A DNA stretch of 64,000 nt. Source: Mycobacterium sp. DL592. GTDB lineage: Bacteria > Actinomycetota > Actinomycetes > Mycobacteriales > Mycobacteriaceae. How positions within the stretch are numbered: position 1 is the first letter of the stretch; every line of letters starts with the position of its first letter. The position numbers and the translations under genes are program-made. Positions 1-64,000 of this stretch are shown here, piece after piece. The notes under the pieces were generated by a model. That model did not search any database. It saw nothing but the letters and a program-made list of their open reading frames with translations, and had not been told where the DNA came from. The stretch lies in contig NZ_CP050192.1 of the NCBI RefSeq assembly GCF_011694515.1, positions 4,844,527-4,908,526 of the forward strand. Reading direction: 5' to 3'.

Positions 1-993
1 CCGCACCCCGGCGCTGCGCAGCGAGGCCAGCCGCCACAGGCCCTCCTGATCGGCGGCGGGGACGTCGAGCAGATACTGGTCGCCCCGTTCGGCGACGAAG
101 TTCGGCTGGGTCACCACCACCGGATCCAGGCGGGCCAGATCGGCGAGGCTGTCGGCAGGCACCACCGCCGCGTGCTCGATGCGGTCGCCGGGATGCACAC
201 CCGCCACGTCCAGGGCTGCCAGCGTGACGATCAGTTGACTGGCCGTCACGCAGTGCACGGCGACCGGGCCGTCCCGGTGGCGGGTGGTGATCCACTCGGT
301 CAGCTCGTCGAGATCGAGGTTGTCGTCGTGCAGGATTCGCTTGCCGGGGGCCAGCCAGTGCACCCGCTGCTGCAGCTCGCCGTGCTGCTGGGCCTGGGTC
401 AGGTTCACGATCGCGTCGGCGTCGAGGTCGGGGGTGGCGTCGGTGACCCCGGTGACCCCGTAGGACGTGAGCCGGGTACTGAGGGCGGCCAGCGGGACGT
501 CACGGCGGCCGACGCTGTCCGACCAGCCGTCATAGCTGCGCAGCCGCCCGTCGGGGTGATCGGGTAGGCCGACGTCGGCCAGTCCCGCGGAGTTCAGCAT
601 CCACAGCACCCCGCTGCGGTGCTGGATCCGCACGCGCACAGGGGGTGTCAACGCGTCGAGGACGTGCCGGTCGAGGTGCCCGGCCACCGACTCGTGGTAG
701 CCGACGGCCCGGATCCAGCCGTCCGTGCCGACCGCGGCCGCGGCGAGTAGCGCCGCGAGCCCGGCGCGGTCGTGCGCGTGGGCCGGGCCGACCTGCACGG
801 AGTCCAGTGCCGCGGCGGCGGCCCGCAGGTGGACGTGATGGTCGTGCAGGCCCGGTAGTACGGTGCCGCCGGCGGCGTCGAAGACGTCCTCATGCGGTTG
901 CGGTGCCAGGGATTCGCCGACCTCGTCGATCCGCTCGCCCAGCCGGATGTCGACAGATCGCCCGTCGAGCAGGGTCGCACGCTGAATCAGCAT
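1..993 (-). CDS. YtcJ-type amidohydrolase, C-terminus beyond window
   Basis: My own translation of the minus strand from ATG 993 is open for 331 codons to the window edge, so the C-terminus is missing. Residues 46-56 contain the metal-binding HxH of the amidohydrolase superfamily (LPGLHDHHVHL, H53 and H55), and later come HCVTA and an IEHAAVV segment typical of YtcJ-like 'amidohydrolase 3' proteins. Such enzymes hydrolyse amide or ester bonds with one or two bound metals in the cytoplasm; the substrate cannot be read here. The start overlaps the end of the upstream CoA-transferase gene by 7 bp, so the two are probably translated together in a run with the MaoC gene. Family confident, function open. 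Confidence 0.8.
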   Translation of the reverse strand, partial: MLIQRATLLDGRSVDIRLGERIDEVGESLAPQPHEDVFDAAGGTVLPGLHDHHVHLRAAAAALDSVQVGPAHAHDRAGLAALLAAAAVGTDGWIRAVGYHESVAGHLDRHVLDALTPPVRVRIQHRSGVLWMLNSAGLADVGLPDHPDGRLRSYDGWSDSVGRRDVPLAALSTRLTSYGVTGVTDATPDLDADAIVNLTQAQQHGELQQRVHWLAPGKRILHDDNLDLDELTEWITTRHRDGPVAVHCVTASQLIVTLAALDVAGVHPGDRIEHAAVVPADSLADLARLDPVVVTQPNFVAERGDQYLLDVPAADQEGLWRLASLRSAGVR

Positions 994-2177
994 GGCAGCG
1001 AACCGGTTTGGGAGACGATGTGGTCGACGTGCGCGTTGTCCGCCCCCAGCCGCGCGGCGCGGGGTACCGGCGCGGGCCGCTGCGGCGGCAGGACCGCACC
1101 GGCCGTCACCGGCTCGGCAGGCAGCGCCGCATAGGTGGCGGCCACCCGTGACATCGCCACCTCGATGACCTCACCACCACCGCGGGACAGCGAATCCATC
1201 AGTGCCCGAGCTGATTCCAGTCCGGTGAGCGGGTCGGCGATCGCGTCGCCACAGAACACCGGACCCGTCGCGACCAGCCCGCCCGCGACGGCCGCGTCGT
1301 CGCCGAACGCCGCGCGCCCGGAGTTGCCGCCATGGCCGCTGATGCGCAGCCACACCCGCCCTGGCGGGCCGGGCACGGTCTGCGGGTCCAGCCCTCGCCG
1401 CGCCAGCGCACCGGGGCGAGAACCTTCGATGACGATGTCCGCGGCACCCAGCAACACCCGCAACCGCGGCACGTCCCGGTCGAAATCGACTGCGTACGAG
1501 AGCTTCCCGTGGTTGATCCAGTCGTAGAAATCCGGGTGGCCGCTGCGGGTTCCGTCGGGCCGGTGCGGGCTCTCCACTTTGACGACGGTGGCGCCGGCGC
1601 CGACCAGGAACTGTCCGCACAGCGGGCCGGCCCACATCGAGGTCAGGTCGGCCACCAGCAGCCCGGCCGCCGAACGGGATCCGGACCTCGGCCCGGCCGC
1701 GAGAACCCGTGGCGGCTCGGGTGTGGTCTCGCCCAGCCGTGCGACCGGGATGTCCAGCAGAACAGCGCGGTCGACGACGTCGGCGCTGCTGCGGCGGGCC
1801 GCCCAATCGGCGACCACCGTCCAGGGGTCCGCGGAGAGGTCGTCGGCCTCGACAAGGGCGGGCACGGCGGCAAGGTCGTCGGGTCGCGACAGTGTCAGGG
1901 CGCACCAGCCGTCGGCACTCGGCAGCAGCCTGGTGGCGCCACCCGCCGAGATACGGCCGCCGCGGTGCAGGCCCAGTAGCGCGGCGCGGCCGGTGAGAGC
2001 TTCGACAGCATCGACATGCACCCCGAACCCGGCGGTGAGCTGGGCGGCGACCGCTTCAGCGCGGGTGAGGACCGCCGCCCGGGAGTCATCGGTCGGGCCG
2101 TCGGCGAAGCCGGTCAGCCACGCCAGGCCGCTGGCGGCCCAGCCGGTCGCGGAATGGTCCACCCGGCCATTGTCCAC
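987..2177 (-). CDS. CaiB/BaiF family III CoA-transferase, permuted domain order
   Basis: A 396-residue protein. Residues about 170-200 hold the segment that normally opens CaiB/BaiF enzymes (LTSMWAGPLCGQFLVGAGA then VVKVESP), followed by the region with the expected catalytic Asp (DAIADPLTGLESA, about 310-322) and the usual end of the large domain. The pieces that normally follow, including GGATRLLPSADGWCALTL and the helical small domain, instead lie at residues 75-160. The protein therefore reads as a circular permutation of the usual fold. Family III enzymes move CoA between carboxylic acids. GTG 2177 was taken as start; GTG 2162 is possible. It lies 18 bp after the MaoC gene and overlaps the amidohydrolase start, suggesting one lipid- or acid-catabolic transcript. 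Confidence 0.8.
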   Translation of the reverse strand: MDNGRVDHSATGWAASGLAWLTGFADGPTDDSRAAVLTRAEAVAAQLTAGFGVHVDAVEALTGRAALLGLHRGGRISAGGATRLLPSADGWCALTLSRPDDLAAVPALVEADDLSADPWTVVADWAARRSSADVVDRAVLLDIPVARLGETTPEPPRVLAAGPRSGSRSAAGLLVADLTSMWAGPLCGQFLVGAGATVVKVESPHRPDGTRSGHPDFYDWINHGKLSYAVDFDRDVPRLRVLLGAADIVIEGSRPGALARRGLDPQTVPGPPGRVWLRISGHGGNSGRAAFGDDAAVAGGLVATGPVFCGDAIADPLTGLESARALMDSLSRGGGEVIEVAMSRVAATYAALPAEPVTAGAVLPPQRPAPVPRAARLGADNAHVDHIVSQTGSLPC

Positions 2178-2195
2178 GTCGATCTGGATGCGGGC

Positions 2196-3209
2196 CTAGA
2201 AGTGCAGTGCGGTGAACCGCCAGTCGAGCACCTGGCGGTCGTCGCCCTCGGCGGCCACGGCGTAGACCACCGACCGCAGGGTCAGCACACCGCCGCGGTC
2301 GCCGGGCAGCGGGGTGGCCGCCTCGACGTGCAGATCGCTGTAGAGGGTGTCGCCCTCGTGCACCGGACCGGTGTGGTCGCACGACTCCCACCCCAGCACG
2401 GTCACGAGGTTCGGCAGCAGCTGGCCGGCCTGTGCCAGCGCCAGCCCGATGGTGTGGCCGCCATACACCAGACGCTGACCACCGACCCGCGAATCATGAT
2501 GGGTGGCAGCGACATTCAGCGTCAAGCGAGCCAGCTCGGGCGCGGAGCTGACGACGTCGCCGGTGCTGCGCAGAACCGAGCCGGCGATATCGGGATAGAA
2601 GTGCGGGCCGGGGACCCGCTCCCGGAACGCCGCCGCATTCCAGTCGGCGGTCGAGTCCGGGGCGGCGCCGAGATCCACCCCGATGCCGGTCAGGTCGTCA
2701 GCGTGGCCGGTGTCGGGCGCGCCCGGGCTCAGCGGCAGCATGGCGCAGCGGTAGAAGTCGAGGACCAGGCGGCCGACCTGGTCGATGGTGGTCATCCGCA
2801 GGGCCGCCAGTCCCGTCGGCGCGCGGCCGGGCTTGGCGCTGTTCTGCCGCAGCCCGACCACCTCGGTGCGGGTGAACAGGGTGTCGCCGACGACCGGGTA
2901 GCGATAGAAGGTCAGCCCCCGGTAGAAGAGGTTGGCCTTGACGCGCTGGGTCGCCAGGGTGCTCTGGCCGATGGCGACGTCGCACACCAGGGCCGGGTGG
3001 GCCAGGGGGGCGTTGGCGCCCACGACGGCGTGCGCCAGCTCGGCATCCAGGGACAGCCGCAACCGGTCGCCGAGAATCGCCTGGTGGCTGGCGGCAGCGC
3101 CGGACGTCAGGGTCATCGAGGGGGCCCAGTCGAAGACCTGGCCGACGACGAGGTCGTCGAAGTACGGACCGCCCGCCTCGCCCGCGCCGATATGGCCGTA
3201 CAAAGTCAC
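2196..3209 (-). CDS. MaoC-like double hot-dog hydratase (Rv0216-like)
   Basis: With GTG 3209 the protein is 337 residues, the length I remember for M. tuberculosis Rv0216, a double hot-dog fold related to (R)-specific enoyl-CoA hydratases. Near the N-terminus is the MaoC-type opening (YFDDLVVGQVFDWAPSMTL); the second half has a hot-dog helix pattern around VYGGHTIGLALAQAGQLLP. Such proteins hydrate 2-enoyl-CoA or bind thioesters; the active residues are not clear enough here to claim catalysis. It is divergent from the FadE3-like gene across a short gap holding a repeated 13-bp box, and lies upstream of the CaiB-type gene on the same strand. ATG 3260 would add 17 residues but would run across the intergenic box. 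Confidence 0.8.
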   Translation of the reverse strand: MTLYGHIGAGEAGGPYFDDLVVGQVFDWAPSMTLTSGAAASHQAILGDRLRLSLDAELAHAVVGANAPLAHPALVCDVAIGQSTLATQRVKANLFYRGLTFYRYPVVGDTLFTRTEVVGLRQNSAKPGRAPTGLAALRMTTIDQVGRLVLDFYRCAMLPLSPGAPDTGHADDLTGIGVDLGAAPDSTADWNAAAFRERVPGPHFYPDIAGSVLRSTGDVVSSAPELARLTLNVAATHHDSRVGGQRLVYGGHTIGLALAQAGQLLPNLVTVLGWESCDHTGPVHEGDTLYSDLHVEAATPLPGDRGGVLTLRSVVYAVAAEGDDRQVLDWRFTALHF

Positions 3210-3259
3210 AGTGGCCCATGCTGGCAGTTCCTTGGCCACTGTGTCAATATGGCCGTACA
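3190..3259. promoter_or_regulatory. Repeated imperfect palindrome at the maoC/fadE divergent promoter
   Basis: The 13-mer ATATGGCCGTACA occurs exactly twice, at 3190-3202 and 3247-3259, 57 bp apart. Its centre TATGGCCGTA is a 10-bp palindrome apart from one mismatched pair. One copy covers the first codons of the MaoC gene and the other lies just before the fadE-like GTG start. This is what a dimeric repressor of both genes would need; the HutC-type GntR protein encoded next to fadE is the obvious candidate. The repeat is seen directly; the regulator link is inference. Confidence 0.5.
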
Positions 3260-3284
3260 TTTGCAATCTCGAGAGCGGGAACTG

Positions 3285-4439
3285 GTGAGCGACCTCAACG
3301 ACGAAGAAACCATGCTGGTGCAGACGGTCCGCGTCTTTATCGACCGCGAGGTCAAACCGACCGTCCGCGACGTCGAGCACGCCAATACCTACCCGGAGGC
3401 GTGGATCGACCAGATGAAGCGCATCGGCATCTACGGACTTGCCATCAGCGAGGAGTACGGCGGCTCCCCGGTCTCGATGCCCTGCTATGTCGAGGTGACC
3501 CAGGAACTCGCCCGGGGCTGGATGAGTCTGGCCGGTGCGATGGGCGGCCACACGGTCGTCGCCAAACTGCTGGAGATCTTCGGCACCGAGGAGCAAAAGC
3601 GCACCTATCTGCCATCGATGGCCACCGGTGAACTGCGCGCGACGATGGCGCTGACCGAACCGGGCGGCGGCTCCGATCTGCAGAACATGGCGTGCATCGC
3701 GCGCACCGACGGCGACGAGTTGGTGATCACCGGCTCCAAGACCTGGATCAGCAATGCCCGCCGCTCCGGGCTGATCGCCCTGCTGTGTAAGACCGACCCG
3801 CAGGCCAGCCCCCGGCACTCGGGTATCTCGGTGGTGCTCGTCGAGAACCCGACCGCCGGCCTGACGGTGTCGAAGGATCTGCCCAAGCTCGGCTACAAGG
3901 GCGTCGAGTCCTGCGAGTTGGTCTTCGACGACTGCCGGGTTCCGGCATCGGCCATCCTCGGTGGCGTGCCAGGCAAGGGTTTCGCTCAGATGATGAAGGG
4001 CCTCGAGACGGGCCGTATCCAGGTGGCGTCGCGTGCCTTGGGCGTCGCCACCGCCGCACTCGAGGACGCCCTGGCCTACGCGCAGGACCGGGAGAGCTTC
4101 GGGCAGCCCATCTGGAAGCACCAGGCGATCGGGCACTACCTGGCGGACATGGCCACGAAACTGACTGCCGCCCGCCAACTCACGCGCTATGCGGCGCAGC
4201 GTTACGACAGCGGGCAGCGCTGCGACATGGAGGCCGGGATGGCCAAACTGTTCGCCTCGGAGGTCGCGATGGAGATCGCGCTCAACGCGGTGCGCATCCA
4301 CGGCGGTTACGGCTATTCGACCGAGTACGACGTCGAGCGTTACTTCCGTGACGCCCCGCTGATGATCGTCGGTGAGGGCACCAACGAGATTCAGCGCAAT
4401 GTGATCGCCGGCCAGCTCGTCGCGCGCGGAGGCATTTGA
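3285..4439 (+). CDS. Acyl-CoA dehydrogenase (FadE3-like)
   Basis: A 384-residue acyl-CoA dehydrogenase using GTG 3285; ATG 3249 would give 396 residues but overlaps the operator-like box. The FAD-binding helical N-domain is followed by the middle beta domain (MALTEPGGGSDLQ, TGSKTWISNA) and the C-terminal domain ending in GEGTNEIQR, whose first Glu is the usual catalytic base. It oxidises a saturated acyl-CoA to the 2-enoyl-CoA, passing electrons to electron-transfer flavoprotein. The neighbours (MaoC hydratase, crotonase, acyl-CoA ligase) supply other steps of a beta-oxidation-like route. Synteny with Rv0215c supports FadE3. The downstream GntR gene on the same strand probably regulates it. 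Confidence 0.88.
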   Translation: MSDLNDEETMLVQTVRVFIDREVKPTVRDVEHANTYPEAWIDQMKRIGIYGLAISEEYGGSPVSMPCYVEVTQELARGWMSLAGAMGGHTVVAKLLEIFGTEEQKRTYLPSMATGELRATMALTEPGGGSDLQNMACIARTDGDELVITGSKTWISNARRSGLIALLCKTDPQASPRHSGISVVLVENPTAGLTVSKDLPKLGYKGVESCELVFDDCRVPASAILGGVPGKGFAQMMKGLETGRIQVASRALGVATAALEDALAYAQDRESFGQPIWKHQAIGHYLADMATKLTAARQLTRYAAQRYDSGQRCDMEAGMAKLFASEVAMEIALNAVRIHGGYGYSTEYDVERYFRDAPLMIVGEGTNEIQRNVIAGQLVARGGI

Positions 4440-4488
4440 TGCCGACATTGATCCTGCGAGGCATTTGATGCCGACATCGATCCTGCGA
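4431..4488 (+). repeat. 29-bp tandem duplication at the fadE stop / GntR leader
   Basis: Two head-to-tail copies of a 29-bp unit beginning GGCATTTGATGCCGACAT (4431-4459 and 4460-4488), differing at one base, followed by a partial third start (GGAATCTGA). The first copy contains the TGA stop of the fadE-like gene. Each copy ends in TGCGAGG, so the ribosome-binding region of the GntR gene is effectively duplicated. Looks like a recent slippage duplication; possible effects on GntR translation are inference. Confidence 0.85.
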
Positions 4489-4502
4489 GGAATCTGAGCG
4501 CC

Positions 4503-5225
4503 ATGAAGCCCGAGCCCGCGTATCAGGTTCTGCGGCAACGGCTTCGCGACGACATCGCGGCCGGGGCCTACCCCGAGGGGGTTCGGCTGCCCACCGAGTC
4601 CGAACTGGTCGCGCAGTACGGCCTGTCTCGCCAGACCGTCCGTCGCGCATTCCAGGACCTGGTCGCCGACGGCGTGGTGTATCGGGTGCCCGGGCGGGGA
4701 ACCTATGCCACCGGTCGCGGGTACCTGCGTCAGCTCGGCTCGATCGAGGACCTGATGAACCTGTCGCAGGACACCACGATGGAAGTCCTGCAGGGACTTT
4801 CGCGGCGGGTTGATGTCAACGCGGCCAGTCGGCTGCGCCTGGACGACGACGCGGTCTACACAGTGGTGTTCCGCCGCTTCCACGATGGAGTGCCGTTCGT
4901 CGTCACCACCGTGCACCTTCCCGAACCGGTGGCGCGACGGGTGATCGACTCCCCCGAACTGCTCTCCGGCGCTGTGGGCACCAACACCGTCATCGGCATC
5001 CTCGAGCCGCACCTGCCCGAGCCGATTGCCGAAGCGGCACAGCTGATCACTGTCGCCTCGGCCGACGACCTCGTCGCCGATGCGGTGAAATGCGAACCGG
5101 GACATGCGATGCTGCGGGTGGACCGGCTCTACTCCGATACCACCGGCACGCCCGTCGAACTGTCGGTGAGCCACTTCCTGCCCGAGCAGTACACCTATCG
5201 GGTCACTCTGCGCCGCTCGAGCTGA
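4503..5225 (+). CDS. GntR family regulator, HutC subfamily (UTRA domain)
   Basis: A 240-residue protein. The N-terminal winged helix-turn-helix (ESELVAQYGLSRQTVRRA, about residues 34-51) is followed by GRGTYATGRGYLR and a UTRA ligand-binding domain ending FLPEQYTYRVTL, the standard HutC/FarR layout. Members are dimeric repressors released by small ligands, often acyl-CoAs or intermediates of the pathway they control. It starts 63 bp after the fadE-like gene, behind the 29-bp duplication, with a GAGGAATC ribosome site. The last 23 bp overlap the 3' end of the convergent crotonase gene. Its likely target is the repeated palindrome between maoC and fadE. Confidence 0.88.
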   Translation: MKPEPAYQVLRQRLRDDIAAGAYPEGVRLPTESELVAQYGLSRQTVRRAFQDLVADGVVYRVPGRGTYATGRGYLRQLGSIEDLMNLSQDTTMEVLQGLSRRVDVNAASRLRLDDDAVYTVVFRRFHDGVPFVVTTVHLPEPVARRVIDSPELLSGAVGTNTVIGILEPHLPEPIAEAAQLITVASADDLVADAVKCEPGHAMLRVDRLYSDTTGTPVELSVSHFLPEQYTYRVTLRRSS

Positions 5226-6156
5226 TCTCGTCGACCAGTCCCCACGACAGCGCGGTGGCCGGGTCGACGGTGCGGCCGGACAGCACCAGATACGCGGTGC
5301 GCCAACGCCCGATCCGGCGGGTGATGCTCAGCGTTCCACCGGCTCCGGGAATCAGGCCCAGCGCGAGTTCGGGCAGACCCAGCACCGCGTCGGGCCGGCA
5401 GCTGACCCAGCCGCAGAATGCGGCCATCTCCAGCCCGCTGCCCAGGACGCGGCCGTGGATCTCGGCGCGGTGTGCCCGCCCGAGCCGGCGGGTCAGCTCG
5501 TCGAGCGCCAGTGCCGGGCTGTGCCGCGTCCGCGCCAGGTGTGCGCTCGCCGGGTCGGCGAAGGTCCCGAACTCACCGAGATCCCCACCACTGCAGAAGG
5601 ACGGGCCGGTACCGCCGAGCACCACCTCGGTAACGGTGTCGTCCAGCAATGCCACCGTCAGAGCCTCAAGCAGCAGCGCGCGGGCATCCGTGGTGAACGC
5701 ATTGTGCCGCTGCGGGCGGTTGAACATGACCCGCACGGTGGATCCGTCGCGCTCGGCCAGCACTGGATCGTCGATCTGCGGCAGCCGGGCGGGACCGCGC
5801 TGCGCCAGCCACCGGGCGAACTCCGGACCGGACTGCAGGGTGGAGTAGGCCAGCGACTCGGTGACGATCGCCGGAAACGCCGGGCGGGTGACGTCGACAG
5901 AGCGCAGGACGTCATCGCAGACCGCGCTCGCGTGCGGCCAGTGTGCGCAACGCTGCTCCAGCTCGGCCACCGTGTCGGCGACCGAGTCCACCGCGACGAA
6001 CCGGCGGTCTTCGTGTTCGACGTCAGTGAGTGCGAATGTCGCTGTTTCGAGCCAGAATTCCGCTTCCGGCGAGGACGATTCGCCGATGGCCACGACGACC
6101 CCGGGTACGCCGGTCACGCCGATGGGCGGCGGGTCTGCGAGGTCGACGAGGAGCAT
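5203..6156 (-). CDS. Enoyl-CoA hydratase/isomerase family with N-terminal extension
   Basis: From ATG 6156 the protein has 317 residues. The crotonase fold occupies about residues 135-317: FNRPQRHNAF, the oxyanion-hole loop FCSGGDLGEF, then GSGLEMAAF and GLPELALGLIPGAGGT, which contain the two Glu residues used by true hydratases. Before this lie about 120 residues that look like a second, degenerate crotonase-like segment with no visible active site. It begins 15 bp after the acyl-CoA ligase gene on the same strand, suggesting co-transcription, and overlaps the convergent GntR gene. It probably hydrates or isomerises an enoyl-CoA in the same pathway as the flanking ligase and dehydrogenase; the substrate is unknown. 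Confidence 0.82.
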   Translation of the reverse strand: MLLVDLADPPPIGVTGVPGVVVAIGESSSPEAEFWLETATFALTDVEHEDRRFVAVDSVADTVAELEQRCAHWPHASAVCDDVLRSVDVTRPAFPAIVTESLAYSTLQSGPEFARWLAQRGPARLPQIDDPVLAERDGSTVRVMFNRPQRHNAFTTDARALLLEALTVALLDDTVTEVVLGGTGPSFCSGGDLGEFGTFADPASAHLARTRHSPALALDELTRRLGRAHRAEIHGRVLGSGLEMAAFCGWVSCRPDAVLGLPELALGLIPGAGGTLSITRRIGRWRTAYLVLSGRTVDPATALSWGLVDEISSSGAE

Positions 6157-6170
6157 TCGTTTGCGTTCGT

Positions 6171-7739
6171 CTACCCAGTGGGCGCAGGCGCCGAGTACTT
6201 GGCGATCAGCTCCTGCTTGTAGAGCTTGCCGGTATCGGTGCGCGGCAGCTGCGGCTCGAACGAGATCGACCGCGGGCACTTGTAGTGCGCCAGCCGCTCG
6301 CGCAGCCAGACCAGCAGCTCCTCGGCGAGCTCGTCGGAGGCCTCGGCGTGGTCGACGAGTTGGACCACACCCTTGACCCGCTGTCCCATCTCGTCGTCGG
6401 GAATGCCGAATACCGCGGCGTCCATCACCTTGGGATGGATGACGAGCATGTTCTCGGCTTCCTGCGGGTAGATGTTCACCCCGCCGGAGATGATCATGTG
6501 GTGGCGGCGGTCGGTGAGATAGAGGTAGCCCTCGTCATCGAGGTAGCCGATGTCACCGACGGTCATCCAGCCCTTCGGGTGCCGCGAGGAGGCGGTCTTC
6601 TCGGCGTCGTTGAGGTACTCGAACGTGTTCGCGCTCTCGAAGTAGATCTCGCCGGGCTCGCCGGGCGGTAGCTCGTTGCCCTGCTCGTCGAGGATGTGCA
6701 GGTTGCCCACCATCGGTTTGCCCACCGACCCCGGGTGCGCCAGCCACTCCTCGGCGCTGATCAGCGTGGAGCCGATGGCCTCGGAGGAGGCGTAGTACTC
6801 GTCGACGATCGGGCCCCACCAGTCGATCATCTGCTTCTTGACCTCGACCGGACAGGGGGCGGCCGCATGCATGACACGCTGCAGGCTGGAGACGTCGTAC
6901 GAGTTACGCACTGTCTCGGGCAGTTTCAGCATGCGGGTGAACATCACCGGTACGAACTGGCCGTGCGTGATCTGGTGGCGCTGGATGGCGTCCAGGGTGC
7001 CCTCGGCGTCGAACTTCTCCATCACGACCACCGGGATGCCCGCGGCCTGCATCGTCATCGACCACACCGAGGGGGCGGTGTGGTACAGCGGCGCCGGGCT
7101 GAGGTACACCCCGTCGGGGTTCATCCAGAATGAGACCAGCATGGTCATCAGGCCGGGCGCCTCCGAGGGCGGCAGGTGCGGAAGCTCGCGCTTGATGCCC
7201 TTGGGGCGGCCCGTGGTTCCCGACGAGTACTGCAGCAGATCGCCCTCGATCTCGTCGCTGATGGGTGTAATAGGTTGATCCGCAACGCATTCCGGGTAGC
7301 TGTGCCACCCGTCCAGATCGCTGGAGGCGTCTGTCGCCGACGATTCGGCTCCGTCAATGACGATCAGCAGTTCGGGCAGCCCGTTGGGGAGCTGCTCGGC
7401 CAGGCCTTCCAGCACCGGGCGAAGCTTGGCCGACCCGACGATCGCCTTGGCGGCGCTGTTGTCGATGATGTAGGCGGCCTCGGCTGCGGTGAGGTGGGTG
7501 TTGATCGGCACGTAGTACAGCCCGCTGCGGCGGGCCGCCCACATCACGGTGTGGAAGTGCTCGTTGTTCTCCAGCAGGATCGCGACAGCGTCGCCCTCGC
7601 GCAGGCCGGCCTCACGGAACAAGTGGGCCAACTGATTTGCCCGGGCTTCCATCTCCCCGAACGTGACGGTCGTGCCCGACGGGTACATGATGACGGCGGG
7701 CTTGTCCGGGGTGGCCTCGGCGTGCTCACGGATCTGCAT
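6171..7739 (-). CDS. Acyl-CoA synthetase (FadD4-like)
   Basis: A 522-residue ANL-superfamily adenylating enzyme. Motifs in order: YSSGTTGRPKGIK (phosphate-binding P-loop), DEYYASSEAIGST (motif A5), GWMTVGDIGYLDDEGYLYL (A7, with ribose-binding Asp), DRRHHMIISGGVNIYP (hinge, A8) and the C-terminal lysine in PRTDTGKLYKQEL (A10). It activates a carboxylic acid to the acyl-AMP and then the CoA thioester. Its position next to FadE3- and Rv0216-like genes fits fadD4 (Rv0214), though the chain-length preference is not readable. ATG 7739 opens the reading frame with no strong ribosome site. The crotonase gene follows after 14 bp. Confidence 0.88.
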   Translation of the reverse strand: MQIREHAEATPDKPAVIMYPSGTTVTFGEMEARANQLAHLFREAGLREGDAVAILLENNEHFHTVMWAARRSGLYYVPINTHLTAAEAAYIIDNSAAKAIVGSAKLRPVLEGLAEQLPNGLPELLIVIDGAESSATDASSDLDGWHSYPECVADQPITPISDEIEGDLLQYSSGTTGRPKGIKRELPHLPPSEAPGLMTMLVSFWMNPDGVYLSPAPLYHTAPSVWSMTMQAAGIPVVVMEKFDAEGTLDAIQRHQITHGQFVPVMFTRMLKLPETVRNSYDVSSLQRVMHAAAPCPVEVKKQMIDWWGPIVDEYYASSEAIGSTLISAEEWLAHPGSVGKPMVGNLHILDEQGNELPPGEPGEIYFESANTFEYLNDAEKTASSRHPKGWMTVGDIGYLDDEGYLYLTDRRHHMIISGGVNIYPQEAENMLVIHPKVMDAAVFGIPDDEMGQRVKGVVQLVDHAEASDELAEELLVWLRERLAHYKCPRSISFEPQLPRTDTGKLYKQELIAKYSAPAPTG

Positions 7740-7785
7740 GCGAGCACTTTACGACAGCCGATTTGACGGGTGTCGACTAGGTGTT

Positions 7786-8535
7786 TCAGGCCAGCGTGAC
7801 CACGCCGTCGTCCAGGCTGTAGTAGCCGGTGACGACCTTCAGCTTCCCCGAATCCAGGGCCGGCTTGAGTTCACTGGACTGCAGAATCTGATCGCGCGAC
7901 TGCTCGGCGTTGGCCTTGATGGTCTTGGCCAGCAGATCATCACCCGGCTGTGTCTCGGCGACGGCGACGGCGGGGGTGATCGCCGTGACCAGCGCAGCGA
8001 CGTCACCGTGCGGTGGGTGGTGGGTCTGCAGCGACTCCAACGTCGCCGACACCGCGCCGCAGTTCTGGTGACCGAGAACCACGATCAGCGGCGAGCCGAG
8101 GTGGCCGACGGCGTACTCGATGCTGCCCATTCCGGCGGGGTCAACGATATTGCCGGCGACCCGCACCACGAACAGGTCACCGAGGCCCTGGTCGAAGACG
8201 ACCTCCGGTGGCAGCCGAGAATCCGAGCAGCTCAACACGATGGCGAACGGCGACTGCGACTTTGCCAGCGAGAGCCGGGTTTCCGGATTCTGGTCGGGGT
8301 GCATCATGCGCGCCTCGACGAAGCGCGCGTTGCCCTGCTTGAGCTCGGCGAGGGCCATGTCCGCATCCGAGATGTTCGGCCGGGGCGACTCGGTGGCGAT
8401 CACCGGGGTCGCGGGCACCGTCACGGTGGTTGTCGTCGCTGTGTTGGTGGGCGCCCCGCAGGCCGCTAGGGCCGCGGCGGCTGCCGACACGCCGGCCGCC
8501 CCGAGCAGGGCCCTTCTCGACATCAGGTTGTCCAT
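7786..8535 (-). CDS. Exported beta-class carbonic anhydrase, probable lipoprotein
   Basis: A 249-residue protein with an N-terminal export signal (MSRRALLGAAG, then ALAAC with C26 as likely lipid-attachment cysteine) and a Thr-rich linker. The enzyme domain carries the zinc ligands of beta carbonic anhydrases: C103 and D105/R107 in CSDSR, H156 and C159 in HQNCG. It interconverts CO2 and bicarbonate, here probably on the outer face of the membrane. The twin arginine suggests the Tat route, useful for a protein folded with zinc. It follows the cation exchanger gene on the same strand with a 65-bp gap and may share its message. Confidence 0.85.
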   Translation of the reverse strand: MDNLMSRRALLGAAGVSAAAAALAACGAPTNTATTTTVTVPATPVIATESPRPNISDADMALAELKQGNARFVEARMMHPDQNPETRLSLAKSQSPFAIVLSCSDSRLPPEVVFDQGLGDLFVVRVAGNIVDPAGMGSIEYAVGHLGSPLIVVLGHQNCGAVSATLESLQTHHPPHGDVAALVTAITPAVAVAETQPGDDLLAKTIKANAEQSRDQILQSSELKPALDSGKLKVVTGYYSLDDGVVTLA

Positions 8536-8600
8536 CACCAGCACCTCTCTTGACTGACTCGCCAAGAGGCTAGCGCGGCAAAGTTCCAGCCGGTGCCCTT

Positions 8601-9833
8601 TTACCTCGCGAATGGCGCGCGGAGCGTCGCCAGCAGGTGCTTCCGGTTGATCACCATGCCAGCGACCGCCAGCACCGCGTACACGCCGCAAAGAATCATG
8701 CGGCCGTGCGTGGAGGTGATGGGGAACTGAATGACGAACAGCGCCAACAACATCCATGCGGTATGGCGGTGGAATCGCAGGGCCAGGATCAGCGCGATGC
8801 CCATCATCGTCTGCGTGGCGGTCAGCAACACCTCTTCGATCTGGCGGCCGTCGAGCACCAGGGCGGTCCCACCGCCGCCGGCCAGGTGGGCGATCGGGAG
8901 CGAGCCGACCAGCAGGGTCCACTGGTTGACCTTCGACGAGATCAGCGTGGCGATGGCCGCAGTGCCCTTGCCGCGGGCCGCGAAGATGACGGCGATGATG
9001 AATTCCGGCGCCTCGGAAGCCAGCGGCGCGAGCCACTGCACCAGCAGAAAGCGGTCCACCCCGAGTTGGGTGCCGGCGCCGATCATGCTCTCCGCGAAGG
9101 GTTCCGCACAGGCCAGGATGACGCCGGCAGCGATCACGAACAGCGCGACGACGGTTATGCGGCGGCGCCGGTCCGACAGCGCGCCGATCGCGGCGGCGGT
9201 GCCGATCAGTTCGGGCTCTTCGACATCCCCGCGGGTCAGCTTGTAGAGGTAGAAGCCGAACCAGGCCAGCAGGGCGATACCCAGAGTCAGCGTGATGCGG
9301 CCGGTGGCCGGGATGATGAACGCCGCGATGCCGGCGACGAGCAGGAAGCCGAGCTCGACGCGGTTGCCCGGATCGAGCATCAGGGTCGTGGTCTTGCGCC
9401 CTGTCACCCGGCGGGCCACATAGAGGCTGACCAGGACGACGATCGGCCAGCCGATGCCCATCAGGAGACGGTTGGAGCCGGTCATGTTGGCCGCCGCGTA
9501 CTGGGTGTACTCGGCATGCTGGCCCGCGGTGTAGGCGTAATAGAGGTCGACGGCGTACTCGGGCAGCACGGCGATGAGCGCGAGCACTGCGATCGCGAGA
9601 CCACCCGAGACGTCGATCTGGGCGGCTTCGGCGGCCCAGGCCAGCAGGAAGCTGGCGGCCACGACGGCGGCTCCGAAGATCAGCAGCGACACGATGGGCG
9701 TGGGGTGCAGCCCGCCGAACCGGGTGACCATCGCCGGCAGGATCAGCAGCGCGGTGATGCTCAGGGAGCGCCACAGCAGGCGCTGGCCCGACAGGGGGGA
9801 GGTATCGCCGTTGCGGGACAGGACGCTGGTCAT
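8601..9833 (-). CDS. CaCA-type cation exchanger, probable manganese/calcium exporter
   Basis: A 410-residue, roughly 11-helix membrane protein. The two alpha-repeat signatures of the Ca2+:cation antiporter superfamily are present: ALIAVLPEYAVDL in the first half and APLASEAPEFIIAV in the second, each with an acidic residue after Pro. Between the halves is a cytoplasmic stretch with an acidic cluster (DVEEPE). Such proteins swap a divalent cation for H+ or Na+. The gene is preceded by a yybP-ykoY riboswitch, whose known ligand is Mn2+, so Mn2+ export is the best guess; direct evidence from the protein alone would not separate Mn2+ from Ca2+. ATG 9833. Confidence 0.85.
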   Translation of the reverse strand: MTSVLSRNGDTSPLSGQRLLWRSLSITALLILPAMVTRFGGLHPTPIVSLLIFGAAVVAASFLLAWAAEAAQIDVSGGLAIAVLALIAVLPEYAVDLYYAYTAGQHAEYTQYAAANMTGSNRLLMGIGWPIVVLVSLYVARRVTGRKTTTLMLDPGNRVELGFLLVAGIAAFIIPATGRITLTLGIALLAWFGFYLYKLTRGDVEEPELIGTAAAIGALSDRRRRITVVALFVIAAGVILACAEPFAESMIGAGTQLGVDRFLLVQWLAPLASEAPEFIIAVIFAARGKGTAAIATLISSKVNQWTLLVGSLPIAHLAGGGGTALVLDGRQIEEVLLTATQTMMGIALILALRFHRHTAWMLLALFVIQFPITSTHGRMILCGVYAVLAVAGMVINRKHLLATLRAPFAR

Positions 9834-9871
9834 GGTCGGTTCCTCGGCTTAGCGACCCGAGGTGACGCATA

Positions 9872-10025
9872 GCGAGACTTCGGGTCGACACGGTTCATGT
9901 CGGCCGAAGGTCTCGCTCGCCGGATCAACTCTCCGGTGGATGACCGGGCAGCACTGCCGCCAGTATGTCGACCATCCGCTCTGCGGCCCGGGGGCCGCGG
10001 GAGGAACTACTCCCCTTCGCTGGAG
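9872..10025 (-). promoter_or_regulatory. yybP-ykoY (manganese) riboswitch upstream of the exchanger
   Basis: Read on the minus strand, the leader of the exchanger contains the conserved elements of this class in order: AAGGGGAGTAG (reverse of 10007-10017), GTCGACATACTG (reverse of 9961-9972) and GCGAGACC near 9909-9916. The last element can alternatively pair with a downstream GTCTCGC in a long hairpin (9872-9916), a typical expression platform where ligand binding would free or hide one arm. The class is known to sense Mn2+ and control Mn2+ exporters. Boundaries are approximate; identification rests on motif recognition, not a covariance search. Confidence 0.8.
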
Positions 10026-10170
10026 GTAAGGCTAGCCCACGTCGCACAACCAGGCAACTTAGCAGGGCTATCAAAATGTTCTGGCTTGCTGCTCGAATGT
10101 GCTGATCAGGACCATGAAATTTATGAGTTCGGGTGTCCTTAACTCATGCCGCCGCAAACTAGCCGAAAAA

Positions 10171-10211
10171 GCAGCGAGCCCCGGTGCGCCGAAGCGCCCG
10201 GGGCTCGCTGC
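10171..10211 (-). terminator. Intrinsic terminator of pckG
   Basis: A perfect 14-bp stem (GCAGCGAGCCCCGG at 10171-10184 with its complement at 10198-10211) and a 13-nt loop lies 12 bp beyond the pckG stop. On the minus-strand transcript it is followed directly by TTTTTCGG, the U-run of a Rho-independent terminator. It separates pckG from the riboswitch-controlled exchanger. Confidence 0.9.
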
Positions 10212-10222
10212 CTGCGGTCGAA

Positions 10223-12049
10223 TCAGTCCGCTTCGGCCAGACGCTGCTTGAGCGCCTCGAACTCGTCCTTCACGCCGGTCGGCAGCTTCTCGCCGATGAA
10301 CTCGAACCACTCCTCGATTTGCGGGAGCTCGTCGCGCCACTCGGCGGCGTTGACCTTCAGTGCGTCGAGGACGTCGGCGTCCTCGACGTCCAGGCCGGAC
10401 AGGTCGAGATCCTCGACCCGCGGCACGGTGCCGATCGGCGTGGATACGCCGTTGGCCTTGCCTTCGACGCGCTCGACGATCCACTTCAGCACGCGGCTGT
10501 TCTCACCGAAGCCCGGCCACAGGAAGCGGCCGTCATCACCACGGCGGAACCAGTTGACGAAGAAGATCTTCGGCATCTTGGACTCGTCGGCGTTCTTGCC
10601 CAGGTCCAGCCAGTGCTGGCAGTAGTCGCCGGCGTTGTAGCCCAGGAACGGCAGCATCGCCATCGGGTCGCGCCGGATCGCACCCACCTTGCCCTCGGCG
10701 GCGGCGGTCTGCTCGCTGCCCAGGGTGGCGCCGATGAACACACCGTGCTGCCAGTCGCGGGCCTGGGTCACCAGCGGCACCGTCGTCTTGCGGCGGCCGC
10801 CGAAGAGGATCGCCGAGATCGGCACGCCCTGCGGGTCGTCCCATTCCGGAGCCAGCGTGGGGCACTGCGACATCGGCGTGCAGTAACGGGAGTTCGGGTG
10901 GGCCGCCGGGGTGCCGGACTCCGGCGTCCAGTCGTGGCCCTTCCAGTCGACCAGGTGCTGCGGGTCTCCTTCGAGGCCCTCCCACCAGACGCCGCCCTCG
11001 TCGGTCATCGCGACGTTGGTGAACACCGTGTTGCCCGCGGCGATGGTCTTCATCGCGTTCGGGTTGGAACTCCAGTTGGTTCCGGGCGCGACCCCGAAGA
11101 AGCCGAACTCCGGGTTCACGGCGTAGAGCTGGCCGTCCTTGCCGAACCGCATCCAGGCGATGTCGTCACCGAGGGTCTCAGCACGCCAGCCGGGGATGGT
11201 CGGCTGCAGCATCGCCAGGTTGGTCTTGCCGCACGCCGACGGGAAGGCCGCCGCGATGTAGTACGCCTTGTTCTCCGGGGAGATCAGCTTGAGGATCAGC
11301 ATGTGCTCGGCGAGCCAGCCCTCGTCGCGCGCCATCACCGAGGCGATGCGCAGCGAGTAGCACTTCTTCCCGAGCAGCGCGTTGCCGCCGTAACCCGAGC
11401 CGTAGCTCCAGATTTCGCGGGTCTCCGGGAAATGCGAGATGTACTTGGTGTCGTTGCACGGCCAGGGAACGTCGTCCTGCCCGTCCTCAAGGGGGGCGCC
11501 CAGCGAGTGCAGGGCCTTGACGAAGAACCCGTCGTCGCCCATCTTCTCCAGGGCCGCCTTGCCCATGCGGGTCATGGTGCGCATCGAGACGACGACGTAC
11601 TCGGAGTCGGTGATCTCCACGCCGAGCTTCGGGTCGTCGGCACCCAGCGGACCCATGCAGAACGGGACGACATACATGGTGCGGCCGCGCATGCACCCGC
11701 GGTACAGCTCGGTCATGAGCGACCGCATCTCGGCGGGGGCCATCCAGTTGTTGGTCGGCCCGGCGTCGACCTCACGCTCGGAGCAGATGAAGGTGCGGGA
11801 CTCGACGCGCGCGACGTCGGAGGGCTCCGAGCGTGCCAGGTACGAGCTCGGCTCCTCGGAATCGCTCAGCGGAATGAAGGTGCCGGCGGCCACCAGCTGT
11901 TGGGCCAGCCGCTGGTATTCCTCCTCGGATCCGTCGGCGAAGACTACCCGGTCGGGCTGTGTCAGCTCAGCGACTTCCTGTACCCAGGCCAGCAGGCCCT
12001 GATGCTTGGTCGGTGCCGTGTCCAGACCGGGAATGGTCGCTGAAGTCAT
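10223..12049 (-). CDS. pckG: Phosphoenolpyruvate carboxykinase, GTP type
   Basis: A 608-residue enzyme with full-length similarity to GTP-dependent PEP carboxykinases: [18 protein letters not shown] with substrate-binding residues, the P-loop [13 protein letters not shown] containing the hyper-reactive Cys, and the guanine-binding stretch [20 protein letters not shown]. It converts oxaloacetate and GTP to PEP, CO2 and GDP, the entry to gluconeogenesis, and in mycobacteria supports growth on fatty acids. M. tuberculosis calls the orthologue pckA. ATG 12049 has an AGGAG site 7 bases before it. A palindrome lies about 90 bp upstream and a strong terminator follows the stop. It is probably monocistronic. 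Confidence 0.97.
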
Positions 12050-12130
12050 CGGTATCTCCTGCGTAGGTTTCTTGCCAGGATGCAGGCCTTATGCCGCAAT
12101 TAGCGGAGACGGGTCGTCCCTGCAAGAAGG

Positions 12131-12157
12131 TTAACGCGGGTGAGATACCCGCGGTTA
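12131..12157. promoter_or_regulatory. Palindrome in the pckG promoter region
   Basis: CGCGGGT (12135-12141) and ACCCGCG (12147-12153) form a perfect 7-bp inverted repeat around GAGAT, flanked on both sides by TTAA. It lies about 90 bp upstream of pckG, in the only gap between pckG and the upstream GTPase gene. No T-run follows on the minus strand, so an operator is more likely than a terminator. The bound factor is unknown. Confidence 0.45.
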
Positions 12158-12228
12158 ATCGGGATTATGTCCGATCACTCACAGGAACGATTCAGAAAGT
12201 CTCAGATCTGCCGATTCATCGATTCAGT

Positions 12229-13650
12229 TCAGCCGGCAACGGCCAATTCCGCGGTGACAACCTCGATGGCCTGCCGAATCACTGGCATCCGCTTGTCTCG
12301 CTCAGTGGACGCCTGCGCCCGAGCCTGAGCGTGCTCACGGATCTCGCGGTCCACCGCGGACAGGGTCTTGTCGTGTGCGGCGGCGTCCCGGGCATCCCGT
12401 TCGGCGGCGGCCGAACTCAACACTGACTCGGCGGCCAGCACCCGGGTGGCGACCCGCTCCTCCAGCGCCGCGCGCAGGCCGGCGACGACCTCGCTGACCC
12501 ACCTGTCGAGCAGCGCCCGATCATGAAGCAGACCCCGGGTTCCGACCACCCACAGCGTCAGGACGATCCCGAGTGCCGCCGCGCCGACCGCTCCGGCGGC
12601 CGTCCACTGGGGCGCCACCCCGGCGAAGAACCGGCTCACGGTGAGCGCAACCCCGAGACCGAATCCGGCTCCGAGCAACACCATCAGCCGGGTCTCCAGA
12701 CGACGCGAGCGCAGCGGCGGACCGGAGACGTCGACCTCAAGGGGCGGGCCCGCCGGCACGTCGAGGGGAAGCGCCAGTTCCCGGCCGACATCGGCAAGGT
12801 GAATTGAGATGCCCTCGTCGACCTCGTCGACCACCTCGGCGACCCGGCGACGGACGTAGTCGACGAACGGTGCCCGCCCGCGGCGGCTCAACGATGCCGC
12901 GTCGTCCTGCAGTTCAGCGCGCACCGACGTGCAGCGGCCGCGGGCGAAGTAACTCAGCTGCACCCGGGCCTGCTGCACCCGGGAGCGCAGCGCGATGGCC
13001 CGCTCGGTTTTCTCCACCCGGCGCCGGTGCAACACCTCGGCGCGGTGTTCAGACAAGGCCGCCAGCCGGGCTTCCGGGCCGACGCCCGCAGCATCCCGCT
13101 CGAGCCGCGCCACCAGAGATGACAAGCGACTATCCCAGGCGCGCAATCGATTTCGGCGTTCCAGATCGGGCCGGGCAAGGGCCTCGGAGATCGCGGCGAC
13201 GAGATCGTCGAGCACCGGCTCCCCCAGATCGGGCGCCGGCGCCGCACCGACCCAGGTGAGGTCCCGGTAGCGGGCCGCGTGGGCGGCCAGCAGCGCACGG
13301 TTGGCCTCCAGCACGTCGCGCCAGGTGCGGTGTACGTCGATCTTGGCCACCACGCCGATCACGGTGTCGGTGTCGGCGGCCGCAGCGTCGAGCAACTCAC
13401 AATCCGATTCCGTCAGCGGCGCGGTCGCCGACACCACGAACACCACCGCGGCCGGGGCGTCGCCGGGCCCGAGGTCGGCGGTCTCGACGAACGTGTGCGA
13501 CGCAACGCGATCGCGCAACGCGTCGGCCACGCTCGTGGTGCCCGCCAGCCACGGACCGGTGACGAGTACGACCTCGCGGCGGGTGATCGCCGGCGCCGGA
13601 AGGCCGGGATCGACCGCCCACACCAGGGAGTCGACGGCGTCGTCACTCAC
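12229..13650 (-). CDS. Degenerate dynamin/GTPase-like membrane protein (Rv0210-like)
   Basis: From GTG 13650, which overlaps the upstream stop as GTGA, the protein has 473 residues. The N-terminal domain resembles a P-loop GTPase (VVLVTGPWLAGTTSVADAL) but the Walker A Lys is replaced by Thr, and the guanine motif is AKID rather than NKxD. A long helical middle region with many Arg and Glu follows, then two adjacent transmembrane helices (about residues 310-370) and a coiled C-terminal tail. The plan recalls bacterial dynamin-like proteins, which work as pairs; its partner gene overlaps upstream. Cellular role not established from sequence. The M. tuberculosis synteny partner is Rv0210. Confidence 0.75.
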   Translation of the reverse strand: MSDDAVDSLVWAVDPGLPAPAITRREVVLVTGPWLAGTTSVADALRDRVASHTFVETADLGPGDAPAAVVFVVSATAPLTESDCELLDAAAADTDTVIGVVAKIDVHRTWRDVLEANRALLAAHAARYRDLTWVGAAPAPDLGEPVLDDLVAAISEALARPDLERRNRLRAWDSRLSSLVARLERDAAGVGPEARLAALSEHRAEVLHRRRVEKTERAIALRSRVQQARVQLSYFARGRCTSVRAELQDDAASLSRRGRAPFVDYVRRRVAEVVDEVDEGISIHLADVGRELALPLDVPAGPPLEVDVSGPPLRSRRLETRLMVLLGAGFGLGVALTVSRFFAGVAPQWTAAGAVGAAALGIVLTLWVVGTRGLLHDRALLDRWVSEVVAGLRAALEERVATRVLAAESVLSSAAAERDARDAAAHDKTLSAVDREIREHAQARAQASTERDKRMPVIRQAIEVVTAELAVAG

Positions 13651-14609
13651 GGCAGGGCTCGATGTCGCCGGCCCTGCGGCTCCGGGGTTCGATGTCGCCG
13701 GCCCTGCGGCTCCGGCGGCTCCGGGACTCCGCCGGCCCGCTCCCACAACCGCAGCGAGCCGCGCACGATGTCCGAGCCGCACGACTGATGCAGCCGCGAC
13801 ACCGGCCCGCGGCTGTAGCGCTGCCAGTCCCGCGCCCGCCGCAGCAGCGCCTGCTCGGTGAGCGTGCGGTCCACGTGCATGCCGTCGGCTTCGACCACCT
13901 CGATCGCCGCGGCCATCCGGGCGGCGAGCACCGTGTCATTGCCGAGGCTGTCGGCCGCCAATCCGCTGACCAGTCGGCGATAGCGGGCGGCGGCGGACAG
14001 CCGGTGGATCGCCGTCAGCAGGCCGTCGACCGCGCTGGCGTGCCGCAGCGCCGCCATCACTCCGGCCCGGTCGGCGCCGTCGCGCAGGGCCCGCACTGCG
14101 TGCGCGATACCGAACAGGTCCAACCCGGCCAGCAGCCGCGCCCGGACGTGCGCCGGCACGGGATGCTCGCCGGTCACGAAGCCGTCGGTGCAGCTCAGGT
14201 CGGCAGGTTCGGTAGTCAAGGTCTGCAGCGCCTGCATGGCCGACTGGTCCAGCACGGAGCCGTCGAGGGCGGCCAGCGCAGCCAGGCCAGCCAGCGGCAG
14301 CACGGGCGACCCGATCGCGTCCTGCAGCTGCCGGCAGCGCTCGGCGGCCGCCGCTACGGGGCCCTGGCCACCGAACCCCGTCAGGTCGGCCTTGTTGAGC
14401 ACCGCGACACAGGGCCGCAGCGGTGCCGTCAAAACAGCCAGGTCCTCCGGTTTGGCCGTCTCGGCCAGAACGTAGACGTCGACATCGTGGGGCACCTCCG
14501 GCGCGACGACCTCGACACCGGCCGCACGCAGCGCCCGGGAGACCGTGCGCCGTCCGCACCCGGCCCGGCCCCCGACCGCCACTCGGGTGTTCGCCGCCAT
14601 GGCGGTCAT
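13647..14609 (-). CDS. GTPase-like protein with modified P-loop (Rv0209-like)
   Basis: About 320 residues from ATG 14609 (ATG 14600 also possible). The N-terminus has a P-loop-like GGRAGCGRRTVSRAL, where Arg stands in for the usual Walker A Lys, and a good guanine-specificity motif VLNKADLTG at about residues 70-78. The rest is helical, Ala- and Arg-rich, and ends in a basic tail carrying the duplicated PEPQGRRHR peptide. Its stop overlaps the GTG of the Rv0210-like gene, so the two are probably made in equal amounts and may act as a heterodimer. It is divergent from trmB with about 90 bp between them. Function unknown. Confidence 0.75.
   Translation of the reverse strand: MTAMAANTRVAVGGRAGCGRRTVSRALRAAGVEVVAPEVPHDVDVYVLAETAKPEDLAVLTAPLRPCVAVLNKADLTGFGGQGPVAAAAERCRQLQDAIGSPVLPLAGLAALAALDGSVLDQSAMQALQTLTTEPADLSCTDGFVTGEHPVPAHVRARLLAGLDLFGIAHAVRALRDGADRAGVMAALRHASAVDGLLTAIHRLSAAARYRRLVSGLAADSLGNDTVLAARMAAAIEVVEADGMHVDRTLTEQALLRRARDWQRYSRGPVSRLHQSCGSDIVRGSLRLWERAGGVPEPPEPQGRRHRTPEPQGRRHRALP
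13659..13715 (-). repeat. 30-bp in-frame tandem repeat at the end of the Rv0209-like gene
   Basis: The unit starting TCGATGTCGCCGGCCCTG (plus strand, 13659-13688) is repeated at 13689-13715. Being 30 bp it keeps the frame and encodes a duplicated PEPQGRRHR peptide near the C-terminus of the Rv0209-like protein, just before its stop. A simple slippage expansion. Confidence 0.85.
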
Positions 14610-14699
14610 GGTGGCATCAGCGCGAGGAGCGCGCGAGCCACCCGGCGTAGGCAACTGTTGGGTATCAATCTGCACCACGATGCGGGTACACCCCTGTCT

Positions 14700-15455
14700 A
14701 TGAGCGACGATGGACGGATGCATGCGCAGGGTGGCTCCGCCGCGCCCGAAACCCTCGGGTCGGCGCATGGCTATCCCCGCGTCACGAGCTTCCGTAACCG
14801 GCGCTCGACGCTCACCGAGGCGCAGCAGGACTTGTGGGACAGACGCTGGAACGACATCGGCACGCAGGCCCGATTCGGGGAGCAGGCCGCGGGCCTGCTC
14901 GATACCGACGCCTGGTTCGGCCGCCACGCCCCCGTCGTCCTGGAGATCGGGTGCGGAACAGGGACCTCGACCCTGGCGATGGCCAAGACCGAGCCGGACA
15001 TCGACGTGGTCGCCGTCGAGGTGTACCGGCGTGGCCTCGCGCAATTGCTCAGCGCGATCGACCGGGAGAACGTGACCAACATCCGGCTGATCCGGGGCGA
15101 CGCGATGGACGTGCTGGAGAACATGTTCGCGACCGGGACGCTGACGGGGGTCAGAGTGTTCTTCCCGGACCCGTGGCCGAAGTCGCGCCACCACAAGCGC
15201 CGGTTCCTCAAGGCCGAGACCGTGGCGCTCATCGCCGACCGGTTGCGTCCCGGCGGCGTCCTGCACGCCGCGACCGACCACGCCGGCTACGCCGAGCAGA
15301 TCGCCGAGGTCGGCGACGCCGAACCGCTGCTGCGCCGGGCCGACCAGGGCGACGAACTGCCCATGTCGGTGCAGCGGCCGACCACAAAGTACGAAGGCAA
15401 GGCGCACGATGCGGGCAGCTCGGTCAGCGAACTCATCTGGATGAAGCGACCATGA
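14700..15455 (+). CDS. trmB: tRNA (guanine-N7)-methyltransferase
   Basis: A 251-residue SAM-dependent methyltransferase: VLEIGCGTGTSTLAMA is the SAM-binding motif I and FFPDPWPKSRHHKRRF the highly diagnostic TrmB motif. It places m7G at position 46 of many tRNAs. ATG 14700 gives MSDDGRMHAQ, similar in layout to my memory of Rv0208c; ATG 14718 is an alternative. The stop overlaps the next start as ATGA, giving a trmB-NYN-mmpL3 run. Confidence 0.95.
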   Translation: MSDDGRMHAQGGSAAPETLGSAHGYPRVTSFRNRRSTLTEAQQDLWDRRWNDIGTQARFGEQAAGLLDTDAWFGRHAPVVLEIGCGTGTSTLAMAKTEPDIDVVAVEVYRRGLAQLLSAIDRENVTNIRLIRGDAMDVLENMFATGTLTGVRVFFPDPWPKSRHHKRRFLKAETVALIADRLRPGGVLHAATDHAGYAEQIAEVGDAEPLLRRADQGDELPMSVQRPTTKYEGKAHDAGSSVSELIWMKRP

Positions 15456-16150
15456 GTGTGATGGAAGAAACGGAACCCGTCCCGGTTCCCGACGTGCCAC
15501 CCGCCGACAGCGACGTGACGAGCCCCACGGCACAGCGGGTGCTGCTGGTCTGGGACGCGCCGAACCTCGACATGGGCCTGGGCTCGATCCTCGGCGGCCG
15601 GCCCACGGCCGCTCACCGGCCCCGGTTCGACGCACTCGGCCGCTGGCTGCTCGGCCGCACCAGCGAGATCGCCGCCGGGCAACCCGACATCACTGTGGAA
15701 CCTGAGGCGACGGTATTCACCAATATCGCCCCAGGCAGCGCCGATGTCGTCCGCCCATGGGTCGAGGCGCTGCGTAACGTGGGATTCGCGGTCTTCGCCA
15801 AACCGAAGATCGACGAGGATAGCGACGTGGACAGCGACATGCTCGCCCACATCGCGCAGCGCCACCTCGAAGGCTTGGCCGCCGTACTGGTGGCCTCGGC
15901 CGACGGTCAGGCGTTCCGGGCCCCCCTGGAAGACATCGCCCGCTCCGGCATCCCGGTGTCCGTGCTCGGATTTCGCGAACATGCGAGCTGGGCATTAGCG
16001 TCGGATACCTTGGAGTTCGTCGACCTGGAGGACATTCCTGGTGTTTTCCGAGAGCCGCTGCCGCGAATCGGCCTAGATTCGCTACCAGAGCAAGGGGCGT
16101 GGCTACAGCCATTCCGGCCGCTGTCCTCGCTACTGACATCGCGGGTCTGA
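15452..16150 (+). CDS. NYN-domain putative ribonuclease (Rv0207c-like)
   Basis: 232 residues. After a Pro/Val/Glu-rich N-terminal tail, the NYN (PIN-like) nuclease fold starts with VLLVWDAPNLDMG, where Asp and Asn are the expected metal ligands, and continues with FAKPKIDEDSDVDSDMLAH, an acidic patch usual in this family, and a LVASADGQAF segment. Such proteins are thought to cut RNA. It overlaps trmB by 4 bp and lies 48 bp before mmpL3. A link to mycolate transport is not evident from sequence; tRNA or RNA processing next to trmB is as likely. Confidence 0.8.
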   Translation: MSVMEETEPVPVPDVPPADSDVTSPTAQRVLLVWDAPNLDMGLGSILGGRPTAAHRPRFDALGRWLLGRTSEIAAGQPDITVEPEATVFTNIAPGSADVVRPWVEALRNVGFAVFAKPKIDEDSDVDSDMLAHIAQRHLEGLAAVLVASADGQAFRAPLEDIARSGIPVSVLGFREHASWALASDTLEFVDLEDIPGVFREPLPRIGLDSLPEQGAWLQPFRPLSSLLTSRV

Positions 16151-16198
16151 GCAAGAGAACCCGATGCGCAGGTCATACAGACTTAGTTAGGAGATTAC

Positions 16199-19129
16199 GT
16201 GTTCGCCTGGTGGGGTCGAACTGTGTATCGCTACCGATACATCGTGATCGCAGTCATGGTCGCGCTGTGCCTCGGCGGCGGCATCTACGGTGCCAGCCTC
16301 GGCAAGCACGTCACACAGAGTGGTTTCTACGACGAGGGCAGTCAGTCGGTCAAGGCGTCGCTGATCGCCGACGCCGCCTACGGCCGGGACACCTCCGGCC
16401 ACATCATCGCGATCTACACCGCACCGGACGGCAAGACCGTCGACGACCCGGCGTTCAAGAAGAAGATCCTGGACAACCTCGCCCAGGTCGAGAAGGACCA
16501 TCCCGACGAGATCCTGCGGTCGATCGGCTACTTCAAGAGCCCCGAGCTGCTGTCCAACATGGCCGACGCGGACAAGAAGCACGCGTTCATGTCGATCCAG
16601 CTCAAGGGCAATGACGACGACACCATCCTGAACAACTTCAAGAAGGTCGACAAGGACTTCTTCATCGACGGTGTCAACGTCAAGCTGGCCGGCCTGCAAC
16701 CACTGGCCGCTGAGCTGACCGGAACCATCGGCGAGGACCAGCAGCGCGCCGAGGTGGCCGCCATCCCGCTGGTCGCGGTGCTGCTCTTCTTCGTCTTCGG
16801 CGGCGTGATCGCCGCCAGCCTTCCCGCGATCATCGGCGGTCTGTCCATCCTGGGCGCCCTGGGCATCGTGCGGTTGACCGCCCTGGTCACCCCCGTGCAC
16901 TTCTTCGCCCAGCCCGTCGTCACGCTGATCGGCCTGGGTATCGCGATCGACTACGGGTTGTTCATCGTCAGCCGATTCCGGGAGGAACTCGCCGAAGGCT
17001 ACGACACCGAGACGGCGATCCGGCGCACGATGATGACGTCGGGCCGCACGGTGGTGTTCTCCGCGGTGATCATCGTGGCGTCGTCGCTGCCGCTGTTGCT
17101 GTTCCCGCAGGGCTTCCTCAAGTCCATCACCTACGCGATCATCGCCTCGGTGATGCTGGCGGCGATCCTGTCGATCACCGTCCTGGCTGCCATTCTGGCC
17201 ATCCTCGGTCCCAACGTCGACGCCCTCGGTGTGCGCACTCTGCTGCGGGTGCCGTTCCTGCGCAACTGGACCTTCTCGCGCCGGATCATCGACTGGTTCG
17301 CGGAGAAGACGCAGAAGACCAAGACGCGCGAAGAGGTCGAGAACGGCTTCTGGGGCAAGCTCGTCAACCGGGTGATGAAGCGGCCGATTCTGTTCGCCGC
17401 CCCGATCGTCATCTTCATGATCGTGCTGATCATCCCGCTGGGGAAGCTGGCTCTCGGCGGCATCAGCGAGAAGTACCTGCCGCCGGACAACTCGGTGCGC
17501 CAGGCCCAGGAGGAGTTCGACAAGATCTTCCCCGGCTTCCGCACCGAGCCGATCACGCTGGTGATGAAGGGCAACAACGGTCAGCCCGTCACCGATCAGC
17601 AGGTCGCCGAGGTTCGCAACAAAGCCATGTCGGTCAGTGGTTTCACCGACCCGGACAACAATCCCGACGCCATGTGGAAGGAACGCTCCTACCTCGACGG
17701 CGCCTCCAAGGACCCGTCCGTGCGGGTGATCCAGAACGGCCTGGTCAATCGAACTGACGCGGGTAAGAAGATCATCGAGTTGCGGTCGATCGCCCCACCG
17801 AAGGGCGTATCGGTGTACGTCGGCGGCACGCCCGCGCTGGAGCAGGACAGTATCCACAGCCTGTTCGACAAACTTCCGCTGATGGTCGTGCTGCTCATCA
17901 CCACGACGACGATCCTGATGTTCCTGGCCTTCGGGTCGCTGGTGCTGCCCATCAAGGCGGCGCTCATGAGCGCGCTGACCCTTGGTTCCACGATGGGCGT
18001 GCTGACCTGGATGTTCGTCGACGGGCACGGGGCCGGCCTGATGAACTACACGCCACAACCGTTGTTCGCGCCGATGATCGGTCTGATCATCGCGGTGATC
18101 TACGGGCTGTCCACCGACTACGAAGTGTTCCTGGTGTCCCGCATGGTGGAGGCCCGAGAACGCGGGATGTCCACCACCGAGGCCATCCGGATCGGCACCG
18201 CAACCACCGGCCGGCTCATCACGGCCGCGGCCTTGGTGCTGGCCGTGGTGGCGGGCGCGTTCGTGTTCTCCGACCTGGTGATGATGAAGTATCTGGCCTT
18301 CGGTCTGCTGATCGCGTTGCTGCTCGACGCGACGATCGTCCGCATGTTCCTGGTGCCGGCCATCATGAAGCTGCTCGGCGACGACTGCTGGTGGGCGCCG
18401 CGCTGGATGAAGCGACTGCAGGTCAAGATCGGTCTCGGCGAGACGCACCTGCCCGACGAGCGCAAGCGTCCGGTCGTCCGCGAGCCCGCCGAGGCACTGG
18501 TCGGGGCCGGTGCGACCGCCGCACCCGAACCGCGCACCCGCCCGGCCCCCGATCCCACGCACCCGGGAGGCCGAGCGGCCCCCCGCGCGGTGGGCCGCGG
18601 CGAGTACCCGCCTGCTCCCGCGCCGCACGACGCACCGTCGGCGGCGGGTACCGCCCGCCTGGCCGACCCGCAGGGCGTGCCGGCCAACGACGCACCGACC
18701 ACCCGGTTCACAGTGGCCAAGAACGCGGTGCGCAACGCGGTGAACAATGCCGCGGCGGCCGCCCGATCGAGCCGTCCCGACCAGCCCCCCGCCCCGGATC
18801 GCGAGATCGAGTCGTGGCTCGGCGAGCTGCGCGGCAAGACCCCGCCCGCATCGCCGCCGCAGCCGTCGGCCGAACCGACCCATGCGATGGCCGCCCCGGA
18901 GGATGCGACCACGGCCATTCCGAAGCCGCCTGCCGCCACCGACGACGTCCCGCCTGCGCTCTCAGCGGAGGAAACCCGTGCGATCCCGATCAGCCGCCCC
19001 GAGTCGGGCGACTCCGAGGTGGCCACCGAGAAACTCAACGCCCGCGGCCAGAAAGAGGGCGAAGACCGTCCGCGCCGCGGTGGCGGAGTCAGCGCGGCCG
19101 ACCTGCTGCGCCGGGAGGGCAGGCTCTAG
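16199..19129 (+). CDS. mmpL3: MmpL3, trehalose monomycolate transporter (RND family)
   Basis: 976 residues from GTG 16199, with AGGAG 8 bases upstream. Two 6-helix halves each begin with one helix and a periplasmic domain. The proton-relay Asp-Tyr pairs are D251-Y252 (GLGIAIDYGLFIVSRF) and D640-Y641 (GLSTDYEVFLVSR). The last 220 residues form a disordered Pro/Ala-rich cytoplasmic tail with charged repeats. MmpL3 moves trehalose monomycolate across the inner membrane using proton-motive force and is essential in mycobacteria; it has also been implicated with MmpL11 and Rv0203 in haem uptake, and both of those genes lie about 10-15 kb away here. It ends in a short convergent gap with the AI-2E permease gene. 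Confidence 0.96.
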   Translation: MFAWWGRTVYRYRYIVIAVMVALCLGGGIYGASLGKHVTQSGFYDEGSQSVKASLIADAAYGRDTSGHIIAIYTAPDGKTVDDPAFKKKILDNLAQVEKDHPDEILRSIGYFKSPELLSNMADADKKHAFMSIQLKGNDDDTILNNFKKVDKDFFIDGVNVKLAGLQPLAAELTGTIGEDQQRAEVAAIPLVAVLLFFVFGGVIAASLPAIIGGLSILGALGIVRLTALVTPVHFFAQPVVTLIGLGIAIDYGLFIVSRFREELAEGYDTETAIRRTMMTSGRTVVFSAVIIVASSLPLLLFPQGFLKSITYAIIASVMLAAILSITVLAAILAILGPNVDALGVRTLLRVPFLRNWTFSRRIIDWFAEKTQKTKTREEVENGFWGKLVNRVMKRPILFAAPIVIFMIVLIIPLGKLALGGISEKYLPPDNSVRQAQEEFDKIFPGFRTEPITLVMKGNNGQPVTDQQVAEVRNKAMSVSGFTDPDNNPDAMWKERSYLDGASKDPSVRVIQNGLVNRTDAGKKIIELRSIAPPKGVSVYVGGTPALEQDSIHSLFDKLPLMVVLLITTTTILMFLAFGSLVLPIKAALMSALTLGSTMGVLTWMFVDGHGAGLMNYTPQPLFAPMIGLIIAVIYGLSTDYEVFLVSRMVEARERGMSTTEAIRIGTATTGRLITAAALVLAVVAGAFVFSDLVMMKYLAFGLLIALLLDATIVRMFLVPAIMKLLGDDCWWAPRWMKRLQVKIGLGETHLPDERKRPVVREPAEALVGAGATAAPEPRTRPAPDPTHPGGRAAPRAVGRGEYPPAPAPHDAPSAAGTARLADPQGVPANDAPTTRFTVAKNAVRNAVNNAAAAARSSRPDQPPAPDREIESWLGELRGKTPPASPPQPSAEPTHAMAAPEDATTAIPKPPAATDDVPPALSAEETRAIPISRPESGDSEVATEKLNARGQKEGEDRPRRGGGVSAADLLRREGRL

Positions 19130-19170
19130 CCGAAGCCCAGGTATCGGCAGGAAAGTTTAACCGGGACAGG

Positions 19171-20322
19171 CTATTTCGCTGATTTCGGCGGAACCGTGTC
19201 AGGTTCGGAGTCGATCACGACGCCGCCGTCGTCGGCCTCGAGCTCGGCAGCCTCCTGGTCGGGGTTGTCGGCGACCAGCACCCGGATGGCGCTGTTGAGG
19301 AATGCCACCAGCGGCACGGCCAGCAGTGCGCCGACGATTCCGGCGAGCACACCGCCGGCAGCGATCGCGAGCACGATCGCCAGCGGATGGATCGCGACCG
19401 CTCGGCCCATCACGAACGGCTGCAGGATGTGGGCCTCCAACTGCTGGACCGCAACGATCAACCCCAGCGTGATGAGGGCGTAGACGAAGCCCTTGGCCAG
19501 CAGGGCGACGATGACGGCCAGCAGTCCGCTGATCACCGCACCGACCAGCGGAATAAAGGCACCCAGGAACACCAGCGACGCCAGTGGCAGGGCCAACGGG
19601 ACGCCCATGATGGCCAGGCCCGTGCCGATGCCGACGGCGTCGACCAGTGCCACCAGGAAGGTGGCCCGGACGTAGCCGATCAGCGAGCCGAATCCGGCCC
19701 GGCCGGCCGCGCGCACCCGCTCCCGGGTGCCTGACGGGACGATCCTGGTCACGAACGAGTAGATGTTGCGTCCGCCGTGCAACAGGAAGATCAGGGTGAA
19801 CAGAACCAGGAACGCGCCGGTGATGATCTCGGTCAGCGTGGCCGCCGTCGACAGCGCCCCGGTGGTGAGCTTCTCCTGGTTGTCGCGTAATGCCTTGATC
19901 GCGGTATTGCCCGCGTTGTCGATCTGCTCACGGCTCAGGTGCGCCGGGCCCTCGATGAGCCAGTCACGGAGGCTGTCGATGCTTCGGGTGACCTCCTCGA
20001 CCAGGCTCGGCAAGCCCGAAACGAATTGGCTGACAACGAAAGTCAGTATCCCGCCGAACACCCCGAAGCCGCCCAGGAGCACCAGCGCCACCGCGCCACC
20101 GCGCGGTGCGCCGCGCCGGTCGAGCCAGTCGACGGCCGGCAGCATCAGTGCGGCCACCATGGTGGCCAGCGCCACCGGCACGATGATGACCTGGAGCTTG
20201 GCGACCAGCCACAGCAGTACTGCGATGACCCCGGCAATGACCAGCAGGCGCCATGACCACGCGGCGGCCTTGCGGATCAGCGGATCTACCGAATCGCTGT
20301 CCGAATCACGAGTGGCCGGCAT
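19171..20322 (-). CDS. AI-2E family (PerM-type) membrane protein (Rv0205-like)
   Basis: 383 residues with about eight predicted helices. The pattern is that of the AI-2E/UPF0118 family: an N-terminal pair of helices ([26 protein letters not shown]), a soluble middle segment ([16 protein letters not shown]) and a C-terminal block with [21 protein letters not shown] and [20 protein letters not shown]. Family members are thought to export small molecules or ions; the substrate here is unknown. The C-terminus is acidic. Convergent with mmpL3 and divergent from the PGRS gene. Confidence 0.88.
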
Positions 20323-20628
20323 GAGGCAAGCCTAGTAGCAGGCGACATCGTTGCCCGCGAGAACACTCATCGGCTCGCAAACCCGCAGGCCGACGCGGCG
20401 GCCCCAGCCGCCCAAAGACGGCGCCGCAGGAAACTCCGGCAAAACAGATCAAGACCGTAATAGACCGCGGCGAAAATTAGACCTATAGTCCGTTTCGTCG
20501 GCCGTCGATCGTCGTGAAGACCGACCTTCGTGAAACTTCTGATCCCTGGTGGGGGTATGGGTTCAATGGGTACTGCTGCGTCACAAGCTACCGCTCAGCA
20601 CGGGCGCGACGGCTCCGCGAAGGGTGGC
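20323..20628. other. Intergenic leader between Rv0205-like and PGRS genes
   Basis: About 300 bp. It contains a short AT-rich stretch (AAAATTAGACCTATAGT, ending near 20490) that could hold a -10 box (TATAGT) for the PGRS gene, and two further in-frame starts for that gene (GTG 20530 and ATG 20557, the latter after GGTGGGGGT). Nothing else recognisable. Confidence 0.4.
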
Positions 20629-23600
20629 ATGCGCCTGAGCCGTGTCGAGTACGGCCTTGCAGCACTTCATCATTCGCACGCTGCAACCTGGATCGGGGCA
20701 TCGGCCATCGCGCTGGGCGTGGGAGCGGCAATCGCGTCGATGCCCGTGGCGTCGGCTGACGACGGCGGCGCGACCGGATCGACGGGACCGTCGGCGTCGA
20801 GTAGTTCCACCGCCGGTGGATCACCGAAATCGACCGGACACTCCGCGTCGTCGCGAGCCGCGAAGAAGCCGCAGCCGGCACAGGGTGACTCCGCATCGGC
20901 GGCGAGCACGGCAGCCACATCCACCAGGAAACCCGCAGCCGCAACTCGGATCACCACTACGGCGAGCAGCGCCGAAACGGTGGACACTCCCAGAGCAGCC
21001 TCGGTGATGTCCACCCCGGGGGCCGCAGCAGTCTTCACTCCCCCGACAGCCGAGAGCATCCTGCGGATCTTCGTTGGCGACGGCACTCCCACCAACCCCA
21101 ATGGCGGGATTCTCGCCGGAAACGGCTATTCCTGGAACGCGGACACCTGCTCGGCAGGTACTGCCTGCAATGGCGGCAACAGCGGAGTCTTCGGTAACGG
21201 CGGCAACGGATTCAACGGCGGCAACGGCGGCAGCGCCGGCTGGTTCGGTGACGGCGGAGCCGGTGGTGACGGTGTGGCAACCGTCAACGGCGGTGCCGGC
21301 GGCAATGGCGGCCGCGGCGGCCTGATCGCCGGTAACGGCGGCGCGGGCGGCGCGGGCGCGCAGGTCACGGCCGGATCGACCGGAGGCCGCGGCGGCTCGG
21401 CTGGTCTGGCCGGCAACGGCGGTGTCGGCGGCAACGGCGGCAGGTCGACCGGGGCCTACCACGGCGGAAATGGTGGCCGCGGCGGCAACGGCGGCCTGTT
21501 CCTGGGCGATGGCGCCGATGGCGGCGCCGGTGGTGCCGCCATCCAGAACGGACAGACCGGCGGCGCCGGCGGAAACGGCGGGGACACCGGCCTGTTGACG
21601 ATCTGGAGCACCAAGGCCGACGGTGGCGCGGCCGCCGGAAATGGCGGGGCAGGCGGCGGCGGCAGCTTTGGCGGACGCGGCGGAGACGGCGGCAGCGGCG
21701 GCCTGTTCTCTCTGCTGGCCTTCGGCGGTGACGGCGGCGTGGGCGGCGACAGCCCGGCCAAGGGCGTCACCGCCACCGACCACGGCGGCAACGGCGGCAC
21801 CGGCGGGCGCGGCGGTCTGTGGGCAGGCAACGGCGGCAACGGCGGCAACGGCGGCATCGGTGGTGGCGACGGCGGAGACGGCGGCAGCGTGGGTCTGCTG
21901 TCGGTCTTCGGCGCCGGTGGCGACGGCGGTGCCGGCGGGTTGGGACAGGACGGCTACGTCGGAATCAACGGCGCCGATCCCGGCAAGGTCCCCGGCAACT
22001 CCATCAACGGCACTGCAGGTTCGCCCGGCGGCGCTGGCGGCTCGGGCGGTCGCGGCGGTAACGGCAGCTGGATCGTCGGAGCCGGCGGTAATGGTGGCAA
22101 CGGTGGCGCCGGCGGGGACGGCGGCCAGGGCGGGACCGGCTACTCCCCATGGACGAACACCATCGACACCGGGCTGCTCGGCGGCAACGGCGGAGACGGC
22201 GGCGCCGGTGGTCCCGGCGGCGCGGCCGGAGGCGCGGCAGGCACCGGAGCGGTGTTCTTCGTCTTCGCCGCCAACGGCGAGGCCGGCAGCAGCGGCGCCG
22301 GCGGCAAGGGCGGTAAGGGCGGCGACGGCGGCAACGGCCGTACGTCGACCGATCAGACGGTCGGTGGCAGCGGCGGCAAGGCCGGCAACGGCGGCCCAGG
22401 CGCGGTCGGCGGCAGCGGGGCCGACGGCGGCAACGGGGGCGCCGGGGGCGCCGGCGGCACCGGCGCGTACGGCAGCGCTCAGGGTGGCAACGGCGGCAAC
22501 GGGGGCAATGGCGGAGGCGCCGGCGACGGTGGCGCCGGCGGCCAGGGCGGTGTCGGCGGATCGGCCGGCGGCGGCGGGACCGGCGGCAACAGCACCGCCA
22601 CCGCGGGCAACGGTGGCACCGGCGGTAACGGCGGCGCCGGCGGTGACGGCGGGACAGGCGGTCAGGGCGGCGCGGCCGGTGAGGGCGCCGACGGCGGCAC
22701 GCCCAACGGGTCCAGTGGTACGAACGGCGGACGCGGCGCCAACGGAACTCCCACCGCGGGTGCGGTCGCGGCGGTGGGATCCGCGGCGGCCGCACTCCCG
22801 ACATCGGTGTCGGCGTGGGCACATGCCATCACCGCGGGGCCCGAGGCGTTCCTGTCCGAGATCGGCCGTCAGATCGGCTATCTCTTCTTCAACCGCGCGC
22901 CCAGCCTGACCTTCGACGTCGGCGGCCAGGGCACCGGGCCGAACAAGCAGATCGTGGTCACCGCAAATGGTGCCAGCAACAACGGCTACGGGGTGACCTA
23001 CACGATCACCCAGCAGCCGAAGTACGGCACCGTCGTCGCCGGTGAGCAGCCGGGCACGTTCATCTACACGGCGAACGACGCGCTGATCAACCCTGGTATC
23101 ACCGACTCGTTCACGGTGAGCGTCGACAACGGGACCCAGGCGAAGCTGCCTGGGATTGCCGGAATGATTCAGGGACTGCTGCACTCGCTGGCGATCATGG
23201 TCGGTGCGGCGAAGCCCGACACCATCGCGGAGCCGGTGAACGTCACGGTGGCCGGCACCGGGGTGTACGGCAACGCCCAGCAGGCCAAGCAGTTCTGGGT
23301 CAGCCAGAGCTACTCCAACTGCCAGATGCAGGCTGCGGCATCCGCGGTCATGCAGGCCCTCGGACTGACACCCCCGGCCGATATCGAAGAGCAGTGGGTC
23401 ACCTGGGCCAAGACCACCGACAGCGTGGCCCGGCCCGGCGACAAGATGTACCTGGACGCCAACACCGATATCGGTGTCGCGACAGTGGACGCCATCGCGC
23501 TGATGGAGCAGCACTACAACGTGACGGCCACCCGCACGCTGTATGACCCCACTCAGGCCGGCGGCCAGGTGGCGCTGCGCGATCTGCAGGCCGCACTGGC

Positions 23601-23916
23601 CGAGGGCAAAGCAGCGATGGTCGCCTATCCGGTCGCGATCGTCTGGACCGGGGCGGGCATCGGCTACATCCCGGACAAGGACACCAGCTACACCCAAGCC
23701 GATCACGCCGCGGTGGTGACCCAGGTCGATCTCGCGAACGGCCTGGTATATGTCAACGACAGCTCCATGACCGACAACCCGCCGGCGGGCACCGCCCAGA
23801 TCCCGAATGTCGGCCAGGGCAAGGCCATCCCGATCGGCGTGTTCCTGGCCGGTTGGCAGGTCGCCGACTACGACCTGACGATCGTGGCGGCCAACGCACC
23901 CACGACCACCACGTAG
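20629..23916 (+). CDS. Secreted PGRS-repeat protein with Ig-like and C39-like cysteine protease domains
   Basis: 1,095 residues from ATG 20629; GTG 20530 or ATG 20557 would lengthen the N-terminus. There is no PE domain. Instead a signal-like helix (IGASAIALGVGAAIASM) ends at VASA, followed by a Ser/Ala/Thr-rich linker and about 530 residues of GGxGG-type PGRS repeats. After this come a cadherin/Ig-like domain (FDVGGQGTGPNKQIVVTA to DSFTVSVDNG) and a C-terminal papain/C39-like domain with a plausible triad: C898 in YSNCQMQAA, H1026 in DHAAVV and N1043/D1044 in YVNDS. It is probably a cell-surface or secreted peptidase. Domain calls are by eye; activity is inference. Confidence 0.82.
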   Translation: MRLSRVEYGLAALHHSHAATWIGASAIALGVGAAIASMPVASADDGGATGSTGPSASSSSTAGGSPKSTGHSASSRAAKKPQPAQGDSASAASTAATSTRKPAAATRITTTASSAETVDTPRAASVMSTPGAAAVFTPPTAESILRIFVGDGTPTNPNGGILAGNGYSWNADTCSAGTACNGGNSGVFGNGGNGFNGGNGGSAGWFGDGGAGGDGVATVNGGAGGNGGRGGLIAGNGGAGGAGAQVTAGSTGGRGGSAGLAGNGGVGGNGGRSTGAYHGGNGGRGGNGGLFLGDGADGGAGGAAIQNGQTGGAGGNGGDTGLLTIWSTKADGGAAAGNGGAGGGGSFGGRGGDGGSGGLFSLLAFGGDGGVGGDSPAKGVTATDHGGNGGTGGRGGLWAGNGGNGGNGGIGGGDGGDGGSVGLLSVFGAGGDGGAGGLGQDGYVGINGADPGKVPGNSINGTAGSPGGAGGSGGRGGNGSWIVGAGGNGGNGGAGGDGGQGGTGYSPWTNTIDTGLLGGNGGDGGAGGPGGAAGGAAGTGAVFFVFAANGEAGSSGAGGKGGKGGDGGNGRTSTDQTVGGSGGKAGNGGPGAVGGSGADGGNGGAGGAGGTGAYGSAQGGNGGNGGNGGGAGDGGAGGQGGVGGSAGGGGTGGNSTATAGNGGTGGNGGAGGDGGTGGQGGAAGEGADGGTPNGSSGTNGGRGANGTPTAGAVAAVGSAAAALPTSVSAWAHAITAGPEAFLSEIGRQIGYLFFNRAPSLTFDVGGQGTGPNKQIVVTANGASNNGYGVTYTITQQPKYGTVVAGEQPGTFIYTANDALINPGITDSFTVSVDNGTQAKLPGIAGMIQGLLHSLAIMVGAAKPDTIAEPVNVTVAGTGVYGNAQQAKQFWVSQSYSNCQMQAAASAVMQALGLTPPADIEEQWVTWAKTTDSVARPGDKMYLDANTDIGVATVDAIALMEQHYNVTATRTLYDPTQAGGQVALRDLQAALAEGKAAMVAYPVAIVWTGAGIGYIPDKDTSYTQADHAAVVTQVDLANGLVYVNDSSMTDNPPAGTAQIPNVGQGKAIPIGVFLAGWQVADYDLTIVAANAPTTTT
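21175..22745 (+). repeat. PGRS glycine-rich repeat tract
   Basis: Irregular GGCGGCAACGGCGGC-type repeats encode GGNGG/GGAGG motifs throughout the middle of the secreted protein. They also create long spurious open frames on both strands. Such tracts expand and contract easily and are prone to assembly error, so the exact length should be treated with caution. Confidence 0.9.
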
Positions 23917-24003
23917 GTGGCCGCGGGCGATCTGGCCCGATGATCGACCGACATCCCGCGACGGACACCGTCGAGAGCACCCTTCGCCGTTACCCTGAAC
24001 CAC

Positions 24004-25179
24004 GTGTCCTACGACGCGCCGGTCGACGCCGCCCGCGAGGAACACGAACCGCCGGCACGCGGGAAGTACTGGTGGGTCCGCTGGGCGGTGATCGGCGTTG
24101 CGCTGATCGTCTTGGCCGTCGAGGCGTCCCTGGTGTGGGACCAATTGTCCAAGGCGTGGATGAGCCTACTGACCGCCAACTGGTGGTGGGTGCTGGCCGC
24201 GGTCGCGGCCGCCGTGCTGTCGATGCACAGCTTCGCCCAGATTCAGCGCACCCTGCTGCGGTCGGCTGGGGTGATCGTGCACCAGTGGCGTTCGGAGGCG
24301 GCGTTCTACGCCGGCAACGCGCTGAGCACCACCATGCCGGGCGGACCGGTGCTCTCGGCGACCTTCGTCTACCGCCAGCAGCGCACCTGGGGCGCCTCGC
24401 CGGTGGTGGCGTCCTGGCAGCTGGTGATGTCAGGCGCCCTGCAGGTGGTGGGCCTGGCCCTGCTGGGCCTCGGCGGTGCATTCTTGTTGGGCGCCAAGAA
24501 CAATCCGTTCTCACTGCTGTTCACCCTCGGCGGCTTCATCGCGCTGCTGCTGCTCGCCCAGGCGGTGGCGACCCGTCCCGAACTGATCGACGGGATCGGG
24601 GCGAGGGTGCTGGGCTGGGTCAACTCGGTGCGAGGAAAGCCACCGGAGACCGGGTTGCACAAGTGGCGCGCGACGCTGAGCCAGCTGGAGTCGGTGAGCC
24701 TGAACCGCCGCGAACTCGGGGTCGCGTTCAGTTGGTCGCTGTTCAACTGGGTGGCCGACGTCGCCTGCCTGGCGTTCGCGGCCTACGCCGCCGGCGGCAA
24801 GCCGTCGCTTGCCGGGCTGACCGTGGCCTACGCCGCGGCCCGCGCGGTCGGGTCGATCCCGTTGATGCCGGGTGGCCTCCTGGTGGTGGAAGCCGTGCTG
24901 GTCCCCGGTCTGGTGTCCAGCGGGATGACGCTGCCCGACGCCATCTCGGCGATGCTGATCTATCGCCTGGTCAGCTGGATCTTCATTTCGGCGATCGGCT
25001 GGGTGGTGTTCTTCTTCATGTTCCGCACCGAGGGTGCATTGGATCCCGATGCCGTCGTCGAGGAGCTCGCCGCCGAGGACGCCGCCGATCAGCTCCGGCT
25101 CGACGACCCCGGCGACAGCGCCCTGCAGGGGCCGCTTCCACCACCCGAACCCGGCGGTGAGGACGACCGCAGACGCTGA
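24004..25179 (+). CDS. UPF0104 / LPG-synthase-type membrane protein (Rv0204c-like)
   Basis: 391 residues with about eight transmembrane helices. Typical family segments are NALSTTMPGGPVLSATFVYR, the middle WSLFNWVADVACLAFAAY and SIPLMPGGLLVVEAVLVPG, matching the flippase-like transmembrane domain of lysylphosphatidylglycerol synthase without its catalytic domain. Relatives are thought to flip lipids or glycolipids. The tail is acidic and probably cytoplasmic. GTG 24004. The 87-bp gap after the PGRS gene has no recognisable terminator. Position matches Rv0204c, between the Rv0205-like and Rv0203-like genes. Confidence 0.85.
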   Translation: MSYDAPVDAAREEHEPPARGKYWWVRWAVIGVALIVLAVEASLVWDQLSKAWMSLLTANWWWVLAAVAAAVLSMHSFAQIQRTLLRSAGVIVHQWRSEAAFYAGNALSTTMPGGPVLSATFVYRQQRTWGASPVVASWQLVMSGALQVVGLALLGLGGAFLLGAKNNPFSLLFTLGGFIALLLLAQAVATRPELIDGIGARVLGWVNSVRGKPPETGLHKWRATLSQLESVSLNRRELGVAFSWSLFNWVADVACLAFAAYAAGGKPSLAGLTVAYAAARAVGSIPLMPGGLLVVEAVLVPGLVSSGMTLPDAISAMLIYRLVSWIFISAIGWVVFFFMFRTEGALDPDAVVEELAAEDAADQLRLDDPGDSALQGPLPPPEPGGEDDRRR

Positions 25180-25213
25180 CCGGTGCCAGCGTGGACTGTG
25201 ATTGGATTCAACA

Positions 25214-26470
25214 ATGTGGCGACGGGGGCAGGGGGCGTGGGCCGCGGTGTGCGCGCTCGCGATGCTGACAGCGGTGTCGTGTACGGACACGACCACCACG
25301 ACGACGATCACCTCGCAGTCGACGGTGACGGTGCCGGCGACGAAGACCTCGACAGCCAGCCAACCGGCAGCCTTCACTCCGGTGGTCGGATCCGTGGTGG
25401 CCGAACCCGTACCGGTCCCGGCCACCGACGGCAAGACCCATCTCGCCTACGAAGTGCAGCTGAGCAACATGCTCGGCCAGGAAGTCACCCTGAATTCGGT
25501 CGACGTCGTCAGCGGTGACCGAACCCTGCTGTCGCTGACCGGCGAACAACTCAGCTACTGGACGCGGGTGGTCGGCAACGGCGGCGCGCCGACCGACCAG
25601 ATCGGACCGGGCCAGAGCGCACTCGTATGGATCGATATCGCCATCGACTTGTCGACCGGTGCCCAGACTCCCACCAAACTGACCCATCGGGTGTCGATCT
25701 CGGTGGCCACGCCGGCGCCTCCTCTGCTGCCGCCGACGCTGAGCGAGTCCGTGGCGCCGACCAAGGTGGCACAACGCAGTCCGATTGCCATCGCCCCACC
25801 GCTGGACGGGGCGAACTGGCTCGACGGGAACAGCTGTTGTGCGATGACCGCTCACCGCATGGCGGTCAACCCGCTCAACGGCGGGCTGTGGGCGGCCGAA
25901 CGATTCGCCGTCGACTACGTCCAATTGCAGCCTGATGGAAAGCTTTTCAACGGTGACCGGGAGAACCTGGCCAGCTATGCCTATTACGGTGCGGCGGTCC
26001 ACGCGGTGTCCGACGGGCCGGTGATAGCGGTGGTCGACGACCAGCCCGACCAGGTGCCCGGCAAGGATCCCACCGGACTGACGTTGCAGCAGTACGGCGG
26101 CAACTACATAGTCCAGGACCTCGGCGGCGGCAACTACGCGTTCTACGCCCACCTGAAACCGGGCAGCATCCGGGTCAAGGTCGGCGATGCGCTGACCGCC
26201 GATCAGACGATCGCCCAACTGGGTAACAGCGGCAATTCCAGTGCGCCGCATCTGCATTTCCATGTGATGAGCAGTCCGGACCCGCTGGTTTCCGACGGGC
26301 TGCCCTTCGTGTTCACCGGTTTCCGGCTGGTCAACCGGCTGGCGTCGGCGGCCGAAGTCGACCGGCTGGAAGCCGGTGAACCCGCGGTGATGCAACCGGC
26401 CTTCCAGCCGAGTGAGCACACCGATGTCAGCCCACTGGTATTGGATGTGATGACGTATGGACAGTCGTAG
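25214..26470 (+). CDS. M23-family peptidase-like lipoprotein
   Basis: 418 residues from ATG 25214. A signal peptide ends in a lipobox-like TAVSC, followed by a Thr-rich linker, a beta-rich domain (about 60-190) and a C-terminal LytM/M23 domain. That domain has the first-ligand region ERFAVDYVQL and the second motif SAPHLHFHVM. M23 enzymes usually cut peptidoglycan cross-bridges; the classical HxxxD is not clearly complete here (the segment before the Asp is RFAVD), so activity is uncertain. It lies 34 bp after the Rv0204c-like gene and overlaps the DUF3054 gene by 14 bp. Confidence 0.82.
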   Translation: MWRRGQGAWAAVCALAMLTAVSCTDTTTTTTITSQSTVTVPATKTSTASQPAAFTPVVGSVVAEPVPVPATDGKTHLAYEVQLSNMLGQEVTLNSVDVVSGDRTLLSLTGEQLSYWTRVVGNGGAPTDQIGPGQSALVWIDIAIDLSTGAQTPTKLTHRVSISVATPAPPLLPPTLSESVAPTKVAQRSPIAIAPPLDGANWLDGNSCCAMTAHRMAVNPLNGGLWAAERFAVDYVQLQPDGKLFNGDRENLASYAYYGAAVHAVSDGPVIAVVDDQPDQVPGKDPTGLTLQQYGGNYIVQDLGGGNYAFYAHLKPGSIRVKVGDALTADQTIAQLGNSGNSSAPHLHFHVMSSPDPLVSDGLPFVFTGFRLVNRLASAAEVDRLEAGEPAVMQPAFQPSEHTDVSPLVLDVMTYGQS

Positions 26471-26834
26471 CGAAAATCATTCCATTGCAACGGCACTGGC
26501 GGCTGACATCGTCATGGTCGTGGTGTTCTGCGCGATCGGGCGCCGCAGCCACGCCGAAGGCCTGACGCTGGGCGGCATCGCTGAGACCGCGTGGCCGTTC
26601 CTGTCGGGAACGCTGGCCGGCTGGCTGCTGGCGCGGGCGTGGCGGGCTCCCACAGCTGTGGCTCCGACGGGCCTGATCGTGTGGGTGTCCACCGTTGTCA
26701 TCGGAATGTTGTTGCGTAAAGCCAGTTCTCAGGGCGTGGCGGTCAGCTTCGTCGTGGTGGCCTCACTGGTGACGGCGTTGCTGCTTCTCGGCTGGCGGGC
26801 TGCGGTGACGTTGGTGGGCAGACGCCGCGGTTAG
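26457..26834 (+). CDS. DUF3054 family membrane protein
   Basis: 125 residues, four predicted transmembrane helices (around 13-28, 44-62, 71-86 and 93-117), with the family's RRSHAEGLTLGGIAETAWPF segment. The function of DUF3054 is unknown. The start lies inside the end of the M23 lipoprotein gene, so translation is likely coupled. It ends 9 bp from the convergent histidine kinase gene. Confidence 0.85.
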   Translation: MDSRSENHSIATALAADIVMVVVFCAIGRRSHAEGLTLGGIAETAWPFLSGTLAGWLLARAWRAPTAVAPTGLIVWVSTVVIGMLLRKASSQGVAVSFVVVASLVTALLLLGWRAAVTLVGRRRG

Positions 26835-26843
26835 TCCGCACAG

Positions 26844-28166
26844 TCAGGCCGTCGTGTCCGGCGCGCCCGTCGATACCGTCAAGGTGGCGCGCAAACCACC
26901 GAGTGGTCCGTCGGACAGTTCGATCCCGCCGCCGTGCAACGCGGCCTGCTGAGCCACCAGAGCCAGGCCCAGACCGGAACCGCCCACCGAGGCGGTGCTG
27001 CCCCGGGCGAACCGGCCGAGCACGACATGGTGTTCTTCGGCAGGCAGGCCGCGCCCGTTGTCGTCAACGGTGATGACCAGATCAGAATCGCTGCGACGGG
27101 CGGTGAGAACGATACGCGTTGCCGCGCCGTGGGTTACCGCGTTGCGGACCAGGTTGTCCACGGCCAGCCGCAGGCCGGCCGGCCAGCCCCAGATCGTGCC
27201 GGGGTCGTCGGCCTCGACCGTGATCTGGACCTCGGCGTCTGAGCGCATGTTCTCCCGCGCCACCCGATCGAGCAGCTCCGCGACGTCGATCGGCTCGCGG
27301 TCCTCGACACGGGCCAGCTGCCCGGAGGCCAGCTGGCCCAGTGCGGTGATGATGGCCTCCACCCGCCGCTGCGCCCGCGACAGGTCGGCCACCACTTCGG
27401 CGCGCTCTTCGGCAGGCAGATCGTGGATGCGCAGGGTGTCCAGGTCGGCGCGCATCGCGGTCAGCGGGGTGCGCAACTCGTGGGCGGCGTTGGCGGCGAA
27501 ATCCTGCGCGGCCTGAAGTGAATTCGTGGTTGCCGCTTGAGCATCGGCGAGGCGGCGCAACATCTGGGCCATCGCCTCCGACAGATCCTCGGCCTCCTTG
27601 GCGCCGTGCACGGGCTCCATCTGCTCGGTGCCCTTACCGAGGCGGCGGGTCTGCTCGGTGAGCCGGCGCAGGGGCCGCACCGCGGGCCCGGCGAGCAGCC
27701 AGCCCAGCCCGGCGGCGACCAGCAGGGCAGTCGAACCGATCAGGATGTACACCGGAATCCGGGCCCGGCTCAACAGCAGACTGTCCTCGCGGATGCCGAT
27801 CGACACCAGAATCCCACCGGCCTGATCGACCGGCACGGTCCGGACCCGGTAGTCGACGCCGTTGACGCTCACGGTCGCCGTGCCGGGAGGAAGCTGCGGC
27901 AACTGGAAGCCACGCTGAAACATCACCTGCCCGGTCGAGCGGGATCGTCCCGTCGTCAGGACACCGTGCCGGGGATCTTGGAGTTGCTCCGGGTACATGC
28001 TCGCGTCGACGATCGATTCGAGTCGCCGATCTAGTTGGGCCACATCGTTATTCGCGAGAACGATCGAGGTCAGTACGGCCAGCAGCGCCACCACGATCGC
28101 AGCGGCCAGCGTGGCGGCGATGGCGACCCGGGTGCGCAGCGAGGTGCTACGTCCCGGCCACCTCAC
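26844..28166 (-). CDS. Sensor histidine kinase, PrrB-like
   Basis: 440 residues. Two transmembrane helices (about 14-37 and 139-160) bracket an extracytoplasmic sensor domain of about 100 residues. A HAMP region ([15 protein letters not shown]) leads to the phosphoacceptor H229 in [12 protein letters not shown], and then the ATP-binding boxes [21 protein letters not shown] and [10 protein letters not shown]. Start GTG 28166 overlaps the regulator stop as GTGA. The sensor domain differs enough that the signal cannot be inferred, but the small haem-carrier-like gene at the head of the run makes haem or an envelope signal a fair guess. Confidence 0.92.
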
Positions 28167-28882
28167 GGCTCCGCCCGCAGCACATACCCAATCCCGCGGA
28201 CGGTCTGGATCACCCGCGGCACCCCGTCGCGTTCGAGCTTGCGCCGCAGATAACTGATGAACACGTCGGCGACGTTGGTGTCGACGTCGAAGTCGTAACC
28301 CCAGACCAGTTCGAGCAGCCGTTGCCGGGACAGCACCACACCGGAGTTCTCGGCGAGCACCGCCAGCAGATCGAACTCGCGTTTGGTGAGCTCGACCCGG
28401 TCACCCTGGACGAACACCAGCCGGCGGGCGGTGTCGATGGTCAGCGGTCCGATCGTGACAGAGTCGGACCCCTCGGCGGAATTGGCAGCCCGGCGCAGCA
28501 GTGCATGCAGCCGCGCCACCAGCTCACCCAGATCGAAGGGCTTGGTCAGATAGTCGTCGGCGCCCGCCTCCAATCCGGCGATGCGGTCGTTGACGGTGTC
28601 GCGTGCCGAGAGCACACAGATCGGGATGTCGTTGCCCAGCGCGCGCAGCGCTGTCACCACGGCCACCCCGTCGAGCTCGGGCATCTGAACGTCGAGAACC
28701 AACGCGTCGTGGTTCTCGGTCGAGAGCAACCGCAGCGCTTCCTTGCCGGTCGCAGCCACTCGGACGTCGAAACCGGAATGCCGCAGCCCGCGCGCAACCG
28801 ACGTTCGCACGTCCGGGTCGTCATCGACCATCAGGACGGTGCGGCCGGCGCCTTCGTGCGCGGGCTGTTGACCTACCCGCAT
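28163..28882 (-). CDS. OmpR-family response regulator, PrrA-like
   Basis: 239 residues: receiver domain with acidic pocket DDD (20-22), phospho-acceptor D64 in [12 protein letters not shown] and K114 in YLTKPF, then a winged-helix DNA-binding domain ([16 protein letters not shown], ending [20 protein letters not shown]). Much of it is close to my memory of PrrA (Rv0903c), but the gene context differs, so I take it as a paralogue. It starts 6 bp after the haem-carrier-like gene, and the kinase overlaps it by 4 bp, giving a three-gene run. Confidence 0.93.
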
Positions 28883-28888
28883 TGGGGC

Positions 28889-29260
28889 CTAGGAGGCTGG
28901 GAGATCAGCGCCACCGCCGCAGCGGTTCTTCAGGTCGACCAGCGGCTGGCGGATGCCCTGCAGGTCAGCCTTCACCGACGGGTTGTAGTCCAGGTACTTC
29001 TGGACCTCGGTGCGGATGGTGTCACGCGGCGCACCCTCGAGGCCGGTGAAGAAGGCGTTGACGTCCGGATGGGTGAACAGGTAAGCCGACGTCGCGGCAG
29101 AAACCCCGGCGGACACCCCGGCGAGATCGGCGGCAGTGCAGTTCGGCGGCGGGTCGGCCAGTGCAAAGGGGGCCGTGCCAACCAGGATCGCACCGGCGGC
29201 AGCGCCCGCGCCGATCGCTCCGACGACCGTGCGACAGGCCATGCGGGCAGAAATCAACAT
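28889..29260 (-). CDS. Small exported haem-carrier-like protein (Rv0203 family)
   Basis: 123 residues, signal peptide ending APFALA before DPPPNC. The mature part is short and helical with two cysteines (NCTAADLAG and LKNRCGGG), and the YLFTHPDVNAFFTGL segment parallels YLDAHPQTNQALTTI of the neighbouring Rv0203 orthologue. Rv0203 binds haem in the periplasm; haem binding by this divergent copy is inference. ATG 29260 has a near-perfect AAGGAG site. It lies 6 bp before the PrrA-like gene, which is unusual for a secreted ligand carrier. Confidence 0.8.
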   Translation of the reverse strand: MLISARMACRTVVGAIGAGAAAGAILVGTAPFALADPPPNCTAADLAGVSAGVSAATSAYLFTHPDVNAFFTGLEGAPRDTIRTEVQKYLDYNPSVKADLQGIRQPLVDLKNRCGGGADLPAS

Positions 29261-29307
29261 CTCGGACTCCTTTGAGGGTTCGGCGAGACCGTGTCAGTAC
29301 GGATTAC

Positions 29308-29345
29308 CAACAAAAGAAAGCTAAGCAGAAACCCTGCTGAGTTTC
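29308..29345 (-). terminator. Probable terminator after the Rv0203-like gene
   Basis: On the minus strand, GAAACTCAGCAG and CTGCTTAGCTTTC form a hairpin with one bulge and a 5-nt loop (29316-29345), followed by TTTTGTTG. It lies 40 bp past the Rv0203-like stop and before the start of the second haem-carrier-like gene, so it probably separates the two transcripts at least partly. Confidence 0.6.
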
Positions 29346-29384
29346 CCGCCTTGAGCTTAACCAATCGTGAGAATGTCTCCCGGT

Positions 29385-29918
29385 CTAGCGGGCCGTGGAC
29401 GCCGACGGCCCGGGCAGCGGACCCAGTCCCGCCGGGACGGCGGGCACCGACGACGTGGTGGGAGTCGCGGCACCGGTCGAGCCGGCGACGGCCTGGGCGG
29501 GCGTCGTGCCTCCGGCCTGGGCGGTCTGCATCAACCCGAGCAGTTGGGGCAGGCTCACCGGCAACTTGCACTGGGTGGACAGGCTCGTCAGCGGCTGCTG
29601 AATGGACTGCAGGTCCTTGGCGACCTGCGGGTTGGCGTCGAAGTATGTCTTGAGCGCGACCAGCGTCTGCGGCCCGGCCTGTTGCTGGGAAATCGTCGTC
29701 AGCGCCTGATTGGTCTGCGGGTGCGCATCGAGATAGGTGCCGGTGTTGTTCGCCACACCACCGACGGTCTTGGCGATCTGGCTCGCCGCGCAGGGGTCCG
29801 GGGCCGCGGTGGCCGACGTGGTGGCCAGCGCGGCGCCGCCACCGAGCGCGGTGACAGCCAGCACGCCGCCGAGACAGCGCCGCCATCCGGCAGCAAAAGA
29901 CGGGATGGGCCAAGGCAT
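29385..29918 (-). CDS. Haem-binding exported protein (Rv0203 orthologue)
   Basis: 177 residues with a signal peptide (CLGGVLAVTALGGGAALA) cleaved near ATAAPDPC. The mature protein closely follows my memory of Rv0203: DPCAASQIAKTVGGVA, YLDAHPQTNQALTTI, FDANPQVAKDLQSI and the second cysteine in STQCKLPV. It has an added Ser/Thr/Pro-rich C-terminal tail not in the short M. tuberculosis protein. Rv0203 shuttles haem to MmpL11/MmpL3. GAGGAG ribosome site at ATG 29918. Divergent from mmpL11 across a 264-bp gap. Confidence 0.88.
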   Translation of the reverse strand: MPWPIPSFAAGWRRCLGGVLAVTALGGGAALATTSATAAPDPCAASQIAKTVGGVANNTGTYLDAHPQTNQALTTISQQQAGPQTLVALKTYFDANPQVAKDLQSIQQPLTSLSTQCKLPVSLPQLLGLMQTAQAGGTTPAQAVAGSTGAATPTTSSVPAVPAGLGPLPGPSASTAR

Positions 29919-30182
29919 TGGAGGCTCCTCACGGTTCGACGATCACCGGCCGCTGCCGCGATCACGTCGCGACGGCGGTGGTCCCCGACCCGTTGTTTGG
30001 CACCGCACATCCTGCCATCACCGGCAGCCGGCGGCCACTTCGCCGCCGGTAACGAACAGGCACCGGCAGGTCTCGATCCAGCTAATTCCGCGGATCACGG
30101 CAGGTCGGTGCACAGCGCCCTGCGGTAGGCTCGCAGCCACGAAACCCGAGAAGAATGCGGGGAGATCGCCATCCAGCAGTTC

Positions 30183-33131
30183 ATGATGCGCCTGAGCAGC
30201 TACCTGCGCAGATTCCGCTGGCTGGTCTTCGCAGGCTGGTTGCTGGCCCTCGTTCCGGCCATCTACCTGGCGCTCACTCAGTCTCACCAGCTCACCGGCG
30301 GCGGCTTCGACGTCGACGGGTCGCAGTCGCTGCACGTGCAGTACCAACTCGAGGACCACTTCCCCGATCAGGGGGCATCCCCTCTGGCCATGGTCGCCGC
30401 ACCGCGCGCCGACGCCTCCTACGAGGACATGAACAAGGCGGTGGCCCAGCTCGAGGCGGCCGCCAAGCAGGTGCCGAGCGTGTCGGTGGTGCCCAACCCG
30501 GCGCAGCCCGCACCCGCCCCGGACCGCCCCTACGTCGTGTCGCTGCGACTGGACTTCAACAACACCGGCGCCGTCGACGTCTCCCGACAGCTGCGCCAGA
30601 AGATCGGCGTCCGGGGTGACCAGCCCGGCCAGACCGAGAACAGTCGGGTGCGCCTCTACGTCATCGGGCAGGGCGCGCTCGGCGCTGCCGCCCAGACCAC
30701 CACCAAGCACGACATCGCCGCCGCCGAGCGCTGGAACCTTCCGATCGTTCTGATTGTTTTGCTCGCGGTGTTCGGGTCGCTGGCAGCGGCCGCCATCCCG
30801 CTGGTGCTGGGCCTGTTCACCGTGGTGATCACGATGGGGGTGGTCTACGCCCTGTCGACGATCATGTCGATGTCGGTGTTCGTCACCTCGACGGTATCGA
30901 TGTTCGGCATCGCGCTGGCGGTGGACTATTCGCTGTTCATCCTGATGCGGTTCCGGGAGGAACTGCGCGCTGGGCGCGACCCCCAGCAGGCGGCCGATGC
31001 GGCCATGGCGACCTCCGGCCTGGCGGTGGTGCTGTCCGGCCTGACCGTCATCGCCTCCCTGACGGGCATCTATCTCATCGACACGCCGATTCTGCGGTCG
31101 ATGGCCACCGGAGCGATCCTGGCGGTCGCGGTGGCGGTGCTGACGTCGACCACGCTGATCCCGGCGGTGCTGGCGACGTTCGGCCGTTCGGCGGCCAAAC
31201 GCTCGCCGCTGCTGCAGTGGTCGCGTCGCGCGGACGCCACCCAGTCGCGGTTCTGGACCCGCTGGGTCGGTGAGGTGATGCGCCGTCCGTGGCTGTCGGC
31301 GATGTCGGCGACGGTGGTGCTGCTACTGATGGCCGCCCCGGCGTTCTCGATGGTGCTCGGCAACAGCATGCAGCGGCAGTTCCCGTCGTCACACGAGATC
31401 CGCGGCGGTGTCGCCGCGGCTGCCCAAGCGCTCGGGCCCGGCGCCCTGGGTCCGGTGCGGGTGCTGGCGGAGTTCTCCGGCGGCGGCGCCTCGGATCCCA
31501 AGAACGCCGCGGCGCTGGAGGGCATCAGCAGCGAGATGGGCAAGGCGCCCAACATCGTCTCGGTGTCACCGCCGGTGTTCGCCGACGATAACCGCAGCGC
31601 GTTGATGTCGGCGGTGCTCTCGGTGGACCCCGAGGACCTGGCCGCCCGCACAACCGTCGACTGGATGCGCGCCAACCTGCCGAGGGTGCCTGCCGCGGCC
31701 GGCGTGAAGATCGACGTCGGCGGCCCCACCGCGCTGATCAAAGACTTCGACGACCAGGTGTCGCAGAAACAGCCGCTGGTCCTGGTCTTCGTCGCGCTGA
31801 TCGCCTTCGTCATGCTGCTGATTGCCATCAGGTCGGTGTTCCTGGCGCTCAAGGGCGTGCTGATGACGGTGCTGTCCGTCGCGGCCGCCTACGGCAGCCT
31901 GGTGATGGTGTTCCAGTGGGGCTGGCTGGAAGGCCTGGGCTTCGAGCAGATCACGTCGATCGACAGCACGATCCCGCCGCTGGTGCTGGCCATGACCTTC
32001 GGCTTGTCGATGGACTACGAGATCTTCCTGCTCACCCGCATCAGGGAGCGGTACCTGCAGACCGGCGACACCCGCGATTCGGTCGCCTACGGCGTGGCCA
32101 CCAGTGCGCGCACCATCACCTCCGCGGCGCTGATCATGATCGCGGTCTTCATCGGGTTCGCGTTCGCGGGCATGCCACTGGTGGCCCAGATGGGCGTGGC
32201 GTGTGCGGTCGCGATAGCCGTCGACGCCACCGTGGTCCGGCTGATCCTGGTGCCCGCGCTGATGGCGATGTTCGACCAGTGGAACTGGTGGCTGCCGGGA
32301 TGGCTGGCCCGCATCCTGCCGTCGGTCGACTTCGAGAAGCCGCTGCCGAAAGTCGACCTCGGTGATCTGGTCGTCATCCCTGACGACATCTCGTCGCTGA
32401 TGCCGCCGACGGCGGATTTGAAGATGGTGGTCAAGGACGCGGCCCGGCTCAAGGACCTGGCCCCCGACGCCGTCAGCGTCGCCGATCCGATGGCGTTCAC
32501 CGGGTGCGGAAAGCTCGGCGCCCTGGCCGGGAGTGTGCGTGGCAGCGATGATGCCACCCGGCCCTTGCCCCAGCGAATTCCGGCGGGCGGAACCACCACC
32601 GTCGAACGTAAACCGATCCGGTCCTACCTGGGCGCCAGGACGTCGGCCCCGCGCCCGGTGCACCCGGTCACGATGTGGCGCGGCCGGTTGGCCATCGCGC
32701 TGGAGGCGCTGGAGACCGAGAGCGACGTCACCCTCGCCGGTGTCGAGCGGCTCAGCCCCGTGGAGACCACCAACGTGCAGCTTCCCACCGGCGACCGGCT
32801 GCAGATTCCGACCTGCGCGGAGACACTGCGACTGCAGGCGTTCCTGATCCTGTGCCGCAACAACCACGCGGACTACGCCGACTTCGCCGGACTGGTCGAT
32901 GTGATGGATTACCAGACCGCTGCGGTGGTACTCGGCGGAATGGACCGGTATTACTGTTCACAGCGAACTGAGCAACAATGGATCGCAACCCAGTTGGTGC
33001 GCAGGCTAGCCGACCCCACCCCGTCGGACGACGACGAGCGTTGGGCGGGTGCGGAGGGCCGCGCTGAATGGGAGACGATCAGGCAACGTTGCCTTTCGGT
33101 GGCAGTGGCGATCCTGGAGGAGGCGAGGTGA
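30183..33131 (+). CDS. mmpL11: MmpL11, RND-family lipid transporter
   Basis: 982 residues with two 6-helix halves and periplasmic loops. The proton-relay Asp-Tyr pairs are in FGIALAVDYSLFILMRF and FGLSMDYEIFLLTR. A soluble C-terminal domain of about 270 residues follows the last helix. In M. tuberculosis MmpL11 exports mycolate-containing lipids and has been tied to haem uptake together with Rv0203. ATG 30183 (ATG 30186 next) has only a distant GGGGAG, so the start is approximate. The stop overlaps the next gene as GTGA. Divergent from the two haem-carrier genes. Confidence 0.94.
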   Translation: MMRLSSYLRRFRWLVFAGWLLALVPAIYLALTQSHQLTGGGFDVDGSQSLHVQYQLEDHFPDQGASPLAMVAAPRADASYEDMNKAVAQLEAAAKQVPSVSVVPNPAQPAPAPDRPYVVSLRLDFNNTGAVDVSRQLRQKIGVRGDQPGQTENSRVRLYVIGQGALGAAAQTTTKHDIAAAERWNLPIVLIVLLAVFGSLAAAAIPLVLGLFTVVITMGVVYALSTIMSMSVFVTSTVSMFGIALAVDYSLFILMRFREELRAGRDPQQAADAAMATSGLAVVLSGLTVIASLTGIYLIDTPILRSMATGAILAVAVAVLTSTTLIPAVLATFGRSAAKRSPLLQWSRRADATQSRFWTRWVGEVMRRPWLSAMSATVVLLLMAAPAFSMVLGNSMQRQFPSSHEIRGGVAAAAQALGPGALGPVRVLAEFSGGGASDPKNAAALEGISSEMGKAPNIVSVSPPVFADDNRSALMSAVLSVDPEDLAARTTVDWMRANLPRVPAAAGVKIDVGGPTALIKDFDDQVSQKQPLVLVFVALIAFVMLLIAIRSVFLALKGVLMTVLSVAAAYGSLVMVFQWGWLEGLGFEQITSIDSTIPPLVLAMTFGLSMDYEIFLLTRIRERYLQTGDTRDSVAYGVATSARTITSAALIMIAVFIGFAFAGMPLVAQMGVACAVAIAVDATVVRLILVPALMAMFDQWNWWLPGWLARILPSVDFEKPLPKVDLGDLVVIPDDISSLMPPTADLKMVVKDAARLKDLAPDAVSVADPMAFTGCGKLGALAGSVRGSDDATRPLPQRIPAGGTTTVERKPIRSYLGARTSAPRPVHPVTMWRGRLAIALEALETESDVTLAGVERLSPVETTNVQLPTGDRLQIPTCAETLRLQAFLILCRNNHADYADFAGLVDVMDYQTAAVVLGGMDRYYCSQRTEQQWIATQLVRRLADPTPSDDDERWAGAEGRAEWETIRQRCLSVAVAILEEAR

Positions 33132-33628
33132 CGGTGGCAGCGGACTCCCTCCCTGATGCCGTACCCGCGCCGGGCACGTCGACCGCGTTTGACGATCGTC
33201 CGGTCGAATTCTGGCCGACGGCCTCCATCCGCGCGGCGTTGGAGAACGGCGACATCACCGTGTGGCAGCGCATCGTGGTCGCCGTCAAGCGTGATCCGTT
33301 CGGCCGCACCGCCCGGCAGGTCGAGGAGGTGCTGGAGAACTCCCAGCCGTACGGCATCTCCAAAGCGCTCGCCGAGGTGCTGATCCGGGCCAGAAATCAC
33401 CTGGAGTCCAACGAGCGCGCCGAGGCCGCCCGGCATGTGCGGCTGCTGCTGGACCGCTCGGGGCTGACCGAGCCGGAGTTCGCCTCCCGCATCGGTGTGG
33501 CTCCCGCCGACCTGAGTACCTACTTGGACGCCAGCGTCAGCCCGCCGGCGTCGCTGATGATCCGGATGCGCAGGCTCTCCGACCGGTTCGCGAAGATGCG
33601 GGCCCAGCGGGCCAACGGCGAGAGCTGA
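33128..33628 (+). CDS. Conserved mycobacterial protein of unknown function (Rv0201c-like)
   Basis: 166 residues from GTG 33128 in a 4-bp GTGA overlap with mmpL11, so production is coupled. The C-terminal half (about 105-150) looks like a helix-turn-helix: LTEPEFASRIGVAPADLSTY followed by a helix LMIRMRRLSDRF, as in XRE-type domains. The N-terminal half is mixed helix without an assignable domain. Could be a DNA-binding partner of the transporter locus, but that is inference from fold and position only. Confidence 0.7.
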   Translation: MTVAADSLPDAVPAPGTSTAFDDRPVEFWPTASIRAALENGDITVWQRIVVAVKRDPFGRTARQVEEVLENSQPYGISKALAEVLIRARNHLESNERAEAARHVRLLLDRSGLTEPEFASRIGVAPADLSTYLDASVSPPASLMIRMRRLSDRFAKMRAQRANGES

Positions 33629-33636
33629 CGCCGTCG

Positions 33637-34062
33637 GTGTGGTCCAACCCCGATTCGGCTGCGCTGCAACATATTCTGCGAGACACCTGCACGGTGGCGG
33701 TGGTCGGCGCCTCCGCTGATCCCGCCCGCCCCAGCTACGGGGTGTTCGACTATCTCGCCCGGGCAAGTCACTACGACCTGTTCCCGGTGAACCCGACCAT
33801 CGCCGCGGTCGGTGGCACCCCGGCCTACCCGTCGCTTGCCGCGCTTCCCACAGTGCCCGACATGGTCGACGTGTTTCGCCGCACCGAGGAGCTGCCCACC
33901 GTGCTGGCCGACACCCTTGCGCTGAATCCGCGCCCGAAATACCTGTGGCTGCAACAGGGCTTGTGGGACGAAGACCTTGCGGCGCAAGCCGAGGCGGCTG
34001 GTCTGCGCGTGGTGATGGACCGGTGCCTGAAGGTGGATTACGCCCGGCTCATCGGGAGTTGA
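33637..34062 (+). CDS. CoA-binding domain protein (YccU-like)
   Basis: 141 residues from GTG 33637. The Rossmann-type CoA_binding_2 domain is complete: VAVVGASADPARPSYGVF, the middle YDLFPVNPTIAAVGG and the end YLWLQQGLWDEDLAAQAEAAGLRVVMDRCLKVDY segment. Small single-domain proteins of this kind bind CoA or nucleotides; their role is unknown. It starts 8 bp after the Rv0201c-like gene, and its 3' end overlaps the convergent omamB gene by 14 bp. Confidence 0.88.
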   Translation: MWSNPDSAALQHILRDTCTVAVVGASADPARPSYGVFDYLARASHYDLFPVNPTIAAVGGTPAYPSLAALPTVPDMVDVFRRTEELPTVLADTLALNPRPKYLWLQQGLWDEDLAAQAEAAGLRVVMDRCLKVDYARLIGS

Positions 34063-34738
34063 TCGGCGCGACGTCGAGAACCAGCCACTGCCCATCCTGC
34101 TTGGCCAGGCCGACCCGCAGGGCGAGCACCGCGGTGTCCGGCGGCTGCCCGGGCTGAATCTGGGTGCCTCGCATCACCACCGCGACGCTGGCCGCGGAGG
34201 TGCCTAGCGCCTCCAGGCCTGCTGAGATGGTCTGCGCTTGCGCCGTCACGTTACGCTTGGCGAGATCGGCTGTGGCCTTTGCGAATTCGTCCTTGAAAGC
34301 GCCGGCCCGGTCCGGTGCCATGAACGAGGCCGCCCGGTCGATCGATGCCGTGGGGGCGCCGGGGGTGAAGGTGGCGGTGGCCTCGGCGACAGCCGTGGCG
34401 ATCCGGACCACCTCGGCGGTGTCGCTGTGGAAGTTCCGGTCGGGCACGGTCCACCGGGTGTATCCGACGGCCAGCGCTGCCACCAATGCCGCCGTGGCCA
34501 GAGCCGCGACCGCCAGCCGCAGCCCGGGCCCGTCGTCGTCGGTGCCCACTGTGACCGAATCACGCCGGTAGAGAACAAAATTGACGATCACGCCTTCGAC
34601 GACGAGAAGGCAGATCATCGAGCACACCGAAACCCACCACAGCGGCCAGCCCAGCACCACACCGATGCCCATCAGTGCGGCGATGGCCGCTAACGGCGCG
34701 ACGATGTCGAATGCCAGTACCCGGGCCAGGTTCCTCAT
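34049..34738 (-). CDS. omamB: Mce-associated membrane protein OmamB-like (Rv0200)
   Basis: 229 residues, equal to my memory of Rv0200. Three transmembrane helices in the N-terminal half (about 8-27, 32-55 and 75-97) are followed by a periplasmic NTF2-like domain with the family pattern FMAPDRAGAFKDEFAKATADL and WLVLDVAPIN. Orphaned Mce-associated proteins stabilise Mce lipid-import complexes. The start overlaps omamA as ATGA, so they are one transcript. Name rests on length, topology and position next to zmp1. Confidence 0.85.
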   Translation of the reverse strand: MRNLARVLAFDIVAPLAAIAALMGIGVVLGWPLWWVSVCSMICLLVVEGVIVNFVLYRRDSVTVGTDDDGPGLRLAVAALATAALVAALAVGYTRWTVPDRNFHSDTAEVVRIATAVAEATATFTPGAPTASIDRAASFMAPDRAGAFKDEFAKATADLAKRNVTAQAQTISAGLEALGTSAASVAVVMRGTQIQPGQPPDTAVLALRVGLAKQDGQWLVLDVAPINSR

Positions 34739-35334
34739 CGCAGCGATTCCAACCGCGAGATCAACAGCTTTCCGTCGACGTCGGAGACCCCGAGCCGCAG
34801 GTTCCACCGCACGGTCGTCGGCTTGTTGCCGGCATTTTCACTCACCGAGGTGGCAATGACGATGACGTTGTCGGTGCGCTGGGCCAGTTCGGGCGGCAGT
34901 GGCGCCTGCTGGGGTGGACGCTGTCCGGCCGCGGGGTCCAGATCGTGGTGGACCGCCTCGACGGACACCGACTCGATCTGCCCGGTGGTGCGCGCCTGCA
35001 GCGTCTTGACCACTTCCCGGTACGGCTTGATGGACGACTCGAAGTCGGAGTTCAGCCCACCGACGGTTCCGTCGTGCAGTTTCTGCAGGCTGGCGTCGAC
35101 GTTGTCGACGTTCATGTTGATCAGCACACCGGTCCAGTCCGCCGCGGCGGCCAGCACCCGGGACTGATAGGTGCGCTCGTCGGCGGCGCTGCGGTGATCC
35201 GACCAGATCAACCCGCCCAGCACCACCGTCACCACGCCAAGGGCCCCCAGCACTGCCGAGGCGATGCCGTAACCGGAGAACACCCGCGTGGCCGCGGTCG
35301 TGCGCTCCGACGTCGTCTCGTCCGCCTCGGGCAT
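34735..35334 (-). CDS. omamA: Mce-associated membrane protein OmamA-like (Rv0199)
   Basis: 199 residues: a cytoplasmic N-terminus, one transmembrane helix (about 24-46), and a periplasmic domain with DWTGVLINMNVDNVDASLQK and the C-terminal DVDGKLLISRLESL typical of Mce-associated proteins. In M. tuberculosis OmamA supports the Mce1 (fatty acid) and Mce4 (cholesterol) importers by keeping their subunits stable. No mce operon lies in this window, in line with the 'orphaned' label. Divergent from zmp1 with 69 bp between the starts. Confidence 0.85.
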   Translation of the reverse strand: MPEADETTSERTTAATRVFSGYGIASAVLGALGVVTVVLGGLIWSDHRSAADERTYQSRVLAAAADWTGVLINMNVDNVDASLQKLHDGTVGGLNSDFESSIKPYREVVKTLQARTTGQIESVSVEAVHHDLDPAAGQRPPQQAPLPPELAQRTDNVIVIATSVSENAGNKPTTVRWNLRLGVSDVDGKLLISRLESLR

Positions 35335-35403
35335 GCAGGGGAGGCTACCGGGCCCGCCCCGCACCGAGGACGACGGCCGCTCACCTCTGGTAAGGATGGT
35401 TGG

Positions 35404-37437
35404 GTGACGGTAGAAACTCTGCGCTCGGGCATCGACCTGTCCCATGTCGAATCCTCGGTTCGCCCCCAGGACGATCTGTTCGGCCATGTCAACGGCCGCT
35501 GGCTGGCCGATTACGCCATCCCGGCCGACCGGGCCACCGACGGGGCGTTCCGCTCGCTGTACGACCGTGCCGAAGAGCAGGTCCGCGAGCTGATTATCGA
35601 AACCGCGGCGACGGGGGCGGCCCCCGGCGGGCAGGAGCGCAGCGACTCGGGGATCGGCCTGAGCACGGATGAGCAGCGGGTGGGCGACTTGTATGCCAGC
35701 TTCCTCGACGAGGACGCGATCGAGCGCCGGGGCGTCCAGCCGCTTCTCGACGAGCTGAAAGCCATCGACACCGCGACCGACCATACGGCGCTGGCCGCGG
35801 CGATCGGGGCACTGCAGCGGTCCGGGGTGGGCGGCGGTGTGGGCGTGTACGTCGACACCGACTCGAAGAACTCCTCGCGCTACCTGGTGCACGTCAGCCA
35901 GTCGGGCCTGGGACTGCCCGACGAGTCGTACTACCGCGACGATCAGCACGCCTCGATCCTGGGCGCCTACCCCGCCCACATCGCGCGGATGTTCACCCTG
36001 GTCTACGGCGAGGACTACACCGGAGAATGGGAGAGCACCGCGGCCCGCATCGTCGCGTTGGAGACCAAACTCGCCGCCGCGCACTGGGACGTCGTGAAGC
36101 GCCGCGACGCCGACCTGACCTACAACCTTCGCAAGTTCGCCGACCTGGCGGACGAGGCGCCCGGCTTCGACTGGATCGGCTGGATCACCGCGCTGGGCAC
36201 CTCACCGGAGGCGGCGGCCGAACTCGTGGTCCGCCAGCCCGATTACCTGACGGCCTTCGCCGCGCTGTGGGCCGGCGAGTCGCTCGACGACTGGAAGTGG
36301 TGGCTGCGCTGGCGGCTGATCCACGCCCGGGCAGCGGCGCTGACCAGTGCGCTGGTCGAGGAAGACTTCGCTTTCTATGGCCGCACGCTCAGCGGCACCG
36401 AGCAGATCCGTGACCGCTGGAAGCGTGCGGTGTCGCTGGTCGAGGGCATCCTCGGCGACGCGGTCGGCCGGCTGTACGTCGAGCGGCACTTCCCGCCGGA
36501 CGCCAAGTCACGAATGGACGTGCTGGTGGACAACCTGCGGGAGGCCTATCGGGTCAGCATCAACGACTTGGAGTGGATGACACCCGAGACTCGGCAGCGG
36601 GCGCTGGCCAAGCTCGACAAGTTCACCGCCAAGATCGGCTACCCCAAGAAGTGGCGCGACTACTCGGCCCTGGTGATCGACCGAAACGACTTGTACGGCA
36701 ACATCGTTCGGGGCGCCCAGGTAGCATCGGACCGGGAGACCGCCAAGCTGGGCGGCCCGGTGGACCGCGACGAGTGGTTCATGACCCCGCAGACGGTCAA
36801 TGCCTACTACAACCCCGGAATGAACGAGATCGTCTTCCCGGCCGCCATCCTGCAGCCGCCGTTCTTCGACGCCGCGGCCGACGACGCCGCCAACTACGGC
36901 GGCATCGGTGCGGTGATCGGCCACGAGATCGGGCACGGGTTCGACGACCAGGGCGCCAAGTACGACGGCGACGGCAATCTTGTCGACTGGTGGACGGATG
37001 AGGACCGCGCCGAGTTCGGTGCGCGGACAAGGAAACTCATCGAGCAGTACGACACCTACGTGCCGCGTGACTTGACCGGACGCCACGACCCCCCTCATGT
37101 CCAAGGCGCGTTCACGGTCGGCGAGAACATCGGTGACCTCGGCGGGCTGTCCATCGCACTGCTGGCCTACAAGCTGTCGCTGGGCGGCAAAGAGGCGCCG
37201 GTGATCGACGGGCTGACCGGGGTGCAACGGGTGCTGTTCGGCTGGGCCCAGGTGTGGCGCACCAAGTCCCGCGAGGCAGAGGCGCTCCGGCGGCTGGCGA
37301 TCGACCCGCATTCGCCGCCGGAATTCCGCTGCAACGGGGTGGTCCGCAACATCGATGCGTTCTACGACGCTTTCGAGGTCGATCCAGACGACGCGCTGTA
37401 CCTGGAACCGCAGCAGCGGGTCCGGATCTGGAGCTGA
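35404..37437 (+). CDS. zmp1: Zinc metalloprotease, M13/neprilysin family (Zmp1)
   Basis: 677 residues from GTG 35404. The zinc site is complete: H507-E508-x-x-H511 in GHEIGHGFDDQG and E574 in GENIGDLGGL; the NAYYNPGMNEIVFPAAILQPP stretch and the final RVRIWS are typical of M13 enzymes. No signal peptide is visible. In M. tuberculosis Zmp1 affects phagosome maturation and inflammasome signalling; in a non-pathogen its job may be general peptide turnover. The nitroreductase gene starts 2 bp after the stop. Confidence 0.95.
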   Translation: MTVETLRSGIDLSHVESSVRPQDDLFGHVNGRWLADYAIPADRATDGAFRSLYDRAEEQVRELIIETAATGAAPGGQERSDSGIGLSTDEQRVGDLYASFLDEDAIERRGVQPLLDELKAIDTATDHTALAAAIGALQRSGVGGGVGVYVDTDSKNSSRYLVHVSQSGLGLPDESYYRDDQHASILGAYPAHIARMFTLVYGEDYTGEWESTAARIVALETKLAAAHWDVVKRRDADLTYNLRKFADLADEAPGFDWIGWITALGTSPEAAAELVVRQPDYLTAFAALWAGESLDDWKWWLRWRLIHARAAALTSALVEEDFAFYGRTLSGTEQIRDRWKRAVSLVEGILGDAVGRLYVERHFPPDAKSRMDVLVDNLREAYRVSINDLEWMTPETRQRALAKLDKFTAKIGYPKKWRDYSALVIDRNDLYGNIVRGAQVASDRETAKLGGPVDRDEWFMTPQTVNAYYNPGMNEIVFPAAILQPPFFDAAADDAANYGGIGAVIGHEIGHGFDDQGAKYDGDGNLVDWWTDEDRAEFGARTRKLIEQYDTYVPRDLTGRHDPPHVQGAFTVGENIGDLGGLSIALLAYKLSLGGKEAPVIDGLTGVQRVLFGWAQVWRTKSREAEALRRLAIDPHSPPEFRCNGVVRNIDAFYDAFEVDPDDALYLEPQQRVRIWS

Positions 37438-37439
37438 GC

Positions 37440-37955
37440 GTGGACGCCTGGGACGCCATCCGCGCGCGGCGCAACGTCCGCAAGTACACCGATACCCCGA
37501 TTCCGGACGCGGACCTCGACCGGATCCTCGAGGCGGGCTGGCGCTCGCCGTCGGCACGGAACAACCAGCACTGGGATTTCGTGGTAGTCACCGATCCCGC
37601 AGTGCTGCAGGACCTTTCGACGGTGTGGCTGGGCGCGGGCCACATCGCCGCCGCCAAGGCCGCCGTCGCGCTGGTGCTGCCTGAGCCACCGGATGAGCGC
37701 AGCAAGCTGATGGACCAGTACGACCTCGGTCAGGCCACCATGGCGATGGCGATCGCGGCCACCGATCTCGGTATCGGCACCGGGCATTCGGCGGTCGGCG
37801 ACCAGGACAGGGCGCGGGCGATCCTCGGTGTGCCCGACGGCTACCTGGTGGCCTATCTGCTCGGAATCGGTTACCCCGCCGATCGCCCGCTCGTGCCGAT
37901 CCGCAAGCCGAACCGCAGGCCCTTCGACGAGGTGGTCCACCGCGGCGGCTGGTGA
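37440..37955 (+). CDS. Nitroreductase family FMN oxidoreductase
   Basis: 171 residues. The family opening RRNVRKYTDTPIPDADL and WRSPSARNNQHWDFVVV (FMN phosphate contacts) are present, with GIGTGHSAVGDQ and VAYLLGIGYPAD in the second half. Reduces nitro groups, quinones or similar with NAD(P)H. GTG 37440 follows zmp1 by 2 bp, implying co-translation. It ends 1 bp from the convergent ArsR gene. Confidence 0.9.
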   Translation: MDAWDAIRARRNVRKYTDTPIPDADLDRILEAGWRSPSARNNQHWDFVVVTDPAVLQDLSTVWLGAGHIAAAKAAVALVLPEPPDERSKLMDQYDLGQATMAMAIAATDLGIGTGHSAVGDQDRARAILGVPDGYLVAYLLGIGYPADRPLVPIRKPNRRPFDEVVHRGGW

Positions 37956-37956
37956 G

Positions 37957-38292
37957 TCAGGCGCGGGTGCTCGCCTCGCGGTTGGCACCGTCGACGACCG
38001 ACTGCAGCAGGCCGGGCAGTGCCTCGTCGACCTCGTCGACGCGCAGTCGTTGGTGGATGAGCCCGCCGCAGACCAGGCGTTCGGTCAGTCCGGCCTCGCG
38101 CAGGATCTTGAAGTGGTGTGTCGCCGTGGACTTGTTGATGCCGTCGTAGAGCGCGCTGCACTGCAGGGGGGTGCCGGCGTTGCGGAGCCGCCGGATCATC
38201 TCGAGGCGGACCGGGTCCTGGAGGGCGGCAAGAACCTGCGGCAGGGCGCCGACGGGGTGCGTCGGGTGCTCGGCCACATCGGCTTCGTTCAC
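37957..38292 (-). CDS. ArsR-family repressor
   Basis: 111 residues from GTG 38292, with GGAGG at good spacing. The winged helix is seen in LQDPVRLEMIRRL, STATHHFKILREAGLTERL and LIHQRLRVDE. There is no metal-binding CxC on the recognition helix, so it probably senses an organic ligand or redox state. It is divergent from an MFS transporter, and the gap contains two matching operator boxes. Confidence 0.9.
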   Translation of the reverse strand: MNEADVAEHPTHPVGALPQVLAALQDPVRLEMIRRLRNAGTPLQCSALYDGINKSTATHHFKILREAGLTERLVCGGLIHQRLRVDEVDEALPGLLQSVVDGANREASTRA

Positions 38293-38314
38293 GCTGTGTC
38301 CTCCATCACCACGG

Positions 38315-38369
38315 GTTTGATGACCGTCAAACCGAGCGTACTCTCGAGCAAGTTCGATAACCGTCAAAC
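38315..38369. promoter_or_regulatory. Two operator boxes for the ArsR regulator
   Basis: GTTTGATGACCGTCAAAC (38315-38332) has perfect GTTTGA/TCAAAC arms; a second copy, GTTCGATAACCGTCAAAC (38352-38369), differs at two positions. Both lie in the 93-bp gap between the ArsR gene and the MFS gene, 37 bp apart, the layout of a shared repressor-controlled divergent promoter. Confidence 0.8.
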
Positions 38370-38385
38370 ATACCTGGGAGTGGTC

Positions 38386-39588
38386 ATGACGTGTCCCGTC
38401 GAAGCACCGACGAACCACGCCGACACTCAGAGATGGGCCTACCCGCTGCTCCTGGTGCTGTCCGGGGTGGCGCTGGGGGTTTCCGGGCTGCCCGCCCCGC
38501 TGTACGGCATCTACGAGGAGAACTGGCACCTGTCGCCGCTGGCGACCACGATCGTTTTCGCGGTGTACGCGTTCGCCGCACTGGCGGCGGTGCTGGTGTC
38601 GGGGCGGATCTCTGACGTCGTGGGCCGCAAGCCCGTCCTGCTCGGTGCGCTGGCCGCCCTCATCGTCGGGCTCGGCGTCTTCCTGATCGCCGACAACATC
38701 GGCATGCTGCTGCTGGCCCGCACCATCCACGGGGCGGCCGTGGGCTCCATCGTGGTGGCCGGCGCGGCGGCACTTCTGGACCTGCGGCCCCACCACGGGG
38801 TGCGCTCGGGGCAACTCAGCGGCGTAAGCTTCAACATCGGCATGACCGTCGCGATCGTCGGCTCGGCACTGCTCGCCCAGTACGTCGCGCACCCGCTGCG
38901 CACGCCGTACGCGGTGGTCGCCGTCGTGTGCGCCGTGGTCGGCGTCGGCGTGCTCGCCTTGCGCGAGACCCATGACGGGCGCACCGGAGGCCCGATCCGG
39001 ATCAGCAAACCGGCGGTGCCACAAGAGATTCGGGACGACTTCTGGTTCGCGGCCCTGGGCGCGATGGCATCCTGGTCGGTGCTCGGGGTGCTGCTGAGCC
39101 TGTACCCGTCCCTAGCCGCCCAGCAGACCCACATCCACAACCTGGTGTTCGGCGGCGGAGTCGTCGGCGTGACCGCGTTCTCAGCCGCGATGGCGCAACT
39201 GGTGGCCACCCGGCTGCCCGCCCGCCGTTCGGCGGTGATCGGCGATGTGGGCATGGCCGTCGCCCTGTTGGTGACGATCCCAGTACTGCTCACGCATCGC
39301 TGGCCGCTGGTGTTCGCAGCGGCGGCGCTGCTCGGGGCGACCTTCGGACTCGGCTTCGGCGGGTCGCTGCGGCACCTGTCCGATGTGGTTCCGGCGAACC
39401 GCCGTGGCGAGACGATGTCGGCGTTCTACCTGCTCGCCTACACGGCGATGGCGCTGCCGACGATCGCGGCCGGATGGGCGGCCACCCAGTGGCCACTGGC
39501 TGAGGTCTTCCCGTGGTTCGCCGGCATCGTGGCACTGGCCTGTCTCGGCGCCGCGGCGGTCGGAGTGGTCAGCATGCGCCGTTCCTAA
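38386..39588 (+). CDS. MFS transporter, ArsR-controlled
   Basis: 400 residues, 12 predicted helices. The MFS motif between helices 2 and 3 appears as GRISDVVGRKPVLL, and the second-half GGSLRHLSDVVPANRRGETM resembles drug/sugar efflux members. ATG 38386 with GGGAG. Both operator boxes lie directly upstream, so it is probably induced when the ArsR ligand is present, as for an efflux pump. Substrate not readable. The stop overlaps the convergent esterase gene by 4 bp. Confidence 0.88.
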   Translation: MTCPVEAPTNHADTQRWAYPLLLVLSGVALGVSGLPAPLYGIYEENWHLSPLATTIVFAVYAFAALAAVLVSGRISDVVGRKPVLLGALAALIVGLGVFLIADNIGMLLLARTIHGAAVGSIVVAGAAALLDLRPHHGVRSGQLSGVSFNIGMTVAIVGSALLAQYVAHPLRTPYAVVAVVCAVVGVGVLALRETHDGRTGGPIRISKPAVPQEIRDDFWFAALGAMASWSVLGVLLSLYPSLAAQQTHIHNLVFGGGVVGVTAFSAAMAQLVATRLPARRSAVIGDVGMAVALLVTIPVLLTHRWPLVFAAAALLGATFGLGFGGSLRHLSDVVPANRRGETMSAFYLLAYTAMALPTIAAGWAATQWPLAEVFPWFAGIVALACLGAAAVGVVSMRRS

Positions 39589-41018
39589 CTGACGGTGGCG
39601 CCCGGTGTCTTGATCTGCGCGGCTAGCCACGGAAGTGCATCGGACAAGGCGCGTTCGGCGAACTGCCAGGTGTGGAAGCTGATGATGCGATGCACCGAGC
39701 AGTTGATGTCGACGGCGTGCGCCGCCGCACACAGATCGTCGGCAGCACCCGCCTGATCGGAGTCGCGATATTCGTCGTGGCCGCCGAACCCGAGCGGGGC
39801 GTCAGACTGCGGGCGGTGCCCACCGGCGTACGGCGACGCGGCATTGGCCGGCTTGACGGTGTCCTCGAACCACCCGGCGACACCGTCATAGGGTCCGTGG
39901 CGCGACATCACTGTTCGGGGGTCGAACGCAGCCCAGGCCGCGGCGTCACCGCCGTAAAGCCGGCTGATGGTCTGGTCCTTGGTACCGGCCGTGGGCCCGT
40001 GGTCGCCTGCGATGTCCTCGAAGGTGCTGAACAGGTCAGGGTGCATGACGGTGAGCTCGACAGCACAGGTGCCGCCCATCGACCAGCCGACCACTGCCCA
40101 GTTCGCGGCCTTGTCAGAGGCACCGAAGTGATCGACAACGTAGGGCCGGACATCCTTGGTCAGGTGGTCTGCGGCGTTGCCGCGCGGGCCGTTGACGCAC
40201 TCGGTGTCGTTGTTGAAGCTTCCACCGGAGTCGACGAAGACGAAGATCGGGGCCTGTCCGCCGTGGCTCTTCGCGTAGCCGTCGATGATGGGCATCACGT
40301 TGCCGCTACGCATCCAGTCCGACGGCGTGTTGAACTCACCGCCGATCATCATGATGACGGGCAGCCGCGGCGGGGTGTCCCCGGCGAACCAGGCTGGCGG
40401 AAGGTAGACGTACTCGCTTCGGTGCTTGAATCCGCTTGCGTCACCGGGGATGTCGACCTCGACAAGCTTGCCATTGTCAGGCAGAGTGTTGCGAAGCCCG
40501 GGCAGGTCCTCGGCGTCCACCTGGTTCGGCAGGGGCCCGGCCGTCACCGCTCCCCAGGCTGACTGGATTGTGGGGTAGTAGCCGACCCAATGGTTGAGCG
40601 CGACCAGCGCTGCCAGCAGGGTCAGCGGGATGGCGAACAGCGACAGTATCCGCCGCCGCCACGACGCGTGCCGCCAGCCGAAAATGGCAACCGCCACGGT
40701 CCCGGTGAATACCCCTACCCATACCCACAATCCGGGCGGGGCCGGGTCGGAGGCAAGGCCTTCGGAGTCGACGTACATTCGGGCGGCCAGGGCGCCGAGC
40801 ACGCCGACGACCACACAGACCGGAAGCCAGACCAGGCGCCAGCGCCGGGAACGCCATCCGACCACGAAGACCACCACGACCGCGACGACGATCTCGATGG
40901 TCAGCGGGAGCCAGCCACCCAACAGGGATATCCCATGCGCGTATTGATGGAAGTCGGGTGCGGGCAGCTGCGGAAGCGGCTCCACCGGCGAGGGTGACGG
41001 CGATGGTGTGGGCGGCAC
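39585..41018 (-). CDS. Membrane-anchored esterase / mycolyltransferase-like hydrolase
   Basis: 477 residues from GTG 41018. A Pro/Ser-rich start precedes four transmembrane helices (about 30-55, 62-80, 95-113 and 124-145). The extracytoplasmic domain is an alpha/beta hydrolase of the esterase D/antigen-85 type, with VIMMIGGEFNTPSDW, nucleophile elbow VGWSMGGTCAVEL and a late histidine in IISFHTWQFAERAL. It probably acts on envelope lipids or esters outside the membrane. Substrate unknown. Confidence 0.82.
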   Translation of the reverse strand: MPPTPSPSPSPVEPLPQLPAPDFHQYAHGISLLGGWLPLTIEIVVAVVVVFVVGWRSRRWRLVWLPVCVVVGVLGALAARMYVDSEGLASDPAPPGLWVWVGVFTGTVAVAIFGWRHASWRRRILSLFAIPLTLLAALVALNHWVGYYPTIQSAWGAVTAGPLPNQVDAEDLPGLRNTLPDNGKLVEVDIPGDASGFKHRSEYVYLPPAWFAGDTPPRLPVIMMIGGEFNTPSDWMRSGNVMPIIDGYAKSHGGQAPIFVFVDSGGSFNNDTECVNGPRGNAADHLTKDVRPYVVDHFGASDKAANWAVVGWSMGGTCAVELTVMHPDLFSTFEDIAGDHGPTAGTKDQTISRLYGGDAAAWAAFDPRTVMSRHGPYDGVAGWFEDTVKPANAASPYAGGHRPQSDAPLGFGGHDEYRDSDQAGAADDLCAAAHAVDINCSVHRIISFHTWQFAERALSDALPWLAAQIKTPGATVS

Positions 41019-41084
41019 ATCTCTATTGTGGGTTCGGTTGCTGTGGAAAGCCTTTGGATGGCCGTCAGCGTGAATCCCGCGCCG

Positions 41085-42058
41085 TCAGGACAGCTGCCAC
41101 TGCCAGTCGTCGGCGCCGTCGGGCTTGTTGTAGGTGCCGACGGAGTTCTTCACGATGATCGGGTCGCCGCTGCCGAAGTTGTCGTAGAACCACTGCGCAT
41201 TGTCCTGGCTGAGGTTGATGCAGCCGTGGCTCACATTGCGCTTGCCCTGGTCACCGACCGACCACGGCGCGCTGTGCACGAAGTTTCCCTGGTTGTCGAT
41301 CCGCACGGCGAGCTTGACGTGAACCTTGTAACCGTCCGGCGATGTGCTCGGGACGCCATAGGTGGCCGAGTCCATGATGATGTCCGGGAACTTCTCCAGG
41401 ACGTAGTAGGTGCCGTTCGGGGTGTCGTGACCCGGCTTACCCATCGACATCGGGAAGGTCTGCTCGAGCTTGCCGTTACGGGTGATCGTCATCTGATGGG
41501 TGGCGTTGTCGGCGGTCGCCACCAGGGCGTCACCGACCCGGAAGCTGGATTTGGCGCCGCTGGCGTCGATGTTGACGACGGTGCCGGCCGGCCAGAAGCT
41601 GTAGGGCCGCCAGCGCACTTGGGTGTCGGTCAGCCAGTAGAACGCGCCGGGTACAGCCGGCACCGAGGAGATGTGGATCGCCTGCTCGGCCAGCGGCCGG
41701 TTGGCGATCGGGCGGGCGAAGTTGATGATGATCGGCTTGGCCACTCCGACCATCGCGCCGTTGACCGGGTTGAACGACGGCGGCGCGAACACCGGGTCAC
41801 CGGTGTACGGCAGCGGGTTCTGCCCCTTCACGGTGCCGGCGGGCGCGGCCTGGGCCGCGGCGGCGGGGTCGGTGGCCGGTGGGACTGCTGGCTCCTATAC
41901 ACATCTAGAACCTCCACCGGCGGCGCGTTGATCACGGCCGGATCCACGGGCGCCTGGTCCGGATCGGCCATCGCCGAGCCACTGCCCAGACCGATTCCGG
42001 CAGCCACCCCGACCACGCACAGCGTGGCCACGAGGGCTTCCTTCATCCGCAGCGCCAT
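41085..42058 (-). pseudogene. L,D-transpeptidase (Rv0192-like), frame broken near 41.88 kb
   Basis: Two frames make one gene. From ATG 42058 (GAGGAG site) a signal peptide ends at SAMADPDQ and runs to about 41890; the catalytic half then continues in another frame to the stop at 41085. The second half has the Ig-like domain, the YkuD core with SHGCINLS (catalytic Cys) and the C-terminal WQWQLS. Such enzymes form 3-3 peptidoglycan cross-links. At the break lies a 19-bp sequence almost identical to the Tn5/Nextera mosaic end, in a Pro/Ala-rich GC-dense region. I think the break is an assembly artefact and the gene is intact in the organism; a true mutation cannot be excluded. Confidence 0.8.
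41888..41906. other. 19-bp Tn5/Nextera mosaic-end-like sequence
   Basis: CTGGCTCCTATACACATCT matches the 19-bp mosaic end CTGTCTCTTATACACATCT at 17 positions. It sits exactly where the L,D-transpeptidase frame is lost and is out of character with the GC-rich surroundings. Residual library adapter is the simplest explanation. Confidence 0.75.
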
Positions 42059-42201
42059 AACCAAACTCCTCAGATTGCGATTTGCTCCAGTGTCGCACAG
42101 CACGCTGGTAAGCCAATCCTTCGCGACTTGCCAGCGAACGTCACCAACGATCTCGTCAACGCGCTGAACTGTGCGGATCGTCGCCATCGAGGCGGCGTTC
42201 G

Positions 42202-43455
42202 TTACTTTTCGCTGGTGACCGGGCTAACTGCGAACAGGTCCCGGCTGAGGGTCACCGCGACCAGTGCAGCCAGGATCAGCGCGGCCGAGGCGGTCACGGT
42301 GGCCGCGATGCCGCCGGTTTGGTAGACCACCCCGCCCGCCAGGGATCCGGCCATGATCCCGACCTGGAAGGAAGTCACGTACAGCCCCGAGGCGCCGTCG
42401 GGGTCCTGCGGGCTGTGCCGCATGGCCGCGGACTGCAGCATCGGTGGCATCGCCGTCGCCGCTGCACCCCAGAGCACGATCGCCGCGACCCCGGTCAGCA
42501 CGGTCACGGTGTTGCGTCCGTCGCCGAACCCGAGAACGGCGAGGACGGCGAAGGCCACCGTCAGAGCCACCAGGCAACCGAGAACGGCGGTCTTCGGTCG
42601 GCGATCGCCGGGTCGGGCCAGCAGCGCCATGGCGGTGAGGCCGGCGATGCCGTAGGCGGCCAGCAGCCAGGCCAGGTGCGGCCCGCGCACGCCGACCACG
42701 TCCCGGATGATCGCGACGATGAAGGTGTAGGAGATGAAGTGAGCGGTGACGCCGACGAGGGTCAACGCGCTCAGCACCACCAGTCGGCTGTTGCGGTGGT
42801 GGCGGATCGCCGCGGCGCTGGCCGGATGCCCTTCCGCCATCGCCATCAGCGGCAGCGCCAGCCGGGCCGCCGCCGCCACTGCCACCGCGGCGACGGTGAT
42901 GACGCCGACGGCTGTCCGCCAGCCCCACAACTCGCTCATCGCCGCCGTTACCGGGCTGCCCACGACGAGCGCGAGGCCGGTGCCGACGTACACGGCCATG
43001 GTGGCGCGCCCGGCGTAGCTCGCCGGCACCAGCCGGACCCCGATCGGGGCGATGACCGACCACATCAGTCCGTGGGTGAGCGCGCACAGGATCCGGCCGG
43101 CGGCCAGCACCGCGAAGGTGGGGGCCAGCGCCGAGATCAGTTGCGAGAGCACCAGGGAGGCCAGGGTGAACAGCAGTGTGCGCCGCCGGGGCCACGCCGC
43201 GGTCCAGCGCACCAGGGGCACGGTCGCGATGGCGGCCACCAACGCATAGCTGGCCAGCAGGGTGCCGACCATGGCCTCGCTGACCTTCAGGTCGCGGGCG
43301 ATGGCGGACAGTGCCCCCACGGGCATGATCTCGGCGGTGACGTAGACGAACGCCGCGGCGGCCAGCACTGCCAGGGCCACCGTGACGCGGGGCGTCCACG
43401 GGGTGGTCTGCGGTGGTGGCGAGGCACCCGTTGTGACGCCCGTGCGGTCGGGCAT
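42202..43455 (-). CDS. MFS transporter (Rv0191-like)
   Basis: 417 residues from ATG 43455 (GTG 43464 possible), 12 helices, with TAEIMPVGALSAIARDLKVS and a helix 2-3 loop RWTAAWPRRRTLL as in DHA1 efflux proteins; AGRILCALTHGLMWSVIAP and SGLYVTSFQVGIMAGSLAGG also fit arabinose/chloramphenicol-type exporters. It follows the TetR gene on the same strand after about 100 bp, so TetR may control it. In M. tuberculosis Rv0191 adjoins ricR; here the rhodopsin genes lie between. Confidence 0.88.
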   Translation of the reverse strand: MPDRTGVTTGASPPPQTTPWTPRVTVALAVLAAAAFVYVTAEIMPVGALSAIARDLKVSEAMVGTLLASYALVAAIATVPLVRWTAAWPRRRTLLFTLASLVLSQLISALAPTFAVLAAGRILCALTHGLMWSVIAPIGVRLVPASYAGRATMAVYVGTGLALVVGSPVTAAMSELWGWRTAVGVITVAAVAVAAAARLALPLMAMAEGHPASAAAIRHHRNSRLVVLSALTLVGVTAHFISYTFIVAIIRDVVGVRGPHLAWLLAAYGIAGLTAMALLARPGDRRPKTAVLGCLVALTVAFAVLAVLGFGDGRNTVTVLTGVAAIVLWGAAATAMPPMLQSAAMRHSPQDPDGASGLYVTSFQVGIMAGSLAGGVVYQTGGIAATVTASAALILAALVAVTLSRDLFAVSPVTSEK

Positions 43456-43556
43456 CGAGGGCACGGCATCACGGTATCGGCCGCAGCGATGCCAGGGCAC
43501 CCTTGGAGACCGGTTCGATGCGGTGCTGAGAGGCTGCCGATACGACTTGGCCGCGG

Positions 43557-44123
43557 TCAGCCCTCGCCCGGCGGGCCGGCCACGTCCACGCCCTTGAGGA
43601 CGATGCCGACCGCCGCCTCAATGACGTCGTCGTCGGGCACTGCACCGAACATCAGCGACGGGCAGGCAACCACACCGGCGAGCATCGAGATCGCCGCTTC
43701 GAGGTCGGGTCCGTGGAAGGCACGCTCGAGAAGCGCGCGGATCGGCCGCTGCCCCTCGGTATTCACTCGGTCCCTGATCTGCTCCATCGCCTCGACAGTC
43801 GACCATTGGGCGAGCGCGAAGATCACCCGGTCCAGGCGCAGCTCCACGATCGCCTGCCGGAAGACCTTCAGTTCGCCGATCAAGTCAGCGCGCAGGTCAC
43901 CGGTGGGCTCGTGATGCGGCAGGTCGCCGAGGGCTTCCATGGCGGTCGCGAACAGATCGGCCCTCGACGGCCAGTGCGCGTACAGCGTGGTCTTGGAGTA
44001 GCGGGCGATCCCGGCGATCCGGGCGTGGGTGAGCGCGTCGGGCCCTTCCCTGGTCAGGAGGTCGAGTGCGGTGCGTGCCACGTCAGCACGCGTGCGGATG
44101 ACCCGCGCATCCTCGCCCACCAC
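43557..44123 (-). CDS. TetR-family regulator
   Basis: 188 residues from GTG 44123 with GGGGAGG upstream. The helix-turn-helix is THARIAGIARYSKTTLYAHW; the C-terminal domain is the usual helical ligand pocket. It is divergent from the rhodopsin gene and in line with the Rv0191-like pump. The shared gap contains a 7-bp inverted repeat over the predicted rhodopsin -35 box, so it could repress itself, the pump, and possibly the rhodopsin operon. The ligand is not known. Confidence 0.9.
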   Translation of the reverse strand: MVGEDARVIRTRADVARTALDLLTREGPDALTHARIAGIARYSKTTLYAHWPSRADLFATAMEALGDLPHHEPTGDLRADLIGELKVFRQAIVELRLDRVIFALAQWSTVEAMEQIRDRVNTEGQRPIRALLERAFHGPDLEAAISMLAGVVACPSLMFGAVPDDDVIEAAVGIVLKGVDVAGPPGEG

Positions 44124-44198
44124 GAACGCCTCCCCTTCCTGCCGGGTGTCTGGTCAACCGAGCTGTTCGGACACACGAAACCAGCGGCCGAAAAGATT

Positions 44199-44253
44199 GT
44201 CCAATTCTGTAATAACTTTCCACTATTGGACGGATAGTTCATTACCGTACATT
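44199..44253 (+). promoter_or_regulatory. Predicted rhodopsin promoter with inverted repeat
   Basis: GTCCAAT (44199-44205) and ATTGGAC (44225-44231) are perfect inverted arms 19 bp apart. The right arm contains TTGGAC (44226-44231), which with TACATT (44248-44253) at 16-bp spacing makes a plausible -35/-10 pair about 35 bp before the rhodopsin ATG. The region is markedly AT-richer than its surroundings. Placement over the -35 suggests repression, TetR being the nearest candidate. Confidence 0.5.
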
Positions 44254-44290
44254 CCTTCCTGTAAGCCTCGCATCACAGTGAAGGTGAGAA

Positions 44291-45166
44291 ATGATTCCTG
44301 AAACACTGACCCAGGCCCAGTTCGACACGGTCTACAACATCTTGTCCCTGACGCTGGCCGCGCAACTGTTCGGCGCGATCTTCCTCTTCGTCGTCCAACC
44401 GCGGGTGCTCCCCCGCTATCGCCAGGCCCTGGTGATCTCCGCGATCGTGTGCGGCATCGCCGCCTACCACTATTTCCGCATTTTCGAATCGTTCAAGGCA
44501 GCGTTCGTCACGGAGGCGGCCGGTGGCCGCGGCACCTACGTGCAGGCCGCGGGCGACTCGTTCAACGAGGGATACCGCTACGTCGACTGGCTGCTGACGG
44601 TGCCCCTGCTGCTCACCGAGCTCATCGTGGTTCTGGCACTGGCCCGCAAGCTGCGCAACTCGCTGCTGTGGCGGCTCATCCCGGCGTCGGCCGCGATGAT
44701 CGCTCTGGGCTATCCGGGAGAGATCAGCGGCGACAACACCATTCGCAATGTCTTCGGTTTGTTGTCGACGATTCCGTTCCTCTACATCCTTTATGTGCTG
44801 TTCGTCGAGCTCACCCGGTCGCTGGATCGCCAGCCCCCCGCGGTGCGCCAGACCGTCAGCCGGATGCGGATCCTGTTGCTGGCCACCTGGGGCGTGTATC
44901 CGATCGCCTACATCATCCCGCTGTACTTCAGCCATGCCGGAGCCGACGCTTGGGTCTCCAAGCAGGTCGGCTACTCGGTGGCCGACATCCTGGCCAAGGT
45001 GCTCTACGGCCTGCTGATCTACAGGATCGCGCGGCTGAAGTCGTTCGCCGACGACCCGGCGTTCTCTGCGCAGGAGAACGAACATGCCGAGCACGGCGTT
45101 GCGACCCCGTCGAACGGCAAGCCGAAAGTCGTTGCCGGACATAAAGAACCGACAACGACGGCTTAG
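44291..45166 (+). CDS. Light-driven proton-pump rhodopsin (xanthorhodopsin/actinorhodopsin type)
   Basis: 291 residues, seven helices plus a hydrophilic tail of about 40 residues. Helix C reads RYVDWLLTVPLLLTELIVVL: R96, counter-ion D99, T103 and proton donor E110, the full Asp-Thr-Glu pump motif. H60 in helix B matches the His that pairs with the counter-ion in proteorhodopsin. L107 sits at the tuning position where Leu means green absorption. Helix F has W200, Y203 and P204; helix G has D232 and the retinal Schiff-base K236. Helix E has G156 where bacteriorhodopsin has a Trp, as in xanthorhodopsin. It should pump protons outward in light, provided retinal is made. AAGGTGA precedes ATG 44291. 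Confidence 0.95.
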   Translation: MIPETLTQAQFDTVYNILSLTLAAQLFGAIFLFVVQPRVLPRYRQALVISAIVCGIAAYHYFRIFESFKAAFVTEAAGGRGTYVQAAGDSFNEGYRYVDWLLTVPLLLTELIVVLALARKLRNSLLWRLIPASAAMIALGYPGEISGDNTIRNVFGLLSTIPFLYILYVLFVELTRSLDRQPPAVRQTVSRMRILLLATWGVYPIAYIIPLYFSHAGADAWVSKQVGYSVADILAKVLYGLLIYRIARLKSFADDPAFSAQENEHAEHGVATPSNGKPKVVAGHKEPTTTA

Positions 45167-45181
45167 GTCCGGCCGACTCAG

Positions 45182-46204
45182 ATGACCATCGTCGCACGCC
45201 GGCCCCGTGTGCGATGGTGGCGCGGAGGCGGGAGCCCCCCGGGAGCGAACCTCCCGGGGGGCTTCGTGCCGGGTGCGGACCGACACACCCTGGAGGCGGC
45301 CGCGACCTGGTCGCGCAGACTGGCCCTGGCCGCAGCCGCGTCCTGGCTTCCGGTTGACACTGCGCCGCTCGTACTCGGCATCGCCGCAGTGGGTTTCGCT
45401 GCAGGAATCCCGCATGGCGCCATCGATCATCTGACCGCGACCCGACTGACCGGCCGCACCTCGGTCGCGACGGCGGCCGTCGTCTACGCCGCACTAGCGG
45501 TCACCGCGTGGGCACTGATGACGTGGCTCGGCACGGCCGGCCTACTGGTCGCAGTCGCACTCAGCGCACTCCATTTCGGCCTCGGCGAACTCGAAGTATC
45601 CCGCCAGCTCACCGGATGGCGTCCCAATCTTCCTGTCGCCGTGGCGATTACGGTCGCCGGATGCGGAGCGCTGATCCTGCCCCTGGCCCGCGCCGGTGAC
45701 CAGCTCACCGGCGTGGCTGCCGCGGTCTCACCCGGAATCGACGTCTGGCTCGGCTCGGCTTGGCTACCGACCGCCCTGGTTGTCAGTTGGCTTGCCGCCG
45801 CCGCTGTCGCGGTGACCGGCGCCTTTCGGGCAGGTCGGCCTTTAGTCGCCGTCGACATCGTGTTGATCGGCCTTCTCGGCGCACTGGCACCGCCGCTGCT
45901 GGCGTTCGCCGTGTGGTTCGGCGGCTGGCATGCACTTCGGCATTGCGCCCGCATGCTGACCGTCGAACCCGGCTGTGCGCAGTTGGTGGCGGTCGGACTG
46001 CGCAGGGCGGCGGTCGCGCGCTTCGCCCGGCTGGCCGCCTGGCCGTCGGTGGCCGCATTCTCGGCGGTCGCGATCCTTGGGTGGTTCACCCTGATGGCGC
46101 ATGATCCCGCGGGGTTGGTGGCCGAGGTGTTGCGGGTACTGCTGGCTCTGACCGCGCCCCACATGGCGGTGGTGGCGTGGCTCGACCGCATGACGGGCCG
46201 CTAG
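45182..46204 (+). CDS. blh: Brp/Blh-type beta-carotene 15,15'-dioxygenase (retinal synthesis)
   Basis: Up to 340 residues from ATG 45182; GTG 45266, four bases after a GGGGGG run, gives a more typical 312. Multi-helix membrane enzyme with the family's metal-binding motifs: AGIPHGAIDHL, SALHFGLGELE, GGWHALRHC and ALTAPHMAVVAWLD. Members cut beta-carotene at its centre to two retinals. Its place 15 bp after the rhodopsin stop gives opsin and chromophore from one locus. No carotenoid synthesis genes lie in the window, so beta-carotene must come from elsewhere in the genome. It ends 30 bp from the convergent ricR gene. Confidence 0.93.
   Translation: MTIVARRPRVRWWRGGGSPPGANLPGGFVPGADRHTLEAAATWSRRLALAAAASWLPVDTAPLVLGIAAVGFAAGIPHGAIDHLTATRLTGRTSVATAAVVYAALAVTAWALMTWLGTAGLLVAVALSALHFGLGELEVSRQLTGWRPNLPVAVAITVAGCGALILPLARAGDQLTGVAAAVSPGIDVWLGSAWLPTALVVSWLAAAAVAVTGAFRAGRPLVAVDIVLIGLLGALAPPLLAFAVWFGGWHALRHCARMLTVEPGCAQLVAVGLRRAAVARFARLAAWPSVAAFSAVAILGWFTLMAHDPAGLVAEVLRVLLALTAPHMAVVAWLDRMTGR
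45233..45263 (+). terminator. 13-bp perfect GC hairpin between rhodopsin and blh
   Basis: AGCCCCCCGGGAG (45233-45245) and CTCCCGGGGGGCT (45251-45263) pair perfectly around CGAAC. No U-run follows, so it is either an actinobacterial U-less terminator/attenuator of the rhodopsin message or a structure that hides the GGGGGG ribosome site of the GTG start at 45266. It falls inside the longest blh reading frame, which argues that the true blh start is downstream. Confidence 0.7.
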
Positions 46205-46234
46205 TAGCGGCCGCCGCGCATCAGCAGAACGCCG

Positions 46235-46525
46235 TCAGGACCGGACCAGCCGGGCGATGGCGGCCGAGGCCTCGGCCAGCTTCTTCTCGCCTTCCTCGCC
46301 GCCCTCGGCGACGGCGTGGCTGACGCAGTGGTTGAGGTGTTCGTCGAGCAGTCCCAGTGCCACCGACTGCAACGCACTGTTGACGGCACTGATCTGGGTC
46401 AGGATGTCGATGCAGTACTTGTCCTCGTCGATCATCTTCGCGATCCCGCGAACCTGGCCCTCGATGCGGCGCAGCCGCTTGGCATAACCGTCCTTGTCGG
46501 CCGAATAGCCCGGTGCGCCAGTCAT
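46235..46525 (-). CDS. ricR: Copper-sensing repressor RicR (CsoR family)
   Basis: 96 residues. The Cu(I) ligands C38, H63 and C67 match the CsoR C-H-C set, within KRLRRIEGQVRGIAKMI and SALQSVALGLLDEHLNHC. CsoR-type proteins are four-helix repressors that leave DNA when they bind Cu(I). Adjacency to ilvD matches Rv0190 (RicR), which controls its own promoter and a copper-defence regulon in M. tuberculosis. It starts directly after the DUF305 stop (TAA then ATG), and a matching operator lies upstream of that gene. Confidence 0.92.
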   Translation of the reverse strand: MTGAPGYSADKDGYAKRLRRIEGQVRGIAKMIDEDKYCIDILTQISAVNSALQSVALGLLDEHLNHCVSHAVAEGGEEGEKKLAEASAAIARLVRS

Positions 46526-47125
46526 TTACCCTCCCAGCATCTTCTTCATCTGGTCGATCTCAGCCTGTTGTGCGGTGACGATGTTCTGGGCCATCGTGAT
46601 CATGTCGGGGCTCTTGCCTGCGGCGACCTCGCCCCCGGCCATCGCGATGGCGCCCTGATGGTGGCTGATCATCGACTGCAGCCATAACGTATCGAATTCC
46701 TGGCCCTTCAGTGTGCCGAGCTTGGCCATCGTGGCGTCGTCGACCATGCCGTCCATCGGCATGTCGCTGTGATCGGCTGCCGCGTTGGGGCTGATGTCCC
46801 ACTGCACGAGCAGCGCCTTCATCGCGTTGATCTCGGGTTGCTGTTCACCGGAGATGGTGGCGGCCAGTTTGACCAACTCAGGATTGGTGGAGCGGTCGGG
46901 CACCATTGCGGCCAGCTGCACGGCCTGCTGGTGATGGGGAATCATCATCTGGGCGAACATGACGTCGTGGTCGTTGTGAACGGCGACCTGGTCGCTGGCG
47001 GCGGTGGCTGCGGCGCTGGTGGAGGTGTGCTCGCTGTGGTTCTCCGCCTTGCTACAGGAGGCGACGGCGACGACGGCGGCTATGGCGGCGATACCCGCGG
47101 CGATGCGGGTGCTGGTGGACCTCAT
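46526..47125 (-). CDS. DUF305 lipoprotein, probably copper-related
   Basis: 199 residues from ATG 47125. A signal peptide with lipobox VASC (cysteine at about residue 24) is followed by a His-rich stretch (ENHSEHTS) and a DUF305 domain with MFAQMMIPHHQQAV, SDMPMDGM and WLQSMISHHQGAIAMA. The many His and Met residues are what a Cu(I)/Cu(II) binder needs. It is the first gene of the RicR transcript and lies right behind the RicR operator, so it should be induced by copper. Its exact job, storage or sequestration outside the membrane, is inference. Confidence 0.88.
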   Translation of the reverse strand: MRSTSTRIAAGIAAIAAVVAVASCSKAENHSEHTSTSAAATAASDQVAVHNDHDVMFAQMMIPHHQQAVQLAAMVPDRSTNPELVKLAATISGEQQPEINAMKALLVQWDISPNAAADHSDMPMDGMVDDATMAKLGTLKGQEFDTLWLQSMISHHQGAIAMAGGEVAAGKSPDMITMAQNIVTAQQAEIDQMKKMLGG

Positions 47126-47142
47126 GCAGCCCACCGTACCCG

Positions 47143-47159
47143 ATACCCTCCAGGGGTAT
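47143..47159. promoter_or_regulatory. RicR-type copper operator
   Basis: ATACCC-TCCAG-GGGTAT is a perfect 6-bp inverted repeat with a 5-bp centre, the form known for RicR/CsoR sites. It lies 17 bp before the DUF305-ricR start and 45 bp before the divergent ilvD start. Autoregulation of DUF305-ricR is very likely; an effect on ilvD is possible. Confidence 0.88.
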
Positions 47160-47204
47160 TGGAAAGGATTTTGCCACCACCCCTCACCACGGCATACTTG
47201 ACCG

Positions 47205-48902
47205 GTGAGCCAAACGCCTGATCTCAAGCCCCGCAGCCGCGACGTCACCGACGGACTGGAGAAGGCCGCGGCGCGCGGCATGCTCCGTGCGGTAGGCATG
47301 GGCGACGAGGACTTCGCCAAACCCCAGATCGGTGTGGCGTCGTCGTGGAACGAGATCACCCCGTGCAACCTCTCGCTGCAACGACTCGCCCAGGCGGTCA
47401 AGGAAGGCGTCTTCGAGGCCGGCGGCTACCCCCTGGAGTTCGGCACCATCTCGGTGTCCGACGGCATCTCGATGGGCCATGAGGGCATGCACTTCTCGCT
47501 GGTGTCCCGCGAGGTCATCGCCGACAGCGTGGAGACCGTCATGATGGCCGAGCGCCTCGACGGCTCGGTGCTGCTCGCCGGATGCGACAAGTCGCTGCCC
47601 GGCATGCTGATGGCCGCCGCGCGACTGGACCTGGCCGCGGTCTTCCTCTACGCCGGCTCGATCCTGCCGGGGCGGGCCAAGCTCTCCGACGGCACCGAGA
47701 TGGACGTGACGATCATCGACGCGTTCGAAGCCGTTGGTGCGTGTGCGCGTGGCCTGATGCCGCGGGAGGACGTCGACGCCATCGAGCGCGCCATCTGTCC
47801 GGGCGAGGGCGCCTGCGGCGGCATGTACACCGCCAACACGATGGCCAGCGCGGCCGAGGCGCTGGGCATGTCGCTGCCGGGCAGCGCAGCTCCGCCGGCC
47901 ACCGACCGCCGCCGCGACGGGTACGCCCGGGCCAGTGGGCGTGCCGTCATCGAGTTGCTGCGCCGCGGCATCACCGCCCGCGACATCCTGACCAAGGAGG
48001 CGTTCGACAACGCGATCGCCGTGGTGATGGCGTTCGGCGGTTCCACCAACGCGGTGCTGCACCTGCTGGCGATCGCCCACGAAGCAGGAGTGAAGCTGTC
48101 GTTGGAGGACTTCACCCGGATCGGCGCCAAGGTGCCGCACCTGGCCGACGTCAAACCGTTCGGCAAGCACGTGATGTTCGACGTCGACCGCATCGGCGGT
48201 GTGCCCGTGGTGATGAAGGCACTGCTGGATGCCGGTCTGCTGCACGGTGATGCGCTGACGGTCACCGGCAAGACCATGGCCGAGAACCTCGCTCACATCG
48301 ACCCGCCGGATCCCGACGGCAAGGTGCTGCGCGCGCTGAGTCACCCGATCCACCCGACCGGCGGCATCACGATCCTGCACGGCTCGCTGGCGCCGGAGGG
48401 CGCGGTGGTCAAGTCCGCCGGGTTCGACTCTGACGTGTTCGAAGGCACCGCAAGGGTTTTCGACGGGGAACGCGCCGCCATGGATGCCCTCGAGGACGGC
48501 ACCATCACCGCGGGTGACGTGGTGGTGATTCGCTACGAGGGGCCTAAGGGCGGGCCCGGTATGCGCGAGATGCTGGCGATCACCGGCGCCATCAAGGGCG
48601 CCGGCCTGGGCAAAGACGTGCTGCTGCTGACCGACGGCCGCTTCTCCGGAGGGACCACCGGACTGTGCGTCGGGCACGTGGCGCCCGAGGCGGTCGACGC
48701 CGGCCCGATCGCGTTCGTCAAAGACGGTGACCGGATCCGGCTCGATGTGGGTAACTCGACGTTGGACGTGCTGGTCGATCCGGCCGAATTCGATGCCCGC
48801 CGAGCGGGATTCACTCCCCCGCCGCCGCGCTACACCACCGGGGTGCTGGCCAAGTACCGCAAACTGGTCGGTTCGGCGGCCGGCGGAGCGGTCTGCGGCT
48901 AG
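47205..48902 (+). CDS. ilvD: Dihydroxy-acid dehydratase
   Basis: 565 residues from GTG 47205. Iron-sulfur cysteines are seen in [11 protein letters not shown] and [32 protein letters not shown] and [23 protein letters not shown] are strong family signatures. It makes 2-oxo acids for valine, leucine and isoleucine synthesis. The Fe-S cluster of such enzymes is a known copper target, which may be why it sits beside ricR. The stop overlaps the convergent gene by 3 bp. Confidence 0.97.
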
Positions 48903-50665
48903 GCCGCGTCGGAGCCTGCCGACCGCTTGGATGCGCCCACAGTCTTGTGGGCTGAGCCGGACGACGAGTCTGCTGCGCTCGGAGCGGCCTTCTTGCTCGG
49001 CTTGGCGGCCTTGGCACCGCCTGTCGACGGTCCCGGGGTCGAGGGCGTGCTGTCGGAGCCAGTCGTCGGCTTGGTGTCGTCGGCCGGCGCCGTGGTGGTG
49101 TCGGACACCTCGTTGGACGTCGCCTTGACCTCCGGTGTCGACACCTCGGGGGCGGGCGTTTGGACCGCCGTCGACGCGGCGGAGGACTGCGATGCGCTGT
49201 AGCTGATACCCAGGTGGTTGCCGTCGACCACGAGGGTGGGCGCCGGCTGTCCGAACCGCAGGATCGGGAAGGCGTCCTGGAATCCGACGACCAAGGCGCG
49301 CAACACATCCCCGGGGACTTGCGCCCACTCCTGTGCCGTCAGGGGCGCCTGCGACAGGAACGGGGTGTAGACGTTCGAGGTCTCGAAGGACCGGGTGTAG
49401 AGGCCGTTGGCGGTCGGCGTCTGGACGTCGGTGTAGCCGGTGTTGACCAGGATCGTCAGAGCCGGCTGCAAGGCGTCGGCCAACGGTGTGCCGAGGTTCA
49501 GCGGAATGCCCAGCGCCTTGGTGACCGCGTTGATCAGCCGCACCGGCAGGCGCAGCGGCTCCAGCAGCGGCAGGTTCTTGGGCAGCAGGGTTCCGTACCA
49601 GGCCTCACCGGTGGAGATGGGCAGAGTATTAGCGGTCAATCTGCTCAGAATGCCGAGCGTCCCGGCGATGTTGAGGCCGGCCGTGGTGAGGTCGACACCC
49701 TGCAGATCGGTGCCGCCGAGCAGATTCGTCGGCAGCGCCGCGAACGCGGTGTTGAGCAGCGAGAACGGGTTGAGCGTCGCCGGGAAATCCGACAGCGGAT
49801 CGTAGGCCCACGTCAGGTCGAGCGTTGCGGTGTTGAGTTTGATGCCGACCCCGGGCGGAGAGACGCTCGGGGTCGAGGAGTACTCACCGGCGCCCGGGAC
49901 GGTGGTGTCCACCCCGAACAGGTTCAGGATCGGGCCGAACCGGCTCATGATGCCGCCGTTGGGCCGCAACAGATTTCGAACGAACAGCAGCGCCTGGTTG
50001 GTTTGGTTGGTGGCCTGCACGTTCGGGCAGTTGTTCGGGTTGAAGATGCTGCCACAGCCCGACGCGATGGTCTGCTTCTCGATCGGGCCCGGGGCGAACG
50101 GGGTGTACCCAGCCGGGGTGTTGCCCTGGACGCTCGCGATCTGATTGCGGTAGGCCTCGATGAGACTGAGCGCGCCGGTCCCGACGCCGAGAGCGGCGGG
50201 GAATTCGTTTGGTGTGGAGCATGTTCCGCCGGTGGTGCACACGATGCGGTCGTAGGAGTTCAGCGCTGATCCCAGCAGGTTCGTGCGTCTCAGGAAGCCC
50301 AGCCCGTTCACGGTGTCATAGAGAGCGAGCGGGTTGTTGTCCACCGGCCCGTCGAGAATGAGCGTCAAGTTGACCTGACCCACGATCGGCGTCGAAGGGT
50401 CGGTGACCTCGATCGGACCGATGCTCGTCACACCTACCGCGGCCAGGATGCCGGCCAGCGGGCCGGTGGTGTAGACGTCCTGCAGGATGTTCACGGCGGT
50501 GGGCGTGGGGTCGGCGAGCGCGATCGGCGCGGCAGGGCCCAGCCCCACCGCGGCGGCAGTTGCGGTTGCGGTCGCGACACCAGCCAGCGCCAGCTTCGTC
50601 GTGACTGTCTTGGCGTACCTCGTCGAGCCACCCCTGAGCTTTCCCGCAAACGCTGTAGCAGACAT
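48899..50665 (-). CDS. Exported mycobacterial protein of unknown function
   Basis: 588 residues from ATG 50665 (AGGGG site). A signal peptide ends near [12 protein letters not shown]. The mature protein starts [16 protein letters not shown], is rich in Gly, Pro, Asn and Leu, and has a region (about 260-460) of repeated beta-type strands such as [19 protein letters not shown]. Three to four cysteines lie in two pairs ([18 protein letters not shown]). The last 110 residues are a low-complexity Ser/Thr/Pro/Lys tail. It resembles exported mycobacterial proteins found near PE/PPE families, but no catalytic motif is visible. No function assigned. Confidence 0.75.
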
Positions 50666-50766
50666 GTCCCGACCCCTAACGCCAGTGCTCTCAGGCTGTG
50701 CTCAGGAACATAACCCCCGGCAACTACGGGCGGGTCAATTTGGCCGCGGTGGGTCGCAAGTGGTGA

Positions 50767-51549
50767 CTATTGGCCCGCGAACTGCTGGTAGATCGCGGGA
50801 AGGAAGCCGGCCAGGTGGTTCATCTCCTGGGCGCAGTGCACCATCAGATCCCGCGGATCGGGCAGCTGGCGCGCCGCCACCGGCCGGACCGCCCAGTCGG
50901 TCACGCGGTTGCCGCCCCGCACCGCCACATGCCGGCCGCCCATCCAGAACCGTGATCGCATCTCGGCGCCCTCGGCGGTGGGACGGACGTGGTGGATGAA
51001 CCAGCCGATGTCGACCGGCAACTCCGAGGACCCCAGCCGGGCACACACCGCGATACCGTCGCCGAGCCGGGCCGGGTCGAGGCCCAGACGTTCGGGTTCG
51101 ACGAAGGCGATCGCCCCTTTGGTGAATGCCGAGCCCAGGTACTCCTCGATCAGCGAGGTGCGGCCGACATAACTGCCGTCGGGACCGGCATCGGCCCAGC
51201 GCGCAGAGACGTGCGCGCGCGGGTGCCACAGCTTGTAGCGCCGCGAGTCGCTGCCGTGCCAGCCGAACCACCACGACCACATCGACGGGGTCACTCCCGG
51301 CATGTCAGTGCGTGCCGATACCTGGATTCCACCGTCACGCAATTGCCCGTACCCGTTCTCGGTCTGCTGGTAGCCGTCGTCGAGAAGTGTTGCAGCCGAG
51401 TCGATGTCGAGCAGTACTTCCTCAGCCTGGGGGCCGTGATCGAGTGCGGTCACGATATGTTTCGGCAGCGGGGCCATCTCGGGATTGAAGAACGATCCCC
51501 ACGCCGTATCGGCGTCACCGGACCGATAGCCAAGGTAAGTGGTGCCCAT
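50767..51549 (-). CDS. PhlG-like C-C bond hydrolase (DAPG hydrolase family)
   Basis: 260 residues. The family core MPGVTPSMWSWWFGWHG, RYKLWHPRAHV and the late MVHCAQEMNHLAGFLP (HxxxE plus nearby His, zinc ligands) are present. PhlG removes an acetyl group from 2,4-diacetylphloroglucinol by a retro-Claisen hydrolysis. The true substrate here is unknown. The start shares a base with the stop of the flavoenzyme gene (ATGA), so they work as a pair, probably controlled by the divergent IclR gene. Confidence 0.82.
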   Translation of the reverse strand: MGTTYLGYRSGDADTAWGSFFNPEMAPLPKHIVTALDHGPQAEEVLLDIDSAATLLDDGYQQTENGYGQLRDGGIQVSARTDMPGVTPSMWSWWFGWHGSDSRRYKLWHPRAHVSARWADAGPDGSYVGRTSLIEEYLGSAFTKGAIAFVEPERLGLDPARLGDGIAVCARLGSSELPVDIGWFIHHVRPTAEGAEMRSRFWMGGRHVAVRGGNRVTDWAVRPVAARQLPDPRDLMVHCAQEMNHLAGFLPAIYQQFAGQ

Positions 51550-52889
51550 CAGACCCGTCCCATCCAGCTGTGGAACCGTCCGTCGGGGTCGTAGGCGGCT
51601 CGCACCCGGTCGAGCTTGGCCATGTTCTCATCGGTGACGAACTTGGCGGGCCGCTCGCCGAGGTTCTCGTCGGCGAGTTGCACACCGGTCTGCAGGTGCT
51701 CCATGTTCGCCATGTTGGAACGCGCCCAGTCCGAATACTTTTCGTCGTCGTGGGCGTCCTTCCACACGGTGTAGAGGGCGAGGTAGATCTCGTCTTCCAG
51801 GCTGTAGGCCATGTCTTGGCGCTGCGGTGACGGACCCCAGTTCAGCCAGAGGAAGTGCGCCGGATGCGGCGGCATGGTCTCGAAGATGCGCCGGATCCCC
51901 GGAAGCAACTCCTCGGCCGACGCCGAGGTCCACATGTTGTCGGTGGCGTACCGGTACCCGGTCGGGTAGTTGGTCATGACGCCCTCGTAGGCGGTGGCCA
52001 GGTCGATGGGGGCGTACGGCACGGCGATCGTCGCCTTGTCCAGCACCGGGCACGTCTGCAGAATCGCGAGCGCCTCGATCGCTTCCTGCTCGCTATCGGC
52101 GAACACCGGCGAGGCGACGGTGATGCCGGGGGTCGTCAGGCCCAGCGCAGGGATCTCACGCGAGGCCAGCATCTGGAACTCGACCCGGCGATCCACCTCG
52201 GCGCTGATGGATCGCGCCCAGGTGTAGACCTCGTCGACGTAGTCGGTCGGGTACACGTAGATGGCGTTAGCGCAGACCGCCGGCTTGGGATAGAGCTTGA
52301 GGTGGAACGCCGTCACGACCGCGAAGAATCCTGGCCCCGAACCCCTTGCCGCCCAATATAAGTCAGCGTGGTTATCGGCATCGATGTAGATCTGCTCGCC
52401 GTCGGCGGTCACCACGTCGAGGCCAAGCACGCTCTCGCATGCCGGTCCCCACACCCGGCTGTTCCAGCCGTAGCCGCCCTGCAGCAGGTAGCCGCCGATG
52501 CGGACGCCTTTGCAGTGGCCGGCAGGGAAGAACAGGTTCAGCCTGTCGAGCTCATCGGCCAGGATGCTGCCGCCTTTACCCGGACCGACGACGGCACGCC
52601 GGTTGTCTGCGTCCACCACGCAGCTGTCGAGCCTGCTGACGTCCAGCAGGACCCCGCCGTCGCGGACGTGGTTGCCGGCCCAGCTGTGGCCCCCGGAGCG
52701 GACCCCGATCTTGACCCCGTTGGCCTTGGCGTAGCGCACGGTCGCGACCACGTCGTCGGCGTCGACGGCCTGGACGACGACGTCGGGATACCGCTGCGGT
52801 GTGCGGGCGTTCCAGACCGTGGCGCAGCGGGCGGCCTCGTAGCCGTCGTCGCCACGGAAGAAATGCCGCCCTTCAGGAAGTGAAGCCAC
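51549..52889 (-). CDS. Berberine-bridge-type FAD oxidoreductase, bicovalent flavin
   Basis: 446 residues from GTG 52889 with GAGGAG upstream. H68 in GVRSGGHSWAG and C126 in FPAGHCKGVRIGGYLLQGG are the two residues that bind FAD covalently in this subfamily. The BBE C-terminal element (YDPDGRFHSW) closes the protein. Such enzymes oxidise alcohols, sugars or aromatic rings with O2. Coupled to the PhlG-like hydrolase gene, it may oxidise a polyketide or acylphloroglucinol-like compound before or after deacylation. No signal peptide seen. Confidence 0.9.
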   Translation of the reverse strand: MASLPEGRHFFRGDDGYEAARCATVWNARTPQRYPDVVVQAVDADDVVATVRYAKANGVKIGVRSGGHSWAGNHVRDGGVLLDVSRLDSCVVDADNRRAVVGPGKGGSILADELDRLNLFFPAGHCKGVRIGGYLLQGGYGWNSRVWGPACESVLGLDVVTADGEQIYIDADNHADLYWAARGSGPGFFAVVTAFHLKLYPKPAVCANAIYVYPTDYVDEVYTWARSISAEVDRRVEFQMLASREIPALGLTTPGITVASPVFADSEQEAIEALAILQTCPVLDKATIAVPYAPIDLATAYEGVMTNYPTGYRYATDNMWTSASAEELLPGIRRIFETMPPHPAHFLWLNWGPSPQRQDMAYSLEDEIYLALYTVWKDAHDDEKYSDWARSNMANMEHLQTGVQLADENLGERPAKFVTDENMAKLDRVRAAYDPDGRFHSWMGRV

Positions 52890-52982
52890 CCGACCCTCTC
52901 CTCATGATTCGGAATGCGAACCTGTACGATCCGTTATGCGGCACACTACCGCGAAAGTGAAGCCCGAGGGAAGGGGACGCAC

Positions 52983-53744
52983 ATGCCCGATGCCGAGGTG
53001 TCCACGATTCGTGACGGCAAGGCGGCCAACGCCCGCGACGACGGCATCCAGGTGCTGCGCCGAGCCGCCGCCGCCCTCGACGAGATCGCGACGGCACCCG
53101 GGCGGCTGCGGCTGGTCGACCTGCACAGCCGGCTCGGCCTGGCCAAATCCACCACCCGCCGGCTGCTCGTCGGCTTGACGGAGATCGGGTTCGCCGCGGT
53201 CGACGACGACGGGCGGATCGTCCTGGGCGAGCGCCTGCTCGGCCTGGCCAGTGCGAACGCCGCCCACATCACCACGACCTTCCGGCCGACCGTGGAGCGG
53301 GTGGCCGAGGAAACCGGCGAGACCGTGGATCTCTCGTTGTTCCGCGGCGGCCAGATGCTGTTCATCGACCAGATCGAGTCCCCGCACCGCCTGCGCGCCG
53401 TCTCCGCGGTCGGGGCCCGATTCCCGCTGTTCGACACCGCCAACGGCAAGGCGGCGCTGGCCCTGCTCGACGAGACCGAACTCGACCAGCTGCTGGCCCC
53501 GCTGGCAGCCGACCGCAGCGCTCGCGTGCGCGCCGAGGTCGACGAGATCCGCATCAGCGGCATCGCGTACGACCGCGACGAACACACCGAGGGCATCTCG
53601 GCGGCCGGGGTGGCCGGCCGCGCTGCCGGCGGCAACATCGTCGCCATCTCGGTCCCGGCCCCAACCGATCGTTTCCTGGCCCATCAGAGCAGAATCGTGG
53701 CCGCACTGCGCCGGGCCCTGGACGCACCGGCGTGGGTGGGCTGA
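52983..53744 (+). CDS. IclR-family regulator
   Basis: 253 residues. A winged helix-turn-helix (DLHSRLGLAKSTTRRLLVGL) is followed by the IclR effector domain with LSLFRGGQMLFIDQI, FPLFDTANGKAALALL and GISAAGVAGR. IclR proteins bind small organic acids or aromatics. ATG 52983 with GGGAAGGGG upstream. Divergent from the flavoenzyme-PhlG pair, so the likely regulator of that pair. The molybdo-oxidoreductase gene follows after 36 bp and may also belong to its unit. Confidence 0.9.
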   Translation: MPDAEVSTIRDGKAANARDDGIQVLRRAAAALDEIATAPGRLRLVDLHSRLGLAKSTTRRLLVGLTEIGFAAVDDDGRIVLGERLLGLASANAAHITTTFRPTVERVAEETGETVDLSLFRGGQMLFIDQIESPHRLRAVSAVGARFPLFDTANGKAALALLDETELDQLLAPLAADRSARVRAEVDEIRISGIAYDRDEHTEGISAAGVAGRAAGGNIVAISVPAPTDRFLAHQSRIVAALRRALDAPAWVG

Positions 53745-53780
53745 GCCAAGGCTTGCCAGCGGGTCTCGGGCGGGGGCAGA

Positions 53781-56015
53781 GTGGCGTGGGTGAGCCGCAC
53801 CGCATTACGAATCTGCCCGATCTGTGAGGCCACCTGCGGGTTGGTCCTGACCATCGACGATGACGCGGGACGGATCGACTCCGCCCGCGGTGACCGAGAC
53901 GACGTCTTCAGCCACGGTTTCATCTGCCCCAAGGGCGCCAGCTTCCCGGAACTGGACAACGACCCCGACCGGCTGCGCGCACCACTGGTGCGCCGCAACG
54001 GCGAACTAGTCGAGGCGTCCTGGGCGGAGGCGTTCGCCGCCGCCGCCCAAGGTCTGCAACGCGTGATCGCCGAGACCGGCGGAGGCTCCGTCGCGGTGTA
54101 TCTCGGTAATCCCAACGCGCACACCATCGCCGGCGCGCTCTACGGTCCCGTGGTCGTCAAGTCGCTGGGCACTCGGCAGGTCTACTCGGCGAGCACGCTG
54201 GACCAGATGCCCAAACACGTCTCGTGCGGATACCTATTCGGCAACCCATTGGCGTTCACTATCCCCGACCTCGACCGCACCGACTATCTGGTAATCATGG
54301 GTGGAAACCCGTTGGTGTCCAACGGATCTCTAGCCACCGCCGCCGACTTCCCCGGCAAGCTCAAGGCTTTACGCAAGCGCGGTGGACGGCTGGTGGTGAT
54401 CGACCCCACCCGCACCAGGACTGCTGAACTGGCCGACCGGCACCTCGCCGTGCGCCCCGGCACCGACGCCGCCCTGCTGTTCGCGATCGTCAATGTGCTC
54501 TTCGACGAGGACCTGGTTGACCTCGGCCGGCTTGCCGACCACGTGACAGGTGTGGACCAGGTCCGTGCCGCAGCGGTGGATTTCCCGCCGGAGACCGTCG
54601 CCGAGCATTGTGGCGTTGCCGCGGACGAGATCCGCACGCTGGCCCGCGAGATCGCCGCCGCCCCGAGCGCAGCGGTGTACGGCCGCATCGGCACGTCGAC
54701 CGTGCAGTTCGGCACCCTGACAAGTTGGTTGGTCGATGTCGTCAACATCCTGACCGGCAATCTGGACCGGGCCGGCGGGGTCATGTTCGCCAGCCCACCG
54801 ATCGGCTCGGCGCCGCGCCCGCCCCGGCCGGGGCGTGGGTTCGCCACGGGCCGTTGGCAGAGCAGGGTGTCCGGCCATCCCGAGGTGCTGTCGGAGATGC
54901 CGACCGTCGCGCTGGCCGAGGAGATCGAGACACCCGGCGACGGCCAGGTCCGCGCCGTCATCACCATCGCGGGCAACCCCGTCCTGTCGGCGCCCGACGG
55001 GGCCCGTCTGAGCGAGGCCCTCGACAAGGTCGACTTCATGCTGTCGGTGGACCCGTATCTCAACGAGACGACCCGGCACGCCGACGTCATCCTGCCGCCC
55101 CCACCGCCCACCCGGGCTGCCCACTTCGATGTGGCACTGAGCGGGGCGGTGGTGCGCAACAACGCCCGCTACTCCCCGCCGGTGTTCGCACTGGAGGACG
55201 GCAGGCCCGACGAGTGCGAGATCCTGGCCCGGCTGGCCCTGATCGTGCTCGGCATGGGGCCCGACTCCGACCCGGCACTGGTCGACGAGCAGGTGATCGG
55301 CTCGACGCTGGGCAAGGAAGTCGCCGACCCCACCTCCCCCGTGGCCGGCCGCTCGGCTGAGGAGCTGGCCGCGATGCTGCCCGACGGCCCCGGCTACGAA
55401 CGCCGCCTGGACATGATGTTGCGGCTCGGCCCGTTCGGCGACGGCTTCGGCGCCACACCGGACGGCCTGACATTGCAGAAGCTCAAGGACACCCCGCACG
55501 GCGTGGACCTCGGTGCCCTCACTCCGCGCATCCCCGAGGTGCTTCGAACCCCCTCGGGCACAATCGAATTGGCGCCCGAGCAGATACTGTCCGACGTTGC
55601 GCGGCTGCACGCGTCGCTGACCTCGGAGCCGGGTTTCCTGCTGATCGGTCGCCGTCACCTGCGCTCGAACAACAGTTGGATGCACAACCTTCCGGCGCTG
55701 GCGGGTGGCACCAATCGCTGCACCCTGCAGATCCATCCGGACGACGCTGCACGGCTCGGGCTGGACGACATCGCGGTGGTGACCGGTCCGGGCGGCAAGC
55801 TCGAGGTCCCGGTGGAGGTCACCGACACGATCCGCCCCGGCGTCGTGTCGCTGCCGCACGGCTGGGGTCACACCGAACCCGGCACCCGCCTGTCGGTGGC
55901 TGCCCAGTCACCGGGCGTCAACGTCAACAGCCTCAACGACGGCACGCTGCTGGACCGCCTGTCGGGCACCGCGGTGCTCAACGCACTGCCGGTGGAGGTA
56001 TCCCGGGCCGGCTAG
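53781..56015 (+). CDS. Molybdopterin oxidoreductase (Rv0197-like)
   Basis: 744 residues from GTG 53781 (GTG 53790 also possible). C12, C15, C19 and C49 form the 4Fe-4S site; YLVIMGGNPLVSNG and the C-terminal dinucleotide-binding domain with LLIGRRHLRSNNSWMHNLP identify the DMSO-reductase family. No Tat signal, so cytoplasmic, probably handling an organic substrate rather than respiration. Rv0197 sits near zmp1 in M. tuberculosis; here the gene has moved about 16 kb away. The stop overlaps the convergent flavin protein gene by 4 bp. Confidence 0.9.
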   Translation: MAWVSRTALRICPICEATCGLVLTIDDDAGRIDSARGDRDDVFSHGFICPKGASFPELDNDPDRLRAPLVRRNGELVEASWAEAFAAAAQGLQRVIAETGGGSVAVYLGNPNAHTIAGALYGPVVVKSLGTRQVYSASTLDQMPKHVSCGYLFGNPLAFTIPDLDRTDYLVIMGGNPLVSNGSLATAADFPGKLKALRKRGGRLVVIDPTRTRTAELADRHLAVRPGTDAALLFAIVNVLFDEDLVDLGRLADHVTGVDQVRAAAVDFPPETVAEHCGVAADEIRTLAREIAAAPSAAVYGRIGTSTVQFGTLTSWLVDVVNILTGNLDRAGGVMFASPPIGSAPRPPRPGRGFATGRWQSRVSGHPEVLSEMPTVALAEEIETPGDGQVRAVITIAGNPVLSAPDGARLSEALDKVDFMLSVDPYLNETTRHADVILPPPPPTRAAHFDVALSGAVVRNNARYSPPVFALEDGRPDECEILARLALIVLGMGPDSDPALVDEQVIGSTLGKEVADPTSPVAGRSAEELAAMLPDGPGYERRLDMMLRLGPFGDGFGATPDGLTLQKLKDTPHGVDLGALTPRIPEVLRTPSGTIELAPEQILSDVARLHASLTSEPGFLLIGRRHLRSNNSWMHNLPALAGGTNRCTLQIHPDDAARLGLDDIAVVTGPGGKLEVPVEVTDTIRPGVVSLPHGWGHTEPGTRLSVAAQSPGVNVNSLNDGTLLDRLSGTAVLNALPVEVSRAG

Positions 56016-56626
56016 TAGAGCAGGCGCCGAACATTGTCCTCGCTGTAGCGCTCCTCGAGCTGGGCGTCGGTCCAATCCGTTCGCAACGCCTTAGCCAGCT
56101 GGGCCACGCTGGGCAACGCGGTGGGATTCCACGTCTCAGGCTTCCAGGTGTCGGACCGCAGAAACGCCTTGGCGCAGTGGAAAAAGACCTCTTCGATGTC
56201 GATCTCCAGCACCAACAACGGCCGCTTGCCCTGCACGACCAGCGTCTCGAAGTAGTCGGCGTCGGCGAGGATTGTGGCTCGCCCGTTGATCCGCAGCGTG
56301 TCACGGCGGCCGGGGATGAGGAACACGGTCCCGACCTGAGGACGCTGCAGAACGTTGCGGTAGCCATCGACCCGCTTGTTACCTGGCCGGTCCGGGATCG
56401 CGATGGTGCGTTCGTCGATGACATGGACGAATCCCGGCGGGTCGCCCTTGGGCGAAACATCTACCCGGCCATCCTCATCGGTCGTGGCGACGAATACCAG
56501 CGGCGAATGGGCCAGCCAGTCGCGCTGTACCGGCGAGAGCCGGTCCTTGACCTTGTTCGCGACGTAGGGATCGGGTTCACCAACGATCGCTCTGAGCTCA
56601 GCGATGGTGGTCACTTCGCGGCGCAT
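56012..56626 (-). CDS. Pyridoxamine 5'-phosphate oxidase-like FMN-binding protein
   Basis: 204 residues. PLVFVATTDEDGRVDVSPKGDPPGF is the FMN-binding strand pair of this split-barrel family, followed by RPGNKRVDGYRNVLQ, VGTVFLIPG and TLRINGRATI. Members use FMN or F420; substrates differ widely. It ends in overlap with the molybdo-oxidoreductase gene on the other strand. Function unassigned beyond redox. Confidence 0.85.
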   Translation of the reverse strand: MRREVTTIAELRAIVGEPDPYVANKVKDRLSPVQRDWLAHSPLVFVATTDEDGRVDVSPKGDPPGFVHVIDERTIAIPDRPGNKRVDGYRNVLQRPQVGTVFLIPGRRDTLRINGRATILADADYFETLVVQGKRPLLVLEIDIEEVFFHCAKAFLRSDTWKPETWNPTALPSVAQLAKALRTDWTDAQLEERYSEDNVRRLLY

Positions 56627-56664
56627 CGCTCGATTCTGCACCTGCCCGGGCCTGTTAAGCCCGC

Positions 56665-57330
56665 CTATTTCACCACCGCGACGGCGAAGCCGTCCCAGCC
56701 CTTGAGGCCGACGGTCTGGATGGCGGCGGTGTCCAGGTGCGGGTGCTTGCCCATCATCTCGAGCATGTCGCGCACCGCGCGGGCCTGCTGGTCGTCGGCT
56801 GCCGGGTCGAGAATGCGGCCGTTGCGCACGATGTTGTCGACGACGATGACGGTGCCCGGGCGGCCGAGGTCGACGGCCCACTGCACGTAGGCGCTGTTGT
56901 TCTCCTTGTCGGCGTCGATGAACACCAGGTCGAAGTCACCGGTCAGCCCGGGCAGGGAGTCCAGAGCGGCTCCGAGGACGACCTCCACCCGGTCGGCCAC
57001 GCCGGCGCGCTCGAGGTTGCGGCGGGCGACCTCGGCATGGCGGGGTTCGTACTCCAGGGTCACAACGCTGCCCTCGGCCCCGACGCCGCGGGCCAGGCAG
57101 ATGGTGCTGTAGCCGCCGAGGGTCCCGATCTCGAGAACCCGGCGCGCTCCGCTGATCCGGACCAGCAGGTAGAGCAGGTGCGCGGTCTGCGGGGAAACCT
57201 CGATCGCCGGCAGGCCGGCGGCAGCCGAGTCGGACAGGGCTGCTGCCAGTGCGGCGTCGTCGTCGAGGAGTGCGCGGTCCAGCAGCTCGTCGACAGGCTG
57301 CCAGTCGTCAGGGCCGATCGTTGTGCTCAC
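56665..57330 (-). CDS. Class I SAM-dependent O-methyltransferase (Rv0187-like)
   Basis: 221 residues from GTG 57330. VLEIGTLGGYSTICLA (SAM motif I), VVTLEYEPRHAEVA and FDLVFIDADKENN (metal-binding Asp) identify the caffeoyl-CoA/catechol O-methyltransferase family. It probably methylates a catechol-type hydroxyl with Mg2+. Length and place next to the Rv0185/Rv0184-like genes fit Rv0187. Separated by 28 bp from the upstream gene. Confidence 0.9.
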   Translation of the reverse strand: MSTTIGPDDWQPVDELLDRALLDDDAALAAALSDSAAAGLPAIEVSPQTAHLLYLLVRISGARRVLEIGTLGGYSTICLARGVGAEGSVVTLEYEPRHAEVARRNLERAGVADRVEVVLGAALDSLPGLTGDFDLVFIDADKENNSAYVQWAVDLGRPGTVIVVDNIVRNGRILDPAADDQQARAVRDMLEMMGKHPHLDTAAIQTVGLKGWDGFAVAVVK

Positions 57331-57358
57331 CGCCCCACCGTAACCGTTGGCCCCGGCG

Positions 57359-57859
57359 TTACCGCACACCCTCTTTGGTGTAGACGACGCGCAGCACGTG
57401 ACCCACCTCCGGCCCCATCACCAGCGTCGCCAGTTCGCAGAACGTCGCGACGAACCCCGGCCCGTGCGCGGGGCCGCCGGTGTCGTCGAGGTGATGGGCG
57501 ATCTCGTGCAGCAGCACCAGTTCGCGCATCGCCCAGTCTGCGGTGCTGCGGTCCGGGACGGCGATTGCGGCTGTGCCGTCACGCCTTTCGTAGTGGGCCG
57601 CTGCCGCGGCCCGGCGGGCACGCACTCGCAGCGGCCCCGGTTGGGGCCAGCGGGCCGTCACCCCCGGCAGGGCGAGAACGTCGTCGACATAACGTTGCAC
57701 CGACTCCATCGACCCGAACTTCGCCTCCGGCGGCAGGGTCAGCTGTGTGCCAAAGAAGTCGATGGCGGGCGAATGGTGTTGGGCTGCACGGTCGAAGAGC
57801 GTTCGGACGAAGTCCTCGGCGGCGTAGACGAGGGCGCGTTGGCTGTCGCGTGGGGTCAC
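57359..57859 (-). CDS. Small zinc metalloprotease-like protein (Rv0185-like)
   Basis: 166 residues. The zinc motif is LLHEIAHHL (H118, E119, H122) with a likely third ligand in PAHGPGF (H132), characteristic of a short actinobacterial HEXXH family. No signal peptide. The GTG start overlaps the DUF2786 stop as GTGA, so the two are produced together. Substrate unknown. Confidence 0.85.
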   Translation of the reverse strand: MTPRDSQRALVYAAEDFVRTLFDRAAQHHSPAIDFFGTQLTLPPEAKFGSMESVQRYVDDVLALPGVTARWPQPGPLRVRARRAAAAAHYERRDGTAAIAVPDRSTADWAMRELVLLHEIAHHLDDTGGPAHGPGFVATFCELATLVMGPEVGHVLRVVYTKEGVR

Positions 57860-58605
57860 CGCCGCAGCCGGGAACGCAACCCCGGCAGCTCAGGGCTGGA
57901 GCCGAGCCGCGCCTGGCGCCCGGCCTTGTCACCGGCCCGCCGCGCTGACGACGAATAGCCGGCGGTGGCCCGGCTGGCCTGCCAGGTGCCGCGCGCCTGG
58001 GAGGTCTGCCGGTAGTGGTCGCGGAGCTCGACCTCTTTGTTGCGCAAGGCAAGTGCGGTTCCCGGCGCGGTCCGGCGATCCTTGGTGGCCTCACGCTTGG
58101 CGTCCTCGCGGGCTTCGGCCAGCCGTCGGCCCACTCGCGCCCCGAAGGCGAGCTGGAAGTTCAGTCGGGCGGTGATCGTCGGCGTCGGCCGGTGCGCCCC
58201 GGTGGACAGGTAGGCGTCACAGGAGCGGACCATCTGCACGACCAGGCTGGCGTACAGGGTGTGGCTGGCGTCGATGTCTTCGGGGAATCCGTAGGCATAG
58301 ACGAAGGTCGAGTTCGAGGCCACGTCACAGCGCACGTCGTTGGCGGCGGCTATCCCGGCGAACAGTTGGACGTAGGTGCGCAGGCCCTTGCTGCCGGGCT
58401 CGCCGATGGTAATGGTCCGCTGGGTCGGCACCTGCGCGGCAGTGCGGGACGCCGAGTGTGCGCGCGCCACAGCGAGATCGATCGAGGTGGCGGTGGCCAG
58501 CCGTTGGGCGGCGGACATGAACGCCTCGGCCTCGTGGGCGTTGTCGGTACCTTCGGCCTGGCGCAGCAGCGCGGCGATGCGCGCGAGCATCTTGTCTTCG
58601 GTCAT
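57856..58605 (-). CDS. DUF2786 protein (Rv0184-like)
   Basis: 249 residues. The DUF2786 opening DKMLARIAALLRQAEGT, with AHEAEAFMSAAQRLATATSIDL, is clear; a central domain with RLNFQLAFGARVGRRLAEA and a basic, Ser/Arg-rich C-terminus follow, which may bind nucleic acid. Function unknown. It heads a two-gene unit with the HEXXH protein. Nothing notable is seen in the 115 bp upstream. Confidence 0.85.
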   Translation of the reverse strand: MTEDKMLARIAALLRQAEGTDNAHEAEAFMSAAQRLATATSIDLAVARAHSASRTAAQVPTQRTITIGEPGSKGLRTYVQLFAGIAAANDVRCDVASNSTFVYAYGFPEDIDASHTLYASLVVQMVRSCDAYLSTGAHRPTPTITARLNFQLAFGARVGRRLAEAREDAKREATKDRRTAPGTALALRNKEVELRDHYRQTSQARGTWQASRATAGYSSSARRAGDKAGRQARLGSSPELPGLRSRLRR

Positions 58606-58720
58606 GCCTCGAAACCTAAGTAGGTACTACGACACGTGGGCGCCGCTGACGCCGCGCACGGCGGGCAATCCGAGCAGTGCTCCCCAGACCGGAATTCGTC
58701 CACAGCTCAACACTAGTCGG

Positions 58721-61648
<2,928 letters not shown>

Positions 61649-61650
61649 AC

Positions 61651-62604
61651 TCACAGCTGCAGCGACTCCTGGGCGGCGCGCAGCGTGGCGGCGGAGGCCT
61701 GCAGACCCAGCAGCTCGTGCACGGCCATCGGAGCCTGCAGGACTTCGCCGGCCCCGGCCGCCGACACCAGCGTCGGCAACGACAGGGCCACACCGGTGAT
61801 GTCGTAGGCCCCGGTCTGCACCGTCGACACCGGCAGCACCCGATGCTGATTGCCCAGCACCGCTTCGATGATCCGCGCGGTCGACAGGCCGATCGCCAGG
61901 TTGGTCGCACCCTTGCCCTCGATGATCTCGTAGGCGGCATTGACCACCTCCGCCGAGACCCGGGCCCGGGTGACTTCGTCGAAGACGAGCGCACCCTGGC
62001 TTCGGAACTGATCGGCAGGCACACCGCCGATCGACACACTCGACCACAGCGAGATCTCCGAATCACCGTGTTCGCCGACGATCACACCGTGCACGTTGCC
62101 GACGGCCACCCCGGCGCGCTGGCCGATCAGGAACCGGAACCGCCCGGAGTCCAACACCGTTCCCGAGCCGAAGATCCGTCCTGGCGGCGCGTCGACGGAC
62201 TTGGCGGCGGCGTAGGTGACGATGTCGACCGGGTTGGTGATGAAAATGATGATCGCGCGCGGCGAGTGCTCCAGTAGCTGCGGCGTGAGTTGTTGTGCCA
62301 TAGCCACATTCGTGGCGGCGAGCTCCAACCGGCTCTGACCGGGATGCTGTTTGGCGCCCGCGGTGACGATGACGATCGCCGATCCGGCGGTGACGTCCAC
62401 CTGATCCGAGCCGGTCACCGTGCACTGCGGCACGAACTGACTGCCGTGGTTGAGGTCGAGCACCTCGGCGCGCACCTTCTTGAGGTTGGTGTCGTAGAGC
62501 GCCAATGCGCTCGCCGAGCCGCGGATCAGGCACGCATAGGCGATGGCGGTCCCTACGCTGCCGACTCCGACGATCGAGACCTTGCCAGCGTGATGTTCGG
62601 ACAT
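61651..62604 (-). CDS. ldh: NAD-dependent L-lactate dehydrogenase
   Basis: 317 residues. NAD-binding VSIVGVGSVGTAIAYACL; substrate-specificity Q86 and R92 in AGAKQHPGQSRLEL (Gln marks lactate rather than malate dehydrogenase); R155 in LDSGRFRFLIG; catalytic H179 in IVGEHGDSE. Interconverts pyruvate and lactate. GGGGGG precedes ATG 62604. A 14-bp inverted repeat lies just upstream. Such an enzyme is not a fixture of slow-growing mycobacteria, so it may be part of this lineage's hypoxic or overflow metabolism. Confidence 0.95.
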   Translation of the reverse strand: MSEHHAGKVSIVGVGSVGTAIAYACLIRGSASALALYDTNLKKVRAEVLDLNHGSQFVPQCTVTGSDQVDVTAGSAIVIVTAGAKQHPGQSRLELAATNVAMAQQLTPQLLEHSPRAIIIFITNPVDIVTYAAAKSVDAPPGRIFGSGTVLDSGRFRFLIGQRAGVAVGNVHGVIVGEHGDSEISLWSSVSIGGVPADQFRSQGALVFDEVTRARVSAEVVNAAYEIIEGKGATNLAIGLSTARIIEAVLGNQHRVLPVSTVQTGAYDITGVALSLPTLVSAAGAGEVLQAPMAVHELLGLQASAATLRAAQESLQL

Positions 62605-62623
62605 CCCCCCATCATTCCCTGCG

Positions 62624-62682
62624 GCGAGTGGCCACGTACGCCACCGAATCCCGGAGGATGCGTGTTGCACGTGGCCACTCGC
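62624..62682. promoter_or_regulatory. 14-bp perfect inverted repeat upstream of ldh
   Basis: GCGAGTGGCCACGT (62624-62637) and ACGTGGCCACTCGC (62669-62682) are exact reverse complements 31 bp apart. Each arm contains the palindrome GTGGCCAC. It fills the 88-bp gap between the upstream gene and ldh. It could be two operator copies facing each other or a long-armed transcript hairpin; no U-run is seen. Confidence 0.7.
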
Positions 62683-62692
62683 GGCCTTGGGG

Positions 62693-63652
62693 TCAGTCGA
62701 TCCCGACGATCTCCTGTGCGATCGCGGCGACCCGGGTCTGCGCGGCGGACACGACGCGCTGGCGGGCCTTGTGCGCCTCCTCGTAGGCGATGACTACACG
62801 CAGATCGGACGGGTCGGTGAGATCCTTCACCGCCGCGACGGCTTCGTTGAGGTTCAACTCGTCGTAGCCGGCAATGGGCAGCTCCTCCGCCTCGAGGATG
62901 CCGGTGGCGCTGCGCATCGAGTGCAGCGCGTCGGCGGCGCCGTCGGCGCCCTCACGGCGGGTCACCTTCTCGGCGGTCTCCAGCGCCGCGTCACGGGAGG
63001 CGGCCGCGGCCTTGACCGCGACCTCGCCGACGTGCGCGCCACGGCTGATCAGGTCGTCGACTGCAGGCCGGGCGCTGCGCAGCGTGTGCAGCGCGCGGTC
63101 GGCGCCGCGCATCGAGGAGATCAGCGGCCAGTTGGCCAGCCGCAGCGCGAGCCCGGTCACGACCTGAACCGGGGTCCGGCGCAGGGCCGCGGGGCCGCCG
63201 AGGGCGTCCTCGGCCAGGACCGTGGTGAGCCAGTCAACCGTGGCCGAATGCGCGGTGATGAGCCGGTTGGCCAGTGCCTCGACCTCGGGGCGCTTTGCGG
63301 CGACGGCCAGCGCCTTGATGTAGCGGGCGCGGTCGAGCAACTGCCCCTCCAGGGCGAGATCACCCAGCAGCGCCTCCTCGAACGGCTGGGCTTGCTCGGT
63401 GAGGGCCTTGACCGCCGCCGCAGCACGGCCGAAGAACGGTCCGATGACGTCGGGGAAGCCACCGAGGTCGCGGATGGCCTCCTCGATGGCCTCGGCGCGC
63501 TCGCGGCCGTTGGCCGCATTCTGAGTCAGCTCACGGCGGACCGCCTCGGTCCGTGCCTGTGCGACGCGGGTCTCGGCGATCTGGATTTCGGTATTGGTCA
63601 GGTCGAGTGCTGCGCGCAGCTGCGCGAGCAGAGTTGTGTCGGACATGCTCAT
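62693..63652 (-). CDS. Helical protein of unknown function, possibly ferritin-like
   Basis: 319 residues from ATG 63652 (GGGAG site; ATG 63646 also in frame). Almost entirely alpha-helical with many Ala and Glu, no signal peptide or membrane helix. The first 130 residues (ALDLTNTEIQIAETRVAQAR, DLALEGQLLDRARYI) have acidic residues spaced as in ferritin-like four-helix bundles, but a complete di-iron site is not evident. The second half repeats a helical pattern (PAVDDLISRGAHVGEVAVKA, YEEAHKARQRVVSAAQTRV). I do not recognise its function. Confidence 0.7.
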   Translation of the reverse strand: MSMSDTTLLAQLRAALDLTNTEIQIAETRVAQARTEAVRRELTQNAANGRERAEAIEEAIRDLGGFPDVIGPFFGRAAAAVKALTEQAQPFEEALLGDLALEGQLLDRARYIKALAVAAKRPEVEALANRLITAHSATVDWLTTVLAEDALGGPAALRRTPVQVVTGLALRLANWPLISSMRGADRALHTLRSARPAVDDLISRGAHVGEVAVKAAAASRDAALETAEKVTRREGADGAADALHSMRSATGILEAEELPIAGYDELNLNEAVAAVKDLTDPSDLRVVIAYEEAHKARQRVVSAAQTRVAAIAQEIVGID

Positions 63653-63979
63653 ATCGGGTCTCCCTGCGTTGACGGATGGTGTCGGCGCATGGGTCTGCAC
63701 CTACTAAGGCCTCTACCCGATCGTTGCGGTGGCTATTCGCGTTTGCAGGAGGTCACGGTTGAATTACAGATGACGTCACAGTTTCCTAAGGGTTCACGCT
63801 GATTGTTAAGGCGCCAGAAGGGAATTCGACTCTGGCGACAGTGCGCTCAAACCTGATGGGCGAAACTGCGCGCAAGATCACCCCCGCATCGTGTAACGCC
63901 ACCGCGCGTACCGGTCAGCGCAAGACGAACGAAGTTTTGCTGGAAACCCTCAGGGGTACTTTGGTTTTCAGGGGCGGGG
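63653..63979. other. Intergenic region before the last partial gene
   Basis: About 330 bp without a convincing gene. It contains TGACGTCA (63771-63778), an inverted repeat CGCCAGA-N12-TCTGGCG (63812-63818 and 63831-63837), and an ACCCTCAGGGGT palindrome (63946-63957) near the end. These could regulate the gene starting at the window edge; none matches a factor I can name with confidence. Confidence 0.5.
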
Positions 63980-64000
63980 ATGAGCAATCGATTGACCGAT
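63980..64000 (+). CDS. Start of an unidentified gene, cut by window end
   Basis: ATG 63980 preceded by AGGGGCGGGG opens MSNRLTD before the window ends. Only seven codons are visible, so this is a tentative start with no assignable product. Confidence 0.3.

Follow-up and report, generated by a model that had tools for sequence, protein, structure and literature searches.

When would a heterotrophic mycobacterium make a light-driven pump, and to what purpose? The question arises from a 64,000-nucleotide stretch of the chromosome of Mycobacterium sp. DL592 (NZ_CP050192.1, positions 4,844,527 to 4,908,526; the window below), in which a rhodopsin gene is followed by a gene for a predicted retinal-making enzyme. 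We found a TetR-family regulator gene divergent from the pair and a palindrome switch beside it; both are new relative to the preliminary description of this DNA, which had missed them. We consider it probable that the locus encodes a retinal-autonomous light pump under TetR repression, and that this pump belongs to a sunlight/energy regulon.

The rhodopsin gene (44291..45166, + strand, ATG start) encodes a 291-aa protein of the xanthorhodopsin/actinorhodopsin type, which matched Bac_rhodopsin (PF01036) with 144.5 bits against the Pfam cut-off of 24.6. This was the single PF01036 match in the whole genome (5.10 Mb, one contig, 99.99% complete). The preliminary description had placed this ORF and that of blh (45182..46204, + strand) exactly, in a chromosome that is indeed mycobacterial, and D99, T103, E110 and K236 all stand where it had put them, which supports its residue set for an outward pump. 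K236 is the Schiff-base lysine of the bacteriorhodopsin-like family, D99, T103 and E110 form the DTE motif of helix C, and H60 is the His paired with the acceptor Asp; the roles of the DTE residues and of the paired His are well established. H60 aligns with the His of the AGYHYF stretch of xanthorhodopsin, and G156 aligns with chain position 156 of 3ddl (a hand count from the alignment). A Gly at xanthorhodopsin position 156 leaves space for the antenna carotenoid; G156 provides this small residue, and antenna binding is a prediction only. The nearest solved sequences were 9hfk (283 bits) and Gloeobacter rhodopsin 6nwd (257 bits), followed by psXR, Kin4B8 and xanthorhodopsin 3ddl. Like the window protein, 3ddl, 6nwd, psXR (9wfa) and Kin4B8 (7ytb), all with E ≤ 3.3e-63 to it, have the DTE set, a His at the same place and Gly at xanthorhodopsin position 156, but they group together outside its actinobacterial set in a quick tree. 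Homology thus makes a strong case that the predicted function of the protein is light-driven outward proton pumping. The pump had also been said to power MmpL3 and MmpL11 encoded nearby; distance was the only ground for the tie to MmpL3, which lies at 16199-19129, ~25 kb from the rhodopsin gene. The second MmpL-type ORF (30183-33131) reaches no curated cut-off, so MmpL11 is a tentative name for it.

The blh ORF follows the rhodopsin ORF at a spacing of 15 bp and encodes a Brp/Blh-family beta-carotene 15,15'-dioxygenase of 340 aa (ATG start). Its identity as the partner enzyme was borne out by two profiles, each over its cut-off: BCD (PF15461; 115.9 bits, Pfam cut-off 28) and blh_monoox (TIGR03753; 115.1 bits, NCBIfam cut-off 95.25). 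The conserved histidines of Blh are metal ligands, and H78, H83, H131, H250, H254 and H327 were kept in 25/25 aligned rows (24 distinct), the H327 letter of the L011 row falling past the frame change of that locus. A lack of beta-carotene synthesis genes would have told against the first reading, and such genes were found in the genome: crtI (TIGR02734, 517.6 bits, cut-off 238.1), a phytoene-synthase-type gene (crtB; PF00494 at 231 bits, over the Pfam cut-off of 26) and a lycopene cyclase gene of the CrtL type (TIGR01790, 232.4 bits, cut-off 209.5) near 4998000, ~108 kb from the rhodopsin gene. A search of the genome for the heterodimeric CrtYc/d lycopene cyclase (TIGR03462) gave no match. The polyprenyl-diphosphate synthase, crtI and phytoene-synthase-type genes form one run around 1833100-1836800; the GGPP-synthase and phytoene-synthase calls lie below NCBIfam cut-offs, the former being based on weak matches and neighbourhood and the latter on Pfam. 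With crtI, crtB and a CrtL-type cyclase present, retinal could plausibly be made from the genome's own carotenoid route. On the 3' side of crtB (L112:10875-14145, C1:1836874-1840144) we also noted genes for a methyltransferase and for an FAD protein resembling HpnE and zeta-carotene desaturase, along with a weak Rieske-type match; together these may be an aromatic carotenoid branch.

The novelty first attached to a mycobacterial rhodopsin did not hold. Das et al. (PMC4524478) published rhodopsin genes for M. chlorophenolicum, M. chubuense and M. rufum in 2015, and the suggested search for the pair, run on 396 genus genomes (an even draw from a larger group; 361 of good quality), gave the rhodopsin family in 32 (22 of the 361) and a BCD/Blh match in 21 (18 of the 361), all 21 among the 32 rhodopsin carriers. 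Rhodopsin as such is therefore not new, and its occurrence with a retinal gene in mycobacteria is already known. The accessible portions of the 2015 paper treat a proteorhodopsin gene, horizontal transfer and nearby tRNA genes; a TetR is absent from them, and no word starting "retinal" occurs in the paper's main text. M. chlorophenolicum L003 (83% identity) has the order tetR-rho-blh like the window. Besides the window, the genus gave 34 rhodopsin matches, 31 of which could be aligned with the window protein; 23 carry the same residue set (HDTEGK), 6 belong to a second type with DTG, and the remaining 2 are DTE variants of other kinds. The clade tree that had been proposed was also run, as a quick tree of 86 rows that left out short rows, rows identical over their first 200 letters and, among the far loci L048-L080, the even-numbered ones. 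The window joined two close relatives with support 98, next out came other mycobacterial rows and Williamsia, and then Pseudonocardia. It lay within the actinobacterial set (Microbacteriaceae, Pseudonocardia, Williamsia and freshwater lineages), among the mycobacterial rows and with Williamsia and Pseudonocardia next, and the xanthorhodopsin-type references fell outside this set; the deep placements are unsure because of a long-branch warning.

The regulator gene (43557..44123, − strand) is separated from the rhodopsin gene by 167 bp and encodes a predicted repressor of the TetR family (TetR_N, PF00440, 33.3 bits, Pfam cut-off 24). Among the matches listed in literature searches, whose coverage lay mostly outside subscription journals, no paper dealt with this regulator. 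To this intergenic region we aligned others, giving 13 distinct sequences, some of them from named contigs outside the 396 genomes. The results showed one conserved block 5' of rho, consisting of a palindrome and then TAnnGTAC. In the window the 21-bp palindrome TAnTGRAC-N5-GTYCAnTA, the predicted operator, lies at 44224..44244 with 0 mismatches, 46 bp 5' of the rhodopsin start codon. The adjoining TAnnGT element (44243..44248, + strand) may serve as a −10 box (TANNNT type) of a promoter; it occurs in 13/13 regions, where the search pattern for the block itself demanded TAnnGT. The arm cells of the palindrome were complementary in 81/91 cases over the 13 regions, as against 46/91 for the best of 79 other placements, and the arms covary, with GGAC...GTCC in L091, L104 and L106, GAAC...GTTC in L003, L008 and L108, and mixed pairs in the rest. 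Around the operator lies an array with a spacing of 19 bp (44186..44263), whose copies begin at 44186 (5 mismatches), 44205 (4), 44224 (0) and 44243 (4). Adjacent palindromes overlap by one TA, and this common TA suggests that several TetR dimers may sit side by side along the array. On the protein side, TetR residues 42-52, presumed to be the recognition-helix region, are nearly invariant across all classes of homologue, position 49 excepted. C154 is kept in 73/73 aligned TetR rows (some of them duplicates) and is the sole cysteine of the aligned core in 63/73. This conservation makes a redox or adduct sensor possible, and as a guess from it C154 is a candidate sensing residue.

A protein search with this TetR (E 1e-10 or better) gave matches in 73 of the 396 genomes. 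Close homologues, 67 of them full-length, were found in 54 genomes at 58-100% identity; the remaining matches have ≤44% identity, except for one 59-residue piece at a contig end. We sorted 68 loci, namely all 67 close ones and the weak L217 (32%), by the divergent neighbour. A HAD gene with a mysA-like gene stood there in 39, rho in 13, qcrB in 11 and a TPR protein gene in 2, and none was recognised in 3 (L217 included). Sites within 2 mismatches of the palindrome occurred in 39/39 sunscreen (HAD and mysA-like) loci, 12/13 rho loci, 11/11 qcrB loci (all within 1 mismatch), 0/2 TPR loci and 2/3 unrecognised loci. The palindrome array is thus reused at three modules, 62/63 of whose TetR loci carry the site within 2 mismatches; the rho locus of G139 has the TetR and no such site. 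Elsewhere in those loci sites with ≤2 mismatches came to 1 in 500,917 positions. The pattern was derived from rho loci, which makes the qcrB and sunscreen loci a separate test of it, albeit one with homologous TetRs. The spacing was regular: 74/75 secondary sites (≤3 mismatches) lay exactly 19, 38 or 57 bp from the main site across the 63 loci. The array is a candidate binding site for the TetR. In the window's own genome, which has one exact operator and one TetR match, no wider regulon was seen, sites with ≤2 mismatches numbering 9 against 15 for a reversed control pattern.

In the sunscreen loci the mysA-like and ATP-grasp genes are present in 39/39 and an O-methyltransferase gene in 32/39, the other 7 giving no O-methyltransferase match in the locus stretch examined. 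The cyclase is of the DHQ-synthase type, and its best PDB match was 5tpr (555 bits, against 286 for 4p53), which we take to be desmethyl-4-deoxygadusol synthase; among PDB sequences no relative of the ATP-grasp protein was found. According to the available sections of the GATOR-GC preprint (PMC11888242), a DHQS-type cyclase, an O-methyltransferase and an ATP-grasp protein are the minimum set for mycosporine-like amino acids, HAD genes are noted in the Actinomycetota clusters for them, and mycosporine-type products are UV protectants. The TetR-linked loci have the same enzymes as those clusters; unlike them, the clusters come without a regulator or rhodopsin link in these sections. All 11 TetR-linked qcrB genes scored above the NF050120 cut-off and lie in genomes with 2 or 3 QcrB genes. 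Extra qcrB copies without this TetR occur in G024, G197 and G004; the window genome has one QcrB, its other match of just 22 bits not being counted. In a quick tree the TetRs of rho and qcrB loci were intermixed in one part and the sunscreen TetRs grouped separately, and five genomes (G054, G160, G255, G266, G342) have a rho-linked and a sunscreen-linked TetR together. In a further locus, L212 (G120:C16), which has 2-mismatch sites, the gene opposite a TetR homologue of 59% identity was judged by eye to encode an FAD-dependent oxidoreductase and is a possible further target.

Regulation of rhodopsin by TetR is not universal. Among the 24 HDTEGK loci of the genus, the window counted, the TetR is divergent to rhodopsin in 13, whose outer flanks vary, and a TetR match is absent beside rhodopsin in 11 (some loci being cut by contig ends); in G067, G159 and G334 the gene divergent to rhodopsin encodes a distant Blh (32-34%) instead. 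Nor did the exact 21-mer alone serve as a mark of the regulon. It occurs in 52/396 genus genomes, 27 of the 54 with a close TetR (≥58%) and 25 of the 342 others, and we rejected it because these 25 carry the exact match without a close TetR homologue. The array marks the regulon better: a partner (≤4 mismatches) at 19, 38 or 57 bp was present for 19/19 sites with the TetR beside them and for 2/31 sites without it, made distinct by merging 5 repeated entries, as counted over loci L241-L295, a part of the exact sites. The two are at the sunscreen operon of G260 and at a photolyase-related gene of G358. G260 has one TetR match, at qcrB and ~233 kb from the sunscreen operon. The G358 protein shares 79% identity with that of G120, a DPRP type by Pfam. 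These two array sites without an adjoining TetR make the strongest case for action at a distance. Photolyase as a general fourth target was rejected. Exact single sites lie 5' of a DPRP-type photolyase gene in G006, G120 and G228 (called by Pfam on the G120 and G006 proteins and by 90% identity for G228), and they are without the 19-bp array and have an extra ACAnnnTGT centre, so they may belong to another regulator. The same centre is common to other single sites, several of them between kshA-like and MFS genes. Only the G358 photolyase site (L262; 1 mismatch, a second at +38 with 2) fits the array, and the link of photolyase to the TetR array is weak. A separate single palindrome of the type TAGTGnACAnnnTGTnCAnTA was noted in L255, L260, L267, L268 and L269, between kshA-like Rieske and MFS genes, an assignment made by eye that is clear in L255, L260 and L268. 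In L260, L267, L268 and L269 another TetR gene lies close to it.

The rhodopsin pair may come and go behind the operator. In M. bohemicum (L011), the MAG maxbin.118 (L012) and M. helveticum (L013), rho, blh and qcrB form one run behind one operator, in the order hemH-inhA-fabG1-tetR (−) and rho-blh-qcrB (+), where hemH, inhA and fabG1 were identified by eye. The blh matches of M. bohemicum DSM 44277 are split over two frames (about 11089-11900), which either a broken gene or an error in the record could explain. The flanks of the locus in G260 match those of M. bohemicum, with the intervening stretch gone (L011 9985/11837 corresponding to L238 4719/4727), and 5' of the G260 qcrB is a remnant resembling the 3' end of blh (by eye). 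Given this remnant, the most likely history of G260 is a loss of rho-blh. The span between tetR and the TPR gene is ~4.8 kb shorter in G019 and G197 than in M. chlorophenolicum; these two loci keep no site within 2 mismatches, and their TetRs fall among the rho TetRs in the tree. A loss of rho-blh is probable in these genomes as well.

From the genes, their residues, the co-conserved TetR and the reused array we infer pumping, TetR-operator binding, repression and an inducing signal, which would fit together as follows. In the dark or at rest, TetR dimers along the 19-bp array over the promoter would repress the rho-blh transcript. A signal tied to sunlight or to respiratory energy loss would free the array from TetR, and rhodopsin and Blh would be made. 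Blh would cleave beta-carotene from the genome's crt genes to retinal, which would be bound at K236; with D99 as proton acceptor and E110 as proton donor in the pump cycle, light would then add proton-motive force. The TetR homologues and the same operator at the sunscreen genes and the second cytochrome b are what would make the pump one member of a regulon. The two-frame blh of M. bohemicum and the 25 genomes that have an exact 21-mer and lack a close TetR weigh against this reading. We hold a wider proposal more tentatively, a little short of an even chance: that in environmental mycobacteria paralogous TetRs on 19-bp arrays jointly control the pump with its retinal enzyme, a UV sunscreen, a second cytochrome b and one species' photolyase, rho-blh being gained and lost behind a shared operator. 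Should the TetR and the array prove to be as read here, one control element would tie together light energy capture, UV screening and a spare respiratory subunit. It would then offer a way to learn under which conditions heterotrophic mycobacteria produce a light-driven pump, and the purpose of mycobacterial rhodopsins would become a testable question.

The rival that survives best, though we rate it as somewhat unlikely, grants that the pump works and has the TetR sense respiratory or membrane stress, such as a fall in proton-motive force, and not light. The pump and the second QcrB would then be a backup for proton-motive force, and the sunscreen-type compound an antioxidant or solute. It draws on the three loci where rho-blh and qcrB share one operator and on the mixing of rho and qcrB TetRs, apart from the sunscreen TetRs, in the quick tree; a respiratory signal fits these rho-qcrB links about as well as a light signal does, and cytochrome b is not specific to light. 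The largest class (39 loci), however, is a mycosporine-type operon whose products are described as UV protectants in the available sections of PMC11888242, which favours a light signal, and the array site at the photolyase-related gene of G358 also speaks against stress sensing.

The TetR may instead act on no more than its own gene and the downstream MFS transporter gene (42202..43500, − strand), rhodopsin just sharing the intergenic region. The MFS gene does follow tetR in the same orientation in the window, and a TetR beside an efflux gene is a common layout. Of the loci searched, however, just three have an MFS gene beside tetR-rho, namely the window's and those of its closest relatives, G294 and G024. 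The MFS gene is therefore probably outside the conserved module, while tetR-rho recurs in 13 genomes with different flanks. The site, moreover, lies 46 bp 5' of rho and recurs 5' of qcrB and the sunscreen genes, and we regard this explanation as improbable. On the other side of rho-blh (window 46238-47401), a CsoR-type repressor gene (Trns_repr_metal) stands beside a DUF305 gene, an order shared with G294 and G024.

A photosensor role for the rhodopsin, in place of energy pumping, seems more doubtful still. Its full DTE set has a donor carboxylate, no transducer gene was noticed adjoining it, and its nearest solved relatives of known type are, we presume, pumps; in favour of a sensor, the accessible part of one report has a proton-pumping rhodopsin controlling gene expression via a transcription factor (PMC11217422). 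We give the least credence to a mobile relic without function in its host: the patchy distribution (32/396), the losses in G260, G019 and G197 and the two-frame blh of M. bohemicum would suit it, but both window genes are intact and have retained their motif residues and operator, and Blh is confined to rhodopsin-bearing genomes (21/21).

Other rhodopsins were noted in the course of these comparisons. A second type, with 28-30% identity where aligned, occurs in L082-L088 (G382, G346, G317, G390, G287, G126, G139), in genomes of 1.9-5.0 Mb; six aligned rows have D-T-G for D-T-E, so the donor carboxylate is absent. G126, G139 and G382 have two PF01036 matches each, the other copy being of the window type in G126 and G139. 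The rhodopsin of L138 (G055; 33% identity) has DTE, Ala at the His position and its own Blh-type gene adjoining. Among the public rhodopsin loci compared, a TetR beside rhodopsin was found only in mycobacterial records and in L016, a MAG record titled Bifidobacterium breve. L016 and a second record of that title, L005, carry mycobacterial-type rhodopsins (77-78% identity), and the two titles are probably wrong.
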